Below, piece by piece: positions 1 to 64,000 of a stretch of 64,000 nt of DNA; positions within the stretch are counted from its first letter, which is position 1, and each line of letters opens with the position of its first letter. The translations under genes were made by a program, and so were the position numbers. This DNA is from Agrococcus sp. Marseille-P2731 (GTDB taxonomy: Bacteria; Actinomycetota; Actinomycetes; Actinomycetales; Microbacteriaceae), in the NCBI RefSeq assembly GCF_900117395.1, contig NZ_FPEG01000002.1:434001-498000 (forward strand), given 5' to 3'. The notes beneath the pieces were generated by a model, which did no database searches, had not been told where the DNA came from, and was given only the letters and a program-made list of their open reading frames with translations.

Positions 1-211
1 CGCCGAGCGCGGCGCGATCGAGCGAGCCGTCTGCGAGCACCAGGTGATCGCCGAAGGCCGCGGCGATCTCGGCGAGCACCGGCTGGCCCGGCTGCTGCAG
101 CTCGCGCACGAGCGCATCGGCGTCGATCACGACCGCGCCGTGCGCTGCGAGCCGGCGGGCGATGGTGGACTTGCCGGAGGCGATGCCGCCGGTGAGCGCG
201 ACGAGGGGCAT
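1..211 (-). CDS. coaE: dephospho-CoA kinase, N-terminal part (cut by window edge)
   Basis: CoaE phosphorylates the 3'-hydroxyl of dephospho-CoA with ATP, the last step of coenzyme A synthesis in the cytosol. The first 70 residues are visible, starting MPLVALTGGIASGKST, which carries the Walker A P-loop (GGIASGKS) typical of CoaE at the extreme N-terminus. It is followed by the family pattern VIDADALVRELQQPG, with the Asp that acts in substrate binding and catalysis. The ATG at 211 is preceded by GGAGC. The rest of the gene lies outside the window. It is divergent from the response regulator at 311. Its proximity to rpsA and polA matches other Actinobacteria. The identification is firm although only about a third of the protein is present. 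Confidence 0.93.
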   Translation of the reverse strand, partial: MPLVALTGGIASGKSTIARRLAAHGAVVIDADALVRELQQPGQPVLAEIAAAFGDHLVLADGSLDRAALG

Positions 212-250
212 GCTCCGAGTGTGGCACGGGGAGCGCGCATGACTCGTCGC

Positions 251-256
251 TAGGAT
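251..256 (+). promoter_or_regulatory. candidate -10 box (TAGGAT) for the response regulator
   Basis: In the 99-nt divergent gap between coaE and the response regulator, TAGGAT fits the actinobacterial TANNNT -10 consensus and lies about 55 nt before the ATG at 311. No convincing -35 is visible. Motif match only. Confidence 0.35.
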
Positions 257-310
257 GACCCTGCGCGCACCGAGCGAGACCGCGGCGCGCGGCAGAGGCG
301 GGGAGACCAC

Positions 311-1159
311 ATGGCTGAGGACGTCGCAGTCGTCATCGAGGACGGCGAAGACATTCGAGAGCTGCTTGCGCAGGTGCTGACGCAGGGCGGCTTCGAGGTG
401 TACTCGGCCGCTGACGGCGCCAGCGGGGTCGAGCTCGTGCGCGCGCACGACCCCATCGTGGTGACGATCGACGTCAACATGCCTGGCATCGACGGCTTCG
501 AGACCGCGCGCCAGGTGCGTGCGATCAGCACCGCCTACATCGTGATGATCACCGCGCGCGGCGACGAGATCGACACGCTCGTCGGCCTGCAGACCGGGGC
601 CGACGACTACATCGTCAAGCCGTTCCGACCCAGAGAGCTGCGCGCCCGCATCGAGGCCATGATGCGGCGCCCCCGCGTCATCGCGTCGACGCACCCGTCG
701 CCTCCGCTGCCGCCTGTGGCCGAGGCCGAGCGCGTCCCGCACCCGGCGAGCGGCGGCGGCGCGAGCCCCACGGCGACGATGCCAGCGCCCGTCGAACAGG
801 TCTCCTCCGTGCCGTGGAGCGAGCTCGAGCACGAGGACAGCGCGCTCGAGCACCGTGGCCTGCGGCTCGAGTCCGGTGCGCGCGTCGTGGAGCTCGACGG
901 CGCCGAGGTCGAGCTCACGCGCAGCGAGTTCGACATCCTGCGGATGCTGCTGAGCTCGGGCCGACGCGTCGTCAGCAAGATGCAGCTCGCCGGCATGCTG
1001 CGCGGCGAGCGCGGCGAGCCCGACCACTACCTGAGCGAGCACGACGCGCGAGCCATCGAGGTGCACGTCGCGAACCTGCGCAGGAAGCTCGGCGAGTCCC
1101 CCTCCGACCCGCGCTGGATCGAGACGGTCCGCGGCGTCGGCTATCGCCGCACGTCCTGA
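311..1159 (+). CDS. OmpR-family response regulator with long linker
   Basis: This is a two-component DNA-binding response regulator of 282 residues. Residues 5-120 form the receiver domain, with acidic pocket E10/D11, phospho-acceptor D54 (TIDVNMPG) and the conserved lysine K103 (DDYIVKPF). Residues about 182-282 form an OmpR/PhoB winged helix ending in WIETVRGVGYR, the usual beta-hairpin wing. Between them is an unusually long Pro/Ala/Ser-rich linker of about 60 residues. The gene is convergent with the GGDEF and histidine kinase pair, so it is not in one operon with them, but the kinase is the nearest candidate partner. Its target genes cannot be told from sequence. Family assignment is firm; the partner is inference. 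Confidence 0.93.
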   Translation: MAEDVAVVIEDGEDIRELLAQVLTQGGFEVYSAADGASGVELVRAHDPIVVTIDVNMPGIDGFETARQVRAISTAYIVMITARGDEIDTLVGLQTGADDYIVKPFRPRELRARIEAMMRRPRVIASTHPSPPLPPVAEAERVPHPASGGGASPTATMPAPVEQVSSVPWSELEHEDSALEHRGLRLESGARVVELDGAEVELTRSEFDILRMLLSSGRRVVSKMQLAGMLRGERGEPDHYLSEHDARAIEVHVANLRRKLGESPSDPRWIETVRGVGYRRTS

Positions 1160-1205
1160 CGGGCGCTGCGCGCCGCGCGTCCGGCGGCTCGCCGGCCCGG
1201 GCCCG

Positions 1206-2414
1206 CTACCGCTCGCGCGCCCGCCCGTCGCGGGCTGACGCATCCTCGTCGTCGTCCTCGCCTGCGACGACCACCGTGACGTCGTCGCTCGCGATCGCGC
1301 GCTTCGCCGCGAGCCGAGCGGCATCCAGGAGCACGTCGCGGTCGTAGCCCGAGATGCTCGTGAGGCTCACGCCCATGCCGATCGGCGGCACCACCGGCAC
1401 GCCGGCAGTGGCGAGCTGGTCGAGCATCGCCCGGTGCATGCGCGCCGCCAGCTGCCGCGCGTCGGCCGGCGAGGAGGGCTGGAACGCGAGCAGGAGCGCA
1501 CCCCGATCGTCCGTGCCGAGGGCCGCGGTGGTCGGCGACAGCCGGCGCGCCGCGGCCCGCGCGGACTGGCGGACGTGCTCGGCCTCGTCGGCGCCGAAGG
1601 CCGTCGCGATGCGAGCGAGCGAGTCGATGCGGATCACGAGCACAGCGAAGAGCTCGGCGCGGCGATTGGCCCGCATGAGGCGGCCTCCGAGCACTCGCAC
1701 GAACGAGGGCAGCAGCAGGACGCCGTCAGGCGCGATGGCCATCAGCGAGGAGTCCTCGGTGCCGCGCAGCCGCACCTGCTCGGCGCGCAGGACGGAGGTG
1801 GTCATCGCGGCGACGATGACGAGCCCGATGATCGCGAGGCCGGCGACCGTGCTGCTCATCCAGGGCTCGGCATCGCTGCGCGCACCGAGTGCGAGCGAGC
1901 CGATCAGGCGCGCGACCTGGAAGGCGCTCGCCGCGGCGAGCACGCTGGCGAAGCCGAGCGCCGAGCGCGTGTGGCGCATCGCGCCGCCCACCGCCTCGAT
2001 GGCGGCGAGCGCTGCCATGGCGGCGTTCGCGGCGAACATGACCCACTCGGCGCGCCACGGGGGCGTCGTCAGCCCCTCCAGCAGCACGGCGGCGCAGGTG
2101 AGCAGGGCGGCTGCCGCGACAACCACCCCTGCGCTCCTGCCCCGCTTGCCGTTGTAGACGCGCACGCCGATCCAGAACAGCCCGAGCCCCGTCACCCAGG
2201 CGCCGTTGCCGACGGCCAGGGGCCACCAGCCTGCCTCGGTCACCGCGTCCAGCACGTAGGCCTCGGTGGCGACCATGCCCGCGATGAAGCCGAGCGCCCA
2301 GACGCGACCGGCACGGTCGTCCTTGCGCAGCATCGTCTCCAGCACGAAGACGCCGCCGGCCACGTGCACGACGATCGCGGTCAGCAGGGTGACCGTGCCG
2401 GGATCGAGGTTCAT
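1206..2414 (-). CDS. membrane protein with degenerate GGDEF-like C-terminal domain
   Basis: The protein has 402 residues. Residues 1-205 contain about six hydrophobic segments (for example 10-30, 36-58, 68-87, 95-113, 155-175 and 188-206). A cytosolic region follows from about 215. It resembles a diguanylate cyclase: a hydrophobic strand then IRIDSLARI (usual DIDxFKxIND), and a later AARLAAKRA (usual ADxALYxAK). The position of the GGDEF signature reads GTDDRGA near residues 300-306, so cyclic-di-GMP synthesis is doubtful. The C-terminus is acidic (EDDDEDASARD). Its ATG overlaps the stop of the upstream histidine kinase (ATGA), so the two are probably translated together and may act as one signalling unit. 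The GGDEF assignment rests on my motif reading only. Confidence 0.6.
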   Translation of the reverse strand: MNLDPGTVTLLTAIVVHVAGGVFVLETMLRKDDRAGRVWALGFIAGMVATEAYVLDAVTEAGWWPLAVGNGAWVTGLGLFWIGVRVYNGKRGRSAGVVVAAAALLTCAAVLLEGLTTPPWRAEWVMFAANAAMAALAAIEAVGGAMRHTRSALGFASVLAAASAFQVARLIGSLALGARSDAEPWMSSTVAGLAIIGLVIVAAMTTSVLRAEQVRLRGTEDSSLMAIAPDGVLLLPSFVRVLGGRLMRANRRAELFAVLVIRIDSLARIATAFGADEAEHVRQSARAAARRLSPTTAALGTDDRGALLLAFQPSSPADARQLAARMHRAMLDQLATAGVPVVPPIGMGVSLTSISGYDRDVLLDAARLAAKRAIASDDVTVVVAGEDDDEDASARDGRARER

Positions 2415-4036
2415 GCGCTCACTCCCGTGATGCCGAGCGGCAGCCGCACGACGAAGGTCGCGCCGGAGCCCAGCTGGCTCTGCACGGTGATCTCGCCGCC
2501 GTGCGCGCGCACGAGGTCGCGGCTGATCGTGAGCCCGAGCCCGTTGCCGTGCGGCCGGCTCGACCTCGCGGCCGCGCCGCGGAACCGGCGCTCGAACAGC
2601 CGCGGCAGCGCCTCCTCCGAGATCCCCGGCCCGTCGTCGCGGACGACGAGCCACGCGTGCTTGTCGTCGCTCGTCACGCCCACCTCGATCAGGCCGTCGC
2701 CCGTGTGGTAGCTGACGGCGTTGCCCACCAGGTTGTCGACGACCTGACGGATGCGGATGGGGTCGATGGCGGCGACGGTGTGCTCGACGCCCGAGGTGTC
2801 GATGCGGATGCCGCGCGTGCCGGCGCGAGGCTCGAGCGACTCGACCGAGGCGAGCACGATGCGCGAGAGCTCCTCCTCGACGGGGCGCACGTCGAAGCGA
2901 CCGGGCCCGTCGGCGGTCGCGGCGAGCACGTCGCCGATGATGACGAGCAGGCGCGAGGCGTTGCGCTCCGCGATCTCCAGGCTGCGTCGCGCCTGCCCGC
3001 CCACGCCCGGATCCTCGAGCGCGAGGTCGAGGTGACCGAGCACGCTCGTCAGCGGCGTGCGCAGCTCGTGCGAGACCGAGGCGACCAGCTCGTCGCGCAT
3101 GGACACCGCCATCCGCTCTGCCGTCACGTCGCGCGTCACCAGGATCGCGCCGACATCGGTGCCATCGACGTCGATGAGCCTGCGGGCGGTCGACTGCATG
3201 GCGCGCCTGCCCTCGCCCGGCGGGCCCTGCCAGTGCAGCGCGTTCTCGAAGGTCTCGCCGCGCCTGGCGCGCGCGAGGGGCGCCTGCGCGGGCTCGATGG
3301 GCGTCTCCCCGTCGCCGTCGAAGAGCTGGCCCTCCGCGCCGACGGCGCTCAGTCGTGAGTGGGCGTCGTTCTCGATCGAGATCGAGCCGTCCGCACCGAT
3401 GCGCACGACGCCGAAGTCGACGGCGTCGAGGAGCTCGCTCACGGCGTCCTCCTGCCGGCGCGCGCGCTCGACCGCGTGATCCAGGTACTCCGCCTGCTCG
3501 TCCAGCAGCACCCGCTGCGCTGCGGCACGGCGCGCGGCGACGAACGCGACGATCGCTGCGACCGAGATCGCGAGCGGCCCGAGCACGATCTGCACGGCGC
3601 TCGTGAACCCCTCGTGCATCGAGGTGACCGCCCAGAACAGCACGCTCGGCCCCGCCGCGCCCACGGCGAGCCCCTGCCAGCCTCCGATGGTCGCGAGCCA
3701 CGTGGCAGGCACCATCCACAGCAGCCACAGCTGGGCCTCCGGCTGCCCGAGCTGCAGCTGGAAGATCGCGGCGAGGTCACCGATCGGCACGAGCGCGACC
3801 CACCGGGGGTGGATGCGGTTCCACGGCACCACGAGGGCGACGATCGTGAGCGTGAAGAGGGAGAGCACCCCGAAGAAGAGCGTCTCGCCGTCCTGCAGCT
3901 CGTCGAGCACGACGACGAGGCCGCACGCCGCGAGGCACGCCGCGGCCAGCAGCAGCTGGTTCACGGCGGTCGCGCGCTCGCGCGTCCGGTCGGTCCGCAC
4001 GTGCGCCGTGCGACCCGTCCTGCCGCCCGCGCTCAT
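2411..4036 (-). CDS. membrane PAS-like sensor histidine kinase
   Basis: The protein has 541 residues. Residues 25-170 carry about five to six transmembrane segments, and residues 195-310 form a PAS-like region. The HisKA dimerisation domain has phospho-acceptor H323 in SHELRTPLT. The HATPase domain shows the N box (DNLVGNAVSYH, about 434-444), G1 box (DDGPGIS, about 467-473), F box (LFERRFRG) and G2 box (GNGLGLTI, about 497-504). All catalytic motifs are intact. The ATG at 4036 was chosen because a -10-like TACGGT sits 6 nt before it and the N-terminus is then a short basic tail before the first helix. The gene overlaps the downstream GGDEF-like gene by 4 nt. Its ligand is unknown; the response regulator at 311-1159 is a likely but unproven partner. 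Confidence 0.9.
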   Translation of the reverse strand: MSAGGRTGRTAHVRTDRTRERATAVNQLLLAAACLAACGLVVVLDELQDGETLFFGVLSLFTLTIVALVVPWNRIHPRWVALVPIGDLAAIFQLQLGQPEAQLWLLWMVPATWLATIGGWQGLAVGAAGPSVLFWAVTSMHEGFTSAVQIVLGPLAISVAAIVAFVAARRAAAQRVLLDEQAEYLDHAVERARRQEDAVSELLDAVDFGVVRIGADGSISIENDAHSRLSAVGAEGQLFDGDGETPIEPAQAPLARARRGETFENALHWQGPPGEGRRAMQSTARRLIDVDGTDVGAILVTRDVTAERMAVSMRDELVASVSHELRTPLTSVLGHLDLALEDPGVGGQARRSLEIAERNASRLLVIIGDVLAATADGPGRFDVRPVEEELSRIVLASVESLEPRAGTRGIRIDTSGVEHTVAAIDPIRIRQVVDNLVGNAVSYHTGDGLIEVGVTSDDKHAWLVVRDDGPGISEEALPRLFERRFRGAAARSSRPHGNGLGLTISRDLVRAHGGEITVQSQLGSGATFVVRLPLGITGVSA

Positions 4037-4042
4037 GGGATG

Positions 4043-4048
4043 ACCGTA
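4043..4048 (-). promoter_or_regulatory. candidate -10 box (TACGGT) giving a leaderless kinase mRNA
   Basis: On the minus strand TACGGT is followed by six bases and then the ATG of the histidine kinase. With normal spacing from -10 to +1, transcription would start at or next to the A of the ATG. Actinobacteria are known to use leaderless mRNAs widely. Motif and spacing only. Confidence 0.35.
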
Positions 4049-4089
4049 TCGCGCCGCGGGCCGCGGATCGTGCTCCCCGCGGGGACGGC

Positions 4090-4095
4090 TAGCAT
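4090..4095 (+). promoter_or_regulatory. candidate -10 box (TAGCAT) for the DUF4126 gene
   Basis: TAGCAT fits the TANNNT consensus 41 nt before the ATG at 4137, in the divergent gap with the histidine kinase. The leader would contain the strong ribosome binding site GGGAGGAGGA at 4121-4130. No clear -35 is visible. Confidence 0.35.
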
Positions 4096-4136
4096 CGCGG
4101 CAGGCGGTGCGCCGCACCGCGGGAGGAGGAGTCGCC

Positions 4137-4760
4137 ATGCTCGAGTTCCTGACGGGCTCCGGGCTCGCCGCCGCGGCGGGCATGAACGCCTACATCCCCA
4201 TGCTGGTCATCGGCCTCGCGAACCGCTTCTTCCCCGACGCCCTCGCACTGCCGGAGGGCTGGGCGTGGATCTCGAGCTGGTGGGTGCTCGGCATCCTCGC
4301 CGTACTGCTCGTCGTCGAGGTGGTCGCCGACAAGATCCCGGCGGTCGACAGCGTCAACGACGTGCTGCAGACGATCGTGCGCCCCACCGCGGGCGGGCTC
4401 GTCTTCGGCTCCTCCTCCACCGCCTCGACCGTCGCCGTCACCGACCCGGCTGCGTTCTTCGCGTCGAACCAGTGGGTGCCGATCGTCGTCGGCGCGATCA
4501 TCGCGCTCACCGTGCATGTCGGCAAGACCGCCATGCGCCCCGCAGCGAACGCGGCGACCGTCGGCGCCGCCGCTCCGATCGTCTCGACCATCGAGGACGT
4601 CGGCGCCATCGGGATGTCGCTGCTGGCGATCGTCGCGCCCGTCCTGGTGCTGCTCGCGCTCGCCCTGCTCGGCCTGCTCGGCTGGTCGATCTGGCGCACG
4701 GCCAGGAAGCGTCGGAACGCCGATCTGCGGCCAGCGACCGACCGCCTCCCGGCGGACTGA
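4137..4760 (+). CDS. DUF4126-family integral membrane protein
   Basis: This 207-residue membrane protein has about four to five hydrophobic segments (roughly 8-28, 47-66, 122-142 and 155-185). It matches the DUF4126 pattern by eye: an N-terminal GLAAAAGMNAYIPML segment, VVEVVADKIPAVDSVNDVLQTIVRP, and a later segment rich in small residues. The biochemical role of the family is not known to me. The ATG at 4137 follows the ribosome binding site GGGAGGAGGA by 6 nt, which decides it over the upstream in-frame ATG at 4107. It is divergent from the histidine kinase and convergent with the serine hydrolase, so it is probably a single-gene unit. The C-terminus is basic and likely cytosolic. Confidence 0.78.
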   Translation: MLEFLTGSGLAAAAGMNAYIPMLVIGLANRFFPDALALPEGWAWISSWWVLGILAVLLVVEVVADKIPAVDSVNDVLQTIVRPTAGGLVFGSSSTASTVAVTDPAAFFASNQWVPIVVGAIIALTVHVGKTAMRPAANAATVGAAAPIVSTIEDVGAIGMSLLAIVAPVLVLLALALLGLLGWSIWRTARKRRNADLRPATDRLPAD

Positions 4761-4794
4761 CGGCCGACCGCCGGCTCAGCCGTCGCAGCCGGGT

Positions 4795-6183
4795 TCAGCT
4801 GATCGGCCCCTCGACCCGCTCCATGTGCATCGCGCCGCGCCACCGCACGACGCGACCCGCGGCATCCCGCTCCGCGGTCGCGATCTCGCGGCCGGCGCCC
4901 ATGCCGGTCGACGCGATGATGCGCACGCGCTCGTCGTCGAGCGGCTCCAGCACGTCCGCGAGCTGCAGCGGGTCGGGCGCGGTCGGGTTGATGCACAGCA
5001 GCCGGCCGCCCAGCTCCACGACGTCGATGCGGCCCCAGATGCTCGCGAACGTGCCCTCGAACGAGCGCGCCAGCGCGAGCTGCTCCTGATCCGCCCCCGA
5101 CCCGGTCTGCTCGGCCGCATCGACCGCGGTCTGCACGATGCCGGCGACACCGATCGCCAGCTCCTCCGCCGGCCCGTCGATGGCGTTGGCGAAGACGCTG
5201 ATGACGATGTCGCGCTCCGCGTCGACCAGCGTCCGCGTCGCCTGGCCGGTCCACGCGCCGCCGTGCCCGGCCCATTCGCGCCCGTCGAGCGTGCGCAGCA
5301 TGAGCCCGAGCCCGTAGCCGGAGTCGACGCCCGGGCGCGAGGTCGACCACTGGCGCTGCCGCATGCGGCGCCGCGTCGGCGCCGCCAGCAGGCGGTCATC
5401 GGCATCGGTCACGGCGCGCAGCGCATCCGTGAGCTCCGCCGCCGTCGAGACCGCGCCCGTCGCCGCGGCCAGCGCGCCCGTCGAGGGGTTGCCGAGCACC
5501 GTGCGCTCGTCGCTCGAGTGCAGCGCCGAGTGACCGGCCACGAGCGGCGCTCCCTCCCCCTCGCCGCGATCGCCGGTCCTCACGTCACCGGCGATCGCGT
5601 CGAGGCCGAGCGGTGCGAAGACCAGCTGCTCGAGCGCGTCGACGTAGGGGCGGCCCGTGATCTGCTCGATCACGAGCCCGAGCAGGCCGAACCCGATGTT
5701 CGAGTACTTGAACTCGGCGGATGCGGGCAGGCGCGCGACCCCGGCGCGCGCGATCGCGAGCAGTCGGTCGGCGTCCGGGAAGTCGGACTCCAGGCGCCAG
5801 AAGGAGACGTCGTCGCTATCACGGGTCGCACCGCTGCCATGCGAGAGCAGCTCGCGCACGAGGAGCGCACCAGCGTCGGTGTCGCGCAGCGCCGGCACGT
5901 GCTGCTCAGCCGCATCGTCGAGCCGCAGCCGGCCCTCGTCGACGAGCCGCATGGCGGCGAGCGCCGCGAGCGACTTCGAGTGCGAGGCGATCCGGAAGCG
6001 GTGCTGCGGCGTCAGGGCCGCGTGCGTGGACGCATCCGCCACCCCGTGCGCCGTGTCGAGGACGAGCTCGCCGCCGATGCGCACGGCGGCCTGCACGCCC
6101 GGCACGCGCAGCCGCCACCGCCGGTACGCGAGCCAGCGGTCGGCGTAGTCGAGGGCACGGGTGAGCGAGTCGTCAGCGAGCAT
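4795..6183 (-). CDS. serine hydrolase of the beta-lactamase / class C PBP family
   Basis: This 462-residue protein belongs to the serine beta-lactamase-like superfamily (esterases, D-aminopeptidases, class C-like PBPs). The active-site tetrad S67-H-S-K70 (IASHSKSLAA) gives the nucleophile and general base, and Y160-S-N162 (FKYSNIGFG) is the second motif. The region ELLSHGSGATRD matches the usual family LLxHxSG segment. There is no signal peptide, so it is probably cytosolic, and substrates are more likely esters or peptides than beta-lactams. A C-terminal region after about residue 340 resembles the beta-barrel found in such esterases. The ATG at 6183 was chosen because further upstream the frame would run into the rpsA terminator hairpin. 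Substrate unknown. Confidence 0.82.
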   Translation of the reverse strand: MLADDSLTRALDYADRWLAYRRWRLRVPGVQAAVRIGGELVLDTAHGVADASTHAALTPQHRFRIASHSKSLAALAAMRLVDEGRLRLDDAAEQHVPALRDTDAGALLVRELLSHGSGATRDSDDVSFWRLESDFPDADRLLAIARAGVARLPASAEFKYSNIGFGLLGLVIEQITGRPYVDALEQLVFAPLGLDAIAGDVRTGDRGEGEGAPLVAGHSALHSSDERTVLGNPSTGALAAATGAVSTAAELTDALRAVTDADDRLLAAPTRRRMRQRQWSTSRPGVDSGYGLGLMLRTLDGREWAGHGGAWTGQATRTLVDAERDIVISVFANAIDGPAEELAIGVAGIVQTAVDAAEQTGSGADQEQLALARSFEGTFASIWGRIDVVELGGRLLCINPTAPDPLQLADVLEPLDDERVRIIASTGMGAGREIATAERDAAGRVVRWRGAMHMERVEGPIS

Positions 6184-6230
6184 GCGTCGATCCTCGCACC
6201 GGGGCGCGCTCGACCGCTCGCGCAACGCGA

Positions 6231-6260
6231 AGCGGGCCGCACCCGGAGGTGCGGCCCGCT
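6231..6260 (-). terminator. hairpin after rpsA
   Basis: A perfect 13-bp stem (6231-6243 with 6248-6260) and a 4-nt loop lie 14 nt past the rpsA stop. It is very GC-rich and lacks a clear U tract, as is common for actinobacterial terminators. It separates rpsA from the serine hydrolase gene. Confidence 0.6.
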
Positions 6261-6274
6261 CGTGGATGCGGTGC

Positions 6275-7735
6275 TTACTCGGCGGAGCCGGTGAGCTTCT
6301 CGCGCAGTGCGGCGAGCGCCTCGTCGTCGGCGAGAGTGCCCGCGCCCGACTCCTCCGTCGAACCACCGAACGACTGCGCGCCCGAGGGAGCGTCGTTCGA
6401 GGTGAGCTCGGCGTCGCGAGCAGCGGCGACCTGCGCCTTGTGCGCCTCCCAGCGCGTCTGCGCTGCGGCGTACTCGGCCTCCCAAGCCTCGCGCTGCGTG
6501 TCGAAGCCTTCCTTCCACTCGTTCGTCTCGGGGTCGAAGCCCTCCGGGAACTTGTAGTTGCCCTGCTCGTCGTACTCGGCGAGCATGCCGTAGAGCGCCG
6601 GGTCGAAGTCGGCACCGTCGGGGTCGACGCCCTCGTTCGCCTGCTTCAGCGAGAGCGAGATGCGGCGGCGCTCGAGGTCGATGTCGATGATCTTCACGAA
6701 GACCTCGTCGTTGACCGAGACCACCTGGTCAGCGGTCTCGACGTGCTTCGCCGACAGCTCCGAGATGTGCACGAGGCCCTCGATGCCGTCCGCGACGCGC
6801 ACGAACGCACCGAAGGTGACGAGCTTCGTGACCTTGCCCGGTGCGACCTGGCCGATGGCGTGGGTGCGGGCGAAGATCTGCCACGGGTCCTCCTGCGTCG
6901 CCTTGAGCGACAGCGAGACGCGCTCGCGGTCGAGCTCGACGGTGAGGATCTCGACGGTGACCTCCTGGCCGACCTCGACGACCTCGGAGGCGTGCTCGAT
7001 GTGCTTCCACGAGAGCTCCGAGACGTGCACGAGGCCGTCAACGCCGCCCAGGTCGACGAACGCACCGAAGTTGACGATCGACGACACGACGCCCTTGCGG
7101 ACCTGGCCCTTCTGCAGCGACTGCAGGAAGGCACCGCGCGATGCCGACTGCGTCTCCTCGAGGAGAGCGCGGCGCGAGAGCACGACGTTGTTGCGGTTCT
7201 TGTCGAGCTCGAGGATCTTCGCCTCGATCTCCTGGCCGAGGTACGGCGTGAGGTCGCGCACGCGGCGGAGCTCGATGAGCGAGGCGGGGAGGAAGCCACG
7301 CAGGCCGATGTCGACGATGAGACCGCCCTTGACGACCTCGATGACCGTGCCGGTGACGACGCCGTCCTCGTCCTTGATGCGCTCGACATCGCCCCAGGCG
7401 CGCTCGTACTGCGCACGCTTCTTCGAGAGGATCAGGCGACCCTCCTTGTCCTCCTTCTGGAGGACGAGCGCCTCGACGGTGTCGCCGACCTCGACGACCT
7501 CGGTGGGGTCGACGTCGTGCTTGATGGAGAGCTCGCGCGAGGGGATGACGCCCTCGGTCTTGTAACCGACGTCGAGCAGGACCTCGTCGCGGTCGATCTT
7601 GACGACGGTGCCCTCGATGAGGTCGCCGTCGTTGAAGAACTTCAGGGTCTTCTCAACGGCGGCCATGAAGTCATCGGCCGAGCCGATGTCGTTCACGGCG
7701 ACCTGCTTGGGAGCCGTGGTCGTTGCAGTGGTCAT
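6275..7735 (-). CDS. rpsA: 30S ribosomal protein S1
   Basis: S1 binds mRNA on the small ribosomal subunit and helps translation initiation. The protein has 486 residues and four S1/OB-fold repeats at about 38-106, 122-190, 210-277 and 297-364. Each ends in a family signature such as GRLILSKKRA, NNVVLSRRA, ERVSLSLKA and RRISLSLKQ. Four repeats, rather than the six of Escherichia coli, is the normal actinobacterial form. A long acidic and Ala-rich tail follows repeat 4 (365-486) and carries no OB fold. The ATG at 7735 begins MTTATTTAPKQ, a typical N-terminus. A candidate -10 box and a leader of about 90 nt lie upstream, and a strong hairpin follows the gene, so it appears to be monocistronic. 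Confidence 0.97.
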   Translation of the reverse strand: MTTATTTAPKQVAVNDIGSADDFMAAVEKTLKFFNDGDLIEGTVVKIDRDEVLLDVGYKTEGVIPSRELSIKHDVDPTEVVEVGDTVEALVLQKEDKEGRLILSKKRAQYERAWGDVERIKDEDGVVTGTVIEVVKGGLIVDIGLRGFLPASLIELRRVRDLTPYLGQEIEAKILELDKNRNNVVLSRRALLEETQSASRGAFLQSLQKGQVRKGVVSSIVNFGAFVDLGGVDGLVHVSELSWKHIEHASEVVEVGQEVTVEILTVELDRERVSLSLKATQEDPWQIFARTHAIGQVAPGKVTKLVTFGAFVRVADGIEGLVHISELSAKHVETADQVVSVNDEVFVKIIDIDLERRRISLSLKQANEGVDPDGADFDPALYGMLAEYDEQGNYKFPEGFDPETNEWKEGFDTQREAWEAEYAAAQTRWEAHKAQVAAARDAELTSNDAPSGAQSFGGSTEESGAGTLADDEALAALREKLTGSAE

Positions 7736-7833
7736 AGAGTTCAAGGTGCCTTGTAGGGGGTATCGGGCCGACGGGCATGCGGATGCGCCGCGGCGGTTCG
7801 GATTGGTCTCGTCACCACACGAGTGACCTGCCA

Positions 7834-7839
7834 AGCCTA
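7834..7839 (-). promoter_or_regulatory. candidate -10 box (TAGGCT) for rpsA
   Basis: On the minus strand TAGGCT matches TANNNT about 100 nt before the rpsA ATG, in the only gap upstream of this highly expressed gene. The implied leader is about 90 nt. No strong -35 is seen. Confidence 0.45.
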
Positions 7840-7888
7840 CACGGCTGGCACGAGCGTCGCCACGCGGCCGCGGCGGGTCGGGACCGGC

Positions 7889-8353
7889 TCAGTCGTGCGC
7901 GAGCGCCGATCGCACGAGCATGGTGCCCAGAGGCTCGGCGCACATCGCCTCGCCCAGGTCCGCGTCGAAGAGGCCGCGCTCGACGAGCGATCGGATCGCC
8001 GCGTCGCGGTCTGCGGTCGCCGCCGCGATCAACGCCGGCTCGCTCAGGGCGCGCCAGCGGCCCATGTCGGCCTCCGTCTCTGCCTCGAGCGCGTCGACCT
8101 CCACATCCCACGCCTCCATGCGCGCTTCGTGCTCTCGGGCGGCCCTGCCGGCCCTGAGCCTGCCGAGCAGCCCGGTGGCGCGCTCCGCCATGGGTCGCGC
8201 GGCCCGCAGGCGCAGCGACTCGGCGTGCGCGCGATCGCAGTGCGCGAGCGGCTCGCCTGCGTGCGCGCCGAGGGCCGCGCGCTCGAGCTGCGCGAGCTGG
8301 TCGAAGTGATCGACCGGTTCGCGCAGCTCCGCCGCGGCCTCGAGCGCGCTCAC
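7889..8353 (-). CDS. hypothetical protein coupled to the DUF885 gene
   Basis: This is a 154-residue soluble protein that I do not recognise. It is rich in Ala, Glu, Arg and Leu and probably mostly helical, with possible coiled coil around residues 15-100. No transmembrane segment, signal peptide or catalytic motif is visible. The GTG start at 8353 overlaps the stop of the DUF885 gene (GTGA), which strongly suggests translational coupling and is the main reason for calling it real and for choosing this start. Codon use matches its neighbours. It lies upstream of the rpsA promoter and ends just before it. A role linked to the DUF885 protein is inference from coupling. Confidence 0.6.
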   Translation of the reverse strand: MSALEAAAELREPVDHFDQLAQLERAALGAHAGEPLAHCDRAHAESLRLRAARPMAERATGLLGRLRAGRAAREHEARMEAWDVEVDALEAETEADMGRWRALSEPALIAAATADRDAAIRSLVERGLFDADLGEAMCAEPLGTMLVRSALAHD

Positions 8354-10044
8354 GCCCCGCGCAGCACCGCCTGGCGCAGGGTGTCGAGCCCCACGCCGCC
8401 GATGTTGAGCACGCGCATGTGGAAGCGCTTGAGGTCGAAGGCGTCACCCTCGGCCTCGGCCGCCTCGTCGCGGATCTGCTCGAAGATGCGCTGGCCGATC
8501 TTGTAGGAGGGCGCCTGGCCCGGCCAGCCGAAGTAGCGATTGACCTCGAAGCGCACGAACGGCTCGTTCATGTTGACGTTCTGGCGCATGAAGTCGAAGG
8601 CGTAGTCGAAGTCCCACTCCCCCGTGCCGTCGAGGCGCGGCTTGCCGAGGTGCACGCCGATGTCGAGCACGACGCGCGCCGCGCGCATCCGCTGACCGTC
8701 GAGCATGCCCAGGCGGTCGGCCGGGTCGTCGAGGTAGCCGAGCGACTCCATCAGGCGCTCGGCGTAGAGGGCCCAGCCCTCGGCGTGGCCGGAGGTGCCG
8801 GCGAAGGCGCGGCGCCACAGGTTGAGCTCGCCGCGGTTGTAGGTCTGCTGCGCGATCTGCAGGTGGTGGCCGGGCACGCCCTCGTGGTACACGGTCGTGA
8901 GCTCGCGCCACGTGTCGAACTCGGTGACGCCCTTGGGCACCGACCACCACATGCGGCCTGGGCGCGAGAAGTCGTCCGCGGGGCCGGTGTAGTAGATGCC
9001 GCCCGTCTCGGTCGGCGCGATCATGCACTCGAGGGCCTTGATCGGCTCGGCGATGTCGAAGTGGGTGCGGCCCAGCTCCTCCACCGCCTGGTCGCTCGTG
9101 CGCTGCATCCACGCCTTGAGCGCGTCGGTGCCGTGCAGCTTGCGGCTCTCGTCGCCGTCGAGGAACTCGATCGCCTCCTGCACCGTCGCGCCGGCCTTGA
9201 TCTCGTGCGCGATCGCCTCCTGCTCGGTGCGCATGCGGTCGAGCTCCTCGATGCCCCACGCGTAGGTCTCGTCGAGGTCGACCTCCGCGCCCAGGAACCG
9301 GCGGGACATGAGCGAGTAGAACTCGCGGCCCACCGCGTCCACGGGGTTGGCGGATGCCGCCAGCTCGTCGCGCAGGAACGTCGCGAAGCGCTCGTGCGCG
9401 TCGGTCGCCTCCACTGCGGCAGCAGCGAGGTCGCGGCGCAGCGACTCGGGCAGCTCCGACTCCCCCGCCTTCGCGCCAGCGGCGAAGTCGTGGAAGAAGC
9501 CGCGCCCGGTGCCGTAGTCGGAGAGCTGCTCGAGCACGTTGTCGATCTGGCGCGCAGCCGGCGTGTTGCCGTTCGCGATGCCGGCGCGGAGCGAGGCGAT
9601 GTAGCCGTCGATCGCGCCGGGCACGTTGCGCATCCGCTGGGCGATGTCGTCCCAGTGCTGCTCGCCCGCGGTCGGCATCAGGTCGAAGATGTCGCGGATC
9701 GAGCTGGCGGGGCTCGCGAGGTTGTTGAGGTCGCGGTCGCCCCAGCCGGCGGCGTCGATGTCGAGCTCGAGCTGCAGCTCGCGCGCCAGGTCGGTCTTCG
9801 TGACCCAGTCGATGTCATCGGCCGGCTGCGCCGCCTCGAGTCGCGCGAGCACGTCGCGGGCGAGCGACGCCATCGCCTCGCGGCCCTCGGGCGAGTAGTC
9901 GCCGTAACCCGCCTTGTCGCCCTCGAGCCCGGTCCAGACGTTGAGCTCGGGGTTGAGGACGGCCGCGCGGTGGACGTAGTCCTCGGCGATGCGATCGATG
10001 TCGGACTGGGGGCGCGACGGTGCGCCGACGTTCTCGTCTGTCAT
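8350..10044 (-). CDS. DUF885-family metallopeptidase-like protein
   Basis: This 564-residue cytosolic protein belongs to the DUF885 family, generally viewed as zinc-dependent peptidase-like proteins. The key motif is H387-E388-G-V-P-G-H393-H394, an HExxxGHH variant of the HEXXH metal site, with supporting family blocks GGIYYTGPADD (348-358) and SGHAEGWALYAER further on. The family is mostly helical, and the length is typical. No signal peptide is present. The ATG at 10044 gives MTDENVGAPSRPQSDIDRIAEDYV. It is followed by a coupled small hypothetical gene and preceded by an LLM oxidoreductase 35 nt upstream in the same direction. Substrate unknown. Confidence 0.85.
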   Translation of the reverse strand: MTDENVGAPSRPQSDIDRIAEDYVHRAAVLNPELNVWTGLEGDKAGYGDYSPEGREAMASLARDVLARLEAAQPADDIDWVTKTDLARELQLELDIDAAGWGDRDLNNLASPASSIRDIFDLMPTAGEQHWDDIAQRMRNVPGAIDGYIASLRAGIANGNTPAARQIDNVLEQLSDYGTGRGFFHDFAAGAKAGESELPESLRRDLAAAAVEATDAHERFATFLRDELAASANPVDAVGREFYSLMSRRFLGAEVDLDETYAWGIEELDRMRTEQEAIAHEIKAGATVQEAIEFLDGDESRKLHGTDALKAWMQRTSDQAVEELGRTHFDIAEPIKALECMIAPTETGGIYYTGPADDFSRPGRMWWSVPKGVTEFDTWRELTTVYHEGVPGHHLQIAQQTYNRGELNLWRRAFAGTSGHAEGWALYAERLMESLGYLDDPADRLGMLDGQRMRAARVVLDIGVHLGKPRLDGTGEWDFDYAFDFMRQNVNMNEPFVRFEVNRYFGWPGQAPSYKIGQRIFEQIRDEAAEAEGDAFDLKRFHMRVLNIGGVGLDTLRQAVLRGA

Positions 10045-10079
10045 GCCACCAGCCTATGGCCGCCCGGGGCCGGCGCGCG

Positions 10080-11090
10080 TCAGGCCAGCGCGGGCATGAC
10101 CTCGCGCTCGAACAGCTCCATGCCGGCGCGGTCGTAGGCGACGTCCGGCATGTAGGCGATGAGCGTGCCGAGCCCCGCCTCGCGCAGCGCGCCGACGTGG
10201 TCGATGACCTGCTGCGGCGTGCCGACGACCGCGCCCTTAACCGAGAAGCCGGTGCCGGCATGCGCTGCCGGCATCGCCGCATCCGCCCGCGCGTTCACGC
10301 GCTCGACGACGCGCTGCGCCTCGGCCTCGGTGTCGCGCACCACGACGTTGAGGTTGGACGTCAGGCGCACCTCCGCGGGATCGCGACCCTCGCGCGCGAG
10401 ATGCTCGTGGAGGATGTCGCGCTTGCGCGCGAACTGCTCCGGGCTGCCGCCGAAGTTCGTGGCGTCCGCCCACTTCGCTGCGTAGCGGAGGGTGCGCTTC
10501 TCGCCGCCTCCGGCGATCCAGGTGGGGATGCGCGGCTTGCCGTCGCGGCCGACCTGCAGCGGCTGCGGCTGGCAGATCGCGCCGTCGACGGTGAAGGTCT
10601 CGGACTCGATCGAGGCCTCGCCCTCGGCCCACAGCCGCTGGATGATCTGGACGCCGTCGCGGAGCGCCGAGATGCGGTCGCCGACGCCCGGGAAGCCGTA
10701 CCCGTAGGCGCGCCACTCGTGCTCGTACCAGCCGGCGCCGATGCCGAACTCGAGGCGACCACCGGAGATGACGTCGACGGTCGCGGCGACCTTCGCCATG
10801 TAGGCGGGGTTGCGGTAGCCCATGCAGGTGCACATCTGCCCGAGCCGCACGCGATGGGTGGATGCCGCGAGGGCGGCCATGAGCGACCAGGCCTCGTGCG
10901 TGGCCTCCTGCGTGGGCTGCGGCGTGGTGTGGAAGTGGTCGTAGACCCAGACCGAGTGCCAGCTGCCGGCGTCGGCCGCCTGCGCGACCTCGCGCATCCG
11001 CCCCCACTGCTCGGCCGGCGGGATGTCGACGAGGTCGAGGCGCCAACCCTGCGGGACGAACAGGCCGAACTGGAGTGCGTCAGACGTCAT
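10080..11090 (-). CDS. LLM-class F420/FMN-dependent oxidoreductase
   Basis: This 336-residue protein has the bacterial luciferase-like TIM-barrel fold. Signatures include FGLFVPQG at the N-terminus, the segment ESVW-like HSVWVYDHFHTTPQPTQ, RVRLGQMCTCMGYRNPAYMAKVAATVDVISGGRLEFGIGAGW (split here as family blocks), and a C-terminal GTPQQVIDHV typical of F420-dependent members. F420 as cofactor is usual for actinobacterial LLM proteins, but FMN cannot be excluded. The substrate is unknown. It starts with ATG at 11090, 9 nt downstream of the polA stop and in the same direction, so it may be read from the polA promoter. A DUF885 gene follows after 35 nt. Confidence 0.85.
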   Translation of the reverse strand: MTSDALQFGLFVPQGWRLDLVDIPPAEQWGRMREVAQAADAGSWHSVWVYDHFHTTPQPTQEATHEAWSLMAALAASTHRVRLGQMCTCMGYRNPAYMAKVAATVDVISGGRLEFGIGAGWYEHEWRAYGYGFPGVGDRISALRDGVQIIQRLWAEGEASIESETFTVDGAICQPQPLQVGRDGKPRIPTWIAGGGEKRTLRYAAKWADATNFGGSPEQFARKRDILHEHLAREGRDPAEVRLTSNLNVVVRDTEAEAQRVVERVNARADAAMPAAHAGTGFSVKGAVVGTPQQVIDHVGALREAGLGTLIAYMPDVAYDRAGMELFEREVMPALA

Positions 11091-11099
11091 GCCATCAGA

Positions 11100-13745
11100 C
11101 TAGTGAGCCGCGGCGTCCCAGTTGGGCCCGACGCCGACCTGCACCTCGAGCGGCACGGAGAGCTCGGCAGCGCCGCCCATCTCTGCGCGCACGATCGCCT
11201 CGAGCGCCTCGCGCTCGCCGGGGGCGACCTCGAACACGAGCTCGTCGTGCACCTGCAGGAGCATGCGGGAGCCGAGGCCCTCGTCGATGATGCGGCGGTC
11301 GATCGCCAGCATCGCGCGCTTGATGATGTCGGCCGCCGAGCCCTGGATGGGCGAGTTGAGCGCCTGCCGCTCGGCGTTCTCGCGGAGCACGCGGTTCGAC
11401 GACGTGAGGTCGGGGAACGGGCGACGGCGACCGTAGATGGTGGTCGTGTAGCCGTCCTCCTTGGCCTGCATGACGACGCCCCGCAGGTAGTCGCGGATGC
11501 CGCCGAAGCGCTGGAAGTAGTCGAGCATGAGCTGCTTGGCCTCGGCCTGGGTGATGCGCAGCTGCTTCGAGAGGCCGAAGGCGCTCAGGCCGTAGGCGAG
11601 GCCGTAGCTCATCGCCTTGACCTTCACGCGCTGCAGCGCCGTGACCTCGCTGGGGTCGACGCCGAAGATGCGGCTGCCGACGAAGCGATGCAGGTCCTCC
11701 CCGGACAGGAACGCCTCGATGAGCCCCTCGTCGCCCGAGAGGTGCGCCATGATGCGCATCTCGATCTGCGAGTAGTCGGCCGTGAGCAGCGTCTCGAAGC
11801 CCTCCCCGTGCACGAAGGCCGAGCGGATCTCGCGGCTCACCTCGGTGCGGACAGGGATGTTCTGCAGGTTGGGATCGTTCGACGAGAGCCTGCCCGATGC
11901 CGAGCCGGTCTGGTCGTAGCGGGTGCGGATGCGCCCGTCGTCCTGGATCGCGCGCTGCAGGGTCTCGATGATCTGCGCGAGCTTCGTGGTCTCGCGGTGC
12001 TGCAGCAGCAGGCCGAGGAACGGATGCGGGTTGGTCTCCTGCAGGTCGGCGAGCGCCTGCGCGTCGGTCGAGTAGCCCGTCTTCGTCGCACGGGTCTTCG
12101 GCATGTCGAGCTCTTCGAAGAGCACCGCCTGCAGCTGCTTCGGGCTGCCGAGGTTCACCTCGTGGCCGATCTCGGCGTAGGCGGCCTCTGCGTGGCCGGC
12201 GGCCTGCTCGCGCATCTGGTCGAGGATGCGCTGGAGGACCGCGGCGTCGATCGTCACGCCCTGGCGCTCCATGCGGCACAGCACCGGCATGAGCGGCAGC
12301 TCGATGTCGTCGAGCACACCGAGCGTGCCCTCGTCGAGGCGCGGCCGCTGGATGCGCGCGAGCTCGCCCGTGAGCCAGGCGACCGTGCCGAGTTCCTCCG
12401 GTGCGATCTCCGGCACGAGCTGGTTCGCGTCCGGCGTCGGGAGCGGGGCGCCGAGCAGCGCCTCGGTCTGCCAGTCGAGCTCGAACGTCTTCGGCGGTGC
12501 CGTCGGCGTGGCGAGCCATGCGCCCACGCGCGTGTCGTGCGCTGCGCCGCCCAGCTGCAGCCCGGCGCGGTCGAGGGCCTTGATGGCGAGCTTGACGTCG
12601 TGGAGCGCCTTCGGCGCGTCAGAGGCGAGCCAGGCGACGAAGCCGTCGTAGTCGCTCGTGCCGCTCTTGTAGGGCACGTAGGCGCTCGCGCCCTCGGTCG
12701 CGACGCCGAAGCCGGCGATGCCACCCAGCCCGTCAGGCGCGATCGAGACGGCGACCATGCCCGTCGCGCGCTCGAGCCAGAGGTCGAGCTCCTCGTCGAC
12801 CAGCTTCTGCACCGCGGGCGCGTGGACCTCGGGCTCGAGCGACGCCGACGCCTCGCCGCTGCCCTCCTGCTTCAGGACGCGGTCCAGCAGCGTGCGGAAC
12901 TGCAGCCGCTGGAAGACCTCGCGCAGCGCCGCCTCGTCGACCTTGCCGCGCTCCAGCTCTGCCGGCGAGACCCCGAGGTCGACATCCGTCAGCAGCTTGT
13001 TGAGCCGCCGGTTGCGCTCTGCCCGCTCGCGCTGCTCGCGCAGGTTGTTGCCGACCACGCCCTTGATCTCGTCGGCGTGCTCGAGCAGGTTCGCGACGGT
13101 GCCGTACTGCGTGATCCACTTGACGGCGGTCTTCTCGCCCACCTTGTCGATGCCGACCAGGTTGTCGCTGGTCTCGCCGACGAGCGCCGCGATCTCCGGG
13201 TACTGCTCCGGCTCGATGCCGTAGCGCTCGCGCACGGTCTCCGGCGTGTAGCGCTTGAGCTCCGACACGCCGCGGACCGAGGGGTAGAGCAGGGTGACGT
13301 GCTCGTTCACGAGCTGGATGGTGTCGCGGTCTCCCGAGACGACGAACACATCCATGCCCGCCTTCGGCCCCTCGACCGAGAGTGTCGCGAGGATGTCGTC
13401 GGCCTCGTAGTCCTCCTTCGAGATGGTGCGCACGCCCATCGCGTGCAGCGCCTCCTCGAGCAGCGGCACCTGGCCCTTGAACTCCTTGGGCGTCTCGTCG
13501 CGCGTGCCCTTGTACTCCGGGTACTCCCGGGTGCGGAACGAGAAGCGAGAGATGTCGAACGCCACCGCGAGGTGGGTCGGCTTGTGGTCCTGCAGCAGCT
13601 TCAGGAGCATCGACAGGAACCCGTGGATGGCGTTCGTGTGCTGCCCCTCCGAGTTGACGAAGTTCTCCAGCGGGAGGGCGAAGAACGCCCGGAAGGCGAG
13701 CGAATGCCCGTCGATGACCATGAGGGTAGGCTTCGTGTCCGACAC
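11100..13745 (-). CDS. polA: DNA polymerase I, proofreading domain inactive
   Basis: PolA fills gaps in repair and Okazaki fragment processing. The protein has 881 residues. The 5' nuclease domain (about 5-290) shows DGHSLAFRAFFALP and clustered acidic residues such as EADD (114-117). The polymerase domain has motif A DYSQIE at 657-662, motif B RVKVKAMSYGLAYG at 706-719 and motif C H833-D834-E835. The central domain (about 310-480) lacks the DxE exonuclease I motif (VAVSIAPD where Escherichia coli has DTETD), so 3'-5' proofreading is probably absent, as known for other Actinobacteria. The GTG at 13745 gives VSDTKPTLMVIDGHS and sits 7 nt after a TAGGCT box; an internal ATG at 13721 is less likely. 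Confidence 0.97.
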   Translation of the reverse strand: MSDTKPTLMVIDGHSLAFRAFFALPLENFVNSEGQHTNAIHGFLSMLLKLLQDHKPTHLAVAFDISRFSFRTREYPEYKGTRDETPKEFKGQVPLLEEALHAMGVRTISKEDYEADDILATLSVEGPKAGMDVFVVSGDRDTIQLVNEHVTLLYPSVRGVSELKRYTPETVRERYGIEPEQYPEIAALVGETSDNLVGIDKVGEKTAVKWITQYGTVANLLEHADEIKGVVGNNLREQRERAERNRRLNKLLTDVDLGVSPAELERGKVDEAALREVFQRLQFRTLLDRVLKQEGSGEASASLEPEVHAPAVQKLVDEELDLWLERATGMVAVSIAPDGLGGIAGFGVATEGASAYVPYKSGTSDYDGFVAWLASDAPKALHDVKLAIKALDRAGLQLGGAAHDTRVGAWLATPTAPPKTFELDWQTEALLGAPLPTPDANQLVPEIAPEELGTVAWLTGELARIQRPRLDEGTLGVLDDIELPLMPVLCRMERQGVTIDAAVLQRILDQMREQAAGHAEAAYAEIGHEVNLGSPKQLQAVLFEELDMPKTRATKTGYSTDAQALADLQETNPHPFLGLLLQHRETTKLAQIIETLQRAIQDDGRIRTRYDQTGSASGRLSSNDPNLQNIPVRTEVSREIRSAFVHGEGFETLLTADYSQIEMRIMAHLSGDEGLIEAFLSGEDLHRFVGSRIFGVDPSEVTALQRVKVKAMSYGLAYGLSAFGLSKQLRITQAEAKQLMLDYFQRFGGIRDYLRGVVMQAKEDGYTTTIYGRRRPFPDLTSSNRVLRENAERQALNSPIQGSAADIIKRAMLAIDRRIIDEGLGSRMLLQVHDELVFEVAPGEREALEAIVRAEMGGAAELSVPLEVQVGVGPNWDAAAH

Positions 13746-13752
13746 GGCAGTC

Positions 13753-13758
13753 AGCCTA
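13753..13758 (-). promoter_or_regulatory. candidate -10 box (TAGGCT), leaderless polA
   Basis: On the minus strand TAGGCT is followed by seven bases and then the polA GTG, so a transcript would start at or one base before the start codon. The same TAGGCT-N7-start arrangement recurs at the ANTAR regulator and rpe. Confidence 0.4.
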
Positions 13759-13808
13759 GCCCGCACGACCGACACGGCTGCCGACCGCACCGACCGAGCG
13801 GAGACCGG

Positions 13809-14240
13809 ATGACCCTGCCCACCGACATCGACGACGCGACGAGAGCGCTGCTCGAGCGCCGCGACGGCAAGCCGGGCGGCCAGCTGGCCGAGGCGATGGG
13901 CATCGAGTTCGTGCAGCTCTCGGCCGAGCACTCGATCGCGCGGATGCCCGCTGAGGGCAACAAGCAGCCGGTCGGATACGTGCACGGCGGCGCCTACTGC
14001 GTCATCGCCGAGACGCTCGGCTCCGTGAGCGCGAACATCCACGCTGGCGAGGGCCGCTATGCCGTCGGCACCGACCTCAACGCCACCCACACGCGATCGA
14101 TCCAGAGCGGATGGGTGACGGCTGAGTGCACGGCCCTCCACCTCGGGCGCTCGATGACGGTGCACGAGGTCGTCTGCAGGGATGACGAGGGCCGCCGCGC
14201 CTCGACCATCCGCATCACGAACTTCATCAAGACGCGCTGA
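13809..14240 (+). CDS. PaaI-type hotdog-fold thioesterase
   Basis: This 143-residue single-domain hotdog protein probably hydrolyses acyl-CoA thioesters. The family core is visible: GIEFVQLSAEHSIARMPAEGNKQPVGYVHGG split over residues 31-60, with the conserved HGG at 58-60 and an acidic residue in the following helix (VIAETLGS) as candidate catalytic base. The middle carries GTDLNATHTRSIQSGWVTAE, usual for the PaaI/YbgC-like group. The ATG at 13809 has CGGAG upstream. It is divergent from polA. The 20-bp repeat array begins 16 nt past its stop codon. The natural substrate is unknown; some homologues act on 1,4-dihydroxy-2-naphthoyl-CoA in menaquinone synthesis, but that is not shown here. Confidence 0.85.
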   Translation: MTLPTDIDDATRALLERRDGKPGGQLAEAMGIEFVQLSAEHSIARMPAEGNKQPVGYVHGGAYCVIAETLGSVSANIHAGEGRYAVGTDLNATHTRSIQSGWVTAECTALHLGRSMTVHEVVCRDDEGRRASTIRITNFIKTR

Positions 14241-14256
14241 CCGCGTCCAGCGCCGA

Positions 14257-14482
14257 CTGGCGCCTCCCGCGCCTGAGTGGCGCCTCCCGCACCTGGATGG
14301 CGCCTCCCGCACCTGGATGGCGCCTCCCGCACCTGAGTGGCGCCTCCCGCACCTGAGCGGCGCCTCCCGCACCTGAGTGGCGCCTCCCGCACCACGAGTG
14401 GCGCCTCCCGCACCACGAGTGGCGGCCCCCGCGCCTGAGTGGCGGGTTCCGCGCCCGAGTGGCACCTTTCGCGCCCGCATGG
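14257..14482 (+). repeat. 20-bp tandem repeat array 1 (about 11 units)
   Basis: Contiguous units with consensus GCCTCCCGCACCTGAGTGGC on the plus strand. The CGCCTCCCGC core recurs exactly every 20 nt at 14261, 14281, 14301, 14321, 14341, 14361 and 14381. It then shifts by 21 nt twice (14402, 14423) and decays through 14443, 14463 and 14483. Neighbouring units share variants (ACCTGGATGG twice in a row, ACCACGAGTGG twice in a row), a sign of growth by local duplication. There are no unique spacers. It fills the gap between the thioesterase stop and the 3' end of the DUF559 gene. Function unknown. Confidence 0.9.
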
Positions 14483-14518
14483 CAGTGCACGCCGAAGGAG
14501 AGAGGTCGCGGGCCGGGT

Positions 14519-15409
14519 TCACGCGGCAGTCCATGCCGCGGAACGTCGGTGCGCGGCGACGATCTCGGCTAGGAGGCGCGCGCCGCCGTCGACCAGGTGC
14601 TCCTTCGTGACGGTGATGACGTGCCATCCGGCCGCGCGCAGCTTCTCGAGTCTGGCTTCGTCCCGAGCTCGTTGCAGGGGCTCGGTGTGGTGCTCGCCGT
14701 CGTACTCGATGCCGAGCTTCAGGCTCGGCCAAGACAGGTCGAGGCGCGCGATGAAGGCGCCGGACGCGTCGAAGACTCGATGTTGGAGCGTCGGCTCGGG
14801 CAGGGATCGGATGACGAGGAGACGCACGAGAGTCTCGCGCGGCGACTCTGACCCGACCCGAACGAGCGAGAGAGCATGCCGCGCGCGGTGGAGCCCGCGT
14901 GCCCCCTCGTAGCGACGCAGCGCATCCGCCAGCTCATCGATCGTCAGCGGCGCCCGTCGCTTGGGTGAGACCAGCCAGTCACCGACGACGACCAGCTCCT
15001 CGAGCGTCAGCATGGTTGCGAGATGCACGAACGTGTCGGGACGCGACTCGACCCTCAGCCCGTCGATCTCGAGGGTCTCGGACTTGAGCCGATGACCGAC
15101 CACGCCGGGCCGCTGCATGCGAGCGCGCCCGGTCGGTGAGGCCAGGTGAATGGTGCCCTCGGTCTCGAAGCGGGCGGGCAGCGGCATGCCATGGATGCGA
15201 GCCGCCGTGGTGTGCGAGAAGAACTGGTCGTCGATGGCGAGCACGCGAACCGCCTCGAAGAGCGCCCGTGCTGCGTCGCCGATCGCAGCGGTGATGCGCA
15301 CGCCTCGGGCGGGCGAGGTGAATGCCATCGAACGGAGCTCCGCGGCACTGTAGCCGCGGTCGAGGCCTGCGCTGACGGTGAACCCGTGGGGAGATTCCAT
15401 GCGTGGCAT
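14519..15409 (-). CDS. AbiEi-like / DUF559 (Vsr-fold) nuclease-like protein
   Basis: The protein has 296 residues. The N-terminal half resembles the AbiEi-type region of type IV toxin-antitoxin-like proteins: a basic helical start, AFTSPARGVRI, then FFSHTTAARIHGMPLP (63-78). The C-terminal region (about 205-285) matches DUF559, a Vsr-like PD-(D/E)XK nuclease fold: D224 in ARLDLSWP, E235-Y-D237-G with H240 and H241 in GIEYDGEHH, then a helix and AAGWHVITVTKEHL. Such genes are usually multi-copy and accessory in Microbacteriaceae (from memory). No partner toxin gene is adjacent. The gene is enclosed by two arrays of the same 20-bp repeat in opposite orientation. ATGs at 15409 and 15400 are both possible. 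Function unproven. Confidence 0.7.
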   Translation of the reverse strand: MPRMESPHGFTVSAGLDRGYSAAELRSMAFTSPARGVRITAAIGDAARALFEAVRVLAIDDQFFSHTTAARIHGMPLPARFETEGTIHLASPTGRARMQRPGVVGHRLKSETLEIDGLRVESRPDTFVHLATMLTLEELVVVGDWLVSPKRRAPLTIDELADALRRYEGARGLHRARHALSLVRVGSESPRETLVRLLVIRSLPEPTLQHRVFDASGAFIARLDLSWPSLKLGIEYDGEHHTEPLQRARDEARLEKLRAAGWHVITVTKEHLVDGGARLLAEIVAAHRRSAAWTAA

Positions 15410-15480
15410 GGTGCGGGATGCGAACTGTCACCGACTGTCGCGCATCGCCTGGCTGTGGAGGACCCGCGCCGGGATCGAGG
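15410..15480. other. non-repeat upstream region of the DUF559 gene
   Basis: These 71 nt between array 2 and the DUF559 start must hold any promoter for that gene. I see no clear -10/-35 pair. No ORF of its own. Confidence 0.4.
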
Positions 15481-15770
15481 CGCCACTCGGGGCGCGGGGG
15501 CGTCACTCACACGCGGGGGCGTCACTCACACGCGGGAGGCGCCACTCACACGCGGGAGGCGCCACTCACACGCGGACGCCGCCACTCACGCCCTGGACGC
15601 GCCACTCAGACGCGGAAGGCGCCACTCAGACGCGGGAGGCGCCACTCACACGCGGGAGGCGCCACTCACACGCGGGCGGCGCCACTCACACGCGGGAGGC
15701 GCCACTCACACGCGGGAGGCGCCACTCACACGCGGGGGGGGGCGCCACTCTGGCGCGGGAGGAGGCGGGC
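15481..15770 (-). repeat. 20-bp tandem repeat array 2 (about 14 units), inverted relative to array 1
   Basis: On the minus strand the consensus is GCCTCCCGCGTGTGAGTGGC, matching array 1 except for three adjacent bases (GTG for ACC). GCCACTC (plus strand) recurs every 20 nt from 15541 to 15721, with further units at 15482, 15502, 15521 and 15744. The units at 15502 and 15521 share GTCACTC, and those at 15601 and 15621 share CAGACGCGG, again suggesting local duplication. Together with the short G-rich stretch to 15817 it makes up the 408-nt gene-free gap between the DUF559 gene and the ANTAR regulator. It is not a CRISPR because there are no spacers. Confidence 0.9.
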
Positions 15771-15817
15771 GGGCGGGAGGGCCGGCGCTGGGTGGCGGCG
15801 CCGGCGGGCTGCGCGCG

Positions 15818-16459
15818 CTACTTCTTCTTCGGGTCGAGCTGCTCGATGACGGCCTGCGCGACCTCTGCCATCGTGAGGCGGCGATCCATCGACGCCTTCT
15901 GGATCCAGCGGAAGGCCTCGGGCTCAGCCAGCCCCATGCGCTGGTTGAGCAGGCCCTTCGCCCGGTCGACGAGCTTGCGGGTCTCGAAGCGGTCGGCGAG
16001 GTCGGCGACCTCCGACTCGAGCGTGCGGATCTGCTCCCAGCGCGCCAGCGCGATCTCGATCGCGGGCAGCAGGTCGTTCTGCGTGAAGGGCTTGACGACG
16101 TACGCGAGCGCGCCGGCCTCGCCCGCACGCTCGACGAGCTCCTTCTGGCTGAAGGCGGTGAGCAGCACGACGGGGGCGATCTTCGCGGCGCCGATCTTCT
16201 CTGCCGCCGTGATGCCGTCCATCTTCGGCATCTTCACGTCCATGACGATCAGGTCGGGCTTCAGCGCGGTGGCGAGCTCGACGGCCCGCTCGCCGTCGCC
16301 GGCCTCGCCGATCACGTCGTAGCCCGCGGCCTGCAGGGTCTCGACGATGTCGAGGCGGATGAGCGACTCGTCCTCGACGACCAGCACCGTGCGAGCGGTG
16401 GTGGCGATGGGCGCGTCAGCAGCGTCGAGCTCGGGCTCGGCGAAGAGGTCGTCGTTCAT
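15818..16459 (-). CDS. pdtaR: ANTAR-domain response regulator (PdtaR-like)
   Basis: The protein has 213 residues. A receiver domain (about 22-140) has acidic residues E29/D30, phospho-acceptor D74 (LIVMDVKMPKMDG) and K in YVVKPF (about 124). A C-terminal ANTAR domain (about 150-207) has the pattern KLVDRAKGLLNQRMGLAEPEAFRWIQKASMD (in parts), which binds paired hexanucleotide RNA hairpins and controls transcription termination. Gene content nearby (polA, rpsA, pyk) matches Mycobacterium tuberculosis Rv1626 (PdtaR), the partner of kinase PdtaS; no PdtaS gene lies here. The ATG at 16459 follows a TAGGCT box by 7 nt, suggesting a leaderless mRNA. Array 2 begins about 48 nt past its stop. Confidence 0.92.
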   Translation of the reverse strand: MNDDLFAEPELDAADAPIATTARTVLVVEDESLIRLDIVETLQAAGYDVIGEAGDGERAVELATALKPDLIVMDVKMPKMDGITAAEKIGAAKIAPVVLLTAFSQKELVERAGEAGALAYVVKPFTQNDLLPAIEIALARWEQIRTLESEVADLADRFETRKLVDRAKGLLNQRMGLAEPEAFRWIQKASMDRRLTMAEVAQAVIEQLDPKKK

Positions 16460-16466
16460 GAGCACT

Positions 16467-16472
16467 AGCCTA
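16467..16472 (-). promoter_or_regulatory. candidate -10 box (TAGGCT), leaderless ANTAR regulator
   Basis: On the minus strand TAGGCT, seven bases, then ATG at 16459. The overlapping plus-strand sequence (TAGTCT at 16471-16476) could serve as -10 for the divergent tRNA gene. Motif and spacing only. Confidence 0.4.
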
Positions 16473-16507
16473 GTCTTCGGAACGGGCGCGGCTCTGCCGT
16501 GCCCCGG

Positions 16508-16589
16508 GCCGGTGTGGCGGAACTGGCAGACGCGGCGCACTCAAACTGCGCTTCCGCAAGGATTGTGGGTTCGAGTCCCACCACCGGTA
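16508..16589 (+). tRNA. tRNA-Leu, anticodon CAA
   Basis: This 82-nt tRNA reads leucine UUG codons. The acceptor stem GCCGGTG (16508-16514) pairs with CACCGGT at the 3' end, with a terminal G-U pair, and the discriminator is A at 16589, as expected for Leu. The anticodon loop CTCAAAC carries CAA. A variable arm typical of class II tRNAs is present, and the T arm GTGGG-TTCGAGT-CCCAC is perfect. CCA is not encoded. It lies between the divergent ANTAR regulator and a strong hairpin terminator. Confidence 0.97.
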
Positions 16590-16595
16590 CGCCAG

Positions 16596-16626
16596 AGCGG
16601 CCCGCCCCAAGAAGGGGCGGGCCGCT
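16596..16626. terminator. bidirectional hairpin between tRNA-Leu and pyk
   Basis: A perfect 13-bp stem (16596-16608 with 16614-16626) and an AAGAA loop follow the tRNA gene by 6 nt and also lie 22 nt beyond the pyk stop on the other strand. There is no clear U tract. It probably ends both convergent transcripts. Confidence 0.65.
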
Positions 16627-16648
16627 GCCGTCTCGCGACCGGAGGGCG

Positions 16649-18145
16649 CTAGCCCTCGGTGGGCGCCGGCGCCGAGTGCAGGACCTCGATGCGCCGCTTG
16701 CCGTGATAGGCGGGCGCGGCCTCGGCGTGCACGTCGCCGACGCGGTGCACGCGGATGTCGTTGGTCGAGCCGGAGGTGCCCGGCGGCATGCCGGAGACCA
16801 CGACGACCTTCTGGCCGACCTCGATCAGCTGCTTGCCGATCAGCACGTCGTCGACCTGGGCGATCATCTCGTCGGTGTGCATGACGCGGTCGACGAGGTG
16901 CGTCTGCATGCCCCAGACCATCTGCATCCGGCACTCGATCTCGGGGTCGGGCGTGAACCCGAACGTCGGGATCTGCGTGCGGAGGCGCGACATGCGCCGG
17001 GCGGAGTCGCCCGACTCGGTGAACACGACGATCGCGGCGGCATCGACGAACTCCGCCACCTCGAGCGCCGCGAGCGTCACGGCGCCGCCCTGCGTGCGCG
17101 GCTTGGTGCCGAGCGGAGGGATGCGCGCGAGGCCGTCCTGCTCGGTCGCGCCGATGATGCGAGCCATCGTCTTGATCGTGGTGATGGCGTGCTTGCCGAC
17201 GCTCGTCTCGCCCGACAGCATCACGGCATCCGCCCCGTCGAGGATCGCGTTAGCGCAGTCGCTCGCCTCTGCGCGGGTCGGGCGCGGGTTCTCGATCATC
17301 GACTCCAGCACCTGGGTGGCGACGATGACCGGCTTCGCCCAGCGGCGCGCCATCTCGACCGCTCGCTTCTGCACCAGCGGCACCTGCTCGAGCGGCAGCT
17401 CGACGCCGAGGTCGCCGCGCGCCACCATGATCGCGTCGAACGCGTCGATGATGCCGGGGAGGTTCTCGACCGCCTGCGGCTTCTCGATCTTCGCGACGAC
17501 GGGCAGCTTCCTGCCCTCCTCCGCCATGATCTCGTGGACGCGCTCGATGTCGCTCGCATCGCGCACGAAGGAGAGCGCGATGATGTCGGCGCCCAGGTCG
17601 AGCGCCCAGCGCAGGTCGGACTCGTCCTTCTCGCTCAGCGCCGGCACGTTGACGGCGACGCCGGGCAGGTTGATGCCCTTGTTCGAGCTGACGGGACCGC
17701 CGACGACGACCTCCGCGACCACCTCGGTGTCGGTCACTTCGATGGCCCGCAGCGCGATGCGGCCGTCGTCGATGAGGAGGGGATCACCGGGCTTGACGTC
17801 GGAGGGCAGGCCCTTGAACGTCGTACCGGCACGCTGCCCGTCACCCTCGATGTCTTCGGTCGTGATGGTGAAGCGCTCGCCCTCGGTCAGCTCGAAGGGG
17901 CCGCCGGGGATCTTGCCGAGCCGGATCTTCGGGCCCTGCAGGTCGACCAGGATGCCGACCGGCATGCGCAGCTCGTCGGAGGCGCGGCGGATGTTCGCGT
18001 ACACCTCCTCGTGCACGCTTCTGTCTCCATGGCTCAGGTTCATGCGCGCGACGTTCACGCCGGCCGCGATCGCGGCCTTCGTGCTCTCGTAGCCGGCAAG
18101 GGCCGGCCCCCACGTCGCGACGATCTTGGCTCGTCTCACAGTCAC
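16649..18145 (-). CDS. pyk: pyruvate kinase
   Basis: Pyruvate kinase converts phosphoenolpyruvate and ADP to pyruvate and ATP at the end of glycolysis. The protein has 498 residues. Active-site features: R34 in ARMNLSHG, IRLG of the A domain, the family signature with catalytic K219 and metal-binding E221 (VVAKIEKPQ), ARGDLGVE (242-249), and TQVLESMI then PTRAEASD. The C-terminal domain (about 360-475) is the allosteric region. The start is GTG at 18145, giving MTVRRAKIVATWGPA. It is convergent with tRNA-Leu and lies downstream of gltD after a gap of about 100 nt that should hold its own promoter. Confidence 0.97.
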   Translation of the reverse strand: MTVRRAKIVATWGPALAGYESTKAAIAAGVNVARMNLSHGDRSVHEEVYANIRRASDELRMPVGILVDLQGPKIRLGKIPGGPFELTEGERFTITTEDIEGDGQRAGTTFKGLPSDVKPGDPLLIDDGRIALRAIEVTDTEVVAEVVVGGPVSSNKGINLPGVAVNVPALSEKDESDLRWALDLGADIIALSFVRDASDIERVHEIMAEEGRKLPVVAKIEKPQAVENLPGIIDAFDAIMVARGDLGVELPLEQVPLVQKRAVEMARRWAKPVIVATQVLESMIENPRPTRAEASDCANAILDGADAVMLSGETSVGKHAITTIKTMARIIGATEQDGLARIPPLGTKPRTQGGAVTLAALEVAEFVDAAAIVVFTESGDSARRMSRLRTQIPTFGFTPDPEIECRMQMVWGMQTHLVDRVMHTDEMIAQVDDVLIGKQLIEVGQKVVVVSGMPPGTSGSTNDIRVHRVGDVHAEAAPAYHGKRRIEVLHSAPAPTEG

Positions 18146-18247
18146 TCGCTTTCGTCATCGCGCCGCCTGGGTGGGTTCGGCACGAACGGTTCCATCCTGC
18201 CAGGCGAGCGCCCGCGCGTCGCACCTGAGATCTCGCTGGCGCGCCGC

Positions 18248-19702
18248 CTATGCCGCCATGAAGGGACGATCGGTCGCCTTGACGGGCGCCGGCAGCTCGC
18301 TCGATCCCTCGAGGTAGGTGTCGACGGCGGCTGCGGCTGCGCGGCCCTCGGCGATCGCCCAGACGATGAGCGATGCGCCGCGGCCGGCGTCGCCGGCGAC
18401 GAAGACGCCGGGCCTGTCGGTCGAGAAGTCAGCGCGGCGCTGCGGCAGGCCGCGCTCGAACGGGACCTGCAGCGCGTCGCCGATCGACGCATCCGCCCCC
18501 GTGAAGCCGAGCGCGAGGAGCACGAGGTCCGCGGGGATCTCGCGCTCGGTGCCGGCCTTCGGTCGACGGGTGCCGTCGACCATCTCGGTCTCGGCGATCC
18601 GGAGCGCGCGCACCTCGCCGGAAGCGTTCGACACGAACTCCACGGTCGACGCGAGGTAGTGGCGCTCGCCGCCCTCCTCGTGGCTCGACTGCATCTCGAA
18701 GAGGTTCGGGTGCACCGGCCAGGGCTGGTGCTCGGGCCGCTCGCTGGGCGGCTGCACGCCGATCGCGAGGTTCGTCACCGAGAGGGCGCCCTGGCGGTGC
18801 GCCGTGCCGATGCAGTCGGCGCCGGTGTCGCCGCCGCCGAGCACCACGACGTGCTTGCCGGCTGCGGTGATCTGGTTGGCGACCTGGGTGCCGGCGACCG
18901 CGCGGTTCTGCTGCACGAGGTACTCCATCGCCAGGTGCACGCCGGCGAGCTCGCGCCCGGGGATCTCGAGCTCGCGGGCCTCGGGCGCACCGGTCGCGAC
19001 GACGACCGCGTCGAAGCGGTCCGCGAGGTCCTCCCAGCTGAGGTCGCGGCCGATCTCCACACCGGCGCGGAAGCGCGTGCCCTCCGCCTGCATCTGGGCG
19101 AGCCGCGCCTCGAGCGTGCGCTTCTCGAGCTTGAAGTCGGGGATGCCGTAGCGCAGGAGCCCGCCGATGCGATCGTCGCGCTCGTAGACGGCGACGGTGT
19201 GGCCGGCGCGCGTCAGCTGCTGCGCGGCGGCGAGCCCCGCGGGGCCGGAGCCGACCACGGCGACCGTCTTGCCGGTCAGCCGGGCGGGCGGGTGCGGCTC
19301 GGTCCAGCCGTTCGCGAAGGCCTCGTCGGCGATCGTCTGCTCGATCGACTTGATCGTCACGGCGGGCTGGTTGATGCCCAGCACGCACGACGACTCGCAG
19401 GGCGCGGGGCACAGGCGCCCGGTGAGCTCCGGGAAGTTGTTCGTCGCGTGCAGGCGGTCGCTCGCGGCCCGGCCCTCGCCGCGCCACGTGAGGTCGTTCC
19501 ACTCCGGGATGAGGTTGCCGAGCGGGCAGCCCTGGTGGCAGAACGGCACGCCGCAGTCCATGCAGCGCCCCGCCTGCCGCTTGAGCACGGCCTTGTCGCC
19601 CGGCTCGCCGATCTCGCGCCAGTCGAGGATGCGGACGGGCACGGGTCGCTTCTTCGGAAGCTCTCGCTCCGTCACCTTCAGGAATCCACGAGGATCAGCC
19701 AC
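18248..19702 (-). CDS. gltD: glutamate synthase small subunit
   Basis: GltD passes electrons from NADPH through FAD and [4Fe-4S] clusters to the large subunit, which makes glutamate from glutamine and 2-oxoglutarate. The protein has 484 residues. Cluster cysteines are C47, C50, C55, C59 and C98, C102, C106 in the N-terminal ferredoxin-like domain. The FAD-binding [10 protein letters not shown] is at 151-160 and the NADPH-binding GGGDTGADC at 289-297. The GTG start at 19702 lies inside the end of gltB (8-nt overlap), which indicates translational coupling to give equal subunit amounts. It ends about 100 nt before the pyk start. Confidence 0.97.
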
Positions 19703-22700
19703 CGGTCACCTCCAGGATCTTGCGCCAGATGTTGTCGGAGTCGGGGTCGACCCCCTGCTGCTCGGCATCGAGCCTGATGTCTCGCACCATGGCCCAGTCG
19801 CGCGGCACGAGCTTCGAGAAGCGCGCGAGCCCCTCGGCCAGCAGCCGCTCGGCGACCGCGGAGCCGGTCAGCTCGACGTGCCGCTCGAGGATCGCGCGCA
19901 GCTCGATCGCGTCCTCCTCGGTGAGCGGGTCGACCCGCAGCTCGCCCTGGTGGAAGGAGTCCTGGTTGAGCAGGCGCCGGTCGAGGTCGAGGATGTAGGC
20001 GCTGCCGCCGGACATGCCCGCGCCGATGTTGCGCCCGGTCGGGCCGAGGATGACGGCGGTGCCGCCCGTCATGTACTCGAGCGCGTGGTCGCCGACGCCC
20101 TCGCACACGGCGGTCGCGCCGGAGTTGCGCACCAGGAAGCGCTCGCCGACGACCCCGCGCAGGTAGAGCTCGCCGCTCGTCGCGCCGTAACCGATGACGT
20201 TGCCGGCGATCACGTTGTGCTCGGCGACGAGCGCGGCGTCAGCCGGCGGCCGCACGGTGATGAGTCCGCCGGAGAGCCCCTTGCCGACGTAGTCGTTCGC
20301 GTCGCCGTGCAGCCGCAGCGCGATGCCGCGCGGCACGAAGGCGCCGAGCGACTGGCCGGCCGAGCCGCGCAGCGTCAGGTCGACGGTGCCGGGCTCGAGC
20401 CCTGCGGCGCCGGCCCGGAGCGTGACGGCGTTGCCGAGCATCGTGCCGAGCGCACGGTCGGTGTTCGCGATGTCGAGGTCGAGCACGAGCCGCTCCCCCG
20501 CGTCGAGCGCTCGCTCGAGCTCTGGCAGCAGCCTCGTGTCGAGCTGCTGCTCGAGCTCATGGTCCTGCTCGGTCATCCGGCGGGGGGCGCCCTGCGCAGC
20601 TGCCGGTGGTGTGAGCACGCGCGCGAGGTCGAGCCCCGCGGCCTTCCAGTGCTCGACCGCCGGGTCGATGTCGAGCAGGTCGGAGCGCCCGATGGCCTCG
20701 TCGATCGTGCGCAGGCCCAGCTCGGCCAGCTGCTCGCGCACCTGCTGCGCGAGGAACTCGAAGAACTGCACCACGAACTCCGGCTTGCCGGTGAAGCGCT
20801 CGCGCAGCGCCGGGTTCTGGGTCGCGACGCCCACCGGGCACGTGTCGAGGTGGCAGACGCGCATCATGATGCAGCCGGAGACCACGAGCGGGGCCGTGGC
20901 GAAGCCGAACTCCTCGGCCCCCAGCAGCGCGCCGATGATGACGTCGCGGCCGGTCTTCAGCTGCCCGTCGACCTGCACGCTCACCCGCTCGCGCAGGCCG
21001 TTCATCATGAGCGTGTGCTGCGTCTCGGCGAGACCGATCTCCCACGGCGTGCCCGCGTGCTTGAGCGAGTTCAGCGGGCTCGCACCGGTGCCGCCGTCGT
21101 GGCCGGAGACCAGCACGACGTCGGCCTTGGCCTTCGCGACGCCCGCGGCGACCGCGCCGATGCCAGACTGCGAGACGAGCTTCACGTGCACACGAGCGGA
21201 TGCGTTGGCGCGCTTCAGGTCGAAGATCAGCTGCTTGAGATCCTCGATCGAGTAGATGTCGTGGTGCGGCGGGGGCGAGATGAGGCCGACACCCGCGGTC
21301 GCGTGCCGAGTGCGCGCCACCCACGGGTAGACCTTGCCTGGCGGCAGCTGCCCGCCCTCGCCGGGCTTCGCGCCCTGCGCCATCTTGATCTGGATGTCGT
21401 CCGCGTGCGTGAGGTACATGCTCGTCACGCCGAAGCGCCCGGAGGCGACCTGCTTGATCGCGCTGCGGCGCTCGGGGTCGAGGAGCCGGTCGACGTCCTC
21501 GCCACCCTCACCGGTGTTCGACTTCGCGCCCAGGCGGTTCATCGCGATCGCCAGCGTCTCGTGCGCCTCCTGCGAGATGGAGCCGTAGCTCATCGCGCCG
21601 GTGGAGAAGCGCTTGACGATCTCGCTGATCGGCTCGACCTCGTCGATCGGGATCGGCGTCGTCACGTCGGTGCGGAACCGCATGAGCCCCCGCAGCGTCT
21701 TCAGCTCCACCGCCTGGTCGTCGACGAGGCGCGCGTAGTCCTGGAACACCTCGTAGCGCCCCGTGCGGGTCGCGTGCTGCAGCTTGAAGACCGTCTCGGG
21801 GTTGAACAGGTGCGGCGCGCCGTCGCGGCGCCACTGGTACTCGCCGCCCGTCGCGAGCCGCTCGTGCGCGAACGGCGCGCGCTCGTCGGGGTAGGCGGCG
21901 CGGTGCCGCATCCGGTTCTCCTCGGCGATCACGGCAAGGCCGATGCCGCCCAGCGGCGAGTGCGTGCCGGTGAAGTAGCGGTCGACGAGCTCCTGCGAGA
22001 GTCCGACCGCCTCGAAGGCCTGGGCGCCGCCGTAGGAGCCGACGGTCGAGATGCCCATCTTCGACATGATCTTCGTCACGCCCTTGCCGAGCGCCTTGAT
22101 GAGGTTGCGCACGGCGGTCTCGACGTCGGCGCCCAGCTGGCCGGAGAGCGCGAGCTGCTCGGCCGTCTCCATGGCGAGGTAGGGGTTGATGGCGCTCGCG
22201 CCGTAGCCGATCAGCAGCGCGACGTGGTGCACCTCGCGCACGTCGCCGGCCTCGACGACGATCCCGACGCGCATGCGCGTGGATGCGCGGATCAGGTGGT
22301 GGTGCACGGCGCTCGTCATGAGCAGGGTCGGGATGGGGGCGAGCTGGTCGGTCGAGTCGCGGTCGGAGAGGATGACGTACTGCGCACCGTCGACGATCGC
22401 CTCGTCCACCTCCCGACACATCTCGGCGAGCCGCGCCTCCATGGCGTCCGGCCCGGCATCCACGCGGTAGAGGCCCTTCACGACGACGGTGCGGCGCGAG
22501 CCGGGGGTGCGGTCGATGGAGCGGATCTTGGCGAGGGCGTCGTTGTCGATCACCGGGAAGTCGAGGATGATCTGGCTCGCGTGGGAGGGCGTCGCCGTCA
22601 GCAGGTTGCGGACGGGGCCGAGCCCCATGGTCATGCTCGTCACGATCGACTCCCGCAGCGAGTCGAGCGGCGGGTTCGTCACCTGCGCGAAGGCCTGCGT

Positions 22701-24260
22701 GAAGTAGTCGAAGAGCAGCCGCGGGCGCTCGGCGAGCACGGCGATCGGGGTGTCGGAGCCCATCGCGCCGAGCGGCTCAGCGCCGGTCTTCGCCATCGGG
22801 GCGATGAGGATCTTCACCTCCTCCTCGGTGTAGCCGAAGGTGCGCTGGCGGCGCGTGACCGAGGCGGCGGTGTGCGCGACGTGCTCGCGCTCGGGCAGGT
22901 CGGCGAGGTGGATGCGGCTCGACTCGAGCCATTCGCCCCACGGCTGCATGCCGGCGAGGTCGCGCTTCACCTCGTCGTCGGGCACGATGCGCCCTGCCTC
23001 GGTGTCGATCAGGAAGAGCACGCCGGGCTGCAGGCGGCCTCGCCGCACCACGCGGCTCGGCTCGATCGGCAGCACGCCCGTCTCCGAGGCGAGCACGACG
23101 AGCCCATCCGAGGTCTCGAGCCAGCGGCCAGGGCGCAGGCCGTTGCGGTCGAGCGTGGCGCCCACGAGCGAGCCGTCGGTGAAGCTGATCGCCGCCGGGC
23201 CGTCCCACGGCTCCATGAGCAGCGAGTGGTACTCGGCGAAGTCGCGCAGCTCCTGCGGCATGTCCGGCTGGTTCTCCCACGCCGGGGGCACCATCATCGC
23301 GATGGCGTGCGGCAGCGAGCGGCCGGCGAGGGTCAGCAGCTCGAGCACCTCGTCGAACGAGGCGGAGTCGCTCATGCCGGGCGTGACGATGGGCTTGAGG
23401 GGCCGCAGGTCGCCCAGCAGCTCGCTCGCCAGCTGCGACTCTCGCGCCGCCATCCAGTTGCGGTTGCCCTCGACGGTGTTGATCTCGCCGTTGTGCGCGA
23501 TCATGCGCAGCGGCTGCGCGAGCGGCCAGGAGGGGAAGGTGTTCGTCGAGTAGCGCGAGTGGACGATCGCGAGCTTCGTCTGGAAGCGCTCGTCGGAGAG
23601 GTCGGGGTAGAAGGGCTCGAGCTGGAGCGTCGTCACCATGCCCTTGTAGGTGATGGTGCGGCTCGACAGCGACGGCAGGTACTCCCCCAGCTCGCGCTCG
23701 ATGCGCTTGCGCAGGCGCCAGGTGAGGCGGTCGAGCTCGATGCCGGTCGTCGGGCCGTTGGCGCCCGTGACGAAGAGCTGGTGGATGGCCGGCATGGCCG
23801 CGCGGGCGAGCGTGCCGAGCGCCTCGGGTGCCGTGGGCACCTCGCGCCACCCGAGCACGCGCAGTCGCTCCTGGCCGGCGAGCTCCCAGATGCGGTCCTG
23901 GACGCGCTCGCGCTCCACGACGTCCAGCGGCAGGAACGCGAGGCCGGCCGCGTAGGTGCCCGCCGCTGGCAGGTCGAAGCCCACCACGGCCCGCAGGAAC
24001 GCATCCGGCATCTGCGTCAGGATGCCGGCGCCGTCACCGGTGCCCGCGTCCGAGCCGACCGCGCCGCGGTGCTCGAGGTTGCGCAGGGCGTCGAGCGCCA
24101 GCGCGACGATGTCGTGGCCCGCCGTGCCGCGCGTCGTGGCGACCATCGCCAGGCCGCACGAGTCGCGCTCGTGCCTCGGGTCGTACATCCCGGAGGCGTC
24201 CGGCAGGCCGAGGTCCCGCGAGGTGAAGGCTCCGTTCGAGCGATCGCTGATGGTACGCAT
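19695..24260 (-). CDS. gltB: glutamate synthase large subunit
   Basis: GltB hydrolyses glutamine and channels ammonia to 2-oxoglutarate on FMN. The protein has 1521 residues. A propeptide of 34 residues precedes the nucleophile C35 (RDSCGLAMV), so the class II glutaminase is expected to mature by cleavage there. The central and FMN barrel domains follow, with the [3Fe-4S] ligands C1130, C1136 and C1141 ([12 protein letters not shown]). The GXGXG beta-helix domain forms the C-terminus. Two adjacent ATGs occur at 24263 and 24260; the second is better spaced from AGGAG. It is coupled to gltD by overlap and lies about 75 nt downstream of lgt. Confidence 0.96.
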
Positions 24261-24314
24261 CATGCTCCTGTGCTGTGCTGCTTGCGTTCGGAGCGGGACA
24301 CCGTCGGCCCGCAA

Positions 24315-24332
24315 GCGCGCTGGGGAGCGCGC
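24315..24332 (-). terminator. short GC hairpin just after lgt
   Basis: A perfect 7-bp stem (GCGCGCT with AGCGCGC, 24315-24321 and 24326-24332) with loop GGGG lies 4 nt beyond the lgt stop. There is no U tract. It may end or weaken the trp-lgt transcript before gltB. Confidence 0.4.
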
Positions 24333-24336
24333 GGTG

Positions 24337-25512
24337 CTACGTGGTTGCGGCCGCGGGTTGTGCGGCGGGATCCTCTGCATCGTCCTGGGTGCGGGACTCG
24401 GGGAGATCCGTGTAGGTCTCCGAGTCTACGCCCTCTTCGGCACCGGGCTCGCGCCCCGGCATCCACGGCGACGGCTCGAGCCCCGGGTGCCGCCTGGTCT
24501 GCACCACCCAGACGATCGCGCCGATCGCGATCGCGAGGAAGGCCATCCAGACGTTCGTGCGGATGCCGAGGAGGAGCTCTGACGGGTCGAGGCGGATGGT
24601 CTCGAAGACGGAGCGGCCCAGTCCGTACCAGATGAGGTAGAGCGCGATCAGGCGTCCCCACTGCACGTCGCGCTTGCGGTCGAGCCACAGGAGCACGGCG
24701 GCGCCGAGCAGGTTCCAGACGATCTCGTACGCGAACGTGGGGTGGAAGAGCGTCTCGGCGGGCAGGCCGACCGGGAACGAGGGGTTCGTCGCCTCGATCT
24801 CGAGGCCCCACGGGAGGTCGGTCGGCTGGCCGAAGAGCTCGTGGTTGAACCAGTTGCCGAGCCGGCCGAAGGCCTGCGCGATGAGCAGGCCGGGTGCGAG
24901 CGCGTCGACGAAGGTCGAGAAGCGCAGGCCCGTGAAGCGGCAGCCGATCCAGATGCCGACCGCACCACCGATGAGGGCGCCGAAGATCGCGATGCCGCCC
25001 TCCCAGATGTAGAAGGCCGTCATCGGGTCGCGGCCAGCGCCGAAGTAGTCGTCGGGATGCGTCACCACGTGGAAGACGCGCGCGGCGGCGATGCCGAGGA
25101 GCACGGCCCAGACCGCGATGTCGATGACGTAGCCGGACTCCACGCCGCGCTGGCGGAGGCGGAAGCCGGTGAGCACCGTGGCGATGAGGATGCCGGCCAG
25201 GATGCACAGCGCATAGGTCTGGATGCCCCAGCCGGGCCCGACGATGCGGAGCAGGAAGCCGACCGCGACGCCGAAGAGCAGGCTCATCGCGAGCGTCCAG
25301 AGGGCGTCCTTGCGGGTCAGCGTGCCGCGCACCAGCCAGATGGCGAGCACCACGACCGTGATGATGACGCCCAGCACGAGGCCGACGAGCACGGCGCCGA
25401 GCACGGAGCCCTGGATGAGCGGCATGACGCCGATCGCCTCCAGCCACTGGCCGATGGGGACCTGCTGCCACTCGGGGCTGGGGCTTGGGATGCTCTGGAA
25501 GAGGCTGGTCAC
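24337..25512 (-). CDS. lgt: prolipoprotein diacylglyceryl transferase with inserted helices
   Basis: Lgt moves diacylglycerol from phosphatidylglycerol to the lipobox cysteine of prelipoproteins in the membrane. The protein has 391 residues. The family signature [14 protein letters not shown] (215-228, with the key R217) and the YALCILAGI segment (100-108) are intact, as is HPTFAYEI near 257-264. Unusually, about 65-75 residues (21-95) with two hydrophobic segments are inserted between the N-terminal IPSPSPEW block and GIQTYALC, which are normally only about 15 residues apart. The C-terminus has a long acidic and Ala-rich tail (about 340-391). The GTG start at 25512 overlaps the trpA stop (GTGA). 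Placement after trpA matches other Actinobacteria. Confidence 0.94.
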
Positions 25513-26390
25513 GCTGAGGTGCCCTTTCGTGCTGAGGCCGGCGAGGCCGGGGCTGCTGGGCCGTCGTCGAGTGTACCCAGGACGAGCGACGCGGCGAGCT
25601 CGCGGACCGCGGGCACGCCCCCGTCGCCGAGCGCGCGCACGAGGGCCGAGCCGACGATCGCGCCGTCGGCGTAGTCGAGCACCTGCCGCACGTGGTCGCC
25701 GGTGGAGATGCCCACGCCGACGCAGCGCAGCGTGTCGCGGCCGAGCGCAGCCGAGCGCGCCGCGATGCGGTCGGCGAGCGCGCTCGCCGCCTGGTCGACA
25801 TCCTGCCTGGTGCCCGTCGTACCCATGGTCGAGACCGTGTAGACGAAGCCGCGGGACGCCTGGATCACGGCGTCGAGGCGCGCGTCGGAGGATGATGGCG
25901 CGGCGAGGAAGACGCGGTCGAGGCCGTGCCGCTCTGCCGCGGCGAGCCACTCGCCGGCGTTCTCCGGGGTGAGGTCCGGCGTGATGAGGCCCGCGCCGCC
26001 CGCAGCCGCGAACCGCTCGGCGAAGCGCTCGACGCCGTAGCGCAGCACCGGGTTCCAGTAGGTCATCACCAGGATCGGGACGTCCGTGCGGGCCGTGATG
26101 GCCTCGATCGCGGTGAAGAGCTCGTCGAGGCGGAAGCCGCGGGCGAGCGTCGCCTGCGTCGCCGCCTGGATCACCGGGCCGTCCATGCCCGGGTCGCTGT
26201 AGGGGACGCCCAGCTCGATCGCCGTGAAGCCGGCGTCGGCGAGCGCCACGACCGCCTCGACGCAGGTCTCGAGATCCGGGTACCCGGCCGGGAGGTAGCC
26301 GATGAGCGCGCGGCTGCCCGCGTCGCGGACGGCGCGCTCGGTGCGACTCGGGGCCGCCTCCGTCGCGTGCTCGTGTGCCAGCTCGGTCAC
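25509..26390 (-). CDS. trpA: tryptophan synthase alpha chain
   Basis: TrpA cleaves indole-3-glycerol phosphate to indole and glyceraldehyde 3-phosphate inside the alpha2beta2 complex. The protein has 293 residues. Catalytic E59 lies in [11 protein letters not shown] and D70 in GMDGPVIQ, matching E49 and D60 of the classical enzyme. The phosphate site shows VGVGISTG and DGAIVGSAL near the C-terminal third. A 20-residue N-terminal tail precedes the barrel. The GTG start at 26390 overlaps the trpB stop and its own stop overlaps the lgt start (both GTGA), so translation is coupled on both sides. GAGGGAG upstream supports this start. Confidence 0.97.
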
Positions 26391-27607
26391 TGCTGCTGCG
26401 CTCCCTCGTCGAGCACCTCGAACCACCGGCCGGCGGTCGCCACATCCTTGTCCCCGCGCCCGGAGAGCGAGACGAGCAGCGTCGAGCCCGGGTGCTCCTC
26501 GGCGAGCCGCAGGGCGCCGGCGATGGCGTGCGCCGACTCGATCGCGGGGATGATGCCCTCGGCCCGCGTCAGGGCGAGGAAGGCCTCCATCGCCTCGCTG
26601 TCGCTGACCGGCAGGTACTCGGCGCGCCCGAGGTCGTGCAGCCACGCGTGCTCGGGGCCCACGCCCGGGTAGTCGAGGCCGGCCGAGATCGAGTGCGACT
26701 CGAGCGTCTGCCCGTCCTCGTCCTGCAGCAGGTAGGTGCGCATGCCGTGCAGCAGCCCCGGCGCGCCCCGCTCGATCGAGAGCGCGTGCTGCTCGGTGTC
26801 GGCGCCGTCGCCGGCGGCCTCGAGCCCGATCAGGCGCACATCGGCGTCGTCCAGGAAGGCGTGGAAGATGCCCATGGCGTTCGAGCCGCCGCCCACGCAC
26901 GCGAGCACCGCATCCGGCAGGCCGCCCGTGAGGGCGATCGTCTGCTCGCGGGCCTCGTCGCCGATCGCCCGGTGGAAGTCGCGCACCATCTCGGGGAACG
27001 GGTGCGGGCCCGCGACCGTGCCCATCAGGTAGTGCGTGGTGTCGACGTTGGCCACCCAGTCGCGGAGGCCCTCGTTGATGGCGTCCTTGAGGGTGCGCGA
27101 ACCGCTCGTCACCGGCACGACCGTCGCGCCCAGCAGCCGCATCCGGGCCACGTTGAGCGCCTGGCGCTCGGTGTCGACCTCGCCCATGTAGACGACGCAT
27201 TCCATGCCGAACAGCGCAGCCGCCGTCGCCGTTGCGACGCCGTGCTGGCCCGCGCCCGTCTCGGCGATCAATCGCGTCTTGCCGAGCCGCTGGGCGACGA
27301 GCGCCTGGCCGAGCACGTTGTTGATCTTGTGGCTGCCGGTGTGGTTGAGGTCCTCGCGCTTCAGCAGGATGCGCGCGCCCGCGCGCTCGCTGAGCCGCGA
27401 CGCCTCGGTGAGCAGCGAGGGGCGACCGGTGTAGTCGCGCGAGAGGCGCTGGAACTCGGCCTGGAACGCGGGATCGGTCCTGCACTCCTCGTAGCAGGTG
27501 GCGAGCTCGTCGATGGCGGCCATGAGCGGCTCGGGCATGAACACCCCGCCGAAGTCGCCGAACCAGGGTCCGCGGTGGTCGCGGAGCGATGCGGTGTCAG
27601 CGGTCAT
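26387..27607 (-). CDS. trpB: tryptophan synthase beta chain
   Basis: TrpB joins indole and serine to make tryptophan with pyridoxal phosphate. The protein has 406 residues, the usual length. The PLP lysine is K94 in HTGSHKINN, the phosphate-binding glycine loop is GGGSNAMG (about 230-237), and catalytic E lies in AETGAGQHG. The ATG at 27607 overlaps the trpC stop (ATGA), and the 3' end overlaps trpA, so trpC-trpB-trpA are one coupled unit. The N-terminal [11 protein letters not shown] block is typical of TrpB1 rather than TrpB2. Confidence 0.98.
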
Positions 27608-28392
27608 GAAGCCCTCCCGAACTCTGCGACGCGCGACTCGGGGTCGCCGTCGGTGACGAGCGCCTCGCCGACCAGCACCGCATCCGCCCCGTCCCGCCGG
27701 TAGCGGGCGACGTCGTCGACGCTGCGCACGCCCGACTCTGCGACCGCGACGGTACCGGCCGGGATGCGCGCGCGCAGCTCGGCGAAGCGCTCCGGATGCA
27801 TGGTGAAGGTCTTGAGGTCGCGGGTGTTGACGCCCAGGATGCGTGCCTCGGCCTCGAGTGCAGCATCGATCTCGCGCTCGTCGTGGACCTCGACGAGCAC
27901 CGAGAGGCCGAGGTCGGTGGCGAAGCGGTGCAGCTGGGCGAGCCGCTGCGGCGTGAGCGCGGCGACGATCAGCAGCGCGAGGTCGGCCCCGAAGGCGCGC
28001 GCCTCGAGCAGCTGGTACTCGTCGGCGATGAAGTCCTTGCGGAGCACCGGGATGCCGACCCGCTCGCGCACGGCGCGCAGGTCGTCGAGGCTGCCGAGGA
28101 AGCGTCGCTCCTCGGTCAGCACGCTGATCACGCTCGCGCCGCCCGCCTCGTAGCTGGCGGCCAGGGCTGCGGGCTCCGGGATGTCAGCGAGCGCGCCCTT
28201 CGAGGGGCTCGCGCGCTTCACCTCGGCGATGATGTGCGGGCCGTCGGAACCGGGCTTCTGCGCAGCGAGGATCGCGACGGCGTCGAGCGGCTGCCGGGCG
28301 GCGTGCGCCAGCGATTCGAGGCGATCGAGCGAGACCTGCTCGCGTCGCCGAGCGGCGTCCTCGAGCGCTCCCTCTGTGAGCGCGTCGAGCAC
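27604..28392 (-). CDS. trpC: indole-3-glycerol phosphate synthase
   Basis: TrpC closes the indole ring of carboxyphenylaminodeoxyribulose phosphate. The protein has 262 residues, as a monofunctional enzyme (no TrpF domain). The family signature [13 protein letters not shown] (54-66) carries the catalytic lysine, followed by [13 protein letters not shown] and [10 protein letters not shown]. The start is GTG at 28392, only 2 nt after the stop of the HGxxPAAW-type gene, and the stop overlaps trpB. The other tryptophan genes trpD, trpF/priA-type isomerase and a TrpG subunit are not in the window. Confidence 0.97.
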
Positions 28393-28394
28393 GC

Positions 28395-28661
28395 TCAGTG
28401 GTCCTGCGGGCCGAGTCCGGCCTTGACCAGGATCGGCCACAGGATGGCGCCGACGAGCAGCAGGGCGCCGGAGGCCCACACGAGCATCGGCATGTCGAGG
28501 AAGAAGAACAGCGTGCCGGCCGAGACGGCGATGAGCATGACGATCACGCTGATCCATGCGGCCTTCGAGTCGCCGTGGCCCGGGTCGACGAATCGCGGGT
28601 CGTAGTCGGCGACGTGCAGCTGGGTGGAGTGGTCCTCGCTGATGCCGTTGCGTGCGTTCAC
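28395..28661 (-). CDS. HGxxPAAW-motif small membrane protein of the trp cluster
   Basis: This 88-residue protein has two hydrophobic helices (about 34-53 and 57-78) after a polar N-terminus. It carries HGDSKAAW (about 29-36), a variant of the HGxxPAAW motif that names a small actinobacterial family found beside trpC. Its role is unknown; the constant link to tryptophan genes suggests a membrane task near that pathway. The GTG at 28661 follows GAGGAG by 4 nt, which decides it against longer frames. A TAGACT box upstream could serve an internal promoter for this gene and trpC-trpB-trpA-lgt. Confidence 0.82.
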   Translation of the reverse strand: MNARNGISEDHSTQLHVADYDPRFVDPGHGDSKAAWISVIVMLIAVSAGTLFFFLDMPMLVWASGALLLVGAILWPILVKAGLGPQDH

Positions 28662-28708
28662 GATGCTCCTCGGGTCGATCTCAGGGCGCACTGGCGCGCC
28701 ACGGGTCC

Positions 28709-28714
28709 AGTCTA
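28709..28714 (-). promoter_or_regulatory. candidate internal -10 box (TAGACT) before the trpCBA block
   Basis: On the minus strand TAGACT overlaps the end of the upstream membrane gene and lies 47 nt before the GTG at 28661. The same hexamer is found before rpoZ and efp. No clear -35. Confidence 0.35.
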
Positions 28715-29272
28715 CCGAGTCGGATCCTCGCCGTCGTCCATGACATCCCATGCGAGCCCGGATCCGCCGCGCTCGTAGCGGGCCGTGCGGGCGGCGCGTG
28801 CCGGCCACCGGTGCGACGTGGCGAGCACCCAGGCGCCCGCGGCGACAGCGAGCGCCCCCGCCGCGAGCCCGGCGTCCGGCCAGCCGCTCGCCGTCAGCCG
28901 CACGACCTCGGAGGCGTGCCCGGCACCGGCGAGCCCCGTGGCCTCAGCCACGAGCGCGTCGAGCGCGGTGGGCACCTCGCCGCGCGCGCCGAGCGTCGTC
29001 GCGATCGCCGCGCCGCCGAGCACCAGCGCGAGCACCCCGAGCACCCAGCGCCAGATGCGGCCGGCGAGCGGCAGCACGAGAGCGAGCGCGGCGCACGCGA
29101 AGGACGTCATGGTGAGCCCAGGGGCGAGCTGCTGCCCCGCTGCCGCGAGCGTGCGGCCGTCGACGAGCTCGACGCTCCCCCACGGCTGCGTCGCGGCGAG
29201 GAGCCCGAGCGCTGCGGCCAGCAGCAGGCCGACCGCGGCGATCGAGCGGCCGCGCGCGACGAGCCTGGTCAC
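28712..29272 (-). CDS. Trp biosynthesis-associated membrane protein
   Basis: This 186-residue membrane protein has about four hydrophobic segments (roughly 8-26, 50-70, 76-95 and 130-150). It carries the pattern ATQPWGSVEL after the first helix, typical of the actinobacterial Trp biosynthesis-associated membrane proteins placed next to trpE. Biochemical function is not known to me. Its GTG at 29272 overlaps the trpE stop (GTGA), so it is translated with trpE. The C-terminal tail is basic, then acidic. Confidence 0.82.
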   Translation of the reverse strand: MTRLVARGRSIAAVGLLLAAALGLLAATQPWGSVELVDGRTLAAAGQQLAPGLTMTSFACAALALVLPLAGRIWRWVLGVLALVLGGAAIATTLGARGEVPTALDALVAEATGLAGAGHASEVVRLTASGWPDAGLAAGALAVAAGAWVLATSHRWPARAARTARYERGGSGLAWDVMDDGEDPTR

Positions 29273-30831
29273 GTGCCGGCCTGCGCGTCGCGGGTGTTCC
29301 GCATCGAGGATGCGACCGCGACGGCTCGCAGCGGCGCCGCGGCCTTGCTCCGCACCTCCTGCAGCTCGGTCTCGGGATCGCTGTCGGCGACGAGCCCGGC
29401 GCCGGACTGCACGTGGGCGACGCCGTCGCGCATGGTGACGGTGCGGATCGCGATCGCGAGATCCGCATCCCCCGCCAGGTCGAGCCATCCGACGACCCCG
29501 CCGTAGACGCCCCGCTGCGCGCTCTCGAGCTCGTCGATCAGCTCGAGCGCCCGCGGCTTCGGCGCCCCGGAGAGCGTGCCGGCCGGGAAGGTCGCGCGGA
29601 AGGCGTCGACCGCGGAGGCATCCGGCCGCATCTCGCCCTCGACGGTCGAGACGATGTGCATGATGTGGCTGAAGCGCTCGATCGCCATCAGCTCGGTCAC
29701 CGCGACCGTGCCCGCCCGGCACACCTTCGAGAGGTCGTTGCGGGCGAGGTCGACGAGCATGACGTGCTCGCTGCGCTCCTTGGGGTCGGCGAGCAGGTCG
29801 TCGGCGAGGTCGCGATCGGCGTTGGCGTCGGCCCCGCGCGGCCGGCTGCCGGCGATCGGATGCATCGTGGCACGGCCGTCGTGGACGGTCACGAGCGCCT
29901 CGGGGCTCGACCCGACGACGGCGTAGGGCTCGCCATCGGCCGTCTCCAGGCTCAGCAGGTAGAGGTAGGGCGAGGGGTTCAGCACCCGCAGCGCGCGGTA
30001 CACCTCGAGCGGAGCTGCGTCGGTGGGCAGGTCGAACCGGGTCGAGAGCACGACCTGGAAGACGTCGCCGTCGACGATGTGGCGCTTGGAGGCATCCACC
30101 ATGCCGCGGAACTCGTCGGCGCTGACGCGGGCGGTCGCCTCGGGCTGCGCCTCGCGGTCGAGCACGGCGATCGAGCCGGGCGCAGCCGCCGTCAGCTGCT
30201 CCTCCAGCGCATCGAGCCGCGCCTGCGCGTCGCGCCACAGCGCATCCGCGCCTGCGCCGTCGTTCAGCACGTTGGCCACGAGGTGCGCGCTGCCCGTGCG
30301 GTGGTCGAGCACGACCATCGTCGAGACGAGCTGCATGGCGATCGCGGGCACGTCGACCTCGCGCGCCGGCGCGTGCGGCAGCCGCTCGATCTCGCGCACC
30401 GCCTCCCAGCCGATGTGGCCGACGAGCCCGCTCGTGAGGCGAGGCAGGCCGGGGATGCGCGGGGTCGCCCAGCGGCGCAGCACGTGCTCGACCGTCGCGA
30501 GCCCGCCCTCGGGCGCGTCGTCGCCGAGCAGGCGCTCGGCCGAGACGTGCTCGGAGCGCCACGAGACCGTGCCGCGATCGGCGGTCAGCTGGCCGAAGGA
30601 TGCGACGCCGACGAAGGAGTAGCGGTTCCAGACGCCTTGCTGCGCCGACTCGAGCAGGAAGCTGCCGGCGCGGCCGCCGGTGAGGCGGCGGTAGACGCCG
30701 ACGGGCGTCTCGGCGTCGAGGAACACCTCGCGCACGACCGGCACGACGCGGTGCTCGGCGAGCAGCGCGTCGAAGGCAGTGCGGGCGCTCGCGTGCGCGT
30801 CGGCCTGCGCGCCCCGCTGCTCGGCCGTCAC
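29269..30831 (-). CDS. trpE: anthranilate synthase component I
   Basis: TrpE converts chorismate and ammonia to anthranilate, with a TrpG subunit (not in this window) supplying ammonia. The protein has 520 residues. The tryptophan feedback motif LLES is present (SFLLESAQQGVW). The chorismate-binding domain shows PIAGSRPRGA, DLARNDLSKVC, FRATFPAGTLSGAPKPRA and GGVVGWLDL-type blocks, all intact. The GTG at 30831 overlaps the hisI stop (GTGA), so the tryptophan genes continue directly from the histidine genes. A longer ATG frame from 30888 would lie inside hisI and is unlikely. Confidence 0.97.
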   Translation of the reverse strand: MTAEQRGAQADAHASARTAFDALLAEHRVVPVVREVFLDAETPVGVYRRLTGGRAGSFLLESAQQGVWNRYSFVGVASFGQLTADRGTVSWRSEHVSAERLLGDDAPEGGLATVEHVLRRWATPRIPGLPRLTSGLVGHIGWEAVREIERLPHAPAREVDVPAIAMQLVSTMVVLDHRTGSAHLVANVLNDGAGADALWRDAQARLDALEEQLTAAAPGSIAVLDREAQPEATARVSADEFRGMVDASKRHIVDGDVFQVVLSTRFDLPTDAAPLEVYRALRVLNPSPYLYLLSLETADGEPYAVVGSSPEALVTVHDGRATMHPIAGSRPRGADANADRDLADDLLADPKERSEHVMLVDLARNDLSKVCRAGTVAVTELMAIERFSHIMHIVSTVEGEMRPDASAVDAFRATFPAGTLSGAPKPRALELIDELESAQRGVYGGVVGWLDLAGDADLAIAIRTVTMRDGVAHVQSGAGLVADSDPETELQEVRSKAAAPLRAVAVASSMRNTRDAQAGT

Positions 30832-31169
30832 GCCGGCACCTGGATCTGGATGGGCGTGAAGAAGCACGAGCGCGCACCGGTGTGGCATGCGGGGCCGGAC
30901 TGGTCGACGCGGATCAGCACCGCGTCGCCGTCGCAGTCGATCGCGATCGAGCGCGGCACCTGCGTGTTGCCGGAGGTGTCGCCCTTGCGCCAGTACTCCT
31001 GCCGGGAGCGCGACCAGAACGTCACGCGGCCCTCGCTGGCGGTGCGGCGCAGCGCCTCGTCGTCCATGTAGCCGACCATGAGCACCTCGCCCGTGGTGTC
31101 GTCCTGGATCACCGCGGCCACGAGGCCCTCGGCGTCCTTCTTGAGCTGCGGCATGCTGTCTGTGCTCAT
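30828..31169 (-). CDS. hisI: phosphoribosyl-AMP cyclohydrolase
   Basis: HisI opens the adenine ring of phosphoribosyl-AMP, the third step of histidine synthesis. The protein has 113 residues, the monofunctional form; the pyrophosphohydrolase is the separate hisE here. Metal-binding motifs are visible: [12 protein letters not shown] with the D-x-D pattern, then [13 protein letters not shown] containing the zinc cysteines. The ATG at 31169 overlaps the hisF stop (ATGA) and its stop overlaps trpE, so it bridges the histidine and tryptophan parts of one operon. Confidence 0.97.
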
Positions 31170-31921
31170 CGGACCGTCACCCCTGCTTCGCGCATCGCTT
31201 CCTTGACCTCGCCGATCGTGCACTGCCCGGTGTGGAAGATGCTCGCCGCGAGCACCGCATCCGCCCCCGCCTCGACCGCCGGCGCGAAGTGCGCCGGCTC
31301 GCCGGCGCCCCCGGAGGCGATCACCGGCGTGGTGGCGGCGGCGCGCACGAGGCGCAGCAGCTCGAGGTCGAAGCCCTGCTTCGTGCCGTCCGCGTCGATC
31401 GAGTTGACGAGCAGCTCGCCCACCCCTCGCGACACGGCCTCCTCAGCCCAGCGGATGGCGTCGAGGCCCGCACCGCGGGAGCCGCCGTGCGTCGTGACCT
31501 CGAAGCCGCTCGGCATCGCGGCCCGGCGGACGTCGAGCGAGAGCACGAGCACCTGCGAGCCGAAGTCGGCGACGATGCGATCGATCAGCCCAGGGTCGCG
31601 GATCGCGGCGGAGTTGACGCCCACCTTGTCGGCGCCGTGGGCGAGCAGCCGCGCGACGTCGTCACGGCTGCGCACGCCGCCGCCGACCGTGAGCGGGATG
31701 AAGATCTGCTCGGCGCAGCGCTCGACCACGTCGAGCATCGTGCCGGCATCCTCGACGGTCGCCTTCACGTCGAGGAAGGTCAGCTCGTCCGCGCCCTGCT
31801 CTGCGTAGCGCGCGGCGAGCTCGACCGGGTCGCCCTGGTCCGTGAGGCCCTGGAACCGCACGCCCTTGACGACCCTGCCGTGCGCGACGTCGAGGCACGG
31901 AATGACTCGGGTGGCGAGCAT
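31166..31921 (-). CDS. hisF: imidazole glycerol phosphate synthase subunit HisF
   Basis: HisF is the cyclase half of imidazole glycerol phosphate synthase, using ammonia from HisH (not in this window). The protein has 251 residues, the family length. Catalytic aspartates are visible in [15 protein letters not shown] (D11) and in NSIDADG (about 130), with GGVRSRDDV and [11 protein letters not shown] as phosphate sites of the barrel. The ATG at 31921 is 23 nt after the hisG stop; the stop overlaps hisI. Confidence 0.98.
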
Positions 31922-31944
31922 CGGGACTCTCCTGTCTCGGCGGC

Positions 31945-32784
31945 TCAGATGCGTGCGGCGTGGATGCGCGACACGATGATCGCGCGCGCGCCTGCGTCGG
32001 CGAGGGCATCCATGATCTGGTTGGTGTCGTCGCGGCGGACCATGACGCGGACGGCGACCCAGCCCTCCTTCTGCAGCGGGCTGACGGTCGCCGACTCGAA
32101 GCCCCGGGCGACCGCGGTCGCGGCGTCGAGGCGCGAGCGCTCGATGTCGTAGTCGACCATCACGTAGTCGCGCGCGACCATGACGCCGTCGATCCGGCGC
32201 TTGAGCGTCGCGAGACCCGGGTGGTCGCCGCCGTTCGAGATCAGCACGGCCTCGCTCGTGAGGATCGGGTCGCCGAAGACCTCGAGGCCCTGAGCGCGCA
32301 GCGTCGCGCCGGTCTCGACGACGTCGGCCACCGCATCCGCCACCCCGAGCCGGACGGCGGACTCGACGGCGCCGTCGAGGCGCACGAGCTCTGCCGTGAT
32401 GCCCATGGACGCGAGGTGCTGCTCGACGAGCAGGGTGTAGCTCGAGGCGATGCGCACGCCCTGCAGCTCGGCCGCAGAGCCGAAGCGGCCAGCGGGACCC
32501 GCGAAGCGGAAGGTGGAGCGGGCGAAGCCGAGCGGCTCGATCTCGACGGCGGTCGAGCCGGAGTCGAGCAGCAGGTCGCGCCCGGTGATCCCGACGTCGA
32601 GCGCACCGGAGCCGACGTAGGTCGCGATGTCGCGCGGGCGGAGGAAGAAGAACTCCACCTCGTTGCGCGCGTCGACGACGATGAGCTCCTTGCTGTCGCG
32701 GCGGCCGCGATAGCCGGCCTCGTCGAGCATCCAGGCGGCCGTCTCGGCCAGCGAGCCCTTGTTGGGCACGGCGATCTTGAGCAT
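31945..32784 (-). CDS. hisG: ATP phosphoribosyltransferase, long form
   Basis: HisG joins ATP and PRPP in the first, feedback-controlled step of histidine synthesis. The protein has 279 residues, so it is the long homohexameric form with a C-terminal ACT-like regulatory domain (about 205-279) and needs no HisZ. The N-terminus [12 protein letters not shown] and the PRPP segment [14 protein letters not shown] fit the family, as does [14 protein letters not shown]. The ATG at 32784 follows GAAGGAAG. hisE lies 48 nt upstream in the same operon. Confidence 0.97.
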
Positions 32785-32832
32785 TGCTTCCTTCAGGTCT
32801 GACGGTCGGTGCCGGTGGGGCTGGGCGGCGCG

Positions 32833-33096
32833 TCAGAGATGTCGGTAGACGTCCTGGGGCGCGAGGCCCTTCGCGACCATGAGCACCTGGAGGTGGTACA
32901 GCAGCTGCGAGATCTCGAGCGCGGTGTCCTCGTCGGTCTCGTGCTCCGCGGCCATCCAGACCTCTGCGGCCTCCTCGACGATCTTCTTGCCGATCGCGTG
33001 CACGCCCGCGTCCACGAGCTCGACGGTGCGCGAGCCCTCGCGGCGGTCCGCGACGGTGCGCTCGAGCTCGCCGAACAGCTCGTCGAAGGTCTTCAC
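32833..33096 (-). CDS. hisE: phosphoribosyl-ATP pyrophosphohydrolase
   Basis: HisE removes pyrophosphate from phosphoribosyl-ATP, the second histidine step. The protein has 87 residues, a normal length for a free-standing HisE of the MazG-like all-helical fold. The metal-binding acidic cluster is in [17 protein letters not shown] (38-54) and the later [13 protein letters not shown]. The start is GTG at 33096, overlapping the rpe stop (GTGA). A TAGCCT box 6 nt before the GTG could also allow independent leaderless transcription. Confidence 0.96.
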
Positions 33097-33839
33097 GCTC
33101 CCAGGCTACCCGTCGTGGCGCCGCCGGCGGCGCTGCTGCCGGCCGAGCCGCGGCTGATCGCCCGCAGGTCGATGCGCCCGGTGTCGAAGGCGCCGCTCCC
33201 GGCGTCGCGGAGCGTGGCGATGCGGTCGGCGGGCGAGGCGTGCCCGTAGACGGCGCTGCCGGCGACGAAGACGTCGGCCCCCGACGCCGCCGCGATCGGC
33301 AGCGTGTCGGCCGTGATGCCGCCGTCGACCTGCAGCGCGAGCTCGATGCCGAGCTCCTTCGCGCGACCGCGGAGCGCCTCGACCTTCGGCATCATCTCGC
33401 CCATGAAGGACTGCCCGCCGAAGCCGGGCTCGACGGTCATGACGAGCACCATGTCGAACTCGCGCAGGTGCTCGAGCACGTCGTCGACGAGCGTGCCGGG
33501 CTTGAGGGCGATGGCCGCTCGGGTGCCGCGCGCGCGCAGCTCGCGGGCGAGGGCGACCGCGTCGCGCGTGGCTTCCGCGTGGAAGGTGACGGAGTCGACC
33601 CCGTCGATCGCGTACTGCGGCGCCCAGGTGTCGGGGTCGTCGATCATCAGGTGCACGTCGATCGGCAGGCTCGTGACCTCGGCGATGCGCTGCACCATGG
33701 GCAGGCCGAAGGTGAGGTTGGGCACGAAGTGCGCGTCCATGACGTCGAGGTGCACGCCGTCGGCGCTCGCGATCCGCTCGAGGTCTCGCTCGAGGTTCAC
33801 GAAGTCGGCCGACAGGATGCTGGGGTGGATCCTGACCAT
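33093..33839 (-). CDS. rpe: ribulose-phosphate 3-epimerase
   Basis: Rpe interconverts ribulose 5-phosphate and xylulose 5-phosphate in the pentose phosphate pathway. The protein has 248 residues. Catalytic blocks are intact: [10 protein letters not shown] (about 4-13), [16 protein letters not shown] with metal-binding H and [22 protein letters not shown] and [10 protein letters not shown]. The last 25 residues are Gly/Ser/Ala/Thr-rich and lie outside the fold. The ATG at 33839 has a TAGGCT box 7 nt upstream, inside the end of rsmB. It precedes hisE with a 4-nt overlap, as in other Actinobacteria. Confidence 0.97.
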
Positions 33840-33846
33840 GGCTTCC

Positions 33847-33852
33847 AGCCTA
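33847..33852 (-). promoter_or_regulatory. candidate -10 box (TAGGCT) before rpe
   Basis: On the minus strand TAGGCT, seven bases (GGAAGCC) and then the rpe ATG. Either a leaderless promoter or chance, because GGAAG could also be a ribosome binding site for read-through transcripts from rsmB. Confidence 0.3.
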
Positions 33853-35241
33853 TCGACCTGCGGGTGCCGCGGTGTCCGCCGCCGCATCCGCCGTCGTCAG
33901 CAGCTGGATGAACATCGCGTCGGTGCCGTTGCGGTGCGGCCAGAGCTGCACGGCGTCGCCCGTCTCCCCCAGTGCGATGCCCGGCGAGAGCTCGCGCACC
34001 ACGGCGCGCGTGTCGAGCGGCACGAGGCCGAGCGCCGCCGCGCGGTCGACCACCGCGCGCGTCTCTGCCAGGTGCGGCGAGCAGGTGACGTAGGCGATGA
34101 TGCCGCCGGGCTTCAGGGCACGGGCGGATGCCTCGAGCAGCTCGGCCTGCAGGCCCGCGAGCGCAGGCACGTCACCGGGCTGCTTGCGCCAGCGCGCCTC
34201 GGGGCGGCGGCGGAGCGCGCCGAGCCCCGTGCACGGCGCGTCGAGCAGGATGCGGTCGAAGGCGCCGGCCGTGTCGCCGCGGCCGTAGCGGCGGCCGTCG
34301 CCCGTCACGACGCGCGAGTCGAGTGCCGGCGAGGCGGCCTCGACGGCGCGCACCGCCTGGCGCACGAGCTTCGCGCGGTGCGGCAGCACCTCGTTGGCCT
34401 CGAGGGCGGCGCCTGCGAGCGCGGCCTCCGCGGCCATGAGCGCCGCCTTGCCGCCGGGGCCGGCGCACAGGTCGAGCCAGCGCTCGCCCGCGGCGGCCGG
34501 GCGCGCCCGTGTGAGGGCCAGCGCCGCGAGTTGGCTGCCCGCATCCTGCACCCTCCAGGTGCCGTCGGCGATCTCGGCCACGCGCGCCGGGTCGCCCGCG
34601 GGAGCGACGCGGCCGATCGGGCTCGCGGTCGGCTCGAGCCCGAGCGCGGCCGGCTCGGCGAGGCCGGGCAGGGCCACCAGCTGCACCGCCGGCGGGTCGT
34701 TGTCCGCGGCCAGGAGCGCCGGCAGCTCGTCTGCCGCGCCCTCGCGCTCGAGCGAACGACGCAGCGCCCGCAGCACCCACGCGGGATGACCGCTCTCGAG
34801 CGCCTGGCGCTCGTCGGCGCTGAGGCCCTCGGTGATCGCGGCGAGGCGCTGCTCGGCAGGCACCTCGGAGAGCCGACGCAGCACCGCGTTGGCGAAGCCC
34901 GCGCGGCCCCGGTGGTGCCGCAGCAGCGCGACCGTCTCGTGCACGGCGGCGTGCGAGGGCACGCGCATGCGGCTGAGCTGGTGCGAGCCGATGCGCAGCG
35001 TCGCGAGCGTCTCGGCGTCGATCTCGGCGACCGGGCGGCCGGCGGCATCGGCGATCAGCGCGTCGTGCTGCCCCTGCCAGCGGAGCGTGCCGTAGGCCAG
35101 CTCGGTGGCGAAGCCCGCATCGGCGGGACTGAGTCCCGCGTCGCGGATGCGCTGCGGCAGCAGCAGGTTGGCGTAGGCGTCGTCGCGCTCGACGTCGAGC
35201 ACGACGTCGCGGGCGACGAGCCTCGGGTCGGGCCTGCTCAT
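33850..35241 (-). CDS. rsmB: 16S rRNA m5C967 methyltransferase
   Basis: RsmB methylates C967 of 16S rRNA using S-adenosylmethionine. The protein has 463 residues. The N-terminal 150 residues form a NusB-like RNA-binding domain (ELAYGTLRWQGQHD). The methyltransferase domain has the SAM site LDLCAGPGGKAAL (about 253-265), the motif IV cysteine in DAPCTGLGALRRRPEARW and the catalytic motif VI cysteine in AYVTCSPHLAET. Both cysteines needed for RNA m5C transfer are present. The ATG at 35241 overlaps the fmt stop (ATGA). Confidence 0.96.
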   Translation of the reverse strand: MSRPDPRLVARDVVLDVERDDAYANLLLPQRIRDAGLSPADAGFATELAYGTLRWQGQHDALIADAAGRPVAEIDAETLATLRIGSHQLSRMRVPSHAAVHETVALLRHHRGRAGFANAVLRRLSEVPAEQRLAAITEGLSADERQALESGHPAWVLRALRRSLEREGAADELPALLAADNDPPAVQLVALPGLAEPAALGLEPTASPIGRVAPAGDPARVAEIADGTWRVQDAGSQLAALALTRARPAAAGERWLDLCAGPGGKAALMAAEAALAGAALEANEVLPHRAKLVRQAVRAVEAASPALDSRVVTGDGRRYGRGDTAGAFDRILLDAPCTGLGALRRRPEARWRKQPGDVPALAGLQAELLEASARALKPGGIIAYVTCSPHLAETRAVVDRAAALGLVPLDTRAVVRELSPGIALGETGDAVQLWPHRNGTDAMFIQLLTTADAAADTAAPAGR

Positions 35242-36191
35242 GCGCGTGCCTCCTGCGCGGTCGTGGGCAGCGCGAAGCGCGCGGCGCCCCCGCGGCCCCG
35301 GAGCCAATCGGCACCGGACATCGGTCGCTTCCCGGCGGGCTGCACCTCGAGCAGCTCGAGCGGTGCGCTGCCCGTGCCGACGATGCCGGTGCGACCCGCG
35401 ACCGCCGCGACGCCGGGCGCCAGCGGCTCGGCACCCGAGCGCGCGAGGGCGAGCAGCTTCACGCGCTCCGCGGTGCCGCTGTCGTCCGCGAGCAGCACGT
35501 GCGCGCCCGGTTCCGGCGTCACGCCCCGCCAGCGGTCGAGCACCGAGGGCGCGGTCTGCGCGAGGTCGAGCGCGCCGTCCTCGAGCGACAGCTTGGGCGC
35601 GAGGCTCGGCGCGCCGACCTGCTCCTCGAAGACCGCCGTGCCGGCAGCGATGGCGTCGACCGCTGCGAGCAGCTCCTGGGCACCGAGCTCGGCGAGCTGC
35701 CCGAGCAGCGCACCCGCGGTCGCGCCCTCCGGGACGTCCGCCTCGCGCATCCGCACCACCGGGCCGGCGTCGAGCTGCTCGACGAGCCGGAAGACGCTCA
35801 CGCCGGTGACGCGGCGCCCGTCGATGAGGGCGCGCTGCACGGGCGCAGCGCCGCGGTAGTCGGGCAGCAGCGAGAAGTGCAGGTTGATCCAGCCGTGCGG
35901 CGGTGCCGACAGCAGCGGCTCTCGCACGAGCCCGCCGTAGGCGACGACGACGGCCAGCTCGGGGGCGAGCGCCGTGATGCGCTCGGTCGTCGCGGCGTCG
36001 AGCCGGTTCGCCTCGATCACGTCGAGGCCGAGCGCGAGCGCGGCCTCGGCGACCGGCGTCGGCGTGAGCACGCGCTTGCGGCCCTGCGGCGAGGCCGCTC
36101 GGGTGACGACCGCGGCGATCTCGTGCCGCCCGGCGAGCGCCTCGAGGCTGGGGACTGCTGCTGCCGGGCTGCCGGCGAAGACGATGCGCAT
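35238..36191 (-). CDS. fmt: methionyl-tRNA formyltransferase
   Basis: Fmt formylates initiator Met-tRNA with 10-formyl-tetrahydrofolate. The protein has 317 residues. Catalytic features are the N-x-H within GWINLHFSLLPDYRGAAP and the aspartate in VEQLDAGPV. The N-terminus MRIVFAGSP and the C-terminal tRNA-binding beta barrel (from about 205) match the family. The ATG at 36191 follows AAGGAA by 2-3 nt, a short but usable spacing. It is coupled to rsmB downstream and 55 nt after priA, as is common in bacteria. Confidence 0.97.
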   Translation of the reverse strand: MRIVFAGSPAAAVPSLEALAGRHEIAAVVTRAASPQGRKRVLTPTPVAEAALALGLDVIEANRLDAATTERITALAPELAVVVAYGGLVREPLLSAPPHGWINLHFSLLPDYRGAAPVQRALIDGRRVTGVSVFRLVEQLDAGPVVRMREADVPEGATAGALLGQLAELGAQELLAAVDAIAAGTAVFEEQVGAPSLAPKLSLEDGALDLAQTAPSVLDRWRGVTPEPGAHVLLADDSGTAERVKLLALARSGAEPLAPGVAAVAGRTGIVGTGSAPLELLEVQPAGKRPMSGADWLRGRGGAARFALPTTAQEARA

Positions 36192-36246
36192 GGTTCCTTC
36201 GTGTCGGGGGTGGCGGTGCGGGCTCTGGATCGGGCGCTCGCCCGGG

Positions 36247-38220
36247 TCACAGCCCGTCGAACGGCTCAGGATCATCCAAGCGGATGCGGAGGCGGGCGGG
36301 TGCGCCGGGCTTGCGCGGGCGCGCGGCCGCGGCGAGCACGCGGCCGCGCGCGATGCCGGCGACGAGCGCCCCGTCGGCGAACGCGAAGCGCGCGATCGCT
36401 CGCTCGAGCTCACCCTCGCGGACCCCCTGCACGGTCGCCGGCACCGGCACGGGCCCGAGCACGTCGAGGTGCTCGACCGCGCCCAGCGCCTCGATCGCAT
36501 CGGCGACCGCATCCGGGTGACCGACGACGGATGCGGTGCGCACCGCGGGCGGGAACCGCAGGCTCCTGCGCTCGGCGAGCTCGGCCTTGGCGAAGGGCAC
36601 CGTGGTGTCGCCGGTGATGGCTGCGGCCGCAGGCCCGCCAGCACCGGTCAGCACGACGGCCGCGCCATCGGCGGCGAGCGCGCGCGCCGTCGCCCACTGC
36701 CGCACCGCCTCCTCGCCCACGCGCAGCCCCTCGCGCGAGAGCAGGGTGTCGCCGTCGAGCAGCACCACCGCGCCGTAGCCGCCGTCCGCGAGCGGCTCAG
36801 CGCCGCGCGTGGCGACGACGAGCCGCGGGCGCGCGTCGATCGTGAGGCGCTCGTGCTCGCCATCGGCGACGACCACCGGGATGCCGGGGAACGCCCGGCC
36901 GAGCTCCTCGGCGATGCGGGAGGAGCCGCGGCCCACCTCGGTCAGCTGCTGGCCCTTGCAGGCGGGGCAGCGCCAGCCAGCGGCCAGCCGGCCGCACAGC
37001 CGACAGGCGGGCGCGGAGCCGCGGGAGCGCCGGCCGAGCGGCCCGGCGCACGCGCTGCAGCGAGCGCGGGAGCCGCAGTCACTGCAGCGCAGGCCCGGCG
37101 CGTGGCCCGGCCGGGCGACCTGCACGAGCACCGGTCGGTCTCGGAGCGCCTCGCGCGCTGCCTGGAACGCGGCGGCCGGCACCCGGCGGCCGTCGTCCGT
37201 GAGCGCGGAGGGCAGCACGCGAACCCGGTGGCTGCCGGCGCGCTCGTGCTCGAGGAAGCCCAGCTCGACGAGCCGCTCGGCGTCGGTCGAGCGGGCGTGA
37301 CCGGCGAGCACGAGCGCGCAGCCCGACTGCCCCTGGCGCACGAGCGCGGCGTCGCGCGCGTGCACCCAGGGAGCGAGCGGCTCCGACAGCAGCGGATCGC
37401 CGTCCTCCCAGATGACGAGCAGCCCGAGCCTGGCCGCCGGCGCGTAGACCGCGGAGCGCGGGCCGATGATCGCGATGGGATCGCCGTCGATGCAGCGCAG
37501 GAAGCCCCGATAGCGCTCGGGGTTCTTCTGCCGCGCGTCGAGCTCGACGACGCGCTCTGGCCCGACCGACGCCTCGAGCGCGATGCGCAGCTGGCGCTGG
37601 TCGCGGTGGTCGGGCACCACGATGATCGCCTGCTCGCCGCGCTCGATCGCCTGCCGCGCGAGCCCGGCGAGCGCGATCGCCCACCGACCCACCCAGAGGG
37701 CGTCGTGGTCGGCGCTCGGCTCGCCGACCGCCGCCACCCCGCCCGCGCACTCCAGCGCGATCCGCCGACGCTGCTCGACGAGCCCTGGCAGCGCGGCGTG
37801 CTCGGCCCCCTCGGCCGCCTCCGGCAGCGGGGGCAGCGGCGCGCGCTCAGCGGCGAGCCACTGCTTCTCGACGCGCGCCTGCCGGCCGGGGATCGCCAGT
37901 CGCAGCACGTCGGCGGCGCCGCCCGCGGCGCGATCCGCGATGGCGCGCGCCAGCTGCCAAACCTCCGGCTGCAGCACGGGCACCGGCGAGACCACCTGCT
38001 CGACGTCGGCGACCTCGCCCTCCCACACCCGCTCACCCGTCGTCTCGACGACCCAGCCGGTGGCCTGCCGGTCGCCGCGCAGCGGCACGCGCACGCGCAC
38101 CCCCGCCTCGACGCCCGCGAGGCCGGGTGGCACGCGGTACTCGAAGAGCCGATCGAGCTGCGGCAGGCGCGAGTCGACCACGACCTGCGCGTAGCGCGTC
38201 GCGCCCGGCGCCGGGCTCAC
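36247..38220 (-). CDS. priA: PriA-like primosomal protein lacking helicase motif
   Basis: PriA restarts stalled replication forks. This 657-residue protein keeps the N-terminal DNA-binding domain (YAQVVVDSRLPQLDRLFEY) and the zinc region with eight cysteines in CxxC pairs (CSDC, CSAC, CRLC, CPAC, about residues 380-430). The Walker A GKT loop normally seen early in the helicase core is missing; the position reads ARQAIERGEQAIIVVPD. ATPase and helicase activity are therefore unlikely, as noted for actinobacterial PriA homologues. The start is GTG at 38220, 5 nt after the metK stop. The gene lies between metK and fmt as in Mycobacterium. Confidence 0.92.
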   Translation of the reverse strand: MSPAPGATRYAQVVVDSRLPQLDRLFEYRVPPGLAGVEAGVRVRVPLRGDRQATGWVVETTGERVWEGEVADVEQVVSPVPVLQPEVWQLARAIADRAAGGAADVLRLAIPGRQARVEKQWLAAERAPLPPLPEAAEGAEHAALPGLVEQRRRIALECAGGVAAVGEPSADHDALWVGRWAIALAGLARQAIERGEQAIIVVPDHRDQRQLRIALEASVGPERVVELDARQKNPERYRGFLRCIDGDPIAIIGPRSAVYAPAARLGLLVIWEDGDPLLSEPLAPWVHARDAALVRQGQSGCALVLAGHARSTDAERLVELGFLEHERAGSHRVRVLPSALTDDGRRVPAAAFQAAREALRDRPVLVQVARPGHAPGLRCSDCGSRARCSACAGPLGRRSRGSAPACRLCGRLAAGWRCPACKGQQLTEVGRGSSRIAEELGRAFPGIPVVVADGEHERLTIDARPRLVVATRGAEPLADGGYGAVVLLDGDTLLSREGLRVGEEAVRQWATARALAADGAAVVLTGAGGPAAAAITGDTTVPFAKAELAERRSLRFPPAVRTASVVGHPDAVADAIEALGAVEHLDVLGPVPVPATVQGVREGELERAIARFAFADGALVAGIARGRVLAAAARPRKPGAPARLRIRLDDPEPFDGL

Positions 38221-38225
38221 GGTCG

Positions 38226-39413
38226 TCAGAGGCGCGCTGCGGCGCGCAGGGCGTCGACGCGGTCGAGCCGCTCCCAGGTGAAGCCGGGCAGCTCGCGGCC
38301 GAAGTGGCCGTAGGCGGCCGTCTGCCGGTAGATGGGCTTGCGCAGGTCGAGGTCGCGCACGATCGCGCCGGGCCGCAGGTCGAAGACCTCGAGGATCGCC
38401 GCCTGGATCGCCTCGTCGGAGACCGTGCCGGTGCCGAAGGTCTCGACGTAGACGCCGACGGGCTGCGCCATGCCGATGGCGTACGCGGCCTGCACCTCGA
38501 GGCGCGAGGCGAGACCGGCGGCGACGGCGTTCTTCGCCACCCAGCGCAGCGCGTAGGCCGCGGAGCGGTCGACCTTCGAGGGGTCCTTGCCGCTGAAGGC
38601 GCCGCCACCGTGCCGGGCTGCGCCGCCGTAGGTGTCGACGATGATCTTGCGGCCCGTGAGGCCCGCGTCGCCCTTGGGGCCGCCGGTGAGGAACGAGCCG
38701 GAGGGGTTGACGATCGTGCGCATGCCGGATGCGTCGAGGCCGAGGTCGGCGACGACCGGGTCGATCACGTGCTCGATCACGGCGGCGCGGATCTCGTCGT
38801 TGGTGACGCCCGGCGCGTGCTGCGTCGACACGAGCACGGCGTCGACGGAGACGGGCGTGAAGCCGTCGTAGCCGATCGTGACCTGCGTCTTGCCGTCGGG
38901 TCGCAGCCACTCGATGGTGCCTTCGCGGCGCACGGCGGCGAGGCGCTCGGCCAACCGGTGCGCTGCCCACGCGGTCGCGGGCATGAACGAGGGGGTCTCA
39001 TCGGTCGCGAAGCCGAACATGATGCCCTGGTCGCCGGCGCCGTCGCGGTCGAGCGGGTCGACGGAGCCGTCGCGCGCCTCGACCGCGGTGTCGACGCCGG
39101 TCGCGATCTCGTGCGACTGCTCACCGATCGACACCGTCACGCCGCACGAGTGCCCGTCGAACGAGACCTCGCTCGAGTCGTAGCCGATGTCGACGATCGT
39201 CTTCCGCGCGAGCGACGCGATGTCGACGTAGCCGGAGGTCCGCACCTCACCGGCGACGTGCACGAGGCCGGTGGTGACGAGCGTCTCGACGGCGACGCGC
39301 GCCTCGGAGTCCTGCGCGAGCATCGCGTCGAGGACCGCGTCGGAGATCTGGTCGGAGATCTTGTCGGGGTGGCCCTCGGTGACCGACTCGGAGGTGAACA
39401 GGCGCAGGCTCAA
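38226..39413 (-). CDS. metK: S-adenosylmethionine synthetase
   Basis: MetK makes S-adenosylmethionine from methionine and ATP. The protein has 395 residues. Signatures: [15 protein letters not shown] (9-23), [13 protein letters not shown] (about 127-139) and the phosphate loop [19 protein letters not shown] (about 272-290). The start is a rare TTG at 39413, giving [10 protein letters not shown], supported by GAGGAG 5 nt upstream and by a TTGA overlap with the coaBC stop. priA follows after 5 nt. No SAM riboswitch is seen upstream because the gene is coupled to coaBC. Confidence 0.97.
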
Positions 39414-40657
39414 CGGGGCTCCTCGGTCGGGTTGCTGCGGTCGTGCGCGGCCAGTCGGGCCGCGATCGCGTCGATGATGTCTCGGGCCACTGACACCTTG
39501 TCGCCGCGGCTCTCGGCGACGATGCCGGATGCGTCGAGCACGCGCACGGCGGTGCGCACGTCGCCGAAGCCCTCGGTGTGGCCGACGCGGTTGAGCACCA
39601 GCAGATCGGCGCCCTTGCGGGCGAGCTTCGCGCGACCGCGCTCGAGGAGGGCTGCGTCGTCGGCCTCGGTCTCGGCGGCGAAGCCGACCACCAGGTTCGT
39701 GCGCTCGCGCTGCGCGAGCTGCGCGAGGATGTCGGGGTTCAGGGCGAGCTGCAGCGTGGGTGTCTCGCCCCAGCTCTCCTTCGTGCGCTTGCCGGCGGAG
39801 ACCTCGTCGACGCGGTAGTCGGCGACCGCTGCGGCCATCACGACGACGTCTGCGTCAGCGAGCGCCTGCATCGCCTGGGCGAGCTGCGCCGTGGTCTCGA
39901 CCGAGACGTGCTCGACGCCCGTCGGCACGGGCACGTCGAGGTTGGCGCCGACGAGCGTGACCGCAGCGCCGGCGTCGCGCGCGGCGGTGGCGACGGCGAC
40001 GCCCATGGCGCCGCTCGAGCGGTTGCCAAGGAAGCGCACCGGGTCGATGGGCTCGCGCGTGCCTCCGGCGGAGACCACGACGGTGCGGCCCGCGAGCGCT
40101 CCGCGAGCGGCGGTGCCCTGCTGCGACGCGCCTCCGTCGACCAGGGCGAGGGCGGCGCTGACCACCTCGTGGGGCTCGGCCATGCGGCCCATGCCCGAGT
40201 CGGCGCCCGTCAGCTGGCCCGCCACGGGGCCCACCAGGGTGACGCCGCGCGAGACCAGCGTGGCGACGTTCGCCTGCACGGCCGGCTGCTCCCACATCTC
40301 GGTGTGCATCGCGGGCGCGAGCACGAGCGGCGCGCGCGAGGCGAGGATGGTGGTGCCGAGCAGATCGTCGGCGAGGCCGTGCGCGAGCTTGGCGAGCGTG
40401 TTCGCGGTCGCGGGCAGCACGATGATCAGGTCTGCCTGCTGACCGAGCGCCACGTGGCGCACGCTGGCGACGTCGTCGAAGACCTCGTCCGTGACGGGGT
40501 TGCGGCTCAGCGCCTCGAGCGTCGGGCGCCCGATGAAGCGCAGGGCGGATGCCGTGGGCACGACGTGCACGTCGTGCCCGGCCTGCACCAGCTCGCGAAT
40601 GGCGAGCGCAGCCTTGTACGCCGCGATCCCGCCGGAGATCCCGACGACGACGCGCAT
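39410..40657 (-). CDS. coaBC: bifunctional phosphopantothenoylcysteine decarboxylase / phosphopantothenate-cysteine ligase
   Basis: CoaBC performs two successive steps of coenzyme A synthesis. The protein has 415 residues. The N-terminal CoaC flavoprotein domain (1-180) has [11 protein letters not shown], the active-site His in SVRHVALG, the [13 protein letters not shown] segment and a substrate-recognition flap. The C-terminal CoaB domain (from about 190) begins [24 protein letters not shown], the typical CTP and dimer region, with KRTKE further on. The ATG at 40657 overlaps the rpoZ stop by one base (TGATG) and its stop overlaps metK. Confidence 0.97.
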
Positions 40658-40917
40658 CAGGCGGAGGCTGCCTCGTCCTTGGTCAGGACCAGCTTGTCCT
40701 GGTGGATCTCGTGCAGCGACACCGAGAGCGGCTTGTCCTCGATGGTCGAGTCGACCAGCGGGCCGACGTTGTCGAACATCGAGCCCTCGTGGATGTCGGT
40801 GTAGTAGTCGTTGATCTGGCGCGCGCGCTTCGAGGCGAAGATCACCAGCTGGTACTTGGAGTCCACCTTCTCGAGCAGCTCGTCGATCGGCGGGTTGATG
40901 ATGCCCTTGCTGGCCAT
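40657..40917 (-). CDS. rpoZ: RNA polymerase omega subunit
   Basis: Omega stabilises the beta' subunit in RNA polymerase. The protein has 86 residues. It has the actinobacterial form with [30 protein letters not shown] (in parts, residues 7-36), where SKRARQIN is the conserved core that contacts beta'. The ATG at 40917 follows a strong AGGAGG site, and a TAGACT box lies about 80 nt upstream. In Mycobacterium rpoZ directly follows gmk; here gmk is separated from it by two GAF-ANTAR genes and a small membrane protein gene. Confidence 0.97.
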
Positions 40918-40994
40918 GGGTGCCTCCTGGAGCGGTGGGTGACGGATGCGGGACGCGGCCCGCGAAGCTCGTGCGCGAGAGCGCGCAAGAGATC

Positions 40995-41000
40995 AGTCTA
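40995..41000 (-). promoter_or_regulatory. candidate -10 box (TAGACT) for rpoZ-coaBC-metK
   Basis: On the minus strand TAGACT lies 77 nt before the rpoZ ATG in a 124-nt gap. The same hexamer precedes efp and the trpCBA block. No convincing -35. Confidence 0.4.
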
Positions 41001-41041
41001 CCCCGCTGGGGCCTGCGTCGAGCGGCGCTGGAGGAAAGTCG

Positions 41042-41209
41042 TCAGCCCGGCTCGCCGATCGAGCCCTTCGCTCGAGCCGACGGGGAGCGCTGCGCGCGTC
41101 GCCGCGCCGCGGCGAAGAGCCTCACCCCCAGCCAGGCGAGGAGCACGAGCACCTGAGCCAGCACGATGATGGCGAGCACGAGGGCCAGGATGTGCAGGGG
41201 GGTCTCCAT
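41042..41209 (-). CDS. small single-span membrane protein
   Basis: This 55-residue protein has one hydrophobic helix (about residues 5-32, HILALVLAIIVLAQVLVLLA) followed by a strongly basic tail (ARRRAQRSPSARAKG), so the N-terminus is probably outside and the tail in the cytosol. The ATG at 41209 has GAGG 4 nt upstream; two earlier in-frame ATGs (41299, 41287) would lie in or above the candidate promoter. Function unknown. It sits between rpoZ and a pair of GAF-ANTAR genes in the same direction. Confidence 0.55.
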   Translation of the reverse strand: METPLHILALVLAIIVLAQVLVLLAWLGVRLFAAARRRAQRSPSARAKGSIGEPG

Positions 41210-41288
41210 GGTCGCCTCGTTCGCATCGAGCCGGCTCCTCGCCGGCAACACATGCTCCGAGGTCTGGAGAGCATCTTGCTCGTGCGCC

Positions 41289-41318
41289 ATTCTCGGCACA
41301 GGGCGGGGCCGCCGTCAA
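41289..41318 (-). promoter_or_regulatory. candidate promoter TTGACG-N18-GAGAAT
   Basis: On the minus strand TTGACG (41313-41318), an 18-nt spacer and GAGAAT (41289-41294) resemble a sigma-70-type promoter. It lies about 80 nt before the small membrane protein ATG. The -35 match is the best in the window, the -10 only fair. Confidence 0.4.
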
Positions 41319-41356
41319 GCACAGGAGCAGCCGTGTCGCGCCTCAGCGCGCAGGGC

Positions 41357-42130
41357 TCATCGCGTTCGTGCACCCGGGGCGAGGCGCAGCTCGCGCGCCA
41401 CCACGGCCTGGGCGACGTCGCGCAGGGTCGTGTTCGTGCGGCGCGCGTGGGCGCGCAGCATCGCGAACGCCTCCTCGACATCGACGTCGACGGAGGCGGA
41501 GACCACGCCCTTGGCCTGCTCGATGACGACTCGGCTGTCGAGCGCGCGCTGCAGCTGCTGCGCCACGATCGCGCCCTCGGCGAGCCGCTCCTGCAGCACG
41601 CCGAGCGATGCGATGTTCGCGAGCGCGTGCGCGATGCCGCCGTCTGCCTCGCTCAAGCCGCCGACGTGTGTGCGGAACAGGCCCAGCGCGCCGATCACCT
41701 CCGAGCGAACGCGCAGCGGCACGGCGTGCGCTGAGTGGAAGCCGTGCTGGAGGGCGGCGTCGTGGAACTCCTGCCACCCCTCCGTGACGCGCTCGATGTC
41801 TTCGACGGACACCGCGTGCCCGGTGGAGAAGCACTCGACGCACGGTCCCGCGCTGGCGTTCAGCTGCATCATCTCGACGAAGGCCGCAGCCTCGCTCGTC
41901 GAGGCCACGAGCTCGAGGTGGCCCTGCCCATCGCTCAGCAGCAGACCGCACGCCTGCACATCCAGCAGCTGGAGGCACTCCCCCATGAGCGCATGCAGCA
42001 TCTCGACCACGTCGTAGTCGGACGTCAGCTGCTCTGTCAGCTCCAGGAACGCGGAGTTGAGCCTGGCTTCCCTCGAGGATCCCGCCATCGCATCCACACC
42101 CCATCCACCATCTCCGTCGAAGCGCTTCAC
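41357..42130 (-). CDS. GAF-ANTAR RNA-binding regulator (second of pair)
   Basis: The protein has 257 residues. A GAF domain (about 40-170) has the usual ACGLLLSDGQGHLELVAST start and ends near LGLFRTHVGGLSEAD. An ANTAR domain follows (about 185-245), with VVIEQAKGVVSASVDVDVEEAFAMLRAHARR in parts, which in other proteins binds RNA hairpins for antitermination. A cysteine-rich spot (CVECF) in the GAF domain could sense redox state or a ligand. The GTG at 42130 overlaps the stop of the first GAF-ANTAR gene (GTGA) and was chosen for that reason; an ATG at 42088 is the alternative. Targets unknown. Confidence 0.85.
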   Translation of the reverse strand: MKRFDGDGGWGVDAMAGSSREARLNSAFLELTEQLTSDYDVVEMLHALMGECLQLLDVQACGLLLSDGQGHLELVASTSEAAAFVEMMQLNASAGPCVECFSTGHAVSVEDIERVTEGWQEFHDAALQHGFHSAHAVPLRVRSEVIGALGLFRTHVGGLSEADGGIAHALANIASLGVLQERLAEGAIVAQQLQRALDSRVVIEQAKGVVSASVDVDVEEAFAMLRAHARRTNTTLRDVAQAVVARELRLAPGARTR

Positions 42131-42822
42131 GCGCCTGCAGGCGGCTCGTCGAGCGTGAGTCGCCGCGCCACCACATCCTGTGCGATCGACTCTAGCGGCG
42201 CACCCGTCGCGAAGGCGTGCGCTCGCAGCCGCGCGAAGGCCTCGGTGGCCGTGACGTCGAGCTGCACGAGCAGCATCCCCGTGGCCTGGTGCACCACCCG
42301 CCGGAGCTCGGGTGCCAGTGCGCCGTCGAGCGGGTGCTCCTGCGCAGCCACGCGGGCGGCGATCTGCAGCGCCTCGCTCGCCAGGCCGACCGCGAGGGAA
42401 CGCGCCAGCAGCACGTCGCCCGTGCTCAGGATCCCCGGTGAGGCGCGGTAGAGGTCGACCACGCCGACCACGACGGCGCCCACGCTCATCGGGATCGAGA
42501 ACAGGGCACCGACCTCGAGCTCGCTCGCGGCAGCGTCGAAGACCGGCCATCCCGAGCCGCTCGCGTTCACATCGGGCACGAGCACCGCTCTGCCGCTGCG
42601 CACCGCTTGCCAGTGCGGTCCCTCCCCGAGCTCGAACTGCAGCTGCTCGAGCCGAGCCGCGGTCCGATCGCTCGCGGCGAGCGTCGATCGCCTGGCGTCG
42701 GCGACCACCGAGATCGATGCACCGGTCACCGGCAGCCGCTCGAGGAACGGGTCCAGCAGCTCACGAGCGGCGGTCGCCGGCGGACCCCCGTCGCGGCTCG
42801 CCCGCATCCCGTCTGCACTCAT
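42127..42822 (-). CDS. GAF-ANTAR RNA-binding regulator (first of pair)
   Basis: The protein has 231 residues. A GAF domain (about 20-155) shows ASDRTAARLEQLQFELGEGP, a block seen in actinobacterial GAF-ANTAR proteins, then WPVFDAAASELEVGALFSIPM. A C-terminal ANTAR domain (about 165-225) has VVHQATGMLLVQLDVTATEAFARLRAHAF in parts. No phospho-acceptor domain is present, so control probably comes from GAF ligand binding. It overlaps the second GAF-ANTAR gene by 4 nt and may form a hetero-dimer with it (inference). It begins 107 nt after the gmk stop and breaks the gmk-rpoZ linkage known from other Actinobacteria. Confidence 0.85.
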   Translation of the reverse strand: MSADGMRASRDGGPPATAARELLDPFLERLPVTGASISVVADARRSTLAASDRTAARLEQLQFELGEGPHWQAVRSGRAVLVPDVNASGSGWPVFDAAASELEVGALFSIPMSVGAVVVGVVDLYRASPGILSTGDVLLARSLAVGLASEALQIAARVAAQEHPLDGALAPELRRVVHQATGMLLVQLDVTATEAFARLRAHAFATGAPLESIAQDVVARRLTLDEPPAGA

Positions 42823-42903
42823 CCATCGTCCTCAGCCAAGACCGGTCCCGGTCGCCTCGCGCTCGTCGCGCAGCGCGGTTCCTCGCGGTCGTCCTCGAGC
42901 AGG

Positions 42904-42909
42904 ATGCTA
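42904..42909 (-). promoter_or_regulatory. candidate -10 box (TAGCAT) for the GAF-ANTAR pair
   Basis: On the minus strand TAGCAT fits TANNNT in the 107-nt gap after gmk and would give a leader of about 75 nt. Motif match only. Confidence 0.3.
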
Positions 42910-42929
42910 TCGCCGCCGAGGTGCGCGCG

Positions 42930-43844
42930 TCACCGATCCGTCGAGCGCACCTCGCCCGCGACCGCCTGTGCCTCCGCGGCGAGGATGTGCTCCACGACCG
43001 CGTGCGCTGCCGCCGCGACGTCGGCGTTCACGATGGTCGCGTCGAACTCCGGCTGGCTCGCGAGCTCGACCTTCGCAGTCTCGAGCCGACGCTCGCGCTC
43101 CGACTCGGTCTCGGTGCCGCGGCCCACGAGCCTGCGCACGAGCTCGTCCCACGACGGCGGCGCCAGGAACAGCAGCATCGCATCAGGGAACGACTCGCGC
43201 ACCTGCCGAGCGCCCTGCAGATCGATCTCGAGCAGCACGGACGAGCCCTCGTCGAGCGCGGCCTGCACGCTCGAGCGCGGCGTGCCGTAGCGCGCGTGGT
43301 TGTGCACCTTCGCCCACTCGAGGAACTCCCCCTCGTCGACCATCCGATCGAAGTCGGCATCGGAGACGAATGCGTAGTGGACGCCGTCGATCTCGCCCGG
43401 CCTCGCAGCGCGGGTCGTGGCGCTCACCGACTGCCGGATCTGCGGGAAGTGCTCGCGCACGTACTGCGCGACCGTGCCCTTGCCGACAGCGGTCGGGCCG
43501 GCGAGCACGATGAGACGGGGGCGACGCGATGGATCCACGCCGTCCAGCCAACCGCGAACGCGCTCGCGCTGCAAACCGCCGAGCCCGCCGAGCCGCTTGC
43601 CGGCCGCGATGCCGAGCGTCGACAGCAGCGCATCGACGCGCGCAGGACCCATGCCGCGGAGGCTCGCGAAGTACTCGGTCACGCGCAGCCGCGCCTCGGG
43701 GCTGCCGGGCTCGTGCCAGGCGCGCTCGGCCACGTCGCGTGGCCCGCGCTGGCCGGCGGCGAGCGCGCGCTTGACCGCTGCACGGGCGCGCCGCGCCTCG
43801 ACCGCGGCCCTGCCTGCGGCGCCGGGGTCGGGCAGCGCCGTCAT
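42930..43844 (-). CDS. gmk: guanylate kinase fused to an N-terminal mIHF domain
   Basis: The protein has 304 residues, about 100 more than a usual Gmk. Residues 108-295 are guanylate kinase: P-loop GPTAVGKG (116-123), the GMP-binding [19 protein letters not shown] and a lid region. Gmk phosphorylates GMP to GDP. Residues about 8-102 match the actinobacterial integration host factor m[34 protein letters not shown], then [24 protein letters not shown], its DNA-binding region. In Mycobacterium mihF and gmk are separate adjacent genes, so this is a gene fusion. The ATG at 43844 overlaps the pyrF stop (ATGA), and no start inside the linker is well placed. Confidence 0.93.
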
Positions 43845-44697
43845 CGAGCGTCGCGCAGCTCGCGGCCCGCCGCGTCGATCGCCGCAGCGAGCCCCGCCGG
43901 TCCGGCGCGCAGGATGCTGCGGCTCACGCTCGCGAGCACGAGGGCATCCGCAGGGAACAGCGCGCGAAGCTCGGACAGCTGCGCGCCCTGCGCGCCGAAG
44001 CCGGGTGCCAGGATCGGTGTGGAGGGGTCGATCTCGATCCCGTAGGCGCCGCGGTCGACGGTCGCGCCGATGACGAGTCCGTGCCCGGCGCCCGTGCGCG
44101 CGTTGCGCTCGACGATCGCGGCTGCGACGGAGGCGGCCACCGTGCGCCCGTCGGGCAGGCGCGCGAGCTGCAGCTGCGCCGCCTCCGGGTTCGAGGTCGC
44201 AGCGAGCACGATCGCAGCCTTGCTCGCGCGCTCCGCAGTCTCGAGCACCCCCTGCAGCGCCCCGACGCCGAGGTAGGGACTCACCGTCAGCGCATCGGCC
44301 TCGAGCGGCGAGCCCGGGGTCAGCCAGGCGTCGGCGTAGCCCGCGTTGGTCGAGCCGATGTCGCCCCGCTTCGCATCCGCGACGACCAGGAGCCCCGCCG
44401 CGCGCGCATCCGAGAGCACGCGCTCGAGGGCCAGCATGCCCGCGGCCCCGAAGGCCTCGAACAGCGCCACCTGCGGCTTGATCACCGCGACGCGCCCGAC
44501 GGCCGCCTCGACGACCGTGCGGCCGAACCGCTCGGCGCCCGCCGCATCCGCAGCGAAGCCTGCCCCGCCCGATGCGCTCCACTGCTCGAGCAGCGCCCGG
44601 TGCGGGTCGATGCCGACGCAGAGCAGGCTCGAGGGCGCCGCGCCATCCGCCGTCGGGCCGTGCTCGGCGACGGATGCGCGCAGGCGCGCGAGGAAGG

Positions 44698-44701
<4 letters not shown>
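43841..44701 (-). CDS. pyrF: orotidine 5'-phosphate decarboxylase
   Basis: PyrF decarboxylates OMP to UMP. The protein has 286 residues and belongs to the longer subfamily 2, as in Actinobacteria. The catalytic lysine and aspartates are in [19 protein letters not shown] (about 105-123). The N-terminal LLCVGIDPH and the late [11 protein letters not shown] phosphate site fit the subfamily. The start is GTG at 44701, overlapping the carB stop (GTGA). It ends in an overlap with gmk, so gmk is the last gene of the pyrimidine operon. Confidence 0.97.
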
Positions 44702-47996
<3,295 letters not shown>

Positions 47997-47997
<1 letters not shown>

Positions 47998-49160
47998 CAG
48001 GCCTGCGCCCCCTTCTGCGCCAGGACCATCTGGCGGAACTCTTCGAACATGTGGTGGGCGTCGTTCGGCCCTGCGGCCGACTCGGGGTGGTACTGCACGC
48101 TGAACGCGGGGATGTCGAGCGCGCGGAGGCCCTCGACGACGCGGTCGTTGAGCGAGTAGTGGCTCACCTCGACGCGACCGAAGCCCGCGGGGCTCGTGAG
48201 CTCCTCGCCAATCGTGGCGTCGACCGCGAAGCCGTGGTTCTGGCTCGTGATCTCGACGCGACCGGTGGCGACGTCGAGCACGGGCTGGTTGATGCCGCGG
48301 TGGCCGAAGGGCAGCTTGTAGGTGCCGAAGCCGAGCGCGCGGCCGAGCAGCTGGTTGCCGAAGCAGATGCCGAAGAAGGGCAGGCCCTCGCGCAGCACGC
48401 CCTGCAGCAGCTCGACCTGGTCGTCGGAGGCCGCCGGGTCGCCGGGGCCGTTCGAGTAGAACGCCGCGACCGGGTCGTGCGCGAGCACCTGGGCGAGCGT
48501 GGAGTCCTGCGGCAGGACCACGAGGTCGAAGCCCTGCTCGCGCAGGTAGCGCAGCGTCGAGGTCTTGACGCCGAGGTCGAGCACGGCGAGCGTGCCGAGC
48601 GACTCGCCGACCGCCTCGAGGCGGTAGGCCTCGCGGGTGCTCACGCTGGCGGCGAGGCTGCGGCCGGCCATGGTGGGGCTCTCCCGCACCTCGGCGAGCA
48701 TCGCCGCATCGGTCGTCAGCGCCTCGCCGGAGAAGACCCCGGCGCGCATGGCGCCGACATCCCGCAGGCGACGCGTGACGGCGCGGGTGTCGATGCCGGC
48801 GATGCCGACGACACCGTCGCGCTCGAGCTGTGCGCCGAGCGGCTCCTCCGAGCGCCAGTTCGAGGTGATGCGGCTCGCAGCGCGCACCGCGTAGCCCGCC
48901 GGCCACATGCGGGCCGACTCGTCGTCCTCGGAGGTCACCCCGGTGTTGCCGATGTGCGGCGAGGTCTGCACCACGATCTGGCCCGCGTAGCTCGGGTCGG
49001 TCAGCGTCTCCTGGTAGCCGGTCATGCCGGTGGCGAAGACGGCCTCGCCGAGCGCGCGGCCCGTGGCGCCGTAGGCGCTGCCGCGATAGATGGTGCCGTC
49101 CTCGAGCACGAGGGCTGCGGATGCGGTGCGCGCGGCACCGGCGGATGTCATGTCGGTCAC
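47997..49160 (-). CDS. carA: carbamoyl phosphate synthase small subunit
   Basis: CarA hydrolyses glutamine and feeds ammonia to CarB. The protein has 387 residues. The C-terminal class I glutaminase has the nucleophile Cys in [15 protein letters not shown] (about 265-279) and the His-x-Glu of [13 protein letters not shown] near the end. The N-terminal domain has [21 protein letters not shown]. The GTG at 49160 overlaps the stop of the upstream membrane gene (GTGA); an ATG three codons in (49151) is an alternative. Confidence 0.98.
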
Positions 49161-49666
49161 GGGGTCGTCCCTTCCCCTGCAGTGGTGGTCTTCTCGTGGC
49201 GAGCGAGTGCGCTGAGCGCCTCGAACGCGGGCGCGTCGTCACCGACGACGCGCAGGTAGGTGTCGACGTCGGCGCCGAGCCGGTGGGCGATCACGATGAT
49301 CCCGCCGGGTTCGACGACGCGGTCGATGGTCCAGGTGGCGCGCTCGACCGAGCGGATGCTCGTGGCCGGGATGCGCACCTCGCGTCGGTCGGCGAGCAGT
49401 TGCACGCCGTCGCCGTCGATCGCGAGCCGGGTGCGCCCGCGGAAGCCGAGGCCGTGCGCGAAGACGCGGTCGTAGGGGTCGCCGGCCCTGGTGGTCGCGA
49501 CGTACAGCGCCTCGACGACGAGGGTGGGCAGCACCCGCTCGCTCCAGCCCTCTGGCGCGAGTATGTCGCGCTGCCGGCGGCGGCGTCGCCAGATGCCCAG
49601 CGCCACGAGCGCGGCGACGAGCGCGACGAATGCGGCGCACAGCAGCGCGAAGGTCTCCTTGCTCAT
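49157..49666 (-). CDS. membrane-anchored PH-like protein of the pyr operon
   Basis: This 169-residue protein has one N-terminal helix (about 5-25), a basic stop-transfer stretch (WRRRRRQR), then a soluble domain of alternating strands that resembles a bacterial PH-like fold (for example [23 protein letters not shown] in parts). Position between pyrC and carA is the same as Mycobacterium tuberculosis Rv1382, a membrane protein of unknown role, so it is probably its orthologue. It overlaps pyrC upstream and carA downstream by 4 nt each. Function unknown. Confidence 0.75.
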
Positions 49667-51018
49667 CGTGCGGCCTCCTCGAGCTGCAGCTCGCCCTCGG
49701 CGACCGTGCGGCGCCCGCCGTGCCAGACGTGCAGCACGCTGCCTGGCAGCTCGACGCCGAGGAACGGCGAGTTCGCCGAGCGGCCGCGCAGGGCGGTGGG
49801 CTCGATGATGCGACGGGCAGCGGGATCGAGCAGCACGACGTGCGCGCGCGATCCGACCTCGAGCGGCGCGTCGTAGCCGGGCTCCTGCCCGATCTCGGCG
49901 GGCGCCGTCGACATGACGCGCGCGACGCCGGCCCAGTCGAGCAGGCCCGTCTCGACCATGGCGAGCTGCACCGCACCCAGCGCGGTCTCCAGCCCGACCA
50001 TGCCGAAGGCCGCATCCGCGAACGCCGCCTGCTTGGCCTCTGGCGCGTGGGGCGCGTGGTCGGTGGCGACGATGTCGATCGTGCCGTCGGCGAGCGCTTC
50101 GCGCAGGGCGCGCACGTCCCGATCCGCGCGCAGCGGCGGGTTGACCTTGTAGCGCGCGTCGTAGCTGCGCACGAGCTCCTCGGTGAGCAGCAGGTGGTGG
50201 GGCGTGACCTCTGCGGTGATGGCGATGCCGCGCTGCTTGGCCGCGCGCACGACCTCGACGGTCTCGAGCGTCGAGACGTGGCAGACGTGCAGCCGCGCAC
50301 CGGTCGCCTCGGCGAGCATGGCGTCGCGGGCGACGATCGAAGCCTCGGCCACGGACGGCCAGCCGGTGAGGCCCAGCTCGGCCGCCAGCGGGCTCTCGTG
50401 CATGACGGAGCCCCGCGTGAGCGCAGGGTCCTGCGCGTGCTGCGCGATGACCGCGCCGAGCGAGGCTGCGTGCTCGAGCGCCCGGCGCATGAGCTCTGCG
50501 TCGGCGACGCAGTGACCGTCGTCGCTGAAGACCGTCACGCGCGCGGCGCTGCCGGCGAGCATGCCCATGTCGGCCAGCCGCTCCCCCGCGAGGCCGACGC
50601 TGACGGCGCCGATCGGGCGCACGGTCGCGAGGCCGGCCTCGAGGCCGAGGCGATGCACCTGCTCGACGACGGCCTGCGTGTCGGCGACGGGGCTGGTGTT
50701 CGCCATCGCGAAGACGCACGTGTAGCCGCCGGCGGCCGCCGCCCGCACGCCCGTCGCCACGGTCTCCGCCTGCTCGCCACCGGGCTGCCGCAGGTGGGTG
50801 TGCAGGTCCACGAGCCCCGGCAGTGCGACGAGGCCGGATGCGTCGACGACCTCGACCGCGTCACGAGCGTCGTCGTCGATGGATGCCGGGTCGATGAGGA
50901 CGCCATCGCGGATCGCGAGGTCGCGCACCTCTCCACCCATGATCGAGGCGCCCCGCAGGAGGGTGATGGCTCCGCTGCGCTCGCCTGCCCCGCCGCGCTC
51001 GCTGTGCTTCGTGGTCAT
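49663..51018 (-). CDS. pyrC: dihydroorotase
   Basis: PyrC cyclises carbamoyl aspartate to dihydroorotate on a zinc site. The protein has 451 residues, the class I multifunctional-like length. The metal motif is H-x-H in [14 protein letters not shown] (about 71-84). Further metal or substrate residues are in [29 protein letters not shown] and [12 protein letters not shown]. The ATG at 51018 overlaps the pyrB stop (ATGA). It is catalytically complete by motif reading. A 20-residue N-terminal tail rich in Gly, Glu and Ser is outside the fold. Confidence 0.97.
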
Positions 51019-51965
51019 CGGGAGCCTCCCTGGTCGGATGCGAGCAGCGCGTAGAGGACGGCCATGCGCACCGACACGCCCGCGGTCACCTGCTCGAGCA
51101 CCGTCGACGCGTCGCTGTCTGCCGCGCGGCTGGAGAGCTCGAGACCCCGGTTCATCGGGCCAGGGTGCATGATCTGCGTGCCTGGGATGCGCGCCAGCCG
51201 CTCGTCGGTCAGCGACCAGCCGGTGATGTACTCGGCGGCGCTTGGCGCGATCCTGCCTGCTTGGCGCTCGAGCTGCACGCGCAGCAGCATGAGGGCGTCG
51301 GGCCGCTCGCCGAGCACCCGGTCGAGGCTGGTCTCGGCTCGCACGCCCAGGCGCGTGCCGTCGGAGGCGGCCGGCGGCAGGAGCGACGGCGGCCCGACGA
51401 CCGTGACCTCGGCGCCGAGCGCAGGCAGCAGGAGCGCGTTCGAGCGGGCGACGCGCGAGTGCGCGATGTCGCCGACGATCGCGACGGAGATGCCGTCGAG
51501 CCCCTTGCCGCGCGATGCGGCGCCGTGGATGCGGCGCCGGAGCGCGAAGGCGTCGAGCAGCGCCTGCGTGGGGTGCTCGTGCGTGCCATCGCCGGCGTTG
51601 ACGACCGGGCGGCCGATCCACTCCGCGAGCAGCGCCGGAGCTCCCGAGGCTCCGGAGCGCACGACGACGCCGTCGACCCCCATGGCTGCGATCGTCAGGC
51701 CGGTGTCGCGCAGCGACTCGCCCTTCGACGCGCTCGAGCCCTTGCCAGAGACGTTGATGACGTCTGCGGAGAGCCACTTGCCGGCGATCTCGAAGGATGA
51801 CCGGGTGCGGGTCGAGTCCTCGAAGAAGAGGTTCACGACGGTGCGGCCGCGCAGGGCTGGCAGCTTCTTGACGTCGCGATCCTGGATCTGGTGCATGTCC
51901 TCGGCGAGGTCGAGGAGGGCGATCGCCTCGTCGCGGGGCATCGCCGCGGTCAGCAGGTGCTTCAC
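51015..51965 (-). CDS. pyrB: aspartate carbamoyltransferase catalytic chain
   Basis: PyrB joins carbamoyl phosphate and aspartate. The protein has 316 residues. The carbamoyl phosphate loop STRTRSSFE (about 54-62), [13 protein letters not shown], the [12 protein letters not shown] segment and [10 protein letters not shown] are all intact. No pyrI regulatory gene is present, as expected in Actinobacteria. The start is GTG at 51965, overlapping the pyrR stop (GTGA), and its stop overlaps pyrC. Confidence 0.98.
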
Positions 51966-52522
51966 GCCGCACCGCCCTCGATCACGACGGCATCCTCGCC
52001 GTCGATCTCCTGCAGGAGGATCGAGACGTGCTCGCTGCGCGCGCTCGGCAGGTTCTTGCCGACCGAGTCCGCGCGGATCGGCAGCTCGCGGTGGCCGCGA
52101 TCGACGAGCACCGCGAGGCGCACGGCGCGCGGCCGGCCGAAGTCGGCCAGCGCGTCGAGGGCGGCGCGGATGGTGCGGCCCGAGTAGAGCACGTCGTCCA
52201 CCAGCACGACGACCTTGTCATCGATGCCGGATGCGGGGATGCGCGTCGGGTGCGACGCGCGCGTCGGGCGGTCGCGCAGGTCGTCGCGGTGCATCGTGAT
52301 GTCGAGCGCGCCGGTGCGGGCGTCGAAGTCCTCCCCGGTGATCTCGCTCAGGCGGCTCGCGAGCCGCGCTGCGAGGTGCACGCCGCGCGTCGGGATGCCG
52401 AGGATGACGAGGTCGTCGGAGCCGTGATTGGCTTCGAGGATCTCGTGCGCGATGCGCGTCAGTGCCCTGGCGATCTCGTCAGGGCCGAGGACGGTGCGCA
52501 CGACGGGGCTGTGCTGAGTCAA
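51962..52522 (-). CDS. pyrR: PyrR bifunctional pyr operon RNA-binding regulator / uracil phosphoribosyltransferase
   Basis: PyrR binds pyr mRNA in response to UMP or UTP and also has uracil phosphoribosyltransferase activity in many bacteria. The protein has 186 residues. The PRPP-binding motif [14 protein letters not shown] (about 98-111) is intact. The start is TTG at 52522, giving MTQHSPVV, supported by GGAGAAGGGAG just upstream. A hairpin matching the PyrR RNA-binding consensus ends 14 nt before the start, next to that ribosome binding site, so PyrR probably represses its own operon at translation, as shown for Mycobacterium smegmatis. Confidence 0.97.
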
Positions 52523-52536
52523 GGCGACTCCCTTCT

Positions 52537-52552
52537 CCGCCTCACAGGACGG
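52537..52552 (-). promoter_or_regulatory. PyrR-binding RNA hairpin in the pyrR leader
   Basis: The transcribed strand reads CCGUC-CUGUGA-GGCGG: a 5-bp stem with one G-U pair and a 6-nt loop. The segment UCCUGUGAGGC matches the core UCCNGNGAGGY of the PyrR-binding consensus known from Bacillus. It ends just before the ribosome binding site of pyrR, so PyrR bound here could block ribosomes. Confidence 0.7.
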
Positions 52553-52577
52553 GCTTCAAGGTTGTCTGATCCCTTCC

Positions 52578-52583
52578 ACCTTA
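52578..52583 (-). promoter_or_regulatory. candidate -10 box (TAAGGT) for the pyr operon
   Basis: On the minus strand TAAGGT fits TANNNT, 25 nt before the PyrR hairpin and 30 nt inside the gap after the HNH gene. It would give a leader of about 48 nt that includes the whole hairpin. No strong -35. Confidence 0.4.
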
Positions 52584-52612
52584 CCTCGTCGTGCAGTCTC
52601 CGAGGAGCCGAG

Positions 52613-54316
52613 TCAGAAGGGCAACGGCCGCGGGGGTTCGCCGACCTGCATGCCCCACAGCTGCGGCTCCGGTTCACGCTCCGGTTCGCGCTCGTGGAAC
52701 ACTGGCCCGATCTCTGGCGGCTCATCCACGTAGGTCTGCCCGGTGGGTGACGTGAAGACGAGTACGCCGGGCGAGCGCTGGTGGACCTTCCAGCGTCTGG
52801 CGCCGGAGAGCTGTGCGCCTTTGAGGGTGTGGTGTCGTCTGCAGAGGTGGGCGAGGTTGCCGGTGTCGGTGGTGCCGCCGTCGGTCCAGGGGATGGTGTG
52901 GTCGAGGTCGCTGCGGTGTGCCCTCTGGCTGCAGCCTGGCCATCTGCAGTGCTGGTCTCTGGCTCGGAGGAGCTGCTTGAGTCGCTTGGAGGGCACGTAG
53001 GTGTCGACGGCGGTGACGTGGCCGGTGAGGGGGTCGGTGAACAGGCGCGTCCAGGCGGTCGCGCGCTCGGCGAGCCGCCTAGCGGTCTCGGGGTCGACGG
53101 GGGCGCCGGTGGAGAGCCGCGCGACCGCGGTGCTGTGACGCAGACCGGTGTCGCGCTCGTCGACACCGACGAGCACGTCGGCGGGCATCATGATCGTGAC
53201 GTCGGCTCGGATCGCCTCGAGCGTGGCGCCGGCGGGGTCGCCGGTGAGCAGCAGGTCGCACATGAGATCTGCGCGGAGCTGGTCGAAGGTGCGCGGGTCC
53301 TTGCCCTCGCCGCTGGCGTCGGCGGCGCGGAGGGTGGCCTTGGCCATCTGCGTGAGGCGGTCGTGGGCAGCCGCGACCAGCAGGGTCGGGGCGATCAGCT
53401 CGAGTCGCGACATGCCGTCGTCGAGCTCCTTCTGGAACACACCCCGACGATCCCTGGCCGACCGATGCCGGGCCGCGAGCGGCTGCTCCAGGTGCCGCTC
53501 GAGCTCGCGGCGCGCGATCGCGCGGAGACGGCCCGGCGTGGTCTGCTCGGCGTGCGGTAGCAGCGCCTCCTCGAACGCGGCCCGGCCTGCGGGGTCCTGG
53601 ATGGCCCCGCCGATCTCGGTGATCACGCCGACGTGGCCGCGGTGGATGCGCGCCTCGCCCCACGCGTGCATCGTCGCCGGCCATGCGGCGACCTGCTCCA
53701 TCGCGTGGCTGATGTCGGCCTCGAGGGTGCGGTCGCTGCGGCGCTCCATCAGCGCCAGCTCGCACGCGACGTCCCGCACGCCGACGCCCGGGTCGAGGCG
53801 CTCCTCCAGCGCATCCTCGACCGCGACGTGCCCGATGCCGGCGAGGAACCGGACCCGCATCGCCTCCAGGCTCGCGATCGCCGCATCGATCTCGACCACC
53901 GCACGCATCGCCGACTCCGCCACGTCACGACCCGTCACCAGAGCAGGAGGCACCGACTCGACCTCAACGGCAACCGACTCGATCCCGGCGATAGCCGATC
54001 GGCTGGCATCGTCATCGCGCGCCGCGTGCGCCTGGACCACTGGCTCGTCGAGCGGGTGCGGCCCACCGCGCAGCCACGTCGGACCGTCGAAGAAGTCCGG
54101 AGCGAACGGCACCGGCACCCGATGCGGCGGCAGCGTCGGCGCCGGCGGCGAGGCACCCGGCGAGGCAGCAGGCGCGGCACCCAAGCTCGCCGCACCGACC
54201 GCACCCTCCGGCCCTTGCTGCCGCACCGCATCCGTCGTCATGGGCGAAGTGTCACACGGGCCACTGACACGCACGGGGGCCTTGGCGTCCTGGCGCCTCG
54301 TCCCATCCGTCGTCAT
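52613..54316 (-). CDS. DUF222 / HNH endonuclease-domain protein
   Basis: The protein has 567 residues if it starts at the ATG at 54316, or 542 from the ATG at 54241. A Pro/Ala-rich N-terminal region is followed by a DUF222 domain (about 130-390) and a C-terminal HNH nuclease motif: CRWPGC then DLDHTIPWTDGGTTDTGNL and CRRHHTLKG, with the zinc cysteines and the catalytic His. Such proteins are multi-copy in Microbacteriaceae; their role is unclear (mobile or anti-invader). The two possible starts lie in a 41-bp direct repeat, each encoding MTTD followed by A or G. It interrupts the usual nusB-pyrR linkage and looks like an accessory insertion. Confidence 0.82.
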   Translation of the reverse strand: MTTDGTRRQDAKAPVRVSGPCDTSPMTTDAVRQQGPEGAVGAASLGAAPAASPGASPPAPTLPPHRVPVPFAPDFFDGPTWLRGGPHPLDEPVVQAHAARDDDASRSAIAGIESVAVEVESVPPALVTGRDVAESAMRAVVEIDAAIASLEAMRVRFLAGIGHVAVEDALEERLDPGVGVRDVACELALMERRSDRTLEADISHAMEQVAAWPATMHAWGEARIHRGHVGVITEIGGAIQDPAGRAAFEEALLPHAEQTTPGRLRAIARRELERHLEQPLAARHRSARDRRGVFQKELDDGMSRLELIAPTLLVAAAHDRLTQMAKATLRAADASGEGKDPRTFDQLRADLMCDLLLTGDPAGATLEAIRADVTIMMPADVLVGVDERDTGLRHSTAVARLSTGAPVDPETARRLAERATAWTRLFTDPLTGHVTAVDTYVPSKRLKQLLRARDQHCRWPGCSQRAHRSDLDHTIPWTDGGTTDTGNLAHLCRRHHTLKGAQLSGARRWKVHQRSPGVLVFTSPTGQTYVDEPPEIGPVFHEREPEREPEPQLWGMQVGEPPRPLPF

Positions 54317-54345
54317 GGGGCGAAGTGTCACACGGCCCACCGACA
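54229..54345. repeat. 41-bp direct repeat carrying two start codons
   Basis: Copies at 54229-54269 and 54304-54345 share CATCCGTCGTCATGGG, GCGAAGTGTCACACGG and CCAC(T/C)GACA, 75 nt apart. Each holds an ATG and its upstream region for the HNH gene, in the same frame. It looks like a recent tandem duplication of the gene's 5' end. Confidence 0.8.
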
Positions 54346-54478
54346 GGGTTCATCATCGGGCGAGCGCCAGAGCTTGCGCGTCCCAGACGAGCGGGTCAGC
54401 GGTCACGCCGCCGCCAGCGCCCTCGCCGTCAGCGCGACCGGCGCCGACCCGCGACGGGCCCCGCCAACGCCGCCGGGT
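54346..54478. other. gap between HNH gene and nusB with no clear feature
   Basis: GC-rich sequence with imperfect GCCGCC and GCGCC runs. I see no convincing promoter, terminator or ORF here. Confidence 0.4.
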
Positions 54479-54913
54479 TCAGCCCCGCTGCGCCGCGATG
54501 CGCCCGAGCACGCCGTTGATGAACGCGCCCGAGCGGTCGGTCGACAGCTCGTTCGCGAGGTGCACGGCCTCGGAGACCACGACGCTCGTGGGCGCCGTGC
54601 CGTGCTCGAGCTCCCACGTGCCGACGCGGAGGATCGCGAGGTCAGTGCGCGGCATCCGGTCGATGGGCCAGTGCTCGCTCGACGAAGCGATCAGCTCGTC
54701 GATCGCGTCGGTGTCGTCCGCGACGCCCGCCACGAGCTCGCGCGCGAACTCGAACCAGCCGTGCGAGGCCCAGCCGAGCCGGTCGGCGGTGTCGCGCAGC
54801 ACGGTCATCGGCGACTCGTCGCGCGCGTTCGCCGAGTACAGCACCTCGACGGCGTGCTTGCGGGCCTTGCGGCGCGAGGGGTAGGTCTCGCTCGCCTTCT
54901 CGGGGGTCGCCAC
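54479..54913 (-). CDS. nusB: transcription antitermination factor NusB
   Basis: NusB with S10 (NusE) binds boxA of rRNA leaders for antitermination. The protein has 144 residues, all-helical, with the N-terminal RNA-binding RKARKHAVEVLYSAN and the C-terminal VVVSEAVHLANELSTDRSGAFINGVLG. The GTG at 54913 lies 1 nt after the efp stop, so the pair is co-transcribed. In other Actinobacteria pyrR follows soon after; here an HNH gene intervenes. Confidence 0.97.
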   Translation of the reverse strand: MATPEKASETYPSRRKARKHAVEVLYSANARDESPMTVLRDTADRLGWASHGWFEFARELVAGVADDTDAIDELIASSSEHWPIDRMPRTDLAILRVGTWELEHGTAPTSVVVSEAVHLANELSTDRSGAFINGVLGRIAAQRG

Positions 54914-54914
54914 G

Positions 54915-55478
54915 TCAGTCGTTGACGCGGCCGAGGTAGCTGCCGTCGCGGGTGTCGACCTTGACGCGCGTGCCCTGCTCGACGAACAGCGGCACCTGGA
55001 TCTCGGCGCCCGTCTCGACGGTCGCGGCCTTCGTGCCGGCGCTCGAGCGGTCGCCCTGGAGGCCCGGCTCGGTGTAGGTGATCTCGAGCACGACGGATGC
55101 GGGCAGCTCGACCTGGAGCGCCTCACCCTCGTGCATGGAGATGGTGGCGGTGCCGTTCTCGAGCAGGAACTTCGCGCCGTCGCCGACCGTGGCGGCCGGG
55201 ATCTGCAGCTGCTCGTACGTGTCGTTGTCCATGAACACGAAGTCCTGGCCGTCGTTGTAGAGGTACTGATAGTCGCGGCGGTCGACGGTGGCGAACTCCA
55301 TCTTGGTGCCGGCGTTGAAGGTCTTGTCGACGGTCTTCTGGCTGCGAGCGTTGCGCAGCTTGGTGCGGACGAACGCGCCGCCCTTGCCGGGCTTGACGTG
55401 CTGGAACTCGATGACGGTCCAGAGCTGGCCGTCGAGGTTGAGCACCGCGCCGTTCTTGATGTCGTTCGTGGTTGCCAT
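54915..55478 (-). CDS. efp: translation elongation factor P
   Basis: EF-P relieves ribosomes stalled at proline runs. The protein has 187 residues in three beta-barrel domains. The tip loop of domain I is VKPGKGGAF (28-36), where the lysine is the residue modified in some bacteria; no modifying gene (epmA, ymfI) is in the window. The C-terminal [15 protein letters not shown] is typical. The ATG at 55478 begins [17 protein letters not shown] box about 85 nt upstream is the likely promoter for efp-nusB. Confidence 0.98.
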
Positions 55479-55561
55479 GAGGCGAATCCGTTCCGTGAGA
55501 GCCGTGGGGGCAAGCAGTCCGTCGTGGGCATGGCCAGTCGTGGACACTGCGCCGACAGGAG

Positions 55562-55567
55562 AGTCTA
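55562..55567 (-). promoter_or_regulatory. candidate -10 box (TAGACT) for efp-nusB
   Basis: On the minus strand TAGACT lies in the 110-nt gap after aroQ and would give a leader of about 75 nt. The same hexamer occurs before rpoZ and the trpCBA block. Confidence 0.45.
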
Positions 55568-55588
55568 GCGGGCGCGCGGTGGGCGGTC

Positions 55589-56023
55589 TCAGGCGGCGAC
55601 GATGGCGGCCGCGGCGAGCGCATAGCCCCGCAGCCCGAAGCCGGCGATCACGCCGGTCGCGACACCCGAGACGACGGATGCGTGACGGAAGGACTCCCGC
55701 GCGTGCGGGTTGGAGATGTGGACCTCCACCAGCGGCGCGACGCCCTGCAGCTGCGCGCAGGCGTCCCGCAGCGCGTACGAGTAGTGCGTGAACGCGGCCG
55801 GGTTCAGGATCACCGGCAGGGCTGCGTCGACAGCCTCGTGGATCCACCCCACGAGCGTCGCCTCGTCGTCGGTCTGGCGCACATCCGCTTCGACCGGATG
55901 CTCGGCGGTGCCGACAGCCTCGACGAGCGGCGCGATGTCGGCCACCGTCGCCGTGCCGTAGACCTCGGGCTCACGGGTGCCGAGCCTGCCGAGGTTGGGC
56001 CCGTTGAGGACGAGGATGCGCAT
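55589..56023 (-). CDS. aroQ: 3-dehydroquinate dehydratase, type II
   Basis: AroQ dehydrates 3-dehydroquinate in the shikimate pathway. The protein has 144 residues, the type II dodecameric enzyme. Signatures: [18 protein letters not shown] with the catalytic Arg and Tyr, [15 protein letters not shown], the EVHISNP loop with catalytic His, and [11 protein letters not shown] at the C-terminus. It is separated from aroB by a VOC gene and precedes efp. Confidence 0.97.
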
Positions 56024-56079
56024 GCGGCCAGTCTGGCACCTCGGCTGCGCTCGCCGCGGTGCCAGACCAGCCCGCTGCC

Positions 56080-56436
56080 CTACATCTCGCCCTCGAACAG
56101 GCCGATGCTGTTGCCGTCCGCATCGACGAAGACGGCGTACCAGCTCGACTCGCTGACGGCCCCCTTCGGGTGGGTGACGGTGCCGCCGAGCTCCTGCACG
56201 AGCGCGAGCGTCTCATCGATCGAATCGACCTCGATGACCGACCGCGGCTGCGTGAAGCCGTCTTCCCGCGCGGTCAGCGCGCCGCCGGAGACGCCGTTCG
56301 GAGCCTGCCACATGGGATAGCCCTCGTAGCCCGCGGCCTCGGCGATCTGCCAGCCGAAGACCTTCGAGTAGAAGTCGGTGGCCCGGGACAGGTCGCCGAC
56401 CGGGATCTCGAGGTGTGTGATGTCGCCGTGCGCCAC
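56080..56436 (-). CDS. VOC-superfamily (glyoxalase-like) protein
   Basis: This 118-residue protein has the paired beta-alpha-beta-beta-beta VOC fold. Markers are [23 protein letters not shown] at the start and a second half ending [26 protein letters not shown], typical of single-domain glyoxalase/bleomycin-resistance-like proteins. A metal-ligand set (His near 8, a Glu near the end) is plausible. Substrate unknown. The GTG at 56436 follows GAGAGGGG by 6 nt. It lies between aroB and aroQ and is not part of the shikimate pathway as far as is known. Confidence 0.78.
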
Positions 56437-56540
56437 AGTGCGCCCCTCTCGTCGGGCCCGCTCCGTGCGAGCGCTCGAGAGCAACCTGGCACGCACCGCC
56501 CACAACGCGCCAGTGCCAGCGCGGCGACGGCGAGCCTGCG

Positions 56541-57602
56541 TCAGTCGGCGAGCGACTGGTACGCCATGAACAGCAGCCCCTCGTCGGGCCCCTCGAGGAT
56601 CCTCGGCTTCGCGACGTCGTCGAGCACCACGAACCGCAGCATCGACCCGCGGGTCTTCTTGTCCTTGCGCATGGTGCCCAGGAGCGTCTGCCACCGGCCC
56701 ACCGGATAGGTCATCGGCAGCTCGAGCGAGTCGAGGATGCCGCGGTGCCGGTCGACGACGCTCTCCGGCAGGCGCCCGGCCAGCCGCGACAGCTCGGCGG
56801 CGAACACCATGCCGATCGACACGGCGGCGCCATGCCGCCAGCGGTAGCGCTCGGTGTGCTCGATCGCGTGTCCCAGCGTGTGGCCGTAGTTCAGGAACTC
56901 GCGCTCCCCCGCCTCGCGGAAGTCGTTCGCGACCACGCGCGCCTTCACCTCGATCGCGCGCGCGACCACCTCGGCGAACTGCGGGGTCGAGGTGTCGGTG
57001 GTCGCCGCGAGATCGGTCTCGAGCAGCTCGAGGATGCGGGGGTCGGCGATGAAGCCCGCCTTGACGATCTCGGCGAAGCCGGTGAGCAGCTCGTTGCGCG
57101 GCAGCGAGTCGACGAGCTCGAGGTCGGCGATCACCGCGGCGGGGTGGTGGAAGGCACCGACGAGGTTCTTGCCCTGCTCGGTGTTGATGCCGGTCTTGCC
57201 GCCGACGGCGGCGTCGACCAGGCCGAGCACGCTCGTCGGCACCTGCACGATGCGTACGCCCCGCAGCCACGTGGCGGCGACGAAGCCCGCCAGGTCGGTG
57301 ACGGCCCCGCCGCCCAGGCCCAGCACCGCATCCGTCCTGGTGAACTCGGCCTGCCCCATGATCTGCCACAGGAACTGCGCGACCTCGATGCGCTTCGCCT
57401 CCTCGGCGTCGGGCACCTCGGCGAGCAGCACCTCGATGCCGAGCTCGGCCTTGAGGTGGTCGGCGATGCGCGACATCGCCGGCTGGTGCACGACGAGCAG
57501 GCGCTGCGCGTCGCCCAGCTGCTCCAGCAGGCGATCCACCAGGATGCCCCTGCCGACGTGCACGTCGTAGGGTGCCTCGGTCTGGACGCGGATGGTGGTC
57601 AT
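56541..57602 (-). CDS. aroB: 3-dehydroquinate synthase
   Basis: AroB converts DAHP to 3-dehydroquinate with NAD and a metal ion. The protein has 353 residues. The NAD-binding GGGAVTDLAGFVAA and the metal and substrate region VGGKTGINTEQGKNLVGAFHHP are intact, and the histidines of LNYGHTLGHAIEH follow. Two ATGs occur, at 57608 and 57602; the second has AGGAG at a 7-nt spacing and is preferred. aroK lies 76 nt upstream. Confidence 0.97.
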   Translation of the reverse strand: MTTIRVQTEAPYDVHVGRGILVDRLLEQLGDAQRLLVVHQPAMSRIADHLKAELGIEVLLAEVPDAEEAKRIEVAQFLWQIMGQAEFTRTDAVLGLGGGAVTDLAGFVAATWLRGVRIVQVPTSVLGLVDAAVGGKTGINTEQGKNLVGAFHHPAAVIADLELVDSLPRNELLTGFAEIVKAGFIADPRILELLETDLAATTDTSTPQFAEVVARAIEVKARVVANDFREAGEREFLNYGHTLGHAIEHTERYRWRHGAAVSIGMVFAAELSRLAGRLPESVVDRHRGILDSLELPMTYPVGRWQTLLGTMRKDKKTRGSMLRFVVLDDVAKPRILEGPDEGLLFMAYQSLAD

Positions 57603-57678
57603 GGTCATGCTCCTGGTCTGATCGGGGTTCGGTGTGGGCTCGAGGCTCGCGGCTCGAGCCGAGGGCTCGGGATGCGGG

Positions 57679-58221
57679 TCACCGCTCGCGCGCGACGAGC
57701 CAGTCCTCGAGCTCGTCGACGAGGCGACTGATGGGCGTGCGAGAGGTGTCGACGGTGACCTCCGCGAGCTCGCGGTAGATCGGGTCGCGCTCCGCGGCGA
57801 TGCGGCTCCAGGCCGCGATGCCGTCGGCGACCAGCGGACGGCCGGCGCCTCCGATGCGGCGCTCCGCGGCTCGCTCGTCGACCGTGACGAGCACGACGGT
57901 CGCCTGCTCGCGCAGCAGTTCGCGCGTGTCGGTGTCGAGCACCGCGCCGCCGCCGAGGGCGACGACGGTGCCGGGGGTCAGCGCCCGCTGCACCGCCTCC
58001 GCCTCCCAGCGGCGGAAGACGGCCTCGCCGCGCTCGGCGAAGATCGTGGGGATCGGCCCGTGCTCCAGGACCACCAGACGATCGGTGTCGGCGAAGGTGC
58101 GCCCGAGGCGCGCGGCGAGCTTGCGACCGATCGAGCTCTTGCCTGCCGCCATCGGTCCGATGAGCGCGACGGGCGGGGTCGCGCTCGCCTCGTCGCCGGG
58201 GCGCGGATGCCCGCTGGTCAC
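57679..58221 (-). CDS. aroK: shikimate kinase
   Basis: AroK phosphorylates shikimate at O3. The protein has 180 residues. The P-loop GPMAAGKSS (22-30), the shikimate-binding aspartate in FADTDR and the GGGAV loop (about 90-94) are intact. The start is GTG at 58221, overlapping the aroC stop (GTGA). A short polar N-terminal tail ([17 protein letters not shown]) precedes the fold. Confidence 0.97.
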
Positions 58222-59423
58222 GGCTGGGTGGACGGCGTCGCGACGGTGCGCAGGCTCGCGGGGATCGCCGCGACGTAGGCCTCGAGGTTCCTGCGGGTCT
58301 CGGCGACCGAGTCGCCGCCGAACTTCTCGACCACCGCATCCGCCAGCACGAGCGCGACCATCGCCTCGGCGACCACGCCGGCGGCGGGCACCGCGCAGAC
58401 GTCGCTGCGCTGGTGGTGGGCCTGCGCGACATCGCCGGTGGCGGTGTCGATGGTGCGCAGGGCGCGGGGCACCGTGGCGATCGGCTTCATGCCGGCGCGC
58501 ACGCGCAGCGCGTCTCCGGTGGTCATGCCGCCCTCGATGCCGCCGGCGCGGCCGGTCTCGCGGTGCGTGCCCTCGTCGCCGACGAGCAGCTCGTCGTGCG
58601 CGACGCTGCCGCGGCGCCGGGTGGTCTCGAAGCCGTCGCCGACCTCCACGCCCTTGATCGCCTGGATGCTCATGAGCGCCTGCGCGAGGCGCCCGTCGAG
58701 CCGGCGATCCCAGTGCACGTAGGAGCCGAGGCCGGAGGGCAGGCCGTAGGCGAGCACCTCGACGATGCCGCCGAGCGTGTCGCCGGAGCGCCGCGCATCC
58801 TCGACCTCGGCGAGCATCGCCGCGCTCGTCTCTGGGTCGTTGCAGCGCAGCTCGTCGGCGTCGAGCCGGTCGACGTCATCCGGCACTGGCAGCGAGGCGC
58901 CCTCGGGCACGCGCACGGGCCCGATGGACAGCGTGTGGCTCACCAGGCGCACGCCCAGCTCGCCGAGGAACGCTCGAGCGACGGCGCCGAGCGCGACACG
59001 AGCAGCCGTCTCCCGGGCGCTCGCGCGCTCGAGCACGGGCCTCGCCTCGTCGAAGTCGTGCTTCTGCATGCCGACCAGGTCGGCGTGGCCGGGCCGGGGG
59101 CGCGTGAGCTTCGCCGCGCGCGCGCCGGTGAGCTCGCCCTCGAGGGGGGCGGCGCCCATGACCTCCATCCACTTCGGCCACTCGGTGTTGCCGACGCGCA
59201 GCGCGACCGGGCCACCCTGCGTGAGCCCGTGGCGCACGCCACCGGAGATCGACAGCGCGTCCTGCTCGAACTTCATGCGGGCGCCACGCCCTGCACCGAG
59301 CTTCCGCCGCTGCAGGTCGGCCTGGATCTGCTCGGCGGTGATGGGCACGCCCGCGGGCAGCCCTTCGAGGATCGCGATCAGTTCGGGGCCGTGGGACTCC
59401 CCGGCGGTCAGCCAGCGCAGCAT
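58218..59423 (-). CDS. aroC: chorismate synthase
   Basis: AroC makes chorismate from EPSP with reduced FMN. The protein has 401 residues. Signatures: [33 protein letters not shown] with conserved arginines, and the later [10 protein letters not shown] and [19 protein letters not shown], which match the FMN and substrate sites. The ATG at 59423 has GGAAG upstream. It lies 2 nt after the aroE stop and overlaps aroK. Confidence 0.98.
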
Positions 59424-59425
59424 GC

Positions 59426-60319
59426 CTACGATTCTTCCAGACCCGCCGATGCCGACCTGACCACCGCATCCGACGCCCGTGCCCGCCCCGCCTCGACGAG
59501 CGCAGCGCGCATGGCGGCGACGACCGCCCGCTCGTCCGGCAGCGGCGACTCGCTCGCGCCGAGCGCGAAGATGCGCGCCTGGAGCACGGCCTGCCCGAGC
59601 AGCATCTCGCGGCCGTCGATGTGCTGCGCGGCCGGCAGCTCAGCGAACCGCGACCCCTCGGCCCGCGCGTAGTCGGCGTCGAGCAGTCGGGTGGGCGGAT
59701 GCGCGAACACCGGCACGACATCGGCATCGGCCGGCAGCGTCGAGACGGCCGCATCGACGGCCGGCAGCTCGGCGCCCAGTCCCTGCAGCCGCACCTCGAC
59801 GCCGATGCGCTCGCCGAGGCTCGTGATCCGCTCGCCCTTCGCCGCGCTCCGCAGCGCGACGGTCACCTGCCGCACGCCGAGCTCCTGCAGCGCGAGGAGC
59901 GCCGACTGCGCCGTCGCGCCGCCGCCCACGATGGCTCCCGTCGCCGCCGTGGTGAGCCCCGCATCCGCGAACGCCCGCACGATGCCCCCGACGTCCGTGT
60001 TCCAGCCTCGCGGACCGCCCGCACCGTCGAGCAGCAGCGTGTTGACGGCGCCGGTCAGCTCGGCGCGCCGGTCGACGACGCGCGCGATGGCGTGCGCCTC
60101 CTCCTTGAGGGGTGCGGTGACCGAGAGACCGAGCCACCCGCCGTCCAGCACATCGACGAAGCCCGCGAGCTCGCCTCGCGCCACCAGGCGGCGCTCATAG
60201 GCCCAGGCGAGGCCCAGCGCGCTCGCCGCTGCGCCCTGCAGCGCCGGCGAGAGGGAGTGCTCGATCGGCGAGCCGACGACCGCGAGCCGGCGCTCGGCGC
60301 CGCGCACGGCCGCCGCCAC
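59426..60319 (-). CDS. aroE: shikimate dehydrogenase
   Basis: AroE reduces 3-dehydroshikimate with NADPH. The protein has 297 residues. The substrate domain begins [17 protein letters not shown], and the catalytic lysine is in VTAPLKEEA (about 69-77). The NADP domain has a [10 protein letters not shown] loop (about 127-136). The start is GTG at 60319, 1 nt after the mltG stop. With aroC, aroK, aroB and aroQ it forms the aro cluster. Confidence 0.95.
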
Positions 60320-60320
60320 C

Positions 60321-61406
60321 TCAGCCGCCCCAGCCCGGGTTGTCGCGCAGGAACTGCTGGAACCGCTCCACGGCCACGAGGTGCTCGTCGTAGGTCTCCG
60401 AGAACACCGTCTCGCCCGTGTTCGGGTCGACGGTCACGAAGTACAGCCACGGTCCCGGCGTCGGCTCGAGCACCGCGGTGATCGCCTGGTCGCCCGGCGC
60501 ACCGATCGGCCCGACCGGCAGGCCGGTGCGCTGGTAGGTGTTGTACGGGTTCGAGGCGTCGGCGCGCTCCTCTGCCGTCGTCGTGACGACGTGCAGGTTG
60601 CCGGTGCCGTAGGCGACGGTGGCGTCGGACTGCAGCGCCATGTTGATGTCGAGGCGGTTCTGGAAGACCCGCGCGACACGACCGAAGTCGTCGGCGAACC
60701 GCGCCTCGCGCTGCACGAGGGCTGCGAAGGTCAGGACGCGCTGCGCATCGGCGTCCGCGACGCCGTGGGAGTCGAGCGCCTGGTGCATGCGCGCCACCAT
60801 CGCCTCGATCACGCCCGCCGCGGTGATGCCCTCGTCGAAGGTGTAGGTCGCCGGGAAGAGCCAGCCCTCGAGCGAGATCGCATCATCGGGCAGGTCGAAC
60901 TGCGCGAAGTTGCCGGCGAGCTGTGTGAACTCAGCCTGCGGGATCCCCAGGTCGCGCTCGAGCCGCTCGAACACCTGCGGCAGCGTGTAGCCCTCGGGCA
61001 CGGTGACGCGCAGCTCGGCCTTGTTCGCCGGGTCCAGGATCGCGTCGAGCGCGCCCTGGGCCGACATCTGCTGCTGCACCCGGTAGGCGCCGGGGTGCAG
61101 CTGGATCGTGGAGTCCTCGACGAGGATGTCGGTGAACGCCTCGCTGCTCGCGATGACGTCCTCCTCGAGGAGCGTCGCGGCGACGTCGTAGCCGTTCTGC
61201 CCCTGCTCGATCCGCACCACGACCTCGCCGGTGCCCGGCCCCGGGTAGTCCTCTGCGCTGGCGAGGCGCTCCCTGAGCTGCCCCGCGCCCCAGGTCACCG
61301 CGACCACGAGACCGGCGACCACCACGAGCACGATGCTCCAGGCGATGACGATCCTGCGGATCTTGACCTTGCGCTCCTGGCGCGCGCGTTCGCGACGTCC
61401 GGCCAT
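60321..61406 (-). CDS. mltG: endolytic murein transglycosylase MltG
   Basis: MltG cuts nascent peptidoglycan and ends glycan strands. The protein has 361 residues with a basic cytosolic start, one transmembrane helix (about 18-38) and an extracytoplasmic YceG domain. The catalytic glutamate is in LVQREARFADDF, followed by RVFQNRLDINMALQSDATVAYG. A LysM-like segment precedes it (VVRIEQGQNGYDVAATLLEE). The ATG at 61406 has GAGGA upstream. It sits between ruvX and aroE, a common bacterial order. Confidence 0.95.
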   Translation of the reverse strand: MAGRRERARQERKVKIRRIVIAWSIVLVVVAGLVVAVTWGAGQLRERLASAEDYPGPGTGEVVVRIEQGQNGYDVAATLLEEDVIASSEAFTDILVEDSTIQLHPGAYRVQQQMSAQGALDAILDPANKAELRVTVPEGYTLPQVFERLERDLGIPQAEFTQLAGNFAQFDLPDDAISLEGWLFPATYTFDEGITAAGVIEAMVARMHQALDSHGVADADAQRVLTFAALVQREARFADDFGRVARVFQNRLDINMALQSDATVAYGTGNLHVVTTTAEERADASNPYNTYQRTGLPVGPIGAPGDQAITAVLEPTPGPWLYFVTVDPNTGETVFSETYDEHLVAVERFQQFLRDNPGWGG

Positions 61407-61409
61407 GGG

Positions 61410-61886
61410 TCAGTCCTCTTCTCGCTCCGCGGCGTGCTCGCCGCTGCTCAGCAGCTCCCCCGGCGCGCGGCCGGCGGCGCGCTCGCTGTCGAGCGCGTGC
61501 TGCAGGATGACGACCGCGGCCGCCTGATCGATGGCGGCGCGCTGCTGGCGCGTCGACTTGCCGGATGCGCGCATGCCCGCGGAGGCGGTCACGGTCGAGA
61601 GTCGCTCGTCGACGAGCCGCACCGGCATCGTCGCCGCGAGCATCGCGGCCATCTCGCGCGCGTCCTGCGTGCTGGGCGTGTCGCCGCCCGAGAGCGAGAT
61701 CGGCAGGCCGACCACCGCTTCGACGGCCTCGAGCTCGGCGGCGATCTCGGCCAGGCGCGCCACGGGCTCGGTCGACGCGCGCTGGATCGTCTCCACCGGC
61801 GTCGCGAGCAGACCGTCGCGGTCGCAGCGCGAGACGCCGACGCGGGCCCTGCCCACGTCCACGCCGATCCGCACGCCTCTCCGCAT
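61410..61886 (-). CDS. ruvX: Holliday junction resolvase-like / rRNA processing protein RuvX (YqgF)
   Basis: RuvX/YqgF is an RNase H-fold nuclease involved in 16S rRNA end processing and possibly in junction resolution. The protein has 158 residues. The metal-binding pattern is present: IGVDVGRARVGVS with the first Asp, VGLPISLSG, VRLVDERLSTVTA with Glu, and a late DQAAAVVILQ with Asp. The ATG at 61886 begins MRRGVRIGVD. It is 26 nt downstream of alaS and 3 nt before mltG. Confidence 0.94.
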   Translation of the reverse strand: MRRGVRIGVDVGRARVGVSRCDRDGLLATPVETIQRASTEPVARLAEIAAELEAVEAVVGLPISLSGGDTPSTQDAREMAAMLAATMPVRLVDERLSTVTASAGMRASGKSTRQQRAAIDQAAAVVILQHALDSERAAGRAPGELLSSGEHAAEREED

Positions 61887-61912
61887 CGCTCCGCTCTCGC
61901 CCGGGTGCCCGC

Positions 61913-64000
61913 TCAGCGCCGCACGCCGTCGGTCACGGCGGCCAGCGCCGCGGGCATCGCGCTCGCGTCCTGCCCGCCGCCCTGCGCCATGTCCGGCTTG
62001 CCGCCGCCGCCTCCGCCGAGCACCGAGGCTGCCGCCTTGGCGAGCGGCCCTGCCGCGACGCCCGCATCGCGAGCCGCCTGGTTGGTGGCCACGACGATCG
62101 CGGGGCGCCCGTCGATCGTGCCGCCGATGGCGGCCACTGCGGGCGTGGAGCCGAGGCGCTCGCGCACCTGAGCGGCCAGCGAGCGCAGGTCGTCCTGCGA
62201 GCCGACGGCCCCCAGGTCGGCGCTCGCGAGCAGCACGTCGCCCGCGCGCTGCGCGGCGTCGACGATCGGCTGCACGCGGCCGGCGAGCTGCCTCGACTCG
62301 AACTCGGCGATGCGCTTCTCGGCCGCCTTGAGCGACGCCACGATCTCCTGGATGCGGCTGGGCAGCTGCTCCTTCGGCGTCTTCAGCATCGACGTGAGCT
62401 CGCTCACGAGCGTGCGCTCCGCGACCAGCTGGTCGAACGCATCTGCGCCCACGGCCGCCTCGACGCGCCGCGCGCTCGATCCGACGCTCGACTCGCTCGT
62501 GATCGACAGCAGGCCGATCTGGCTCGAGGCGCCCACGTGCGTGCCGCCGCAGAGCTCGCGCGACCAGGGCCCCCCGATGTCGACCATGCGCACGCTCGAG
62601 CCGTACTTCTCGCCGAAGAGCGACATGGCGCCGAGCGCCTTCGCCTCGTCGAGCGCCATGACGCGCGTCTCGACCGGCAGGTCGTCGCGGATCGCCGCGT
62701 TGGCGATGCCCTCGAGCTCCTGGCGCATGTCGCTCGAGAGCGGGCTCGACCAGGAGAAGTCGAGGCGCATGTAGCCGGCCTTGTTGTACGAGCCGGCCTG
62801 CACGGCGTCGGGCCCGAGCAGCTGGCGGAGCGCCGCGTGCACGAGGTGGGTCGCCGTGTGCGCCTTGTTGGCCCCGCGGCGGTAGAGCGGGTCGACGACC
62901 GCGTGCGCGACGTCGCCGACGGCGATCTCGCCGCTCGTCACCCGCACGGTGTGGCTGATGAGGCCCTGCACCGGGCGCTGCACGTCGAGCACCTCCGCCT
63001 CGAAGCCGGCGCCGACGAGGCGACCCTGGTCGCTGTCCTGACCGCCCGCCTCTGCGTAGAGCGGCGTGGCGGTGAGGATGACCTCGACCTCCTGGTCGAT
63101 CCCGGCCGATGCGACCTGCGCGCCGTCGGCGATGATGCCGATGATCTCGCCGTCGGCCTCGAGCTCGTCGTAGCCGAGGAAGGCGGTCTCTCCCTTGCCC
63201 CGCAGCTCGGAGTAGACGGACAGGTCGGCCAGCTGGCGGCGGCGCGACTTCGCGTCGGCCTTCGCGCGCGTGCGCTGCTCGCTCATGAGCGACTCGAAGG
63301 TCGAGCGGTCGACCTCGAGGCCCGCCTCCTCGGCGATCTCCATCGTCAGGTCGATCGGGAAGCCGTAGGTGTCGTGCAGGAGGAACGCGGTCTTGCCGGG
63401 CACGACCTGGCCGGATGCCTTGCGCACGTCGGACATGGCGAGGTCGAGCACCGTCGAGCCCGACTCGAGCGTCTTGAGGAAGGTCTCCTCCTCGGCGATC
63501 GCCAGTCGCTCGATGCGCGGGAACGCGGGGTCGAGGTCGGGGTAGGCGGCCGACATCGCGTCATAGCTGGCGCGGAAGAGCGTCGGGAACGTCGCCTCGT
63601 GGACGCCGAGGAGCCGCATCGCGCGGATCGAGCGGCGCATCAGGCGGCGCAGGATGTAGCCGCGGCCGTCGTTGCCGGGCGTGACGCCGTCACCCATCAG
63701 CATGAGCGAGGAGCGCACGTGGTCGGCGACCACGCGCATCCGCACGTCGTCCTCGTGCTCGGCGCCGTAGCGCCGGCCGGAGAGCTCGCTCGCGAGATCG
63801 AGCACCGGGCGCACCTGGTCGATCTCGTACATGTTCTGCACGCCCTGCTTCAGGAACGCGATGCGCTCGAGGCCCATGCCGGTGTCGATGTTCTTCTTCG
63901 GCAGCTCGCGCACGATCGTGAACTCGGTCTTCGAGCGCACGTCGGCGATCTCGTCCTGCATGAAGACGAGGTTCCAGATCTCGACGTAGCGGTCGGAGCC
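61913..64000 (-). CDS. alaS: alanyl-tRNA synthetase, N-terminus cut by window edge
   Basis: AlaS charges tRNA-Ala and edits mischarged Ser and Gly. The visible 695 residues start within the catalytic domain (GSDRYVEIWNLVF) and run to the natural stop. Editing-site motifs are intact: HTATHLVHAALR (HxxxH) and CGGTHVGASSQ, and the C-terminal C-Ala domain has the glycine-rich GGGGGKPDMAQGGG. About 190 N-terminal residues with the ATP motif lie outside. It is followed by ruvX and mltG. Confidence 0.98.
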   Translation of the reverse strand, partial: GSDRYVEIWNLVFMQDEIADVRSKTEFTIVRELPKKNIDTGMGLERIAFLKQGVQNMYEIDQVRPVLDLASELSGRRYGAEHEDDVRMRVVADHVRSSLMLMGDGVTPGNDGRGYILRRLMRRSIRAMRLLGVHEATFPTLFRASYDAMSAAYPDLDPAFPRIERLAIAEEETFLKTLESGSTVLDLAMSDVRKASGQVVPGKTAFLLHDTYGFPIDLTMEIAEEAGLEVDRSTFESLMSEQRTRAKADAKSRRRQLADLSVYSELRGKGETAFLGYDELEADGEIIGIIADGAQVASAGIDQEVEVILTATPLYAEAGGQDSDQGRLVGAGFEAEVLDVQRPVQGLISHTVRVTSGEIAVGDVAHAVVDPLYRRGANKAHTATHLVHAALRQLLGPDAVQAGSYNKAGYMRLDFSWSSPLSSDMRQELEGIANAAIRDDLPVETRVMALDEAKALGAMSLFGEKYGSSVRMVDIGGPWSRELCGGTHVGASSQIGLLSITSESSVGSSARRVEAAVGADAFDQLVAERTLVSELTSMLKTPKEQLPSRIQEIVASLKAAEKRIAEFESRQLAGRVQPIVDAAQRAGDVLLASADLGAVGSQDDLRSLAAQVRERLGSTPAVAAIGGTIDGRPAIVVATNQAARDAGVAAGPLAKAAASVLGGGGGGKPDMAQGGGQDASAMPAALAAVTDGVRR

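Follow-up and report, generated by a model that had tools for sequence, protein, structure and literature searches.

RAYTs are REP-associated tyrosine transposases. Passages of two reports on REPIN/RAYT systems (PMC3116915, PMC8049555) describe a RAYT gene that occupies one place in related genomes and is adjoined by cognate palindromes, extra copies that take the form of inverted doublets in extragenic space, and repeat families that differ between genomes. Another point of comparison is the EDxHD enzyme I-Bth0305I, which according to part of a review forms a dimer on a target nearly 60 bp long (PMC3943268). VsrA of Caulobacter has the DUF559 domain in common with the protein studied here and is discussed, in the passages available, in connection with cytosine methylation and TG mismatches (PMC12907096); MTES_1575, a Vsr-REase, is described in an excerpt of its report as much larger and composed of several domains (PMC3710099). 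Those passages mention no flanking repeat family for VsrA and no repeat arrays for MTES_1575. Among the papers listed for the open-licence PMC literature, we recognised none joining DUF559/Vsr-like proteins with flanking repeats, and a description may exist elsewhere.

The locus described here lies in Agrococcus and consists of a single nuclease-like gene between two facing arrays of a short repeat (Table 1; the window is the whole 64-kb stretch of DNA that was analysed). Our best reading is a partnership of the REPIN/RAYT kind built on an unrelated, homing-endonuclease-like protein that would bind, cut and thereby copy its repeats. As in the excerpts on REPIN/RAYT, an enzyme gene is flanked by cognate repeats (13 of 13 intact Agrococcus orthologues and 48 of 64 loci elsewhere in the Microbacteriaceae), and dispersed inverted doublets occupy extragenic space, with single arrays at three of the ten gene-less sites of the genome itself. 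Unlike REPIN/RAYT, the enzyme has a Vsr/DUF559 fold and not that of a Y1/HUH transposase, the arms in Agrococcus are 20-bp tandem arrays, and about ten copies per genome were found where counted, against the many hundreds given in those excerpts. At E<=0.01, not one of the 24 Agrococcus genomes matched the RAYT domain Y1_Tnp (PF01797), for which a control search gave matches in 6 of 14 known genomes, and RAYT-driven spread of the repeats in Agrococcus was therefore rejected. Since the enzyme is unrelated to RAYT, the system is not a member of the REPIN/RAYT family; it seems to work like one.

Table 1. Features at and around the locus, in window coordinates
Feature	Position	Strand	Remarks
Open frame of 1406 aa	10020-14240	+	mostly antisense to called genes; probably an effect of high G+C content
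Left neighbour, small protein	13809..14240	+	ends 14 bp before the left array
Left array	14255..14476	+	11 units of 20-21 bp, consensus GAGTGGCGCCTCCCGCACCT; directed at the gene
Gene, 296-aa protein with C-terminal Vsr/PD-(D/E)XK-type domain	14519..15409	-	ORF, Pfam, distant structure-sequence match, orthologues
Candidate active site, residues 189-262	14624..14845	-	conservation in 91 homologues
Right array	15469..15754	-	about 14 units of 20 bp, minus-strand consensus GAGTGGCGCCTCCCGCGTGT; directed at the gene
Right neighbour	15818..16468	-	stop about 64 bp from the right array; matched in 24/24 Agrococcus genomes
tRNA gene	16508-16589		just past the right neighbour

Over the 64-kb window, TRF reported 20-bp arrays in two places, 14258-14467 with a score of 283 and 15477-15767 with scores reaching 385; each remaining tandem array of the window scored at most 84. 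The 16-bp core GAGTGGCGCCTCCCGC had 26 matches in the window at up to three mismatches, 23 of these inside the two arrays, compared with 7.3 on average and at most 14 in shuffled sequence. The unit consensus sequences of the left and right arrays differ only at three adjacent bases. Together with the ORF list, these results bear out the sequence-only reading, which had described facing inverted 20-bp arrays of about 11 and about 14 units around one gene, with three adjacent differing bases, and which had placed the arrays correctly to within a few bases. Its statement that each unit contains GGCGCC is true of most units (eight copies in the left array, ten in the right) and not of all. Its suggestion that the arrays pair and so loop out the gene found little support, because 61 of 200 shuffles fold as well as an idealised three-unit array; as the arms of related palindromes (see below) also lack excess covariation, we rejected it. 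The real stretch 14255-14330 was equalled by 5 of 200 shuffles and thus folds somewhat better than most, so that weak local structure may exist there. Near the locus, Rfam matched only a tRNA.

The C-terminal part of the encoded protein, the only ORF product between the arrays, matched Pfam DUF559 (PF04480) with 21.8 bits at a cut-off of 20.6, and its match to MTES_1575 stayed below the cut-off of that model. Both models were matched by all 22 aligned homologues (E<=0.1), in agreement with the DUF559/Vsr-fold label proposed earlier; the accompanying label "AbiEi-like" has to be dropped, since no AbiEi model occurs among the eight Pfam families listed for these homologues at the same threshold. 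An AbiEi protein (type IV antitoxin) would be expected to adjoin an AbiEii toxin gene; between the arrays there is a single gene. The nearest solved sequences, both distant matches, are 3hrl and 3r3p, the latter titled "Mobile intron protein" (E 0.0015), which we take to be the Vsr-like homing endonuclease I-Bth0305I. On that identification the nuclease domain is related by sequence to I-Bth0305I, and the palindromes described below are about the size of the target stated in the review excerpt. As with EDxHD homing endonucleases, the gene lies inside its presumed target, and repair could copy it. Unlike them, it is associated with no intron or intein that we could see, its presumed targets are flanking repeats, many of them gene-less, and its N-terminal part is of unassigned fold. 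Residues S189, E192, R196, D224, E235, G238, H241 and D250 are each 97-100% conserved in 91 homologues, so that catalytic activity has probably been retained.

A nuclease fold would also suit an addiction or defence role, in which a harmful or invader-cutting nuclease is kept harmless by arrays acting as decoys or self-marks. Gene-adjacent repeats could titrate the protein, and PADLOC returned weak matches to ZorE2 (E 0.003) and mREase_II (E 0.006). These matches, however, span only part of the domain, no partner gene lies between the arrays, and several differing paralogues per genome as well as dispersed repeat copies would be unexpected of a decoy. We regard such a role as improbable.

The left neighbour, presumably a hotdog thioesterase, adjoins the site in relatives wherever the fetched stretch extends that far, and the right neighbour is taken to be an ANTAR-type response regulator. 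Among the 24 Agrococcus genomes, 13 have an intact orthologue (identity of 70% or more) and a fourteenth, G004, has a broken one. Inverted 20-bp arrays are present at all 13 intact orthologues, including one locus (L095) that ends at a contig end and shows an array on one side only, and at the broken one. At the syntenic site, 18 genomes carry the orthologue or a homologue of 47-60% identity, one site is split by contig ends (G010), and five are empty (G005, G006, G012, G020 and G022), with neither gene nor array and just 13-216 bp in their place. For a homing endonuclease, such empty alleles would be the candidates for cleavage and for copying of the gene. The best homologues in G005, G006, G012 and G022 are 33-37% identical; G020 has homologues of 46-53%, but at other sites. 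None of the three repeat types defined below has a match anywhere in these five genomes, the zero counts of G012, G020 and G022 being weaker because their assemblies are 78, 65 and 86% complete, respectively.

Syntenic strains that lack the gene thus also lack the arrays (five of five empty sites), as the sequence-only reading had proposed to check. Retention of arrays where the gene is lacking, which it had named as a refutation, was seen at none of these sites; G004 keeps its arrays with a broken gene. In that genome (L110, C1:215483-219001) the orthologue is in two pieces with a stop, the arrays persist beside it and elsewhere, and 48 array hits are retained. Two of the three ideas put forward at that stage, a selfish unit and a target recognised by the protein, would fit these findings; at this site, gene and arrays are jointly present or jointly absent in the Agrococcus genomes that could be read. 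A second conserved site, presumably at the end of a typA-like gene, was observed in four Agrococcus genomes (L107, L115, L117 and L119), where homologues of 49-53% identity are flanked by hairpins or short arrays.

In the genome from which the window was taken, the same arrays occur at ten further places, all gene-less, of which seven are facing array pairs with a short gap. No DUF559 remnant was found in any of the ten (E<=0.01), and we therefore rejected the idea that they are decayed gene copies. At the L016 site, a homologue is present in G008 and G014. The exact three-unit pattern was found in 63 stretches among 84,980 species, 41 of them in named Agrococcus records (lahaulensis, pavilionensis, sediminis, baldri, HG114 and a MAG); the other 22 contain no array by the criterion applied. 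A separate observation concerns the window's genome (G000), in which C3:89000-96000 (L021) and C3:298000-305000 (L022), each with another DUF559 match, share 6992 bp at 100% identity and are inverted relative to each other, either an inverted duplication or an assembly artefact.

Two-unit patterns of three repeat types, GGCGCCT, GGTCA and GGCCA, were counted in the 24 Agrococcus genomes (Table 2). In 12 of the 14 genomes with an intact or broken orthologue, the gene's own repeat type outnumbers each of the other two; the exceptions are G016 (gene type 26 vs. 57) and G018 (47 vs. 67), and in G010 two types are almost equally frequent (44 and 43). Direct inspection showed gene-less sites of this type in ten of the 14 (G000, G001, G002, G003, G004 and G009, and, in named records, G010, G011, G013 and G021); for G015, G016, G017 and G018 the evidence consists of pattern counts. 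The repeat sequence varies between species and is largely coherent inside one genome. It had been anticipated that a repeat spread over the genome with no link to DUF559 genes would speak against a connection; gene-less sites do exist, but at the level of whole genomes the repeat follows the gene.

Table 2. Two-unit pattern counts of three repeat types in Agrococcus genomes, gene-adjacent arrays included (GGTCA and GGCCA patterns cross-match at two mismatches; reversed-pattern controls: 0 for GGCGCCT, at most 5 per genome for GGTCA and GGCCA)
Genome	GGCGCCT	GGTCA	GGCCA
G000	114	0	1
G001	8	24	77
G002	86	1	4
G003	129	2	4
G004	0	48	4
G007	0	20	27
G008	0	5	19
G009	0	95	36
G010	44	43	9
G011	71	9	10
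G013	71	0	0
G014	0	1	9
G015	2	7	28
G016	26	57	0
G017	69	4	1
G018	67	47	11
G019	13	0	11
G021	114	0	0
G023	1	27	12

Comparison of flanking DNA showed many gene-less sites to be shared in location between species that nevertheless have different repeat types there. One such place has the GGCG type in the window's genome (L014), in A. sediminis (L047) and in A. baldri (L065) and GGTCA in G004 (L171); a further one has GGCGCC in the window's genome (L013) and in G003 (L183) and GGTCAC, of the GGTCA type, in G009 (L168). All three types meet at a third place, with GGCGCC in A. baldri (L085/L191), GGTCAC in G004 (L172) and GGCCA in G001 (L175). Two sites combine types, as in a change under way: at L066 of A. 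pavilionensis and L068 of A. lahaulensis, GGCGCC makes up the left array and GGTCA the right one. Against the rule, L186 of G003 consists of three GGTCA units within a GGCGCC genome. On a flanking-DNA tree of 22 genomes (G012 and G022 left out; 8 of 19 inner branches well supported, the long branches of G005 and G010 unreliable), GGTCA requires at least three changes on well-supported branches and GGCCA is clustered, with the type labels of G007, G008, G014, G019 and G023 assigned by eye; the gene-free G006 and G020 nest inside the gene-bearing group.

Of the 34 gene-less Agrococcus sites scored, 21 lie between convergent genes, 12 between tandem genes and one between divergent genes (two more are at contig edges), compared with 3 convergent among the 56 adjacent gene pairs of the window. 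This bias is as expected for tolerated extragenic elements. It would also agree with a host-serving role, in which the repeats are fixed binding sites of the protein, for instance for transcription ends, chromosome organisation or fork barriers, are homogenised by ordinary recombination and persist through their usefulness. Many sites are indeed common to several species, and the palindromes of related genera conserve their arms rather than pairing (see below). However, gaps between convergent genes also let neutral insertions survive, and the repeat differs both between species at one site and between paralogues of one genome (none of 25 pairs reaches a flank score of 17), neither of which a fixed useful site needs. 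The five Agrococcus genomes without any of the three types searched and the conserved nuclease residues likewise argue against host service, which we consider unlikely, if the least unlikely of the alternatives.

The pattern reaches beyond Agrococcus. Profile matches to the gene family were obtained in 204 of 299 genomes sampled from the Microbacteriaceae and in 209 of 396 sampled from the order. At 48 of 64 Microbacteriaceae loci outside Agrococcus, the left flank has an inverted match in the right flank (score >=16), compared with 4 of 320 cross-locus pairs; the other 16 loci have no such match at this score. These loci, like those from other families, are high-scoring hits and no random sample, with several per genome, and one of the 40 fetched regions was dropped (L251 is the same place as L213). 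In other families, 13 of 17 usable loci score at least 16, the 17 being what remains of 25 after removal of L279 and L296 (contig ends) and six own-family loci (repeat loci L281 and L282 omitted); the corresponding control is contaminated at its top by homologous loci (median 10.5, 95% 15.5, 99% 271). Around other genes, flank matches occurred at 3 of 51 genes in the window and at 4 of 36 neighbouring genes, whose flanks can contain the palindrome.

These figures bear on the possibility that the repeats are passive hairpins such as terminators, or were spread by another enzyme, and that the gene came to lie among them by chance or hitch-hiking. The intergenic position of the sites, often near gene ends, would suit such an origin, and so would the short, terminator-like hairpins, unrelated to the arrays, seen by eye at the empty sites of G006, G020 and G012. 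Matching repeats on both sides of this gene in several families, which are rarer around other genes, speak against it, as do the lack of all three array types where the gene is absent and, for spread by another enzyme, the lack of the RAYT domain in the 24 Agrococcus genomes. This explanation is already disfavoured, and we rate it very low.

In most cases the matching flank element is a palindrome whose arms measure about 20 bp. On a plasmid of Arthrobacter sp. ERGS1:01, the gene for WP_054009319.1 has three direct copies plus a hairpin on one side and a hairpin on the other, and this palindrome occurs at four places of the plasmid. Dispersal outside Agrococcus was counted for two palindromes in nine genomes. 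A 56-bp palindrome has 11 copies each in G150 and G249, two of which flank the gene in each genome, and 0 and 1 arm matches in two other genomes of the genus. For the second palindrome, G161, G296 and G212 gave 22, 18 and 23 arm matches, respectively, and in each of these three the gene is flanked on either side by palindromes or arms; G257 and G099 gave 4 and 6 arm matches. When eight gene-less regions of G150 were compared with eight of G249, seven corresponded (one of them on a single side) and one in each genome was unmatched; at one unshared place, the other genome has a different palindrome. Since most of the compared sites are common to both genomes, movement appears to be slow, as judged from a comparison that included two unshared sites. 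In G249 (L322, C82:1-4500, about 1550-1770), a second palindrome family, CTGGTCGAGTAG ... TATCGAGACC, occupies the place at which the sister genome has the 56-bp palindrome, and in G004 (L110, 3238-3431) a tandem sequence related to the same family was observed. In 22 aligned copies of the 56-bp palindrome the arms are conserved and 94.5% of cells pair, and covariation did not exceed that of shuffles (99 of 500 as high); pairing without such an excess suggests that the arm, and not pairing itself, is conserved.

Gene copies within one genome mostly have a repeat of their own. Flank scores stayed below 17 in all 25 same-genome paralogue pairs and lay at 16.0-16.5 in four of them, and the paralogous loci of Agrococcus G007 and G008 have a common repeat core. 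In a comparison of 69 loci (those with a flank match of at least 16.5, together with 17 of the 25 order-level loci), all 11 pairs with at least 80% protein identity reached a score of 17, as did 8 of 10 at 70-80%, 9 of 26 at 60-70% and 11 of the 2299 with less than 60%. Because close protein pairs are often syntenic, this matching shows fast repeat change more than it proves recognition.

On the basis of layout, co-occurrence, same-site type differences, locus-specific palindromes, conserved residues and the lack of a RAYT domain match in Agrococcus, we give a probability of roughly 0.6 to the reading that a sequence-specific endonuclease of the Vsr/DUF559 fold is partnered with cognate short repeats in a RAYT/REPIN-like layout and acts through cutting and repair copying. 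Recognition would be of the arm of about 20 bp. Many relatives have a palindrome of two such arms, inverted, on each side of the gene (56 bp where measured), further palindromes occupying other intergenic spaces, and in Agrococcus each arm would have been multiplied into a 20-bp tandem array. The protein would bind pairs of arms and nick or cut there; repair from another copy may then overwrite or lengthen arrays, spread one type across the dispersed sites and at times seed or erase a site. A gene between its own targets would be kept or lost along with them. Cutting at the arms followed by repair would account for changes of type where the site stays the same, for arms growing into tandem arrays and for the loss of gene and arrays together, and the gene may coevolve with its repeats in the manner of a small DNA family that copies itself.

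Against the partnership stand the genomes in which the gene's type is outnumbered or nearly tied (G016, G018 and G010), the foreign-type units at L186 of G003, the arrays of G004 beside a broken gene, the common core of the G007 and G008 paralogues, the four paralogue pairs at 16.0-16.5, the apparently slow movement between G150 and G249, the 16 Microbacteriaceae loci lacking an inverted match and the frequent synteny of close protein pairs; moreover, ordinary recombination could homogenise arrays without an enzyme. A host function of the repeats, their passive homogenisation and an addiction role are retained as less probable alternatives. We see even odds for the wider proposal that across the order this family of Vsr-fold nucleases keeps private palindrome populations, one type per gene lineage, and that in Agrococcus types are replaced genome-wide at fixed sites, so that changes in enzyme specificity are written into dispersed arrays.

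If the partnership is real, REP-like repeats would not be bound to RAYT transposases, and an association of this kind would have evolved at least twice in bacteria with unrelated enzymes. Dozens of natural enzyme-target pairs, several per genome, would become available for studying how a nuclease and its site change specificity together, and the concerted evolution of dispersed repeats in bacteria would become testable by deleting one gene. Moreover, a common group of proteins of the Actinobacteria, so far designated "DUF559", would be given a function.
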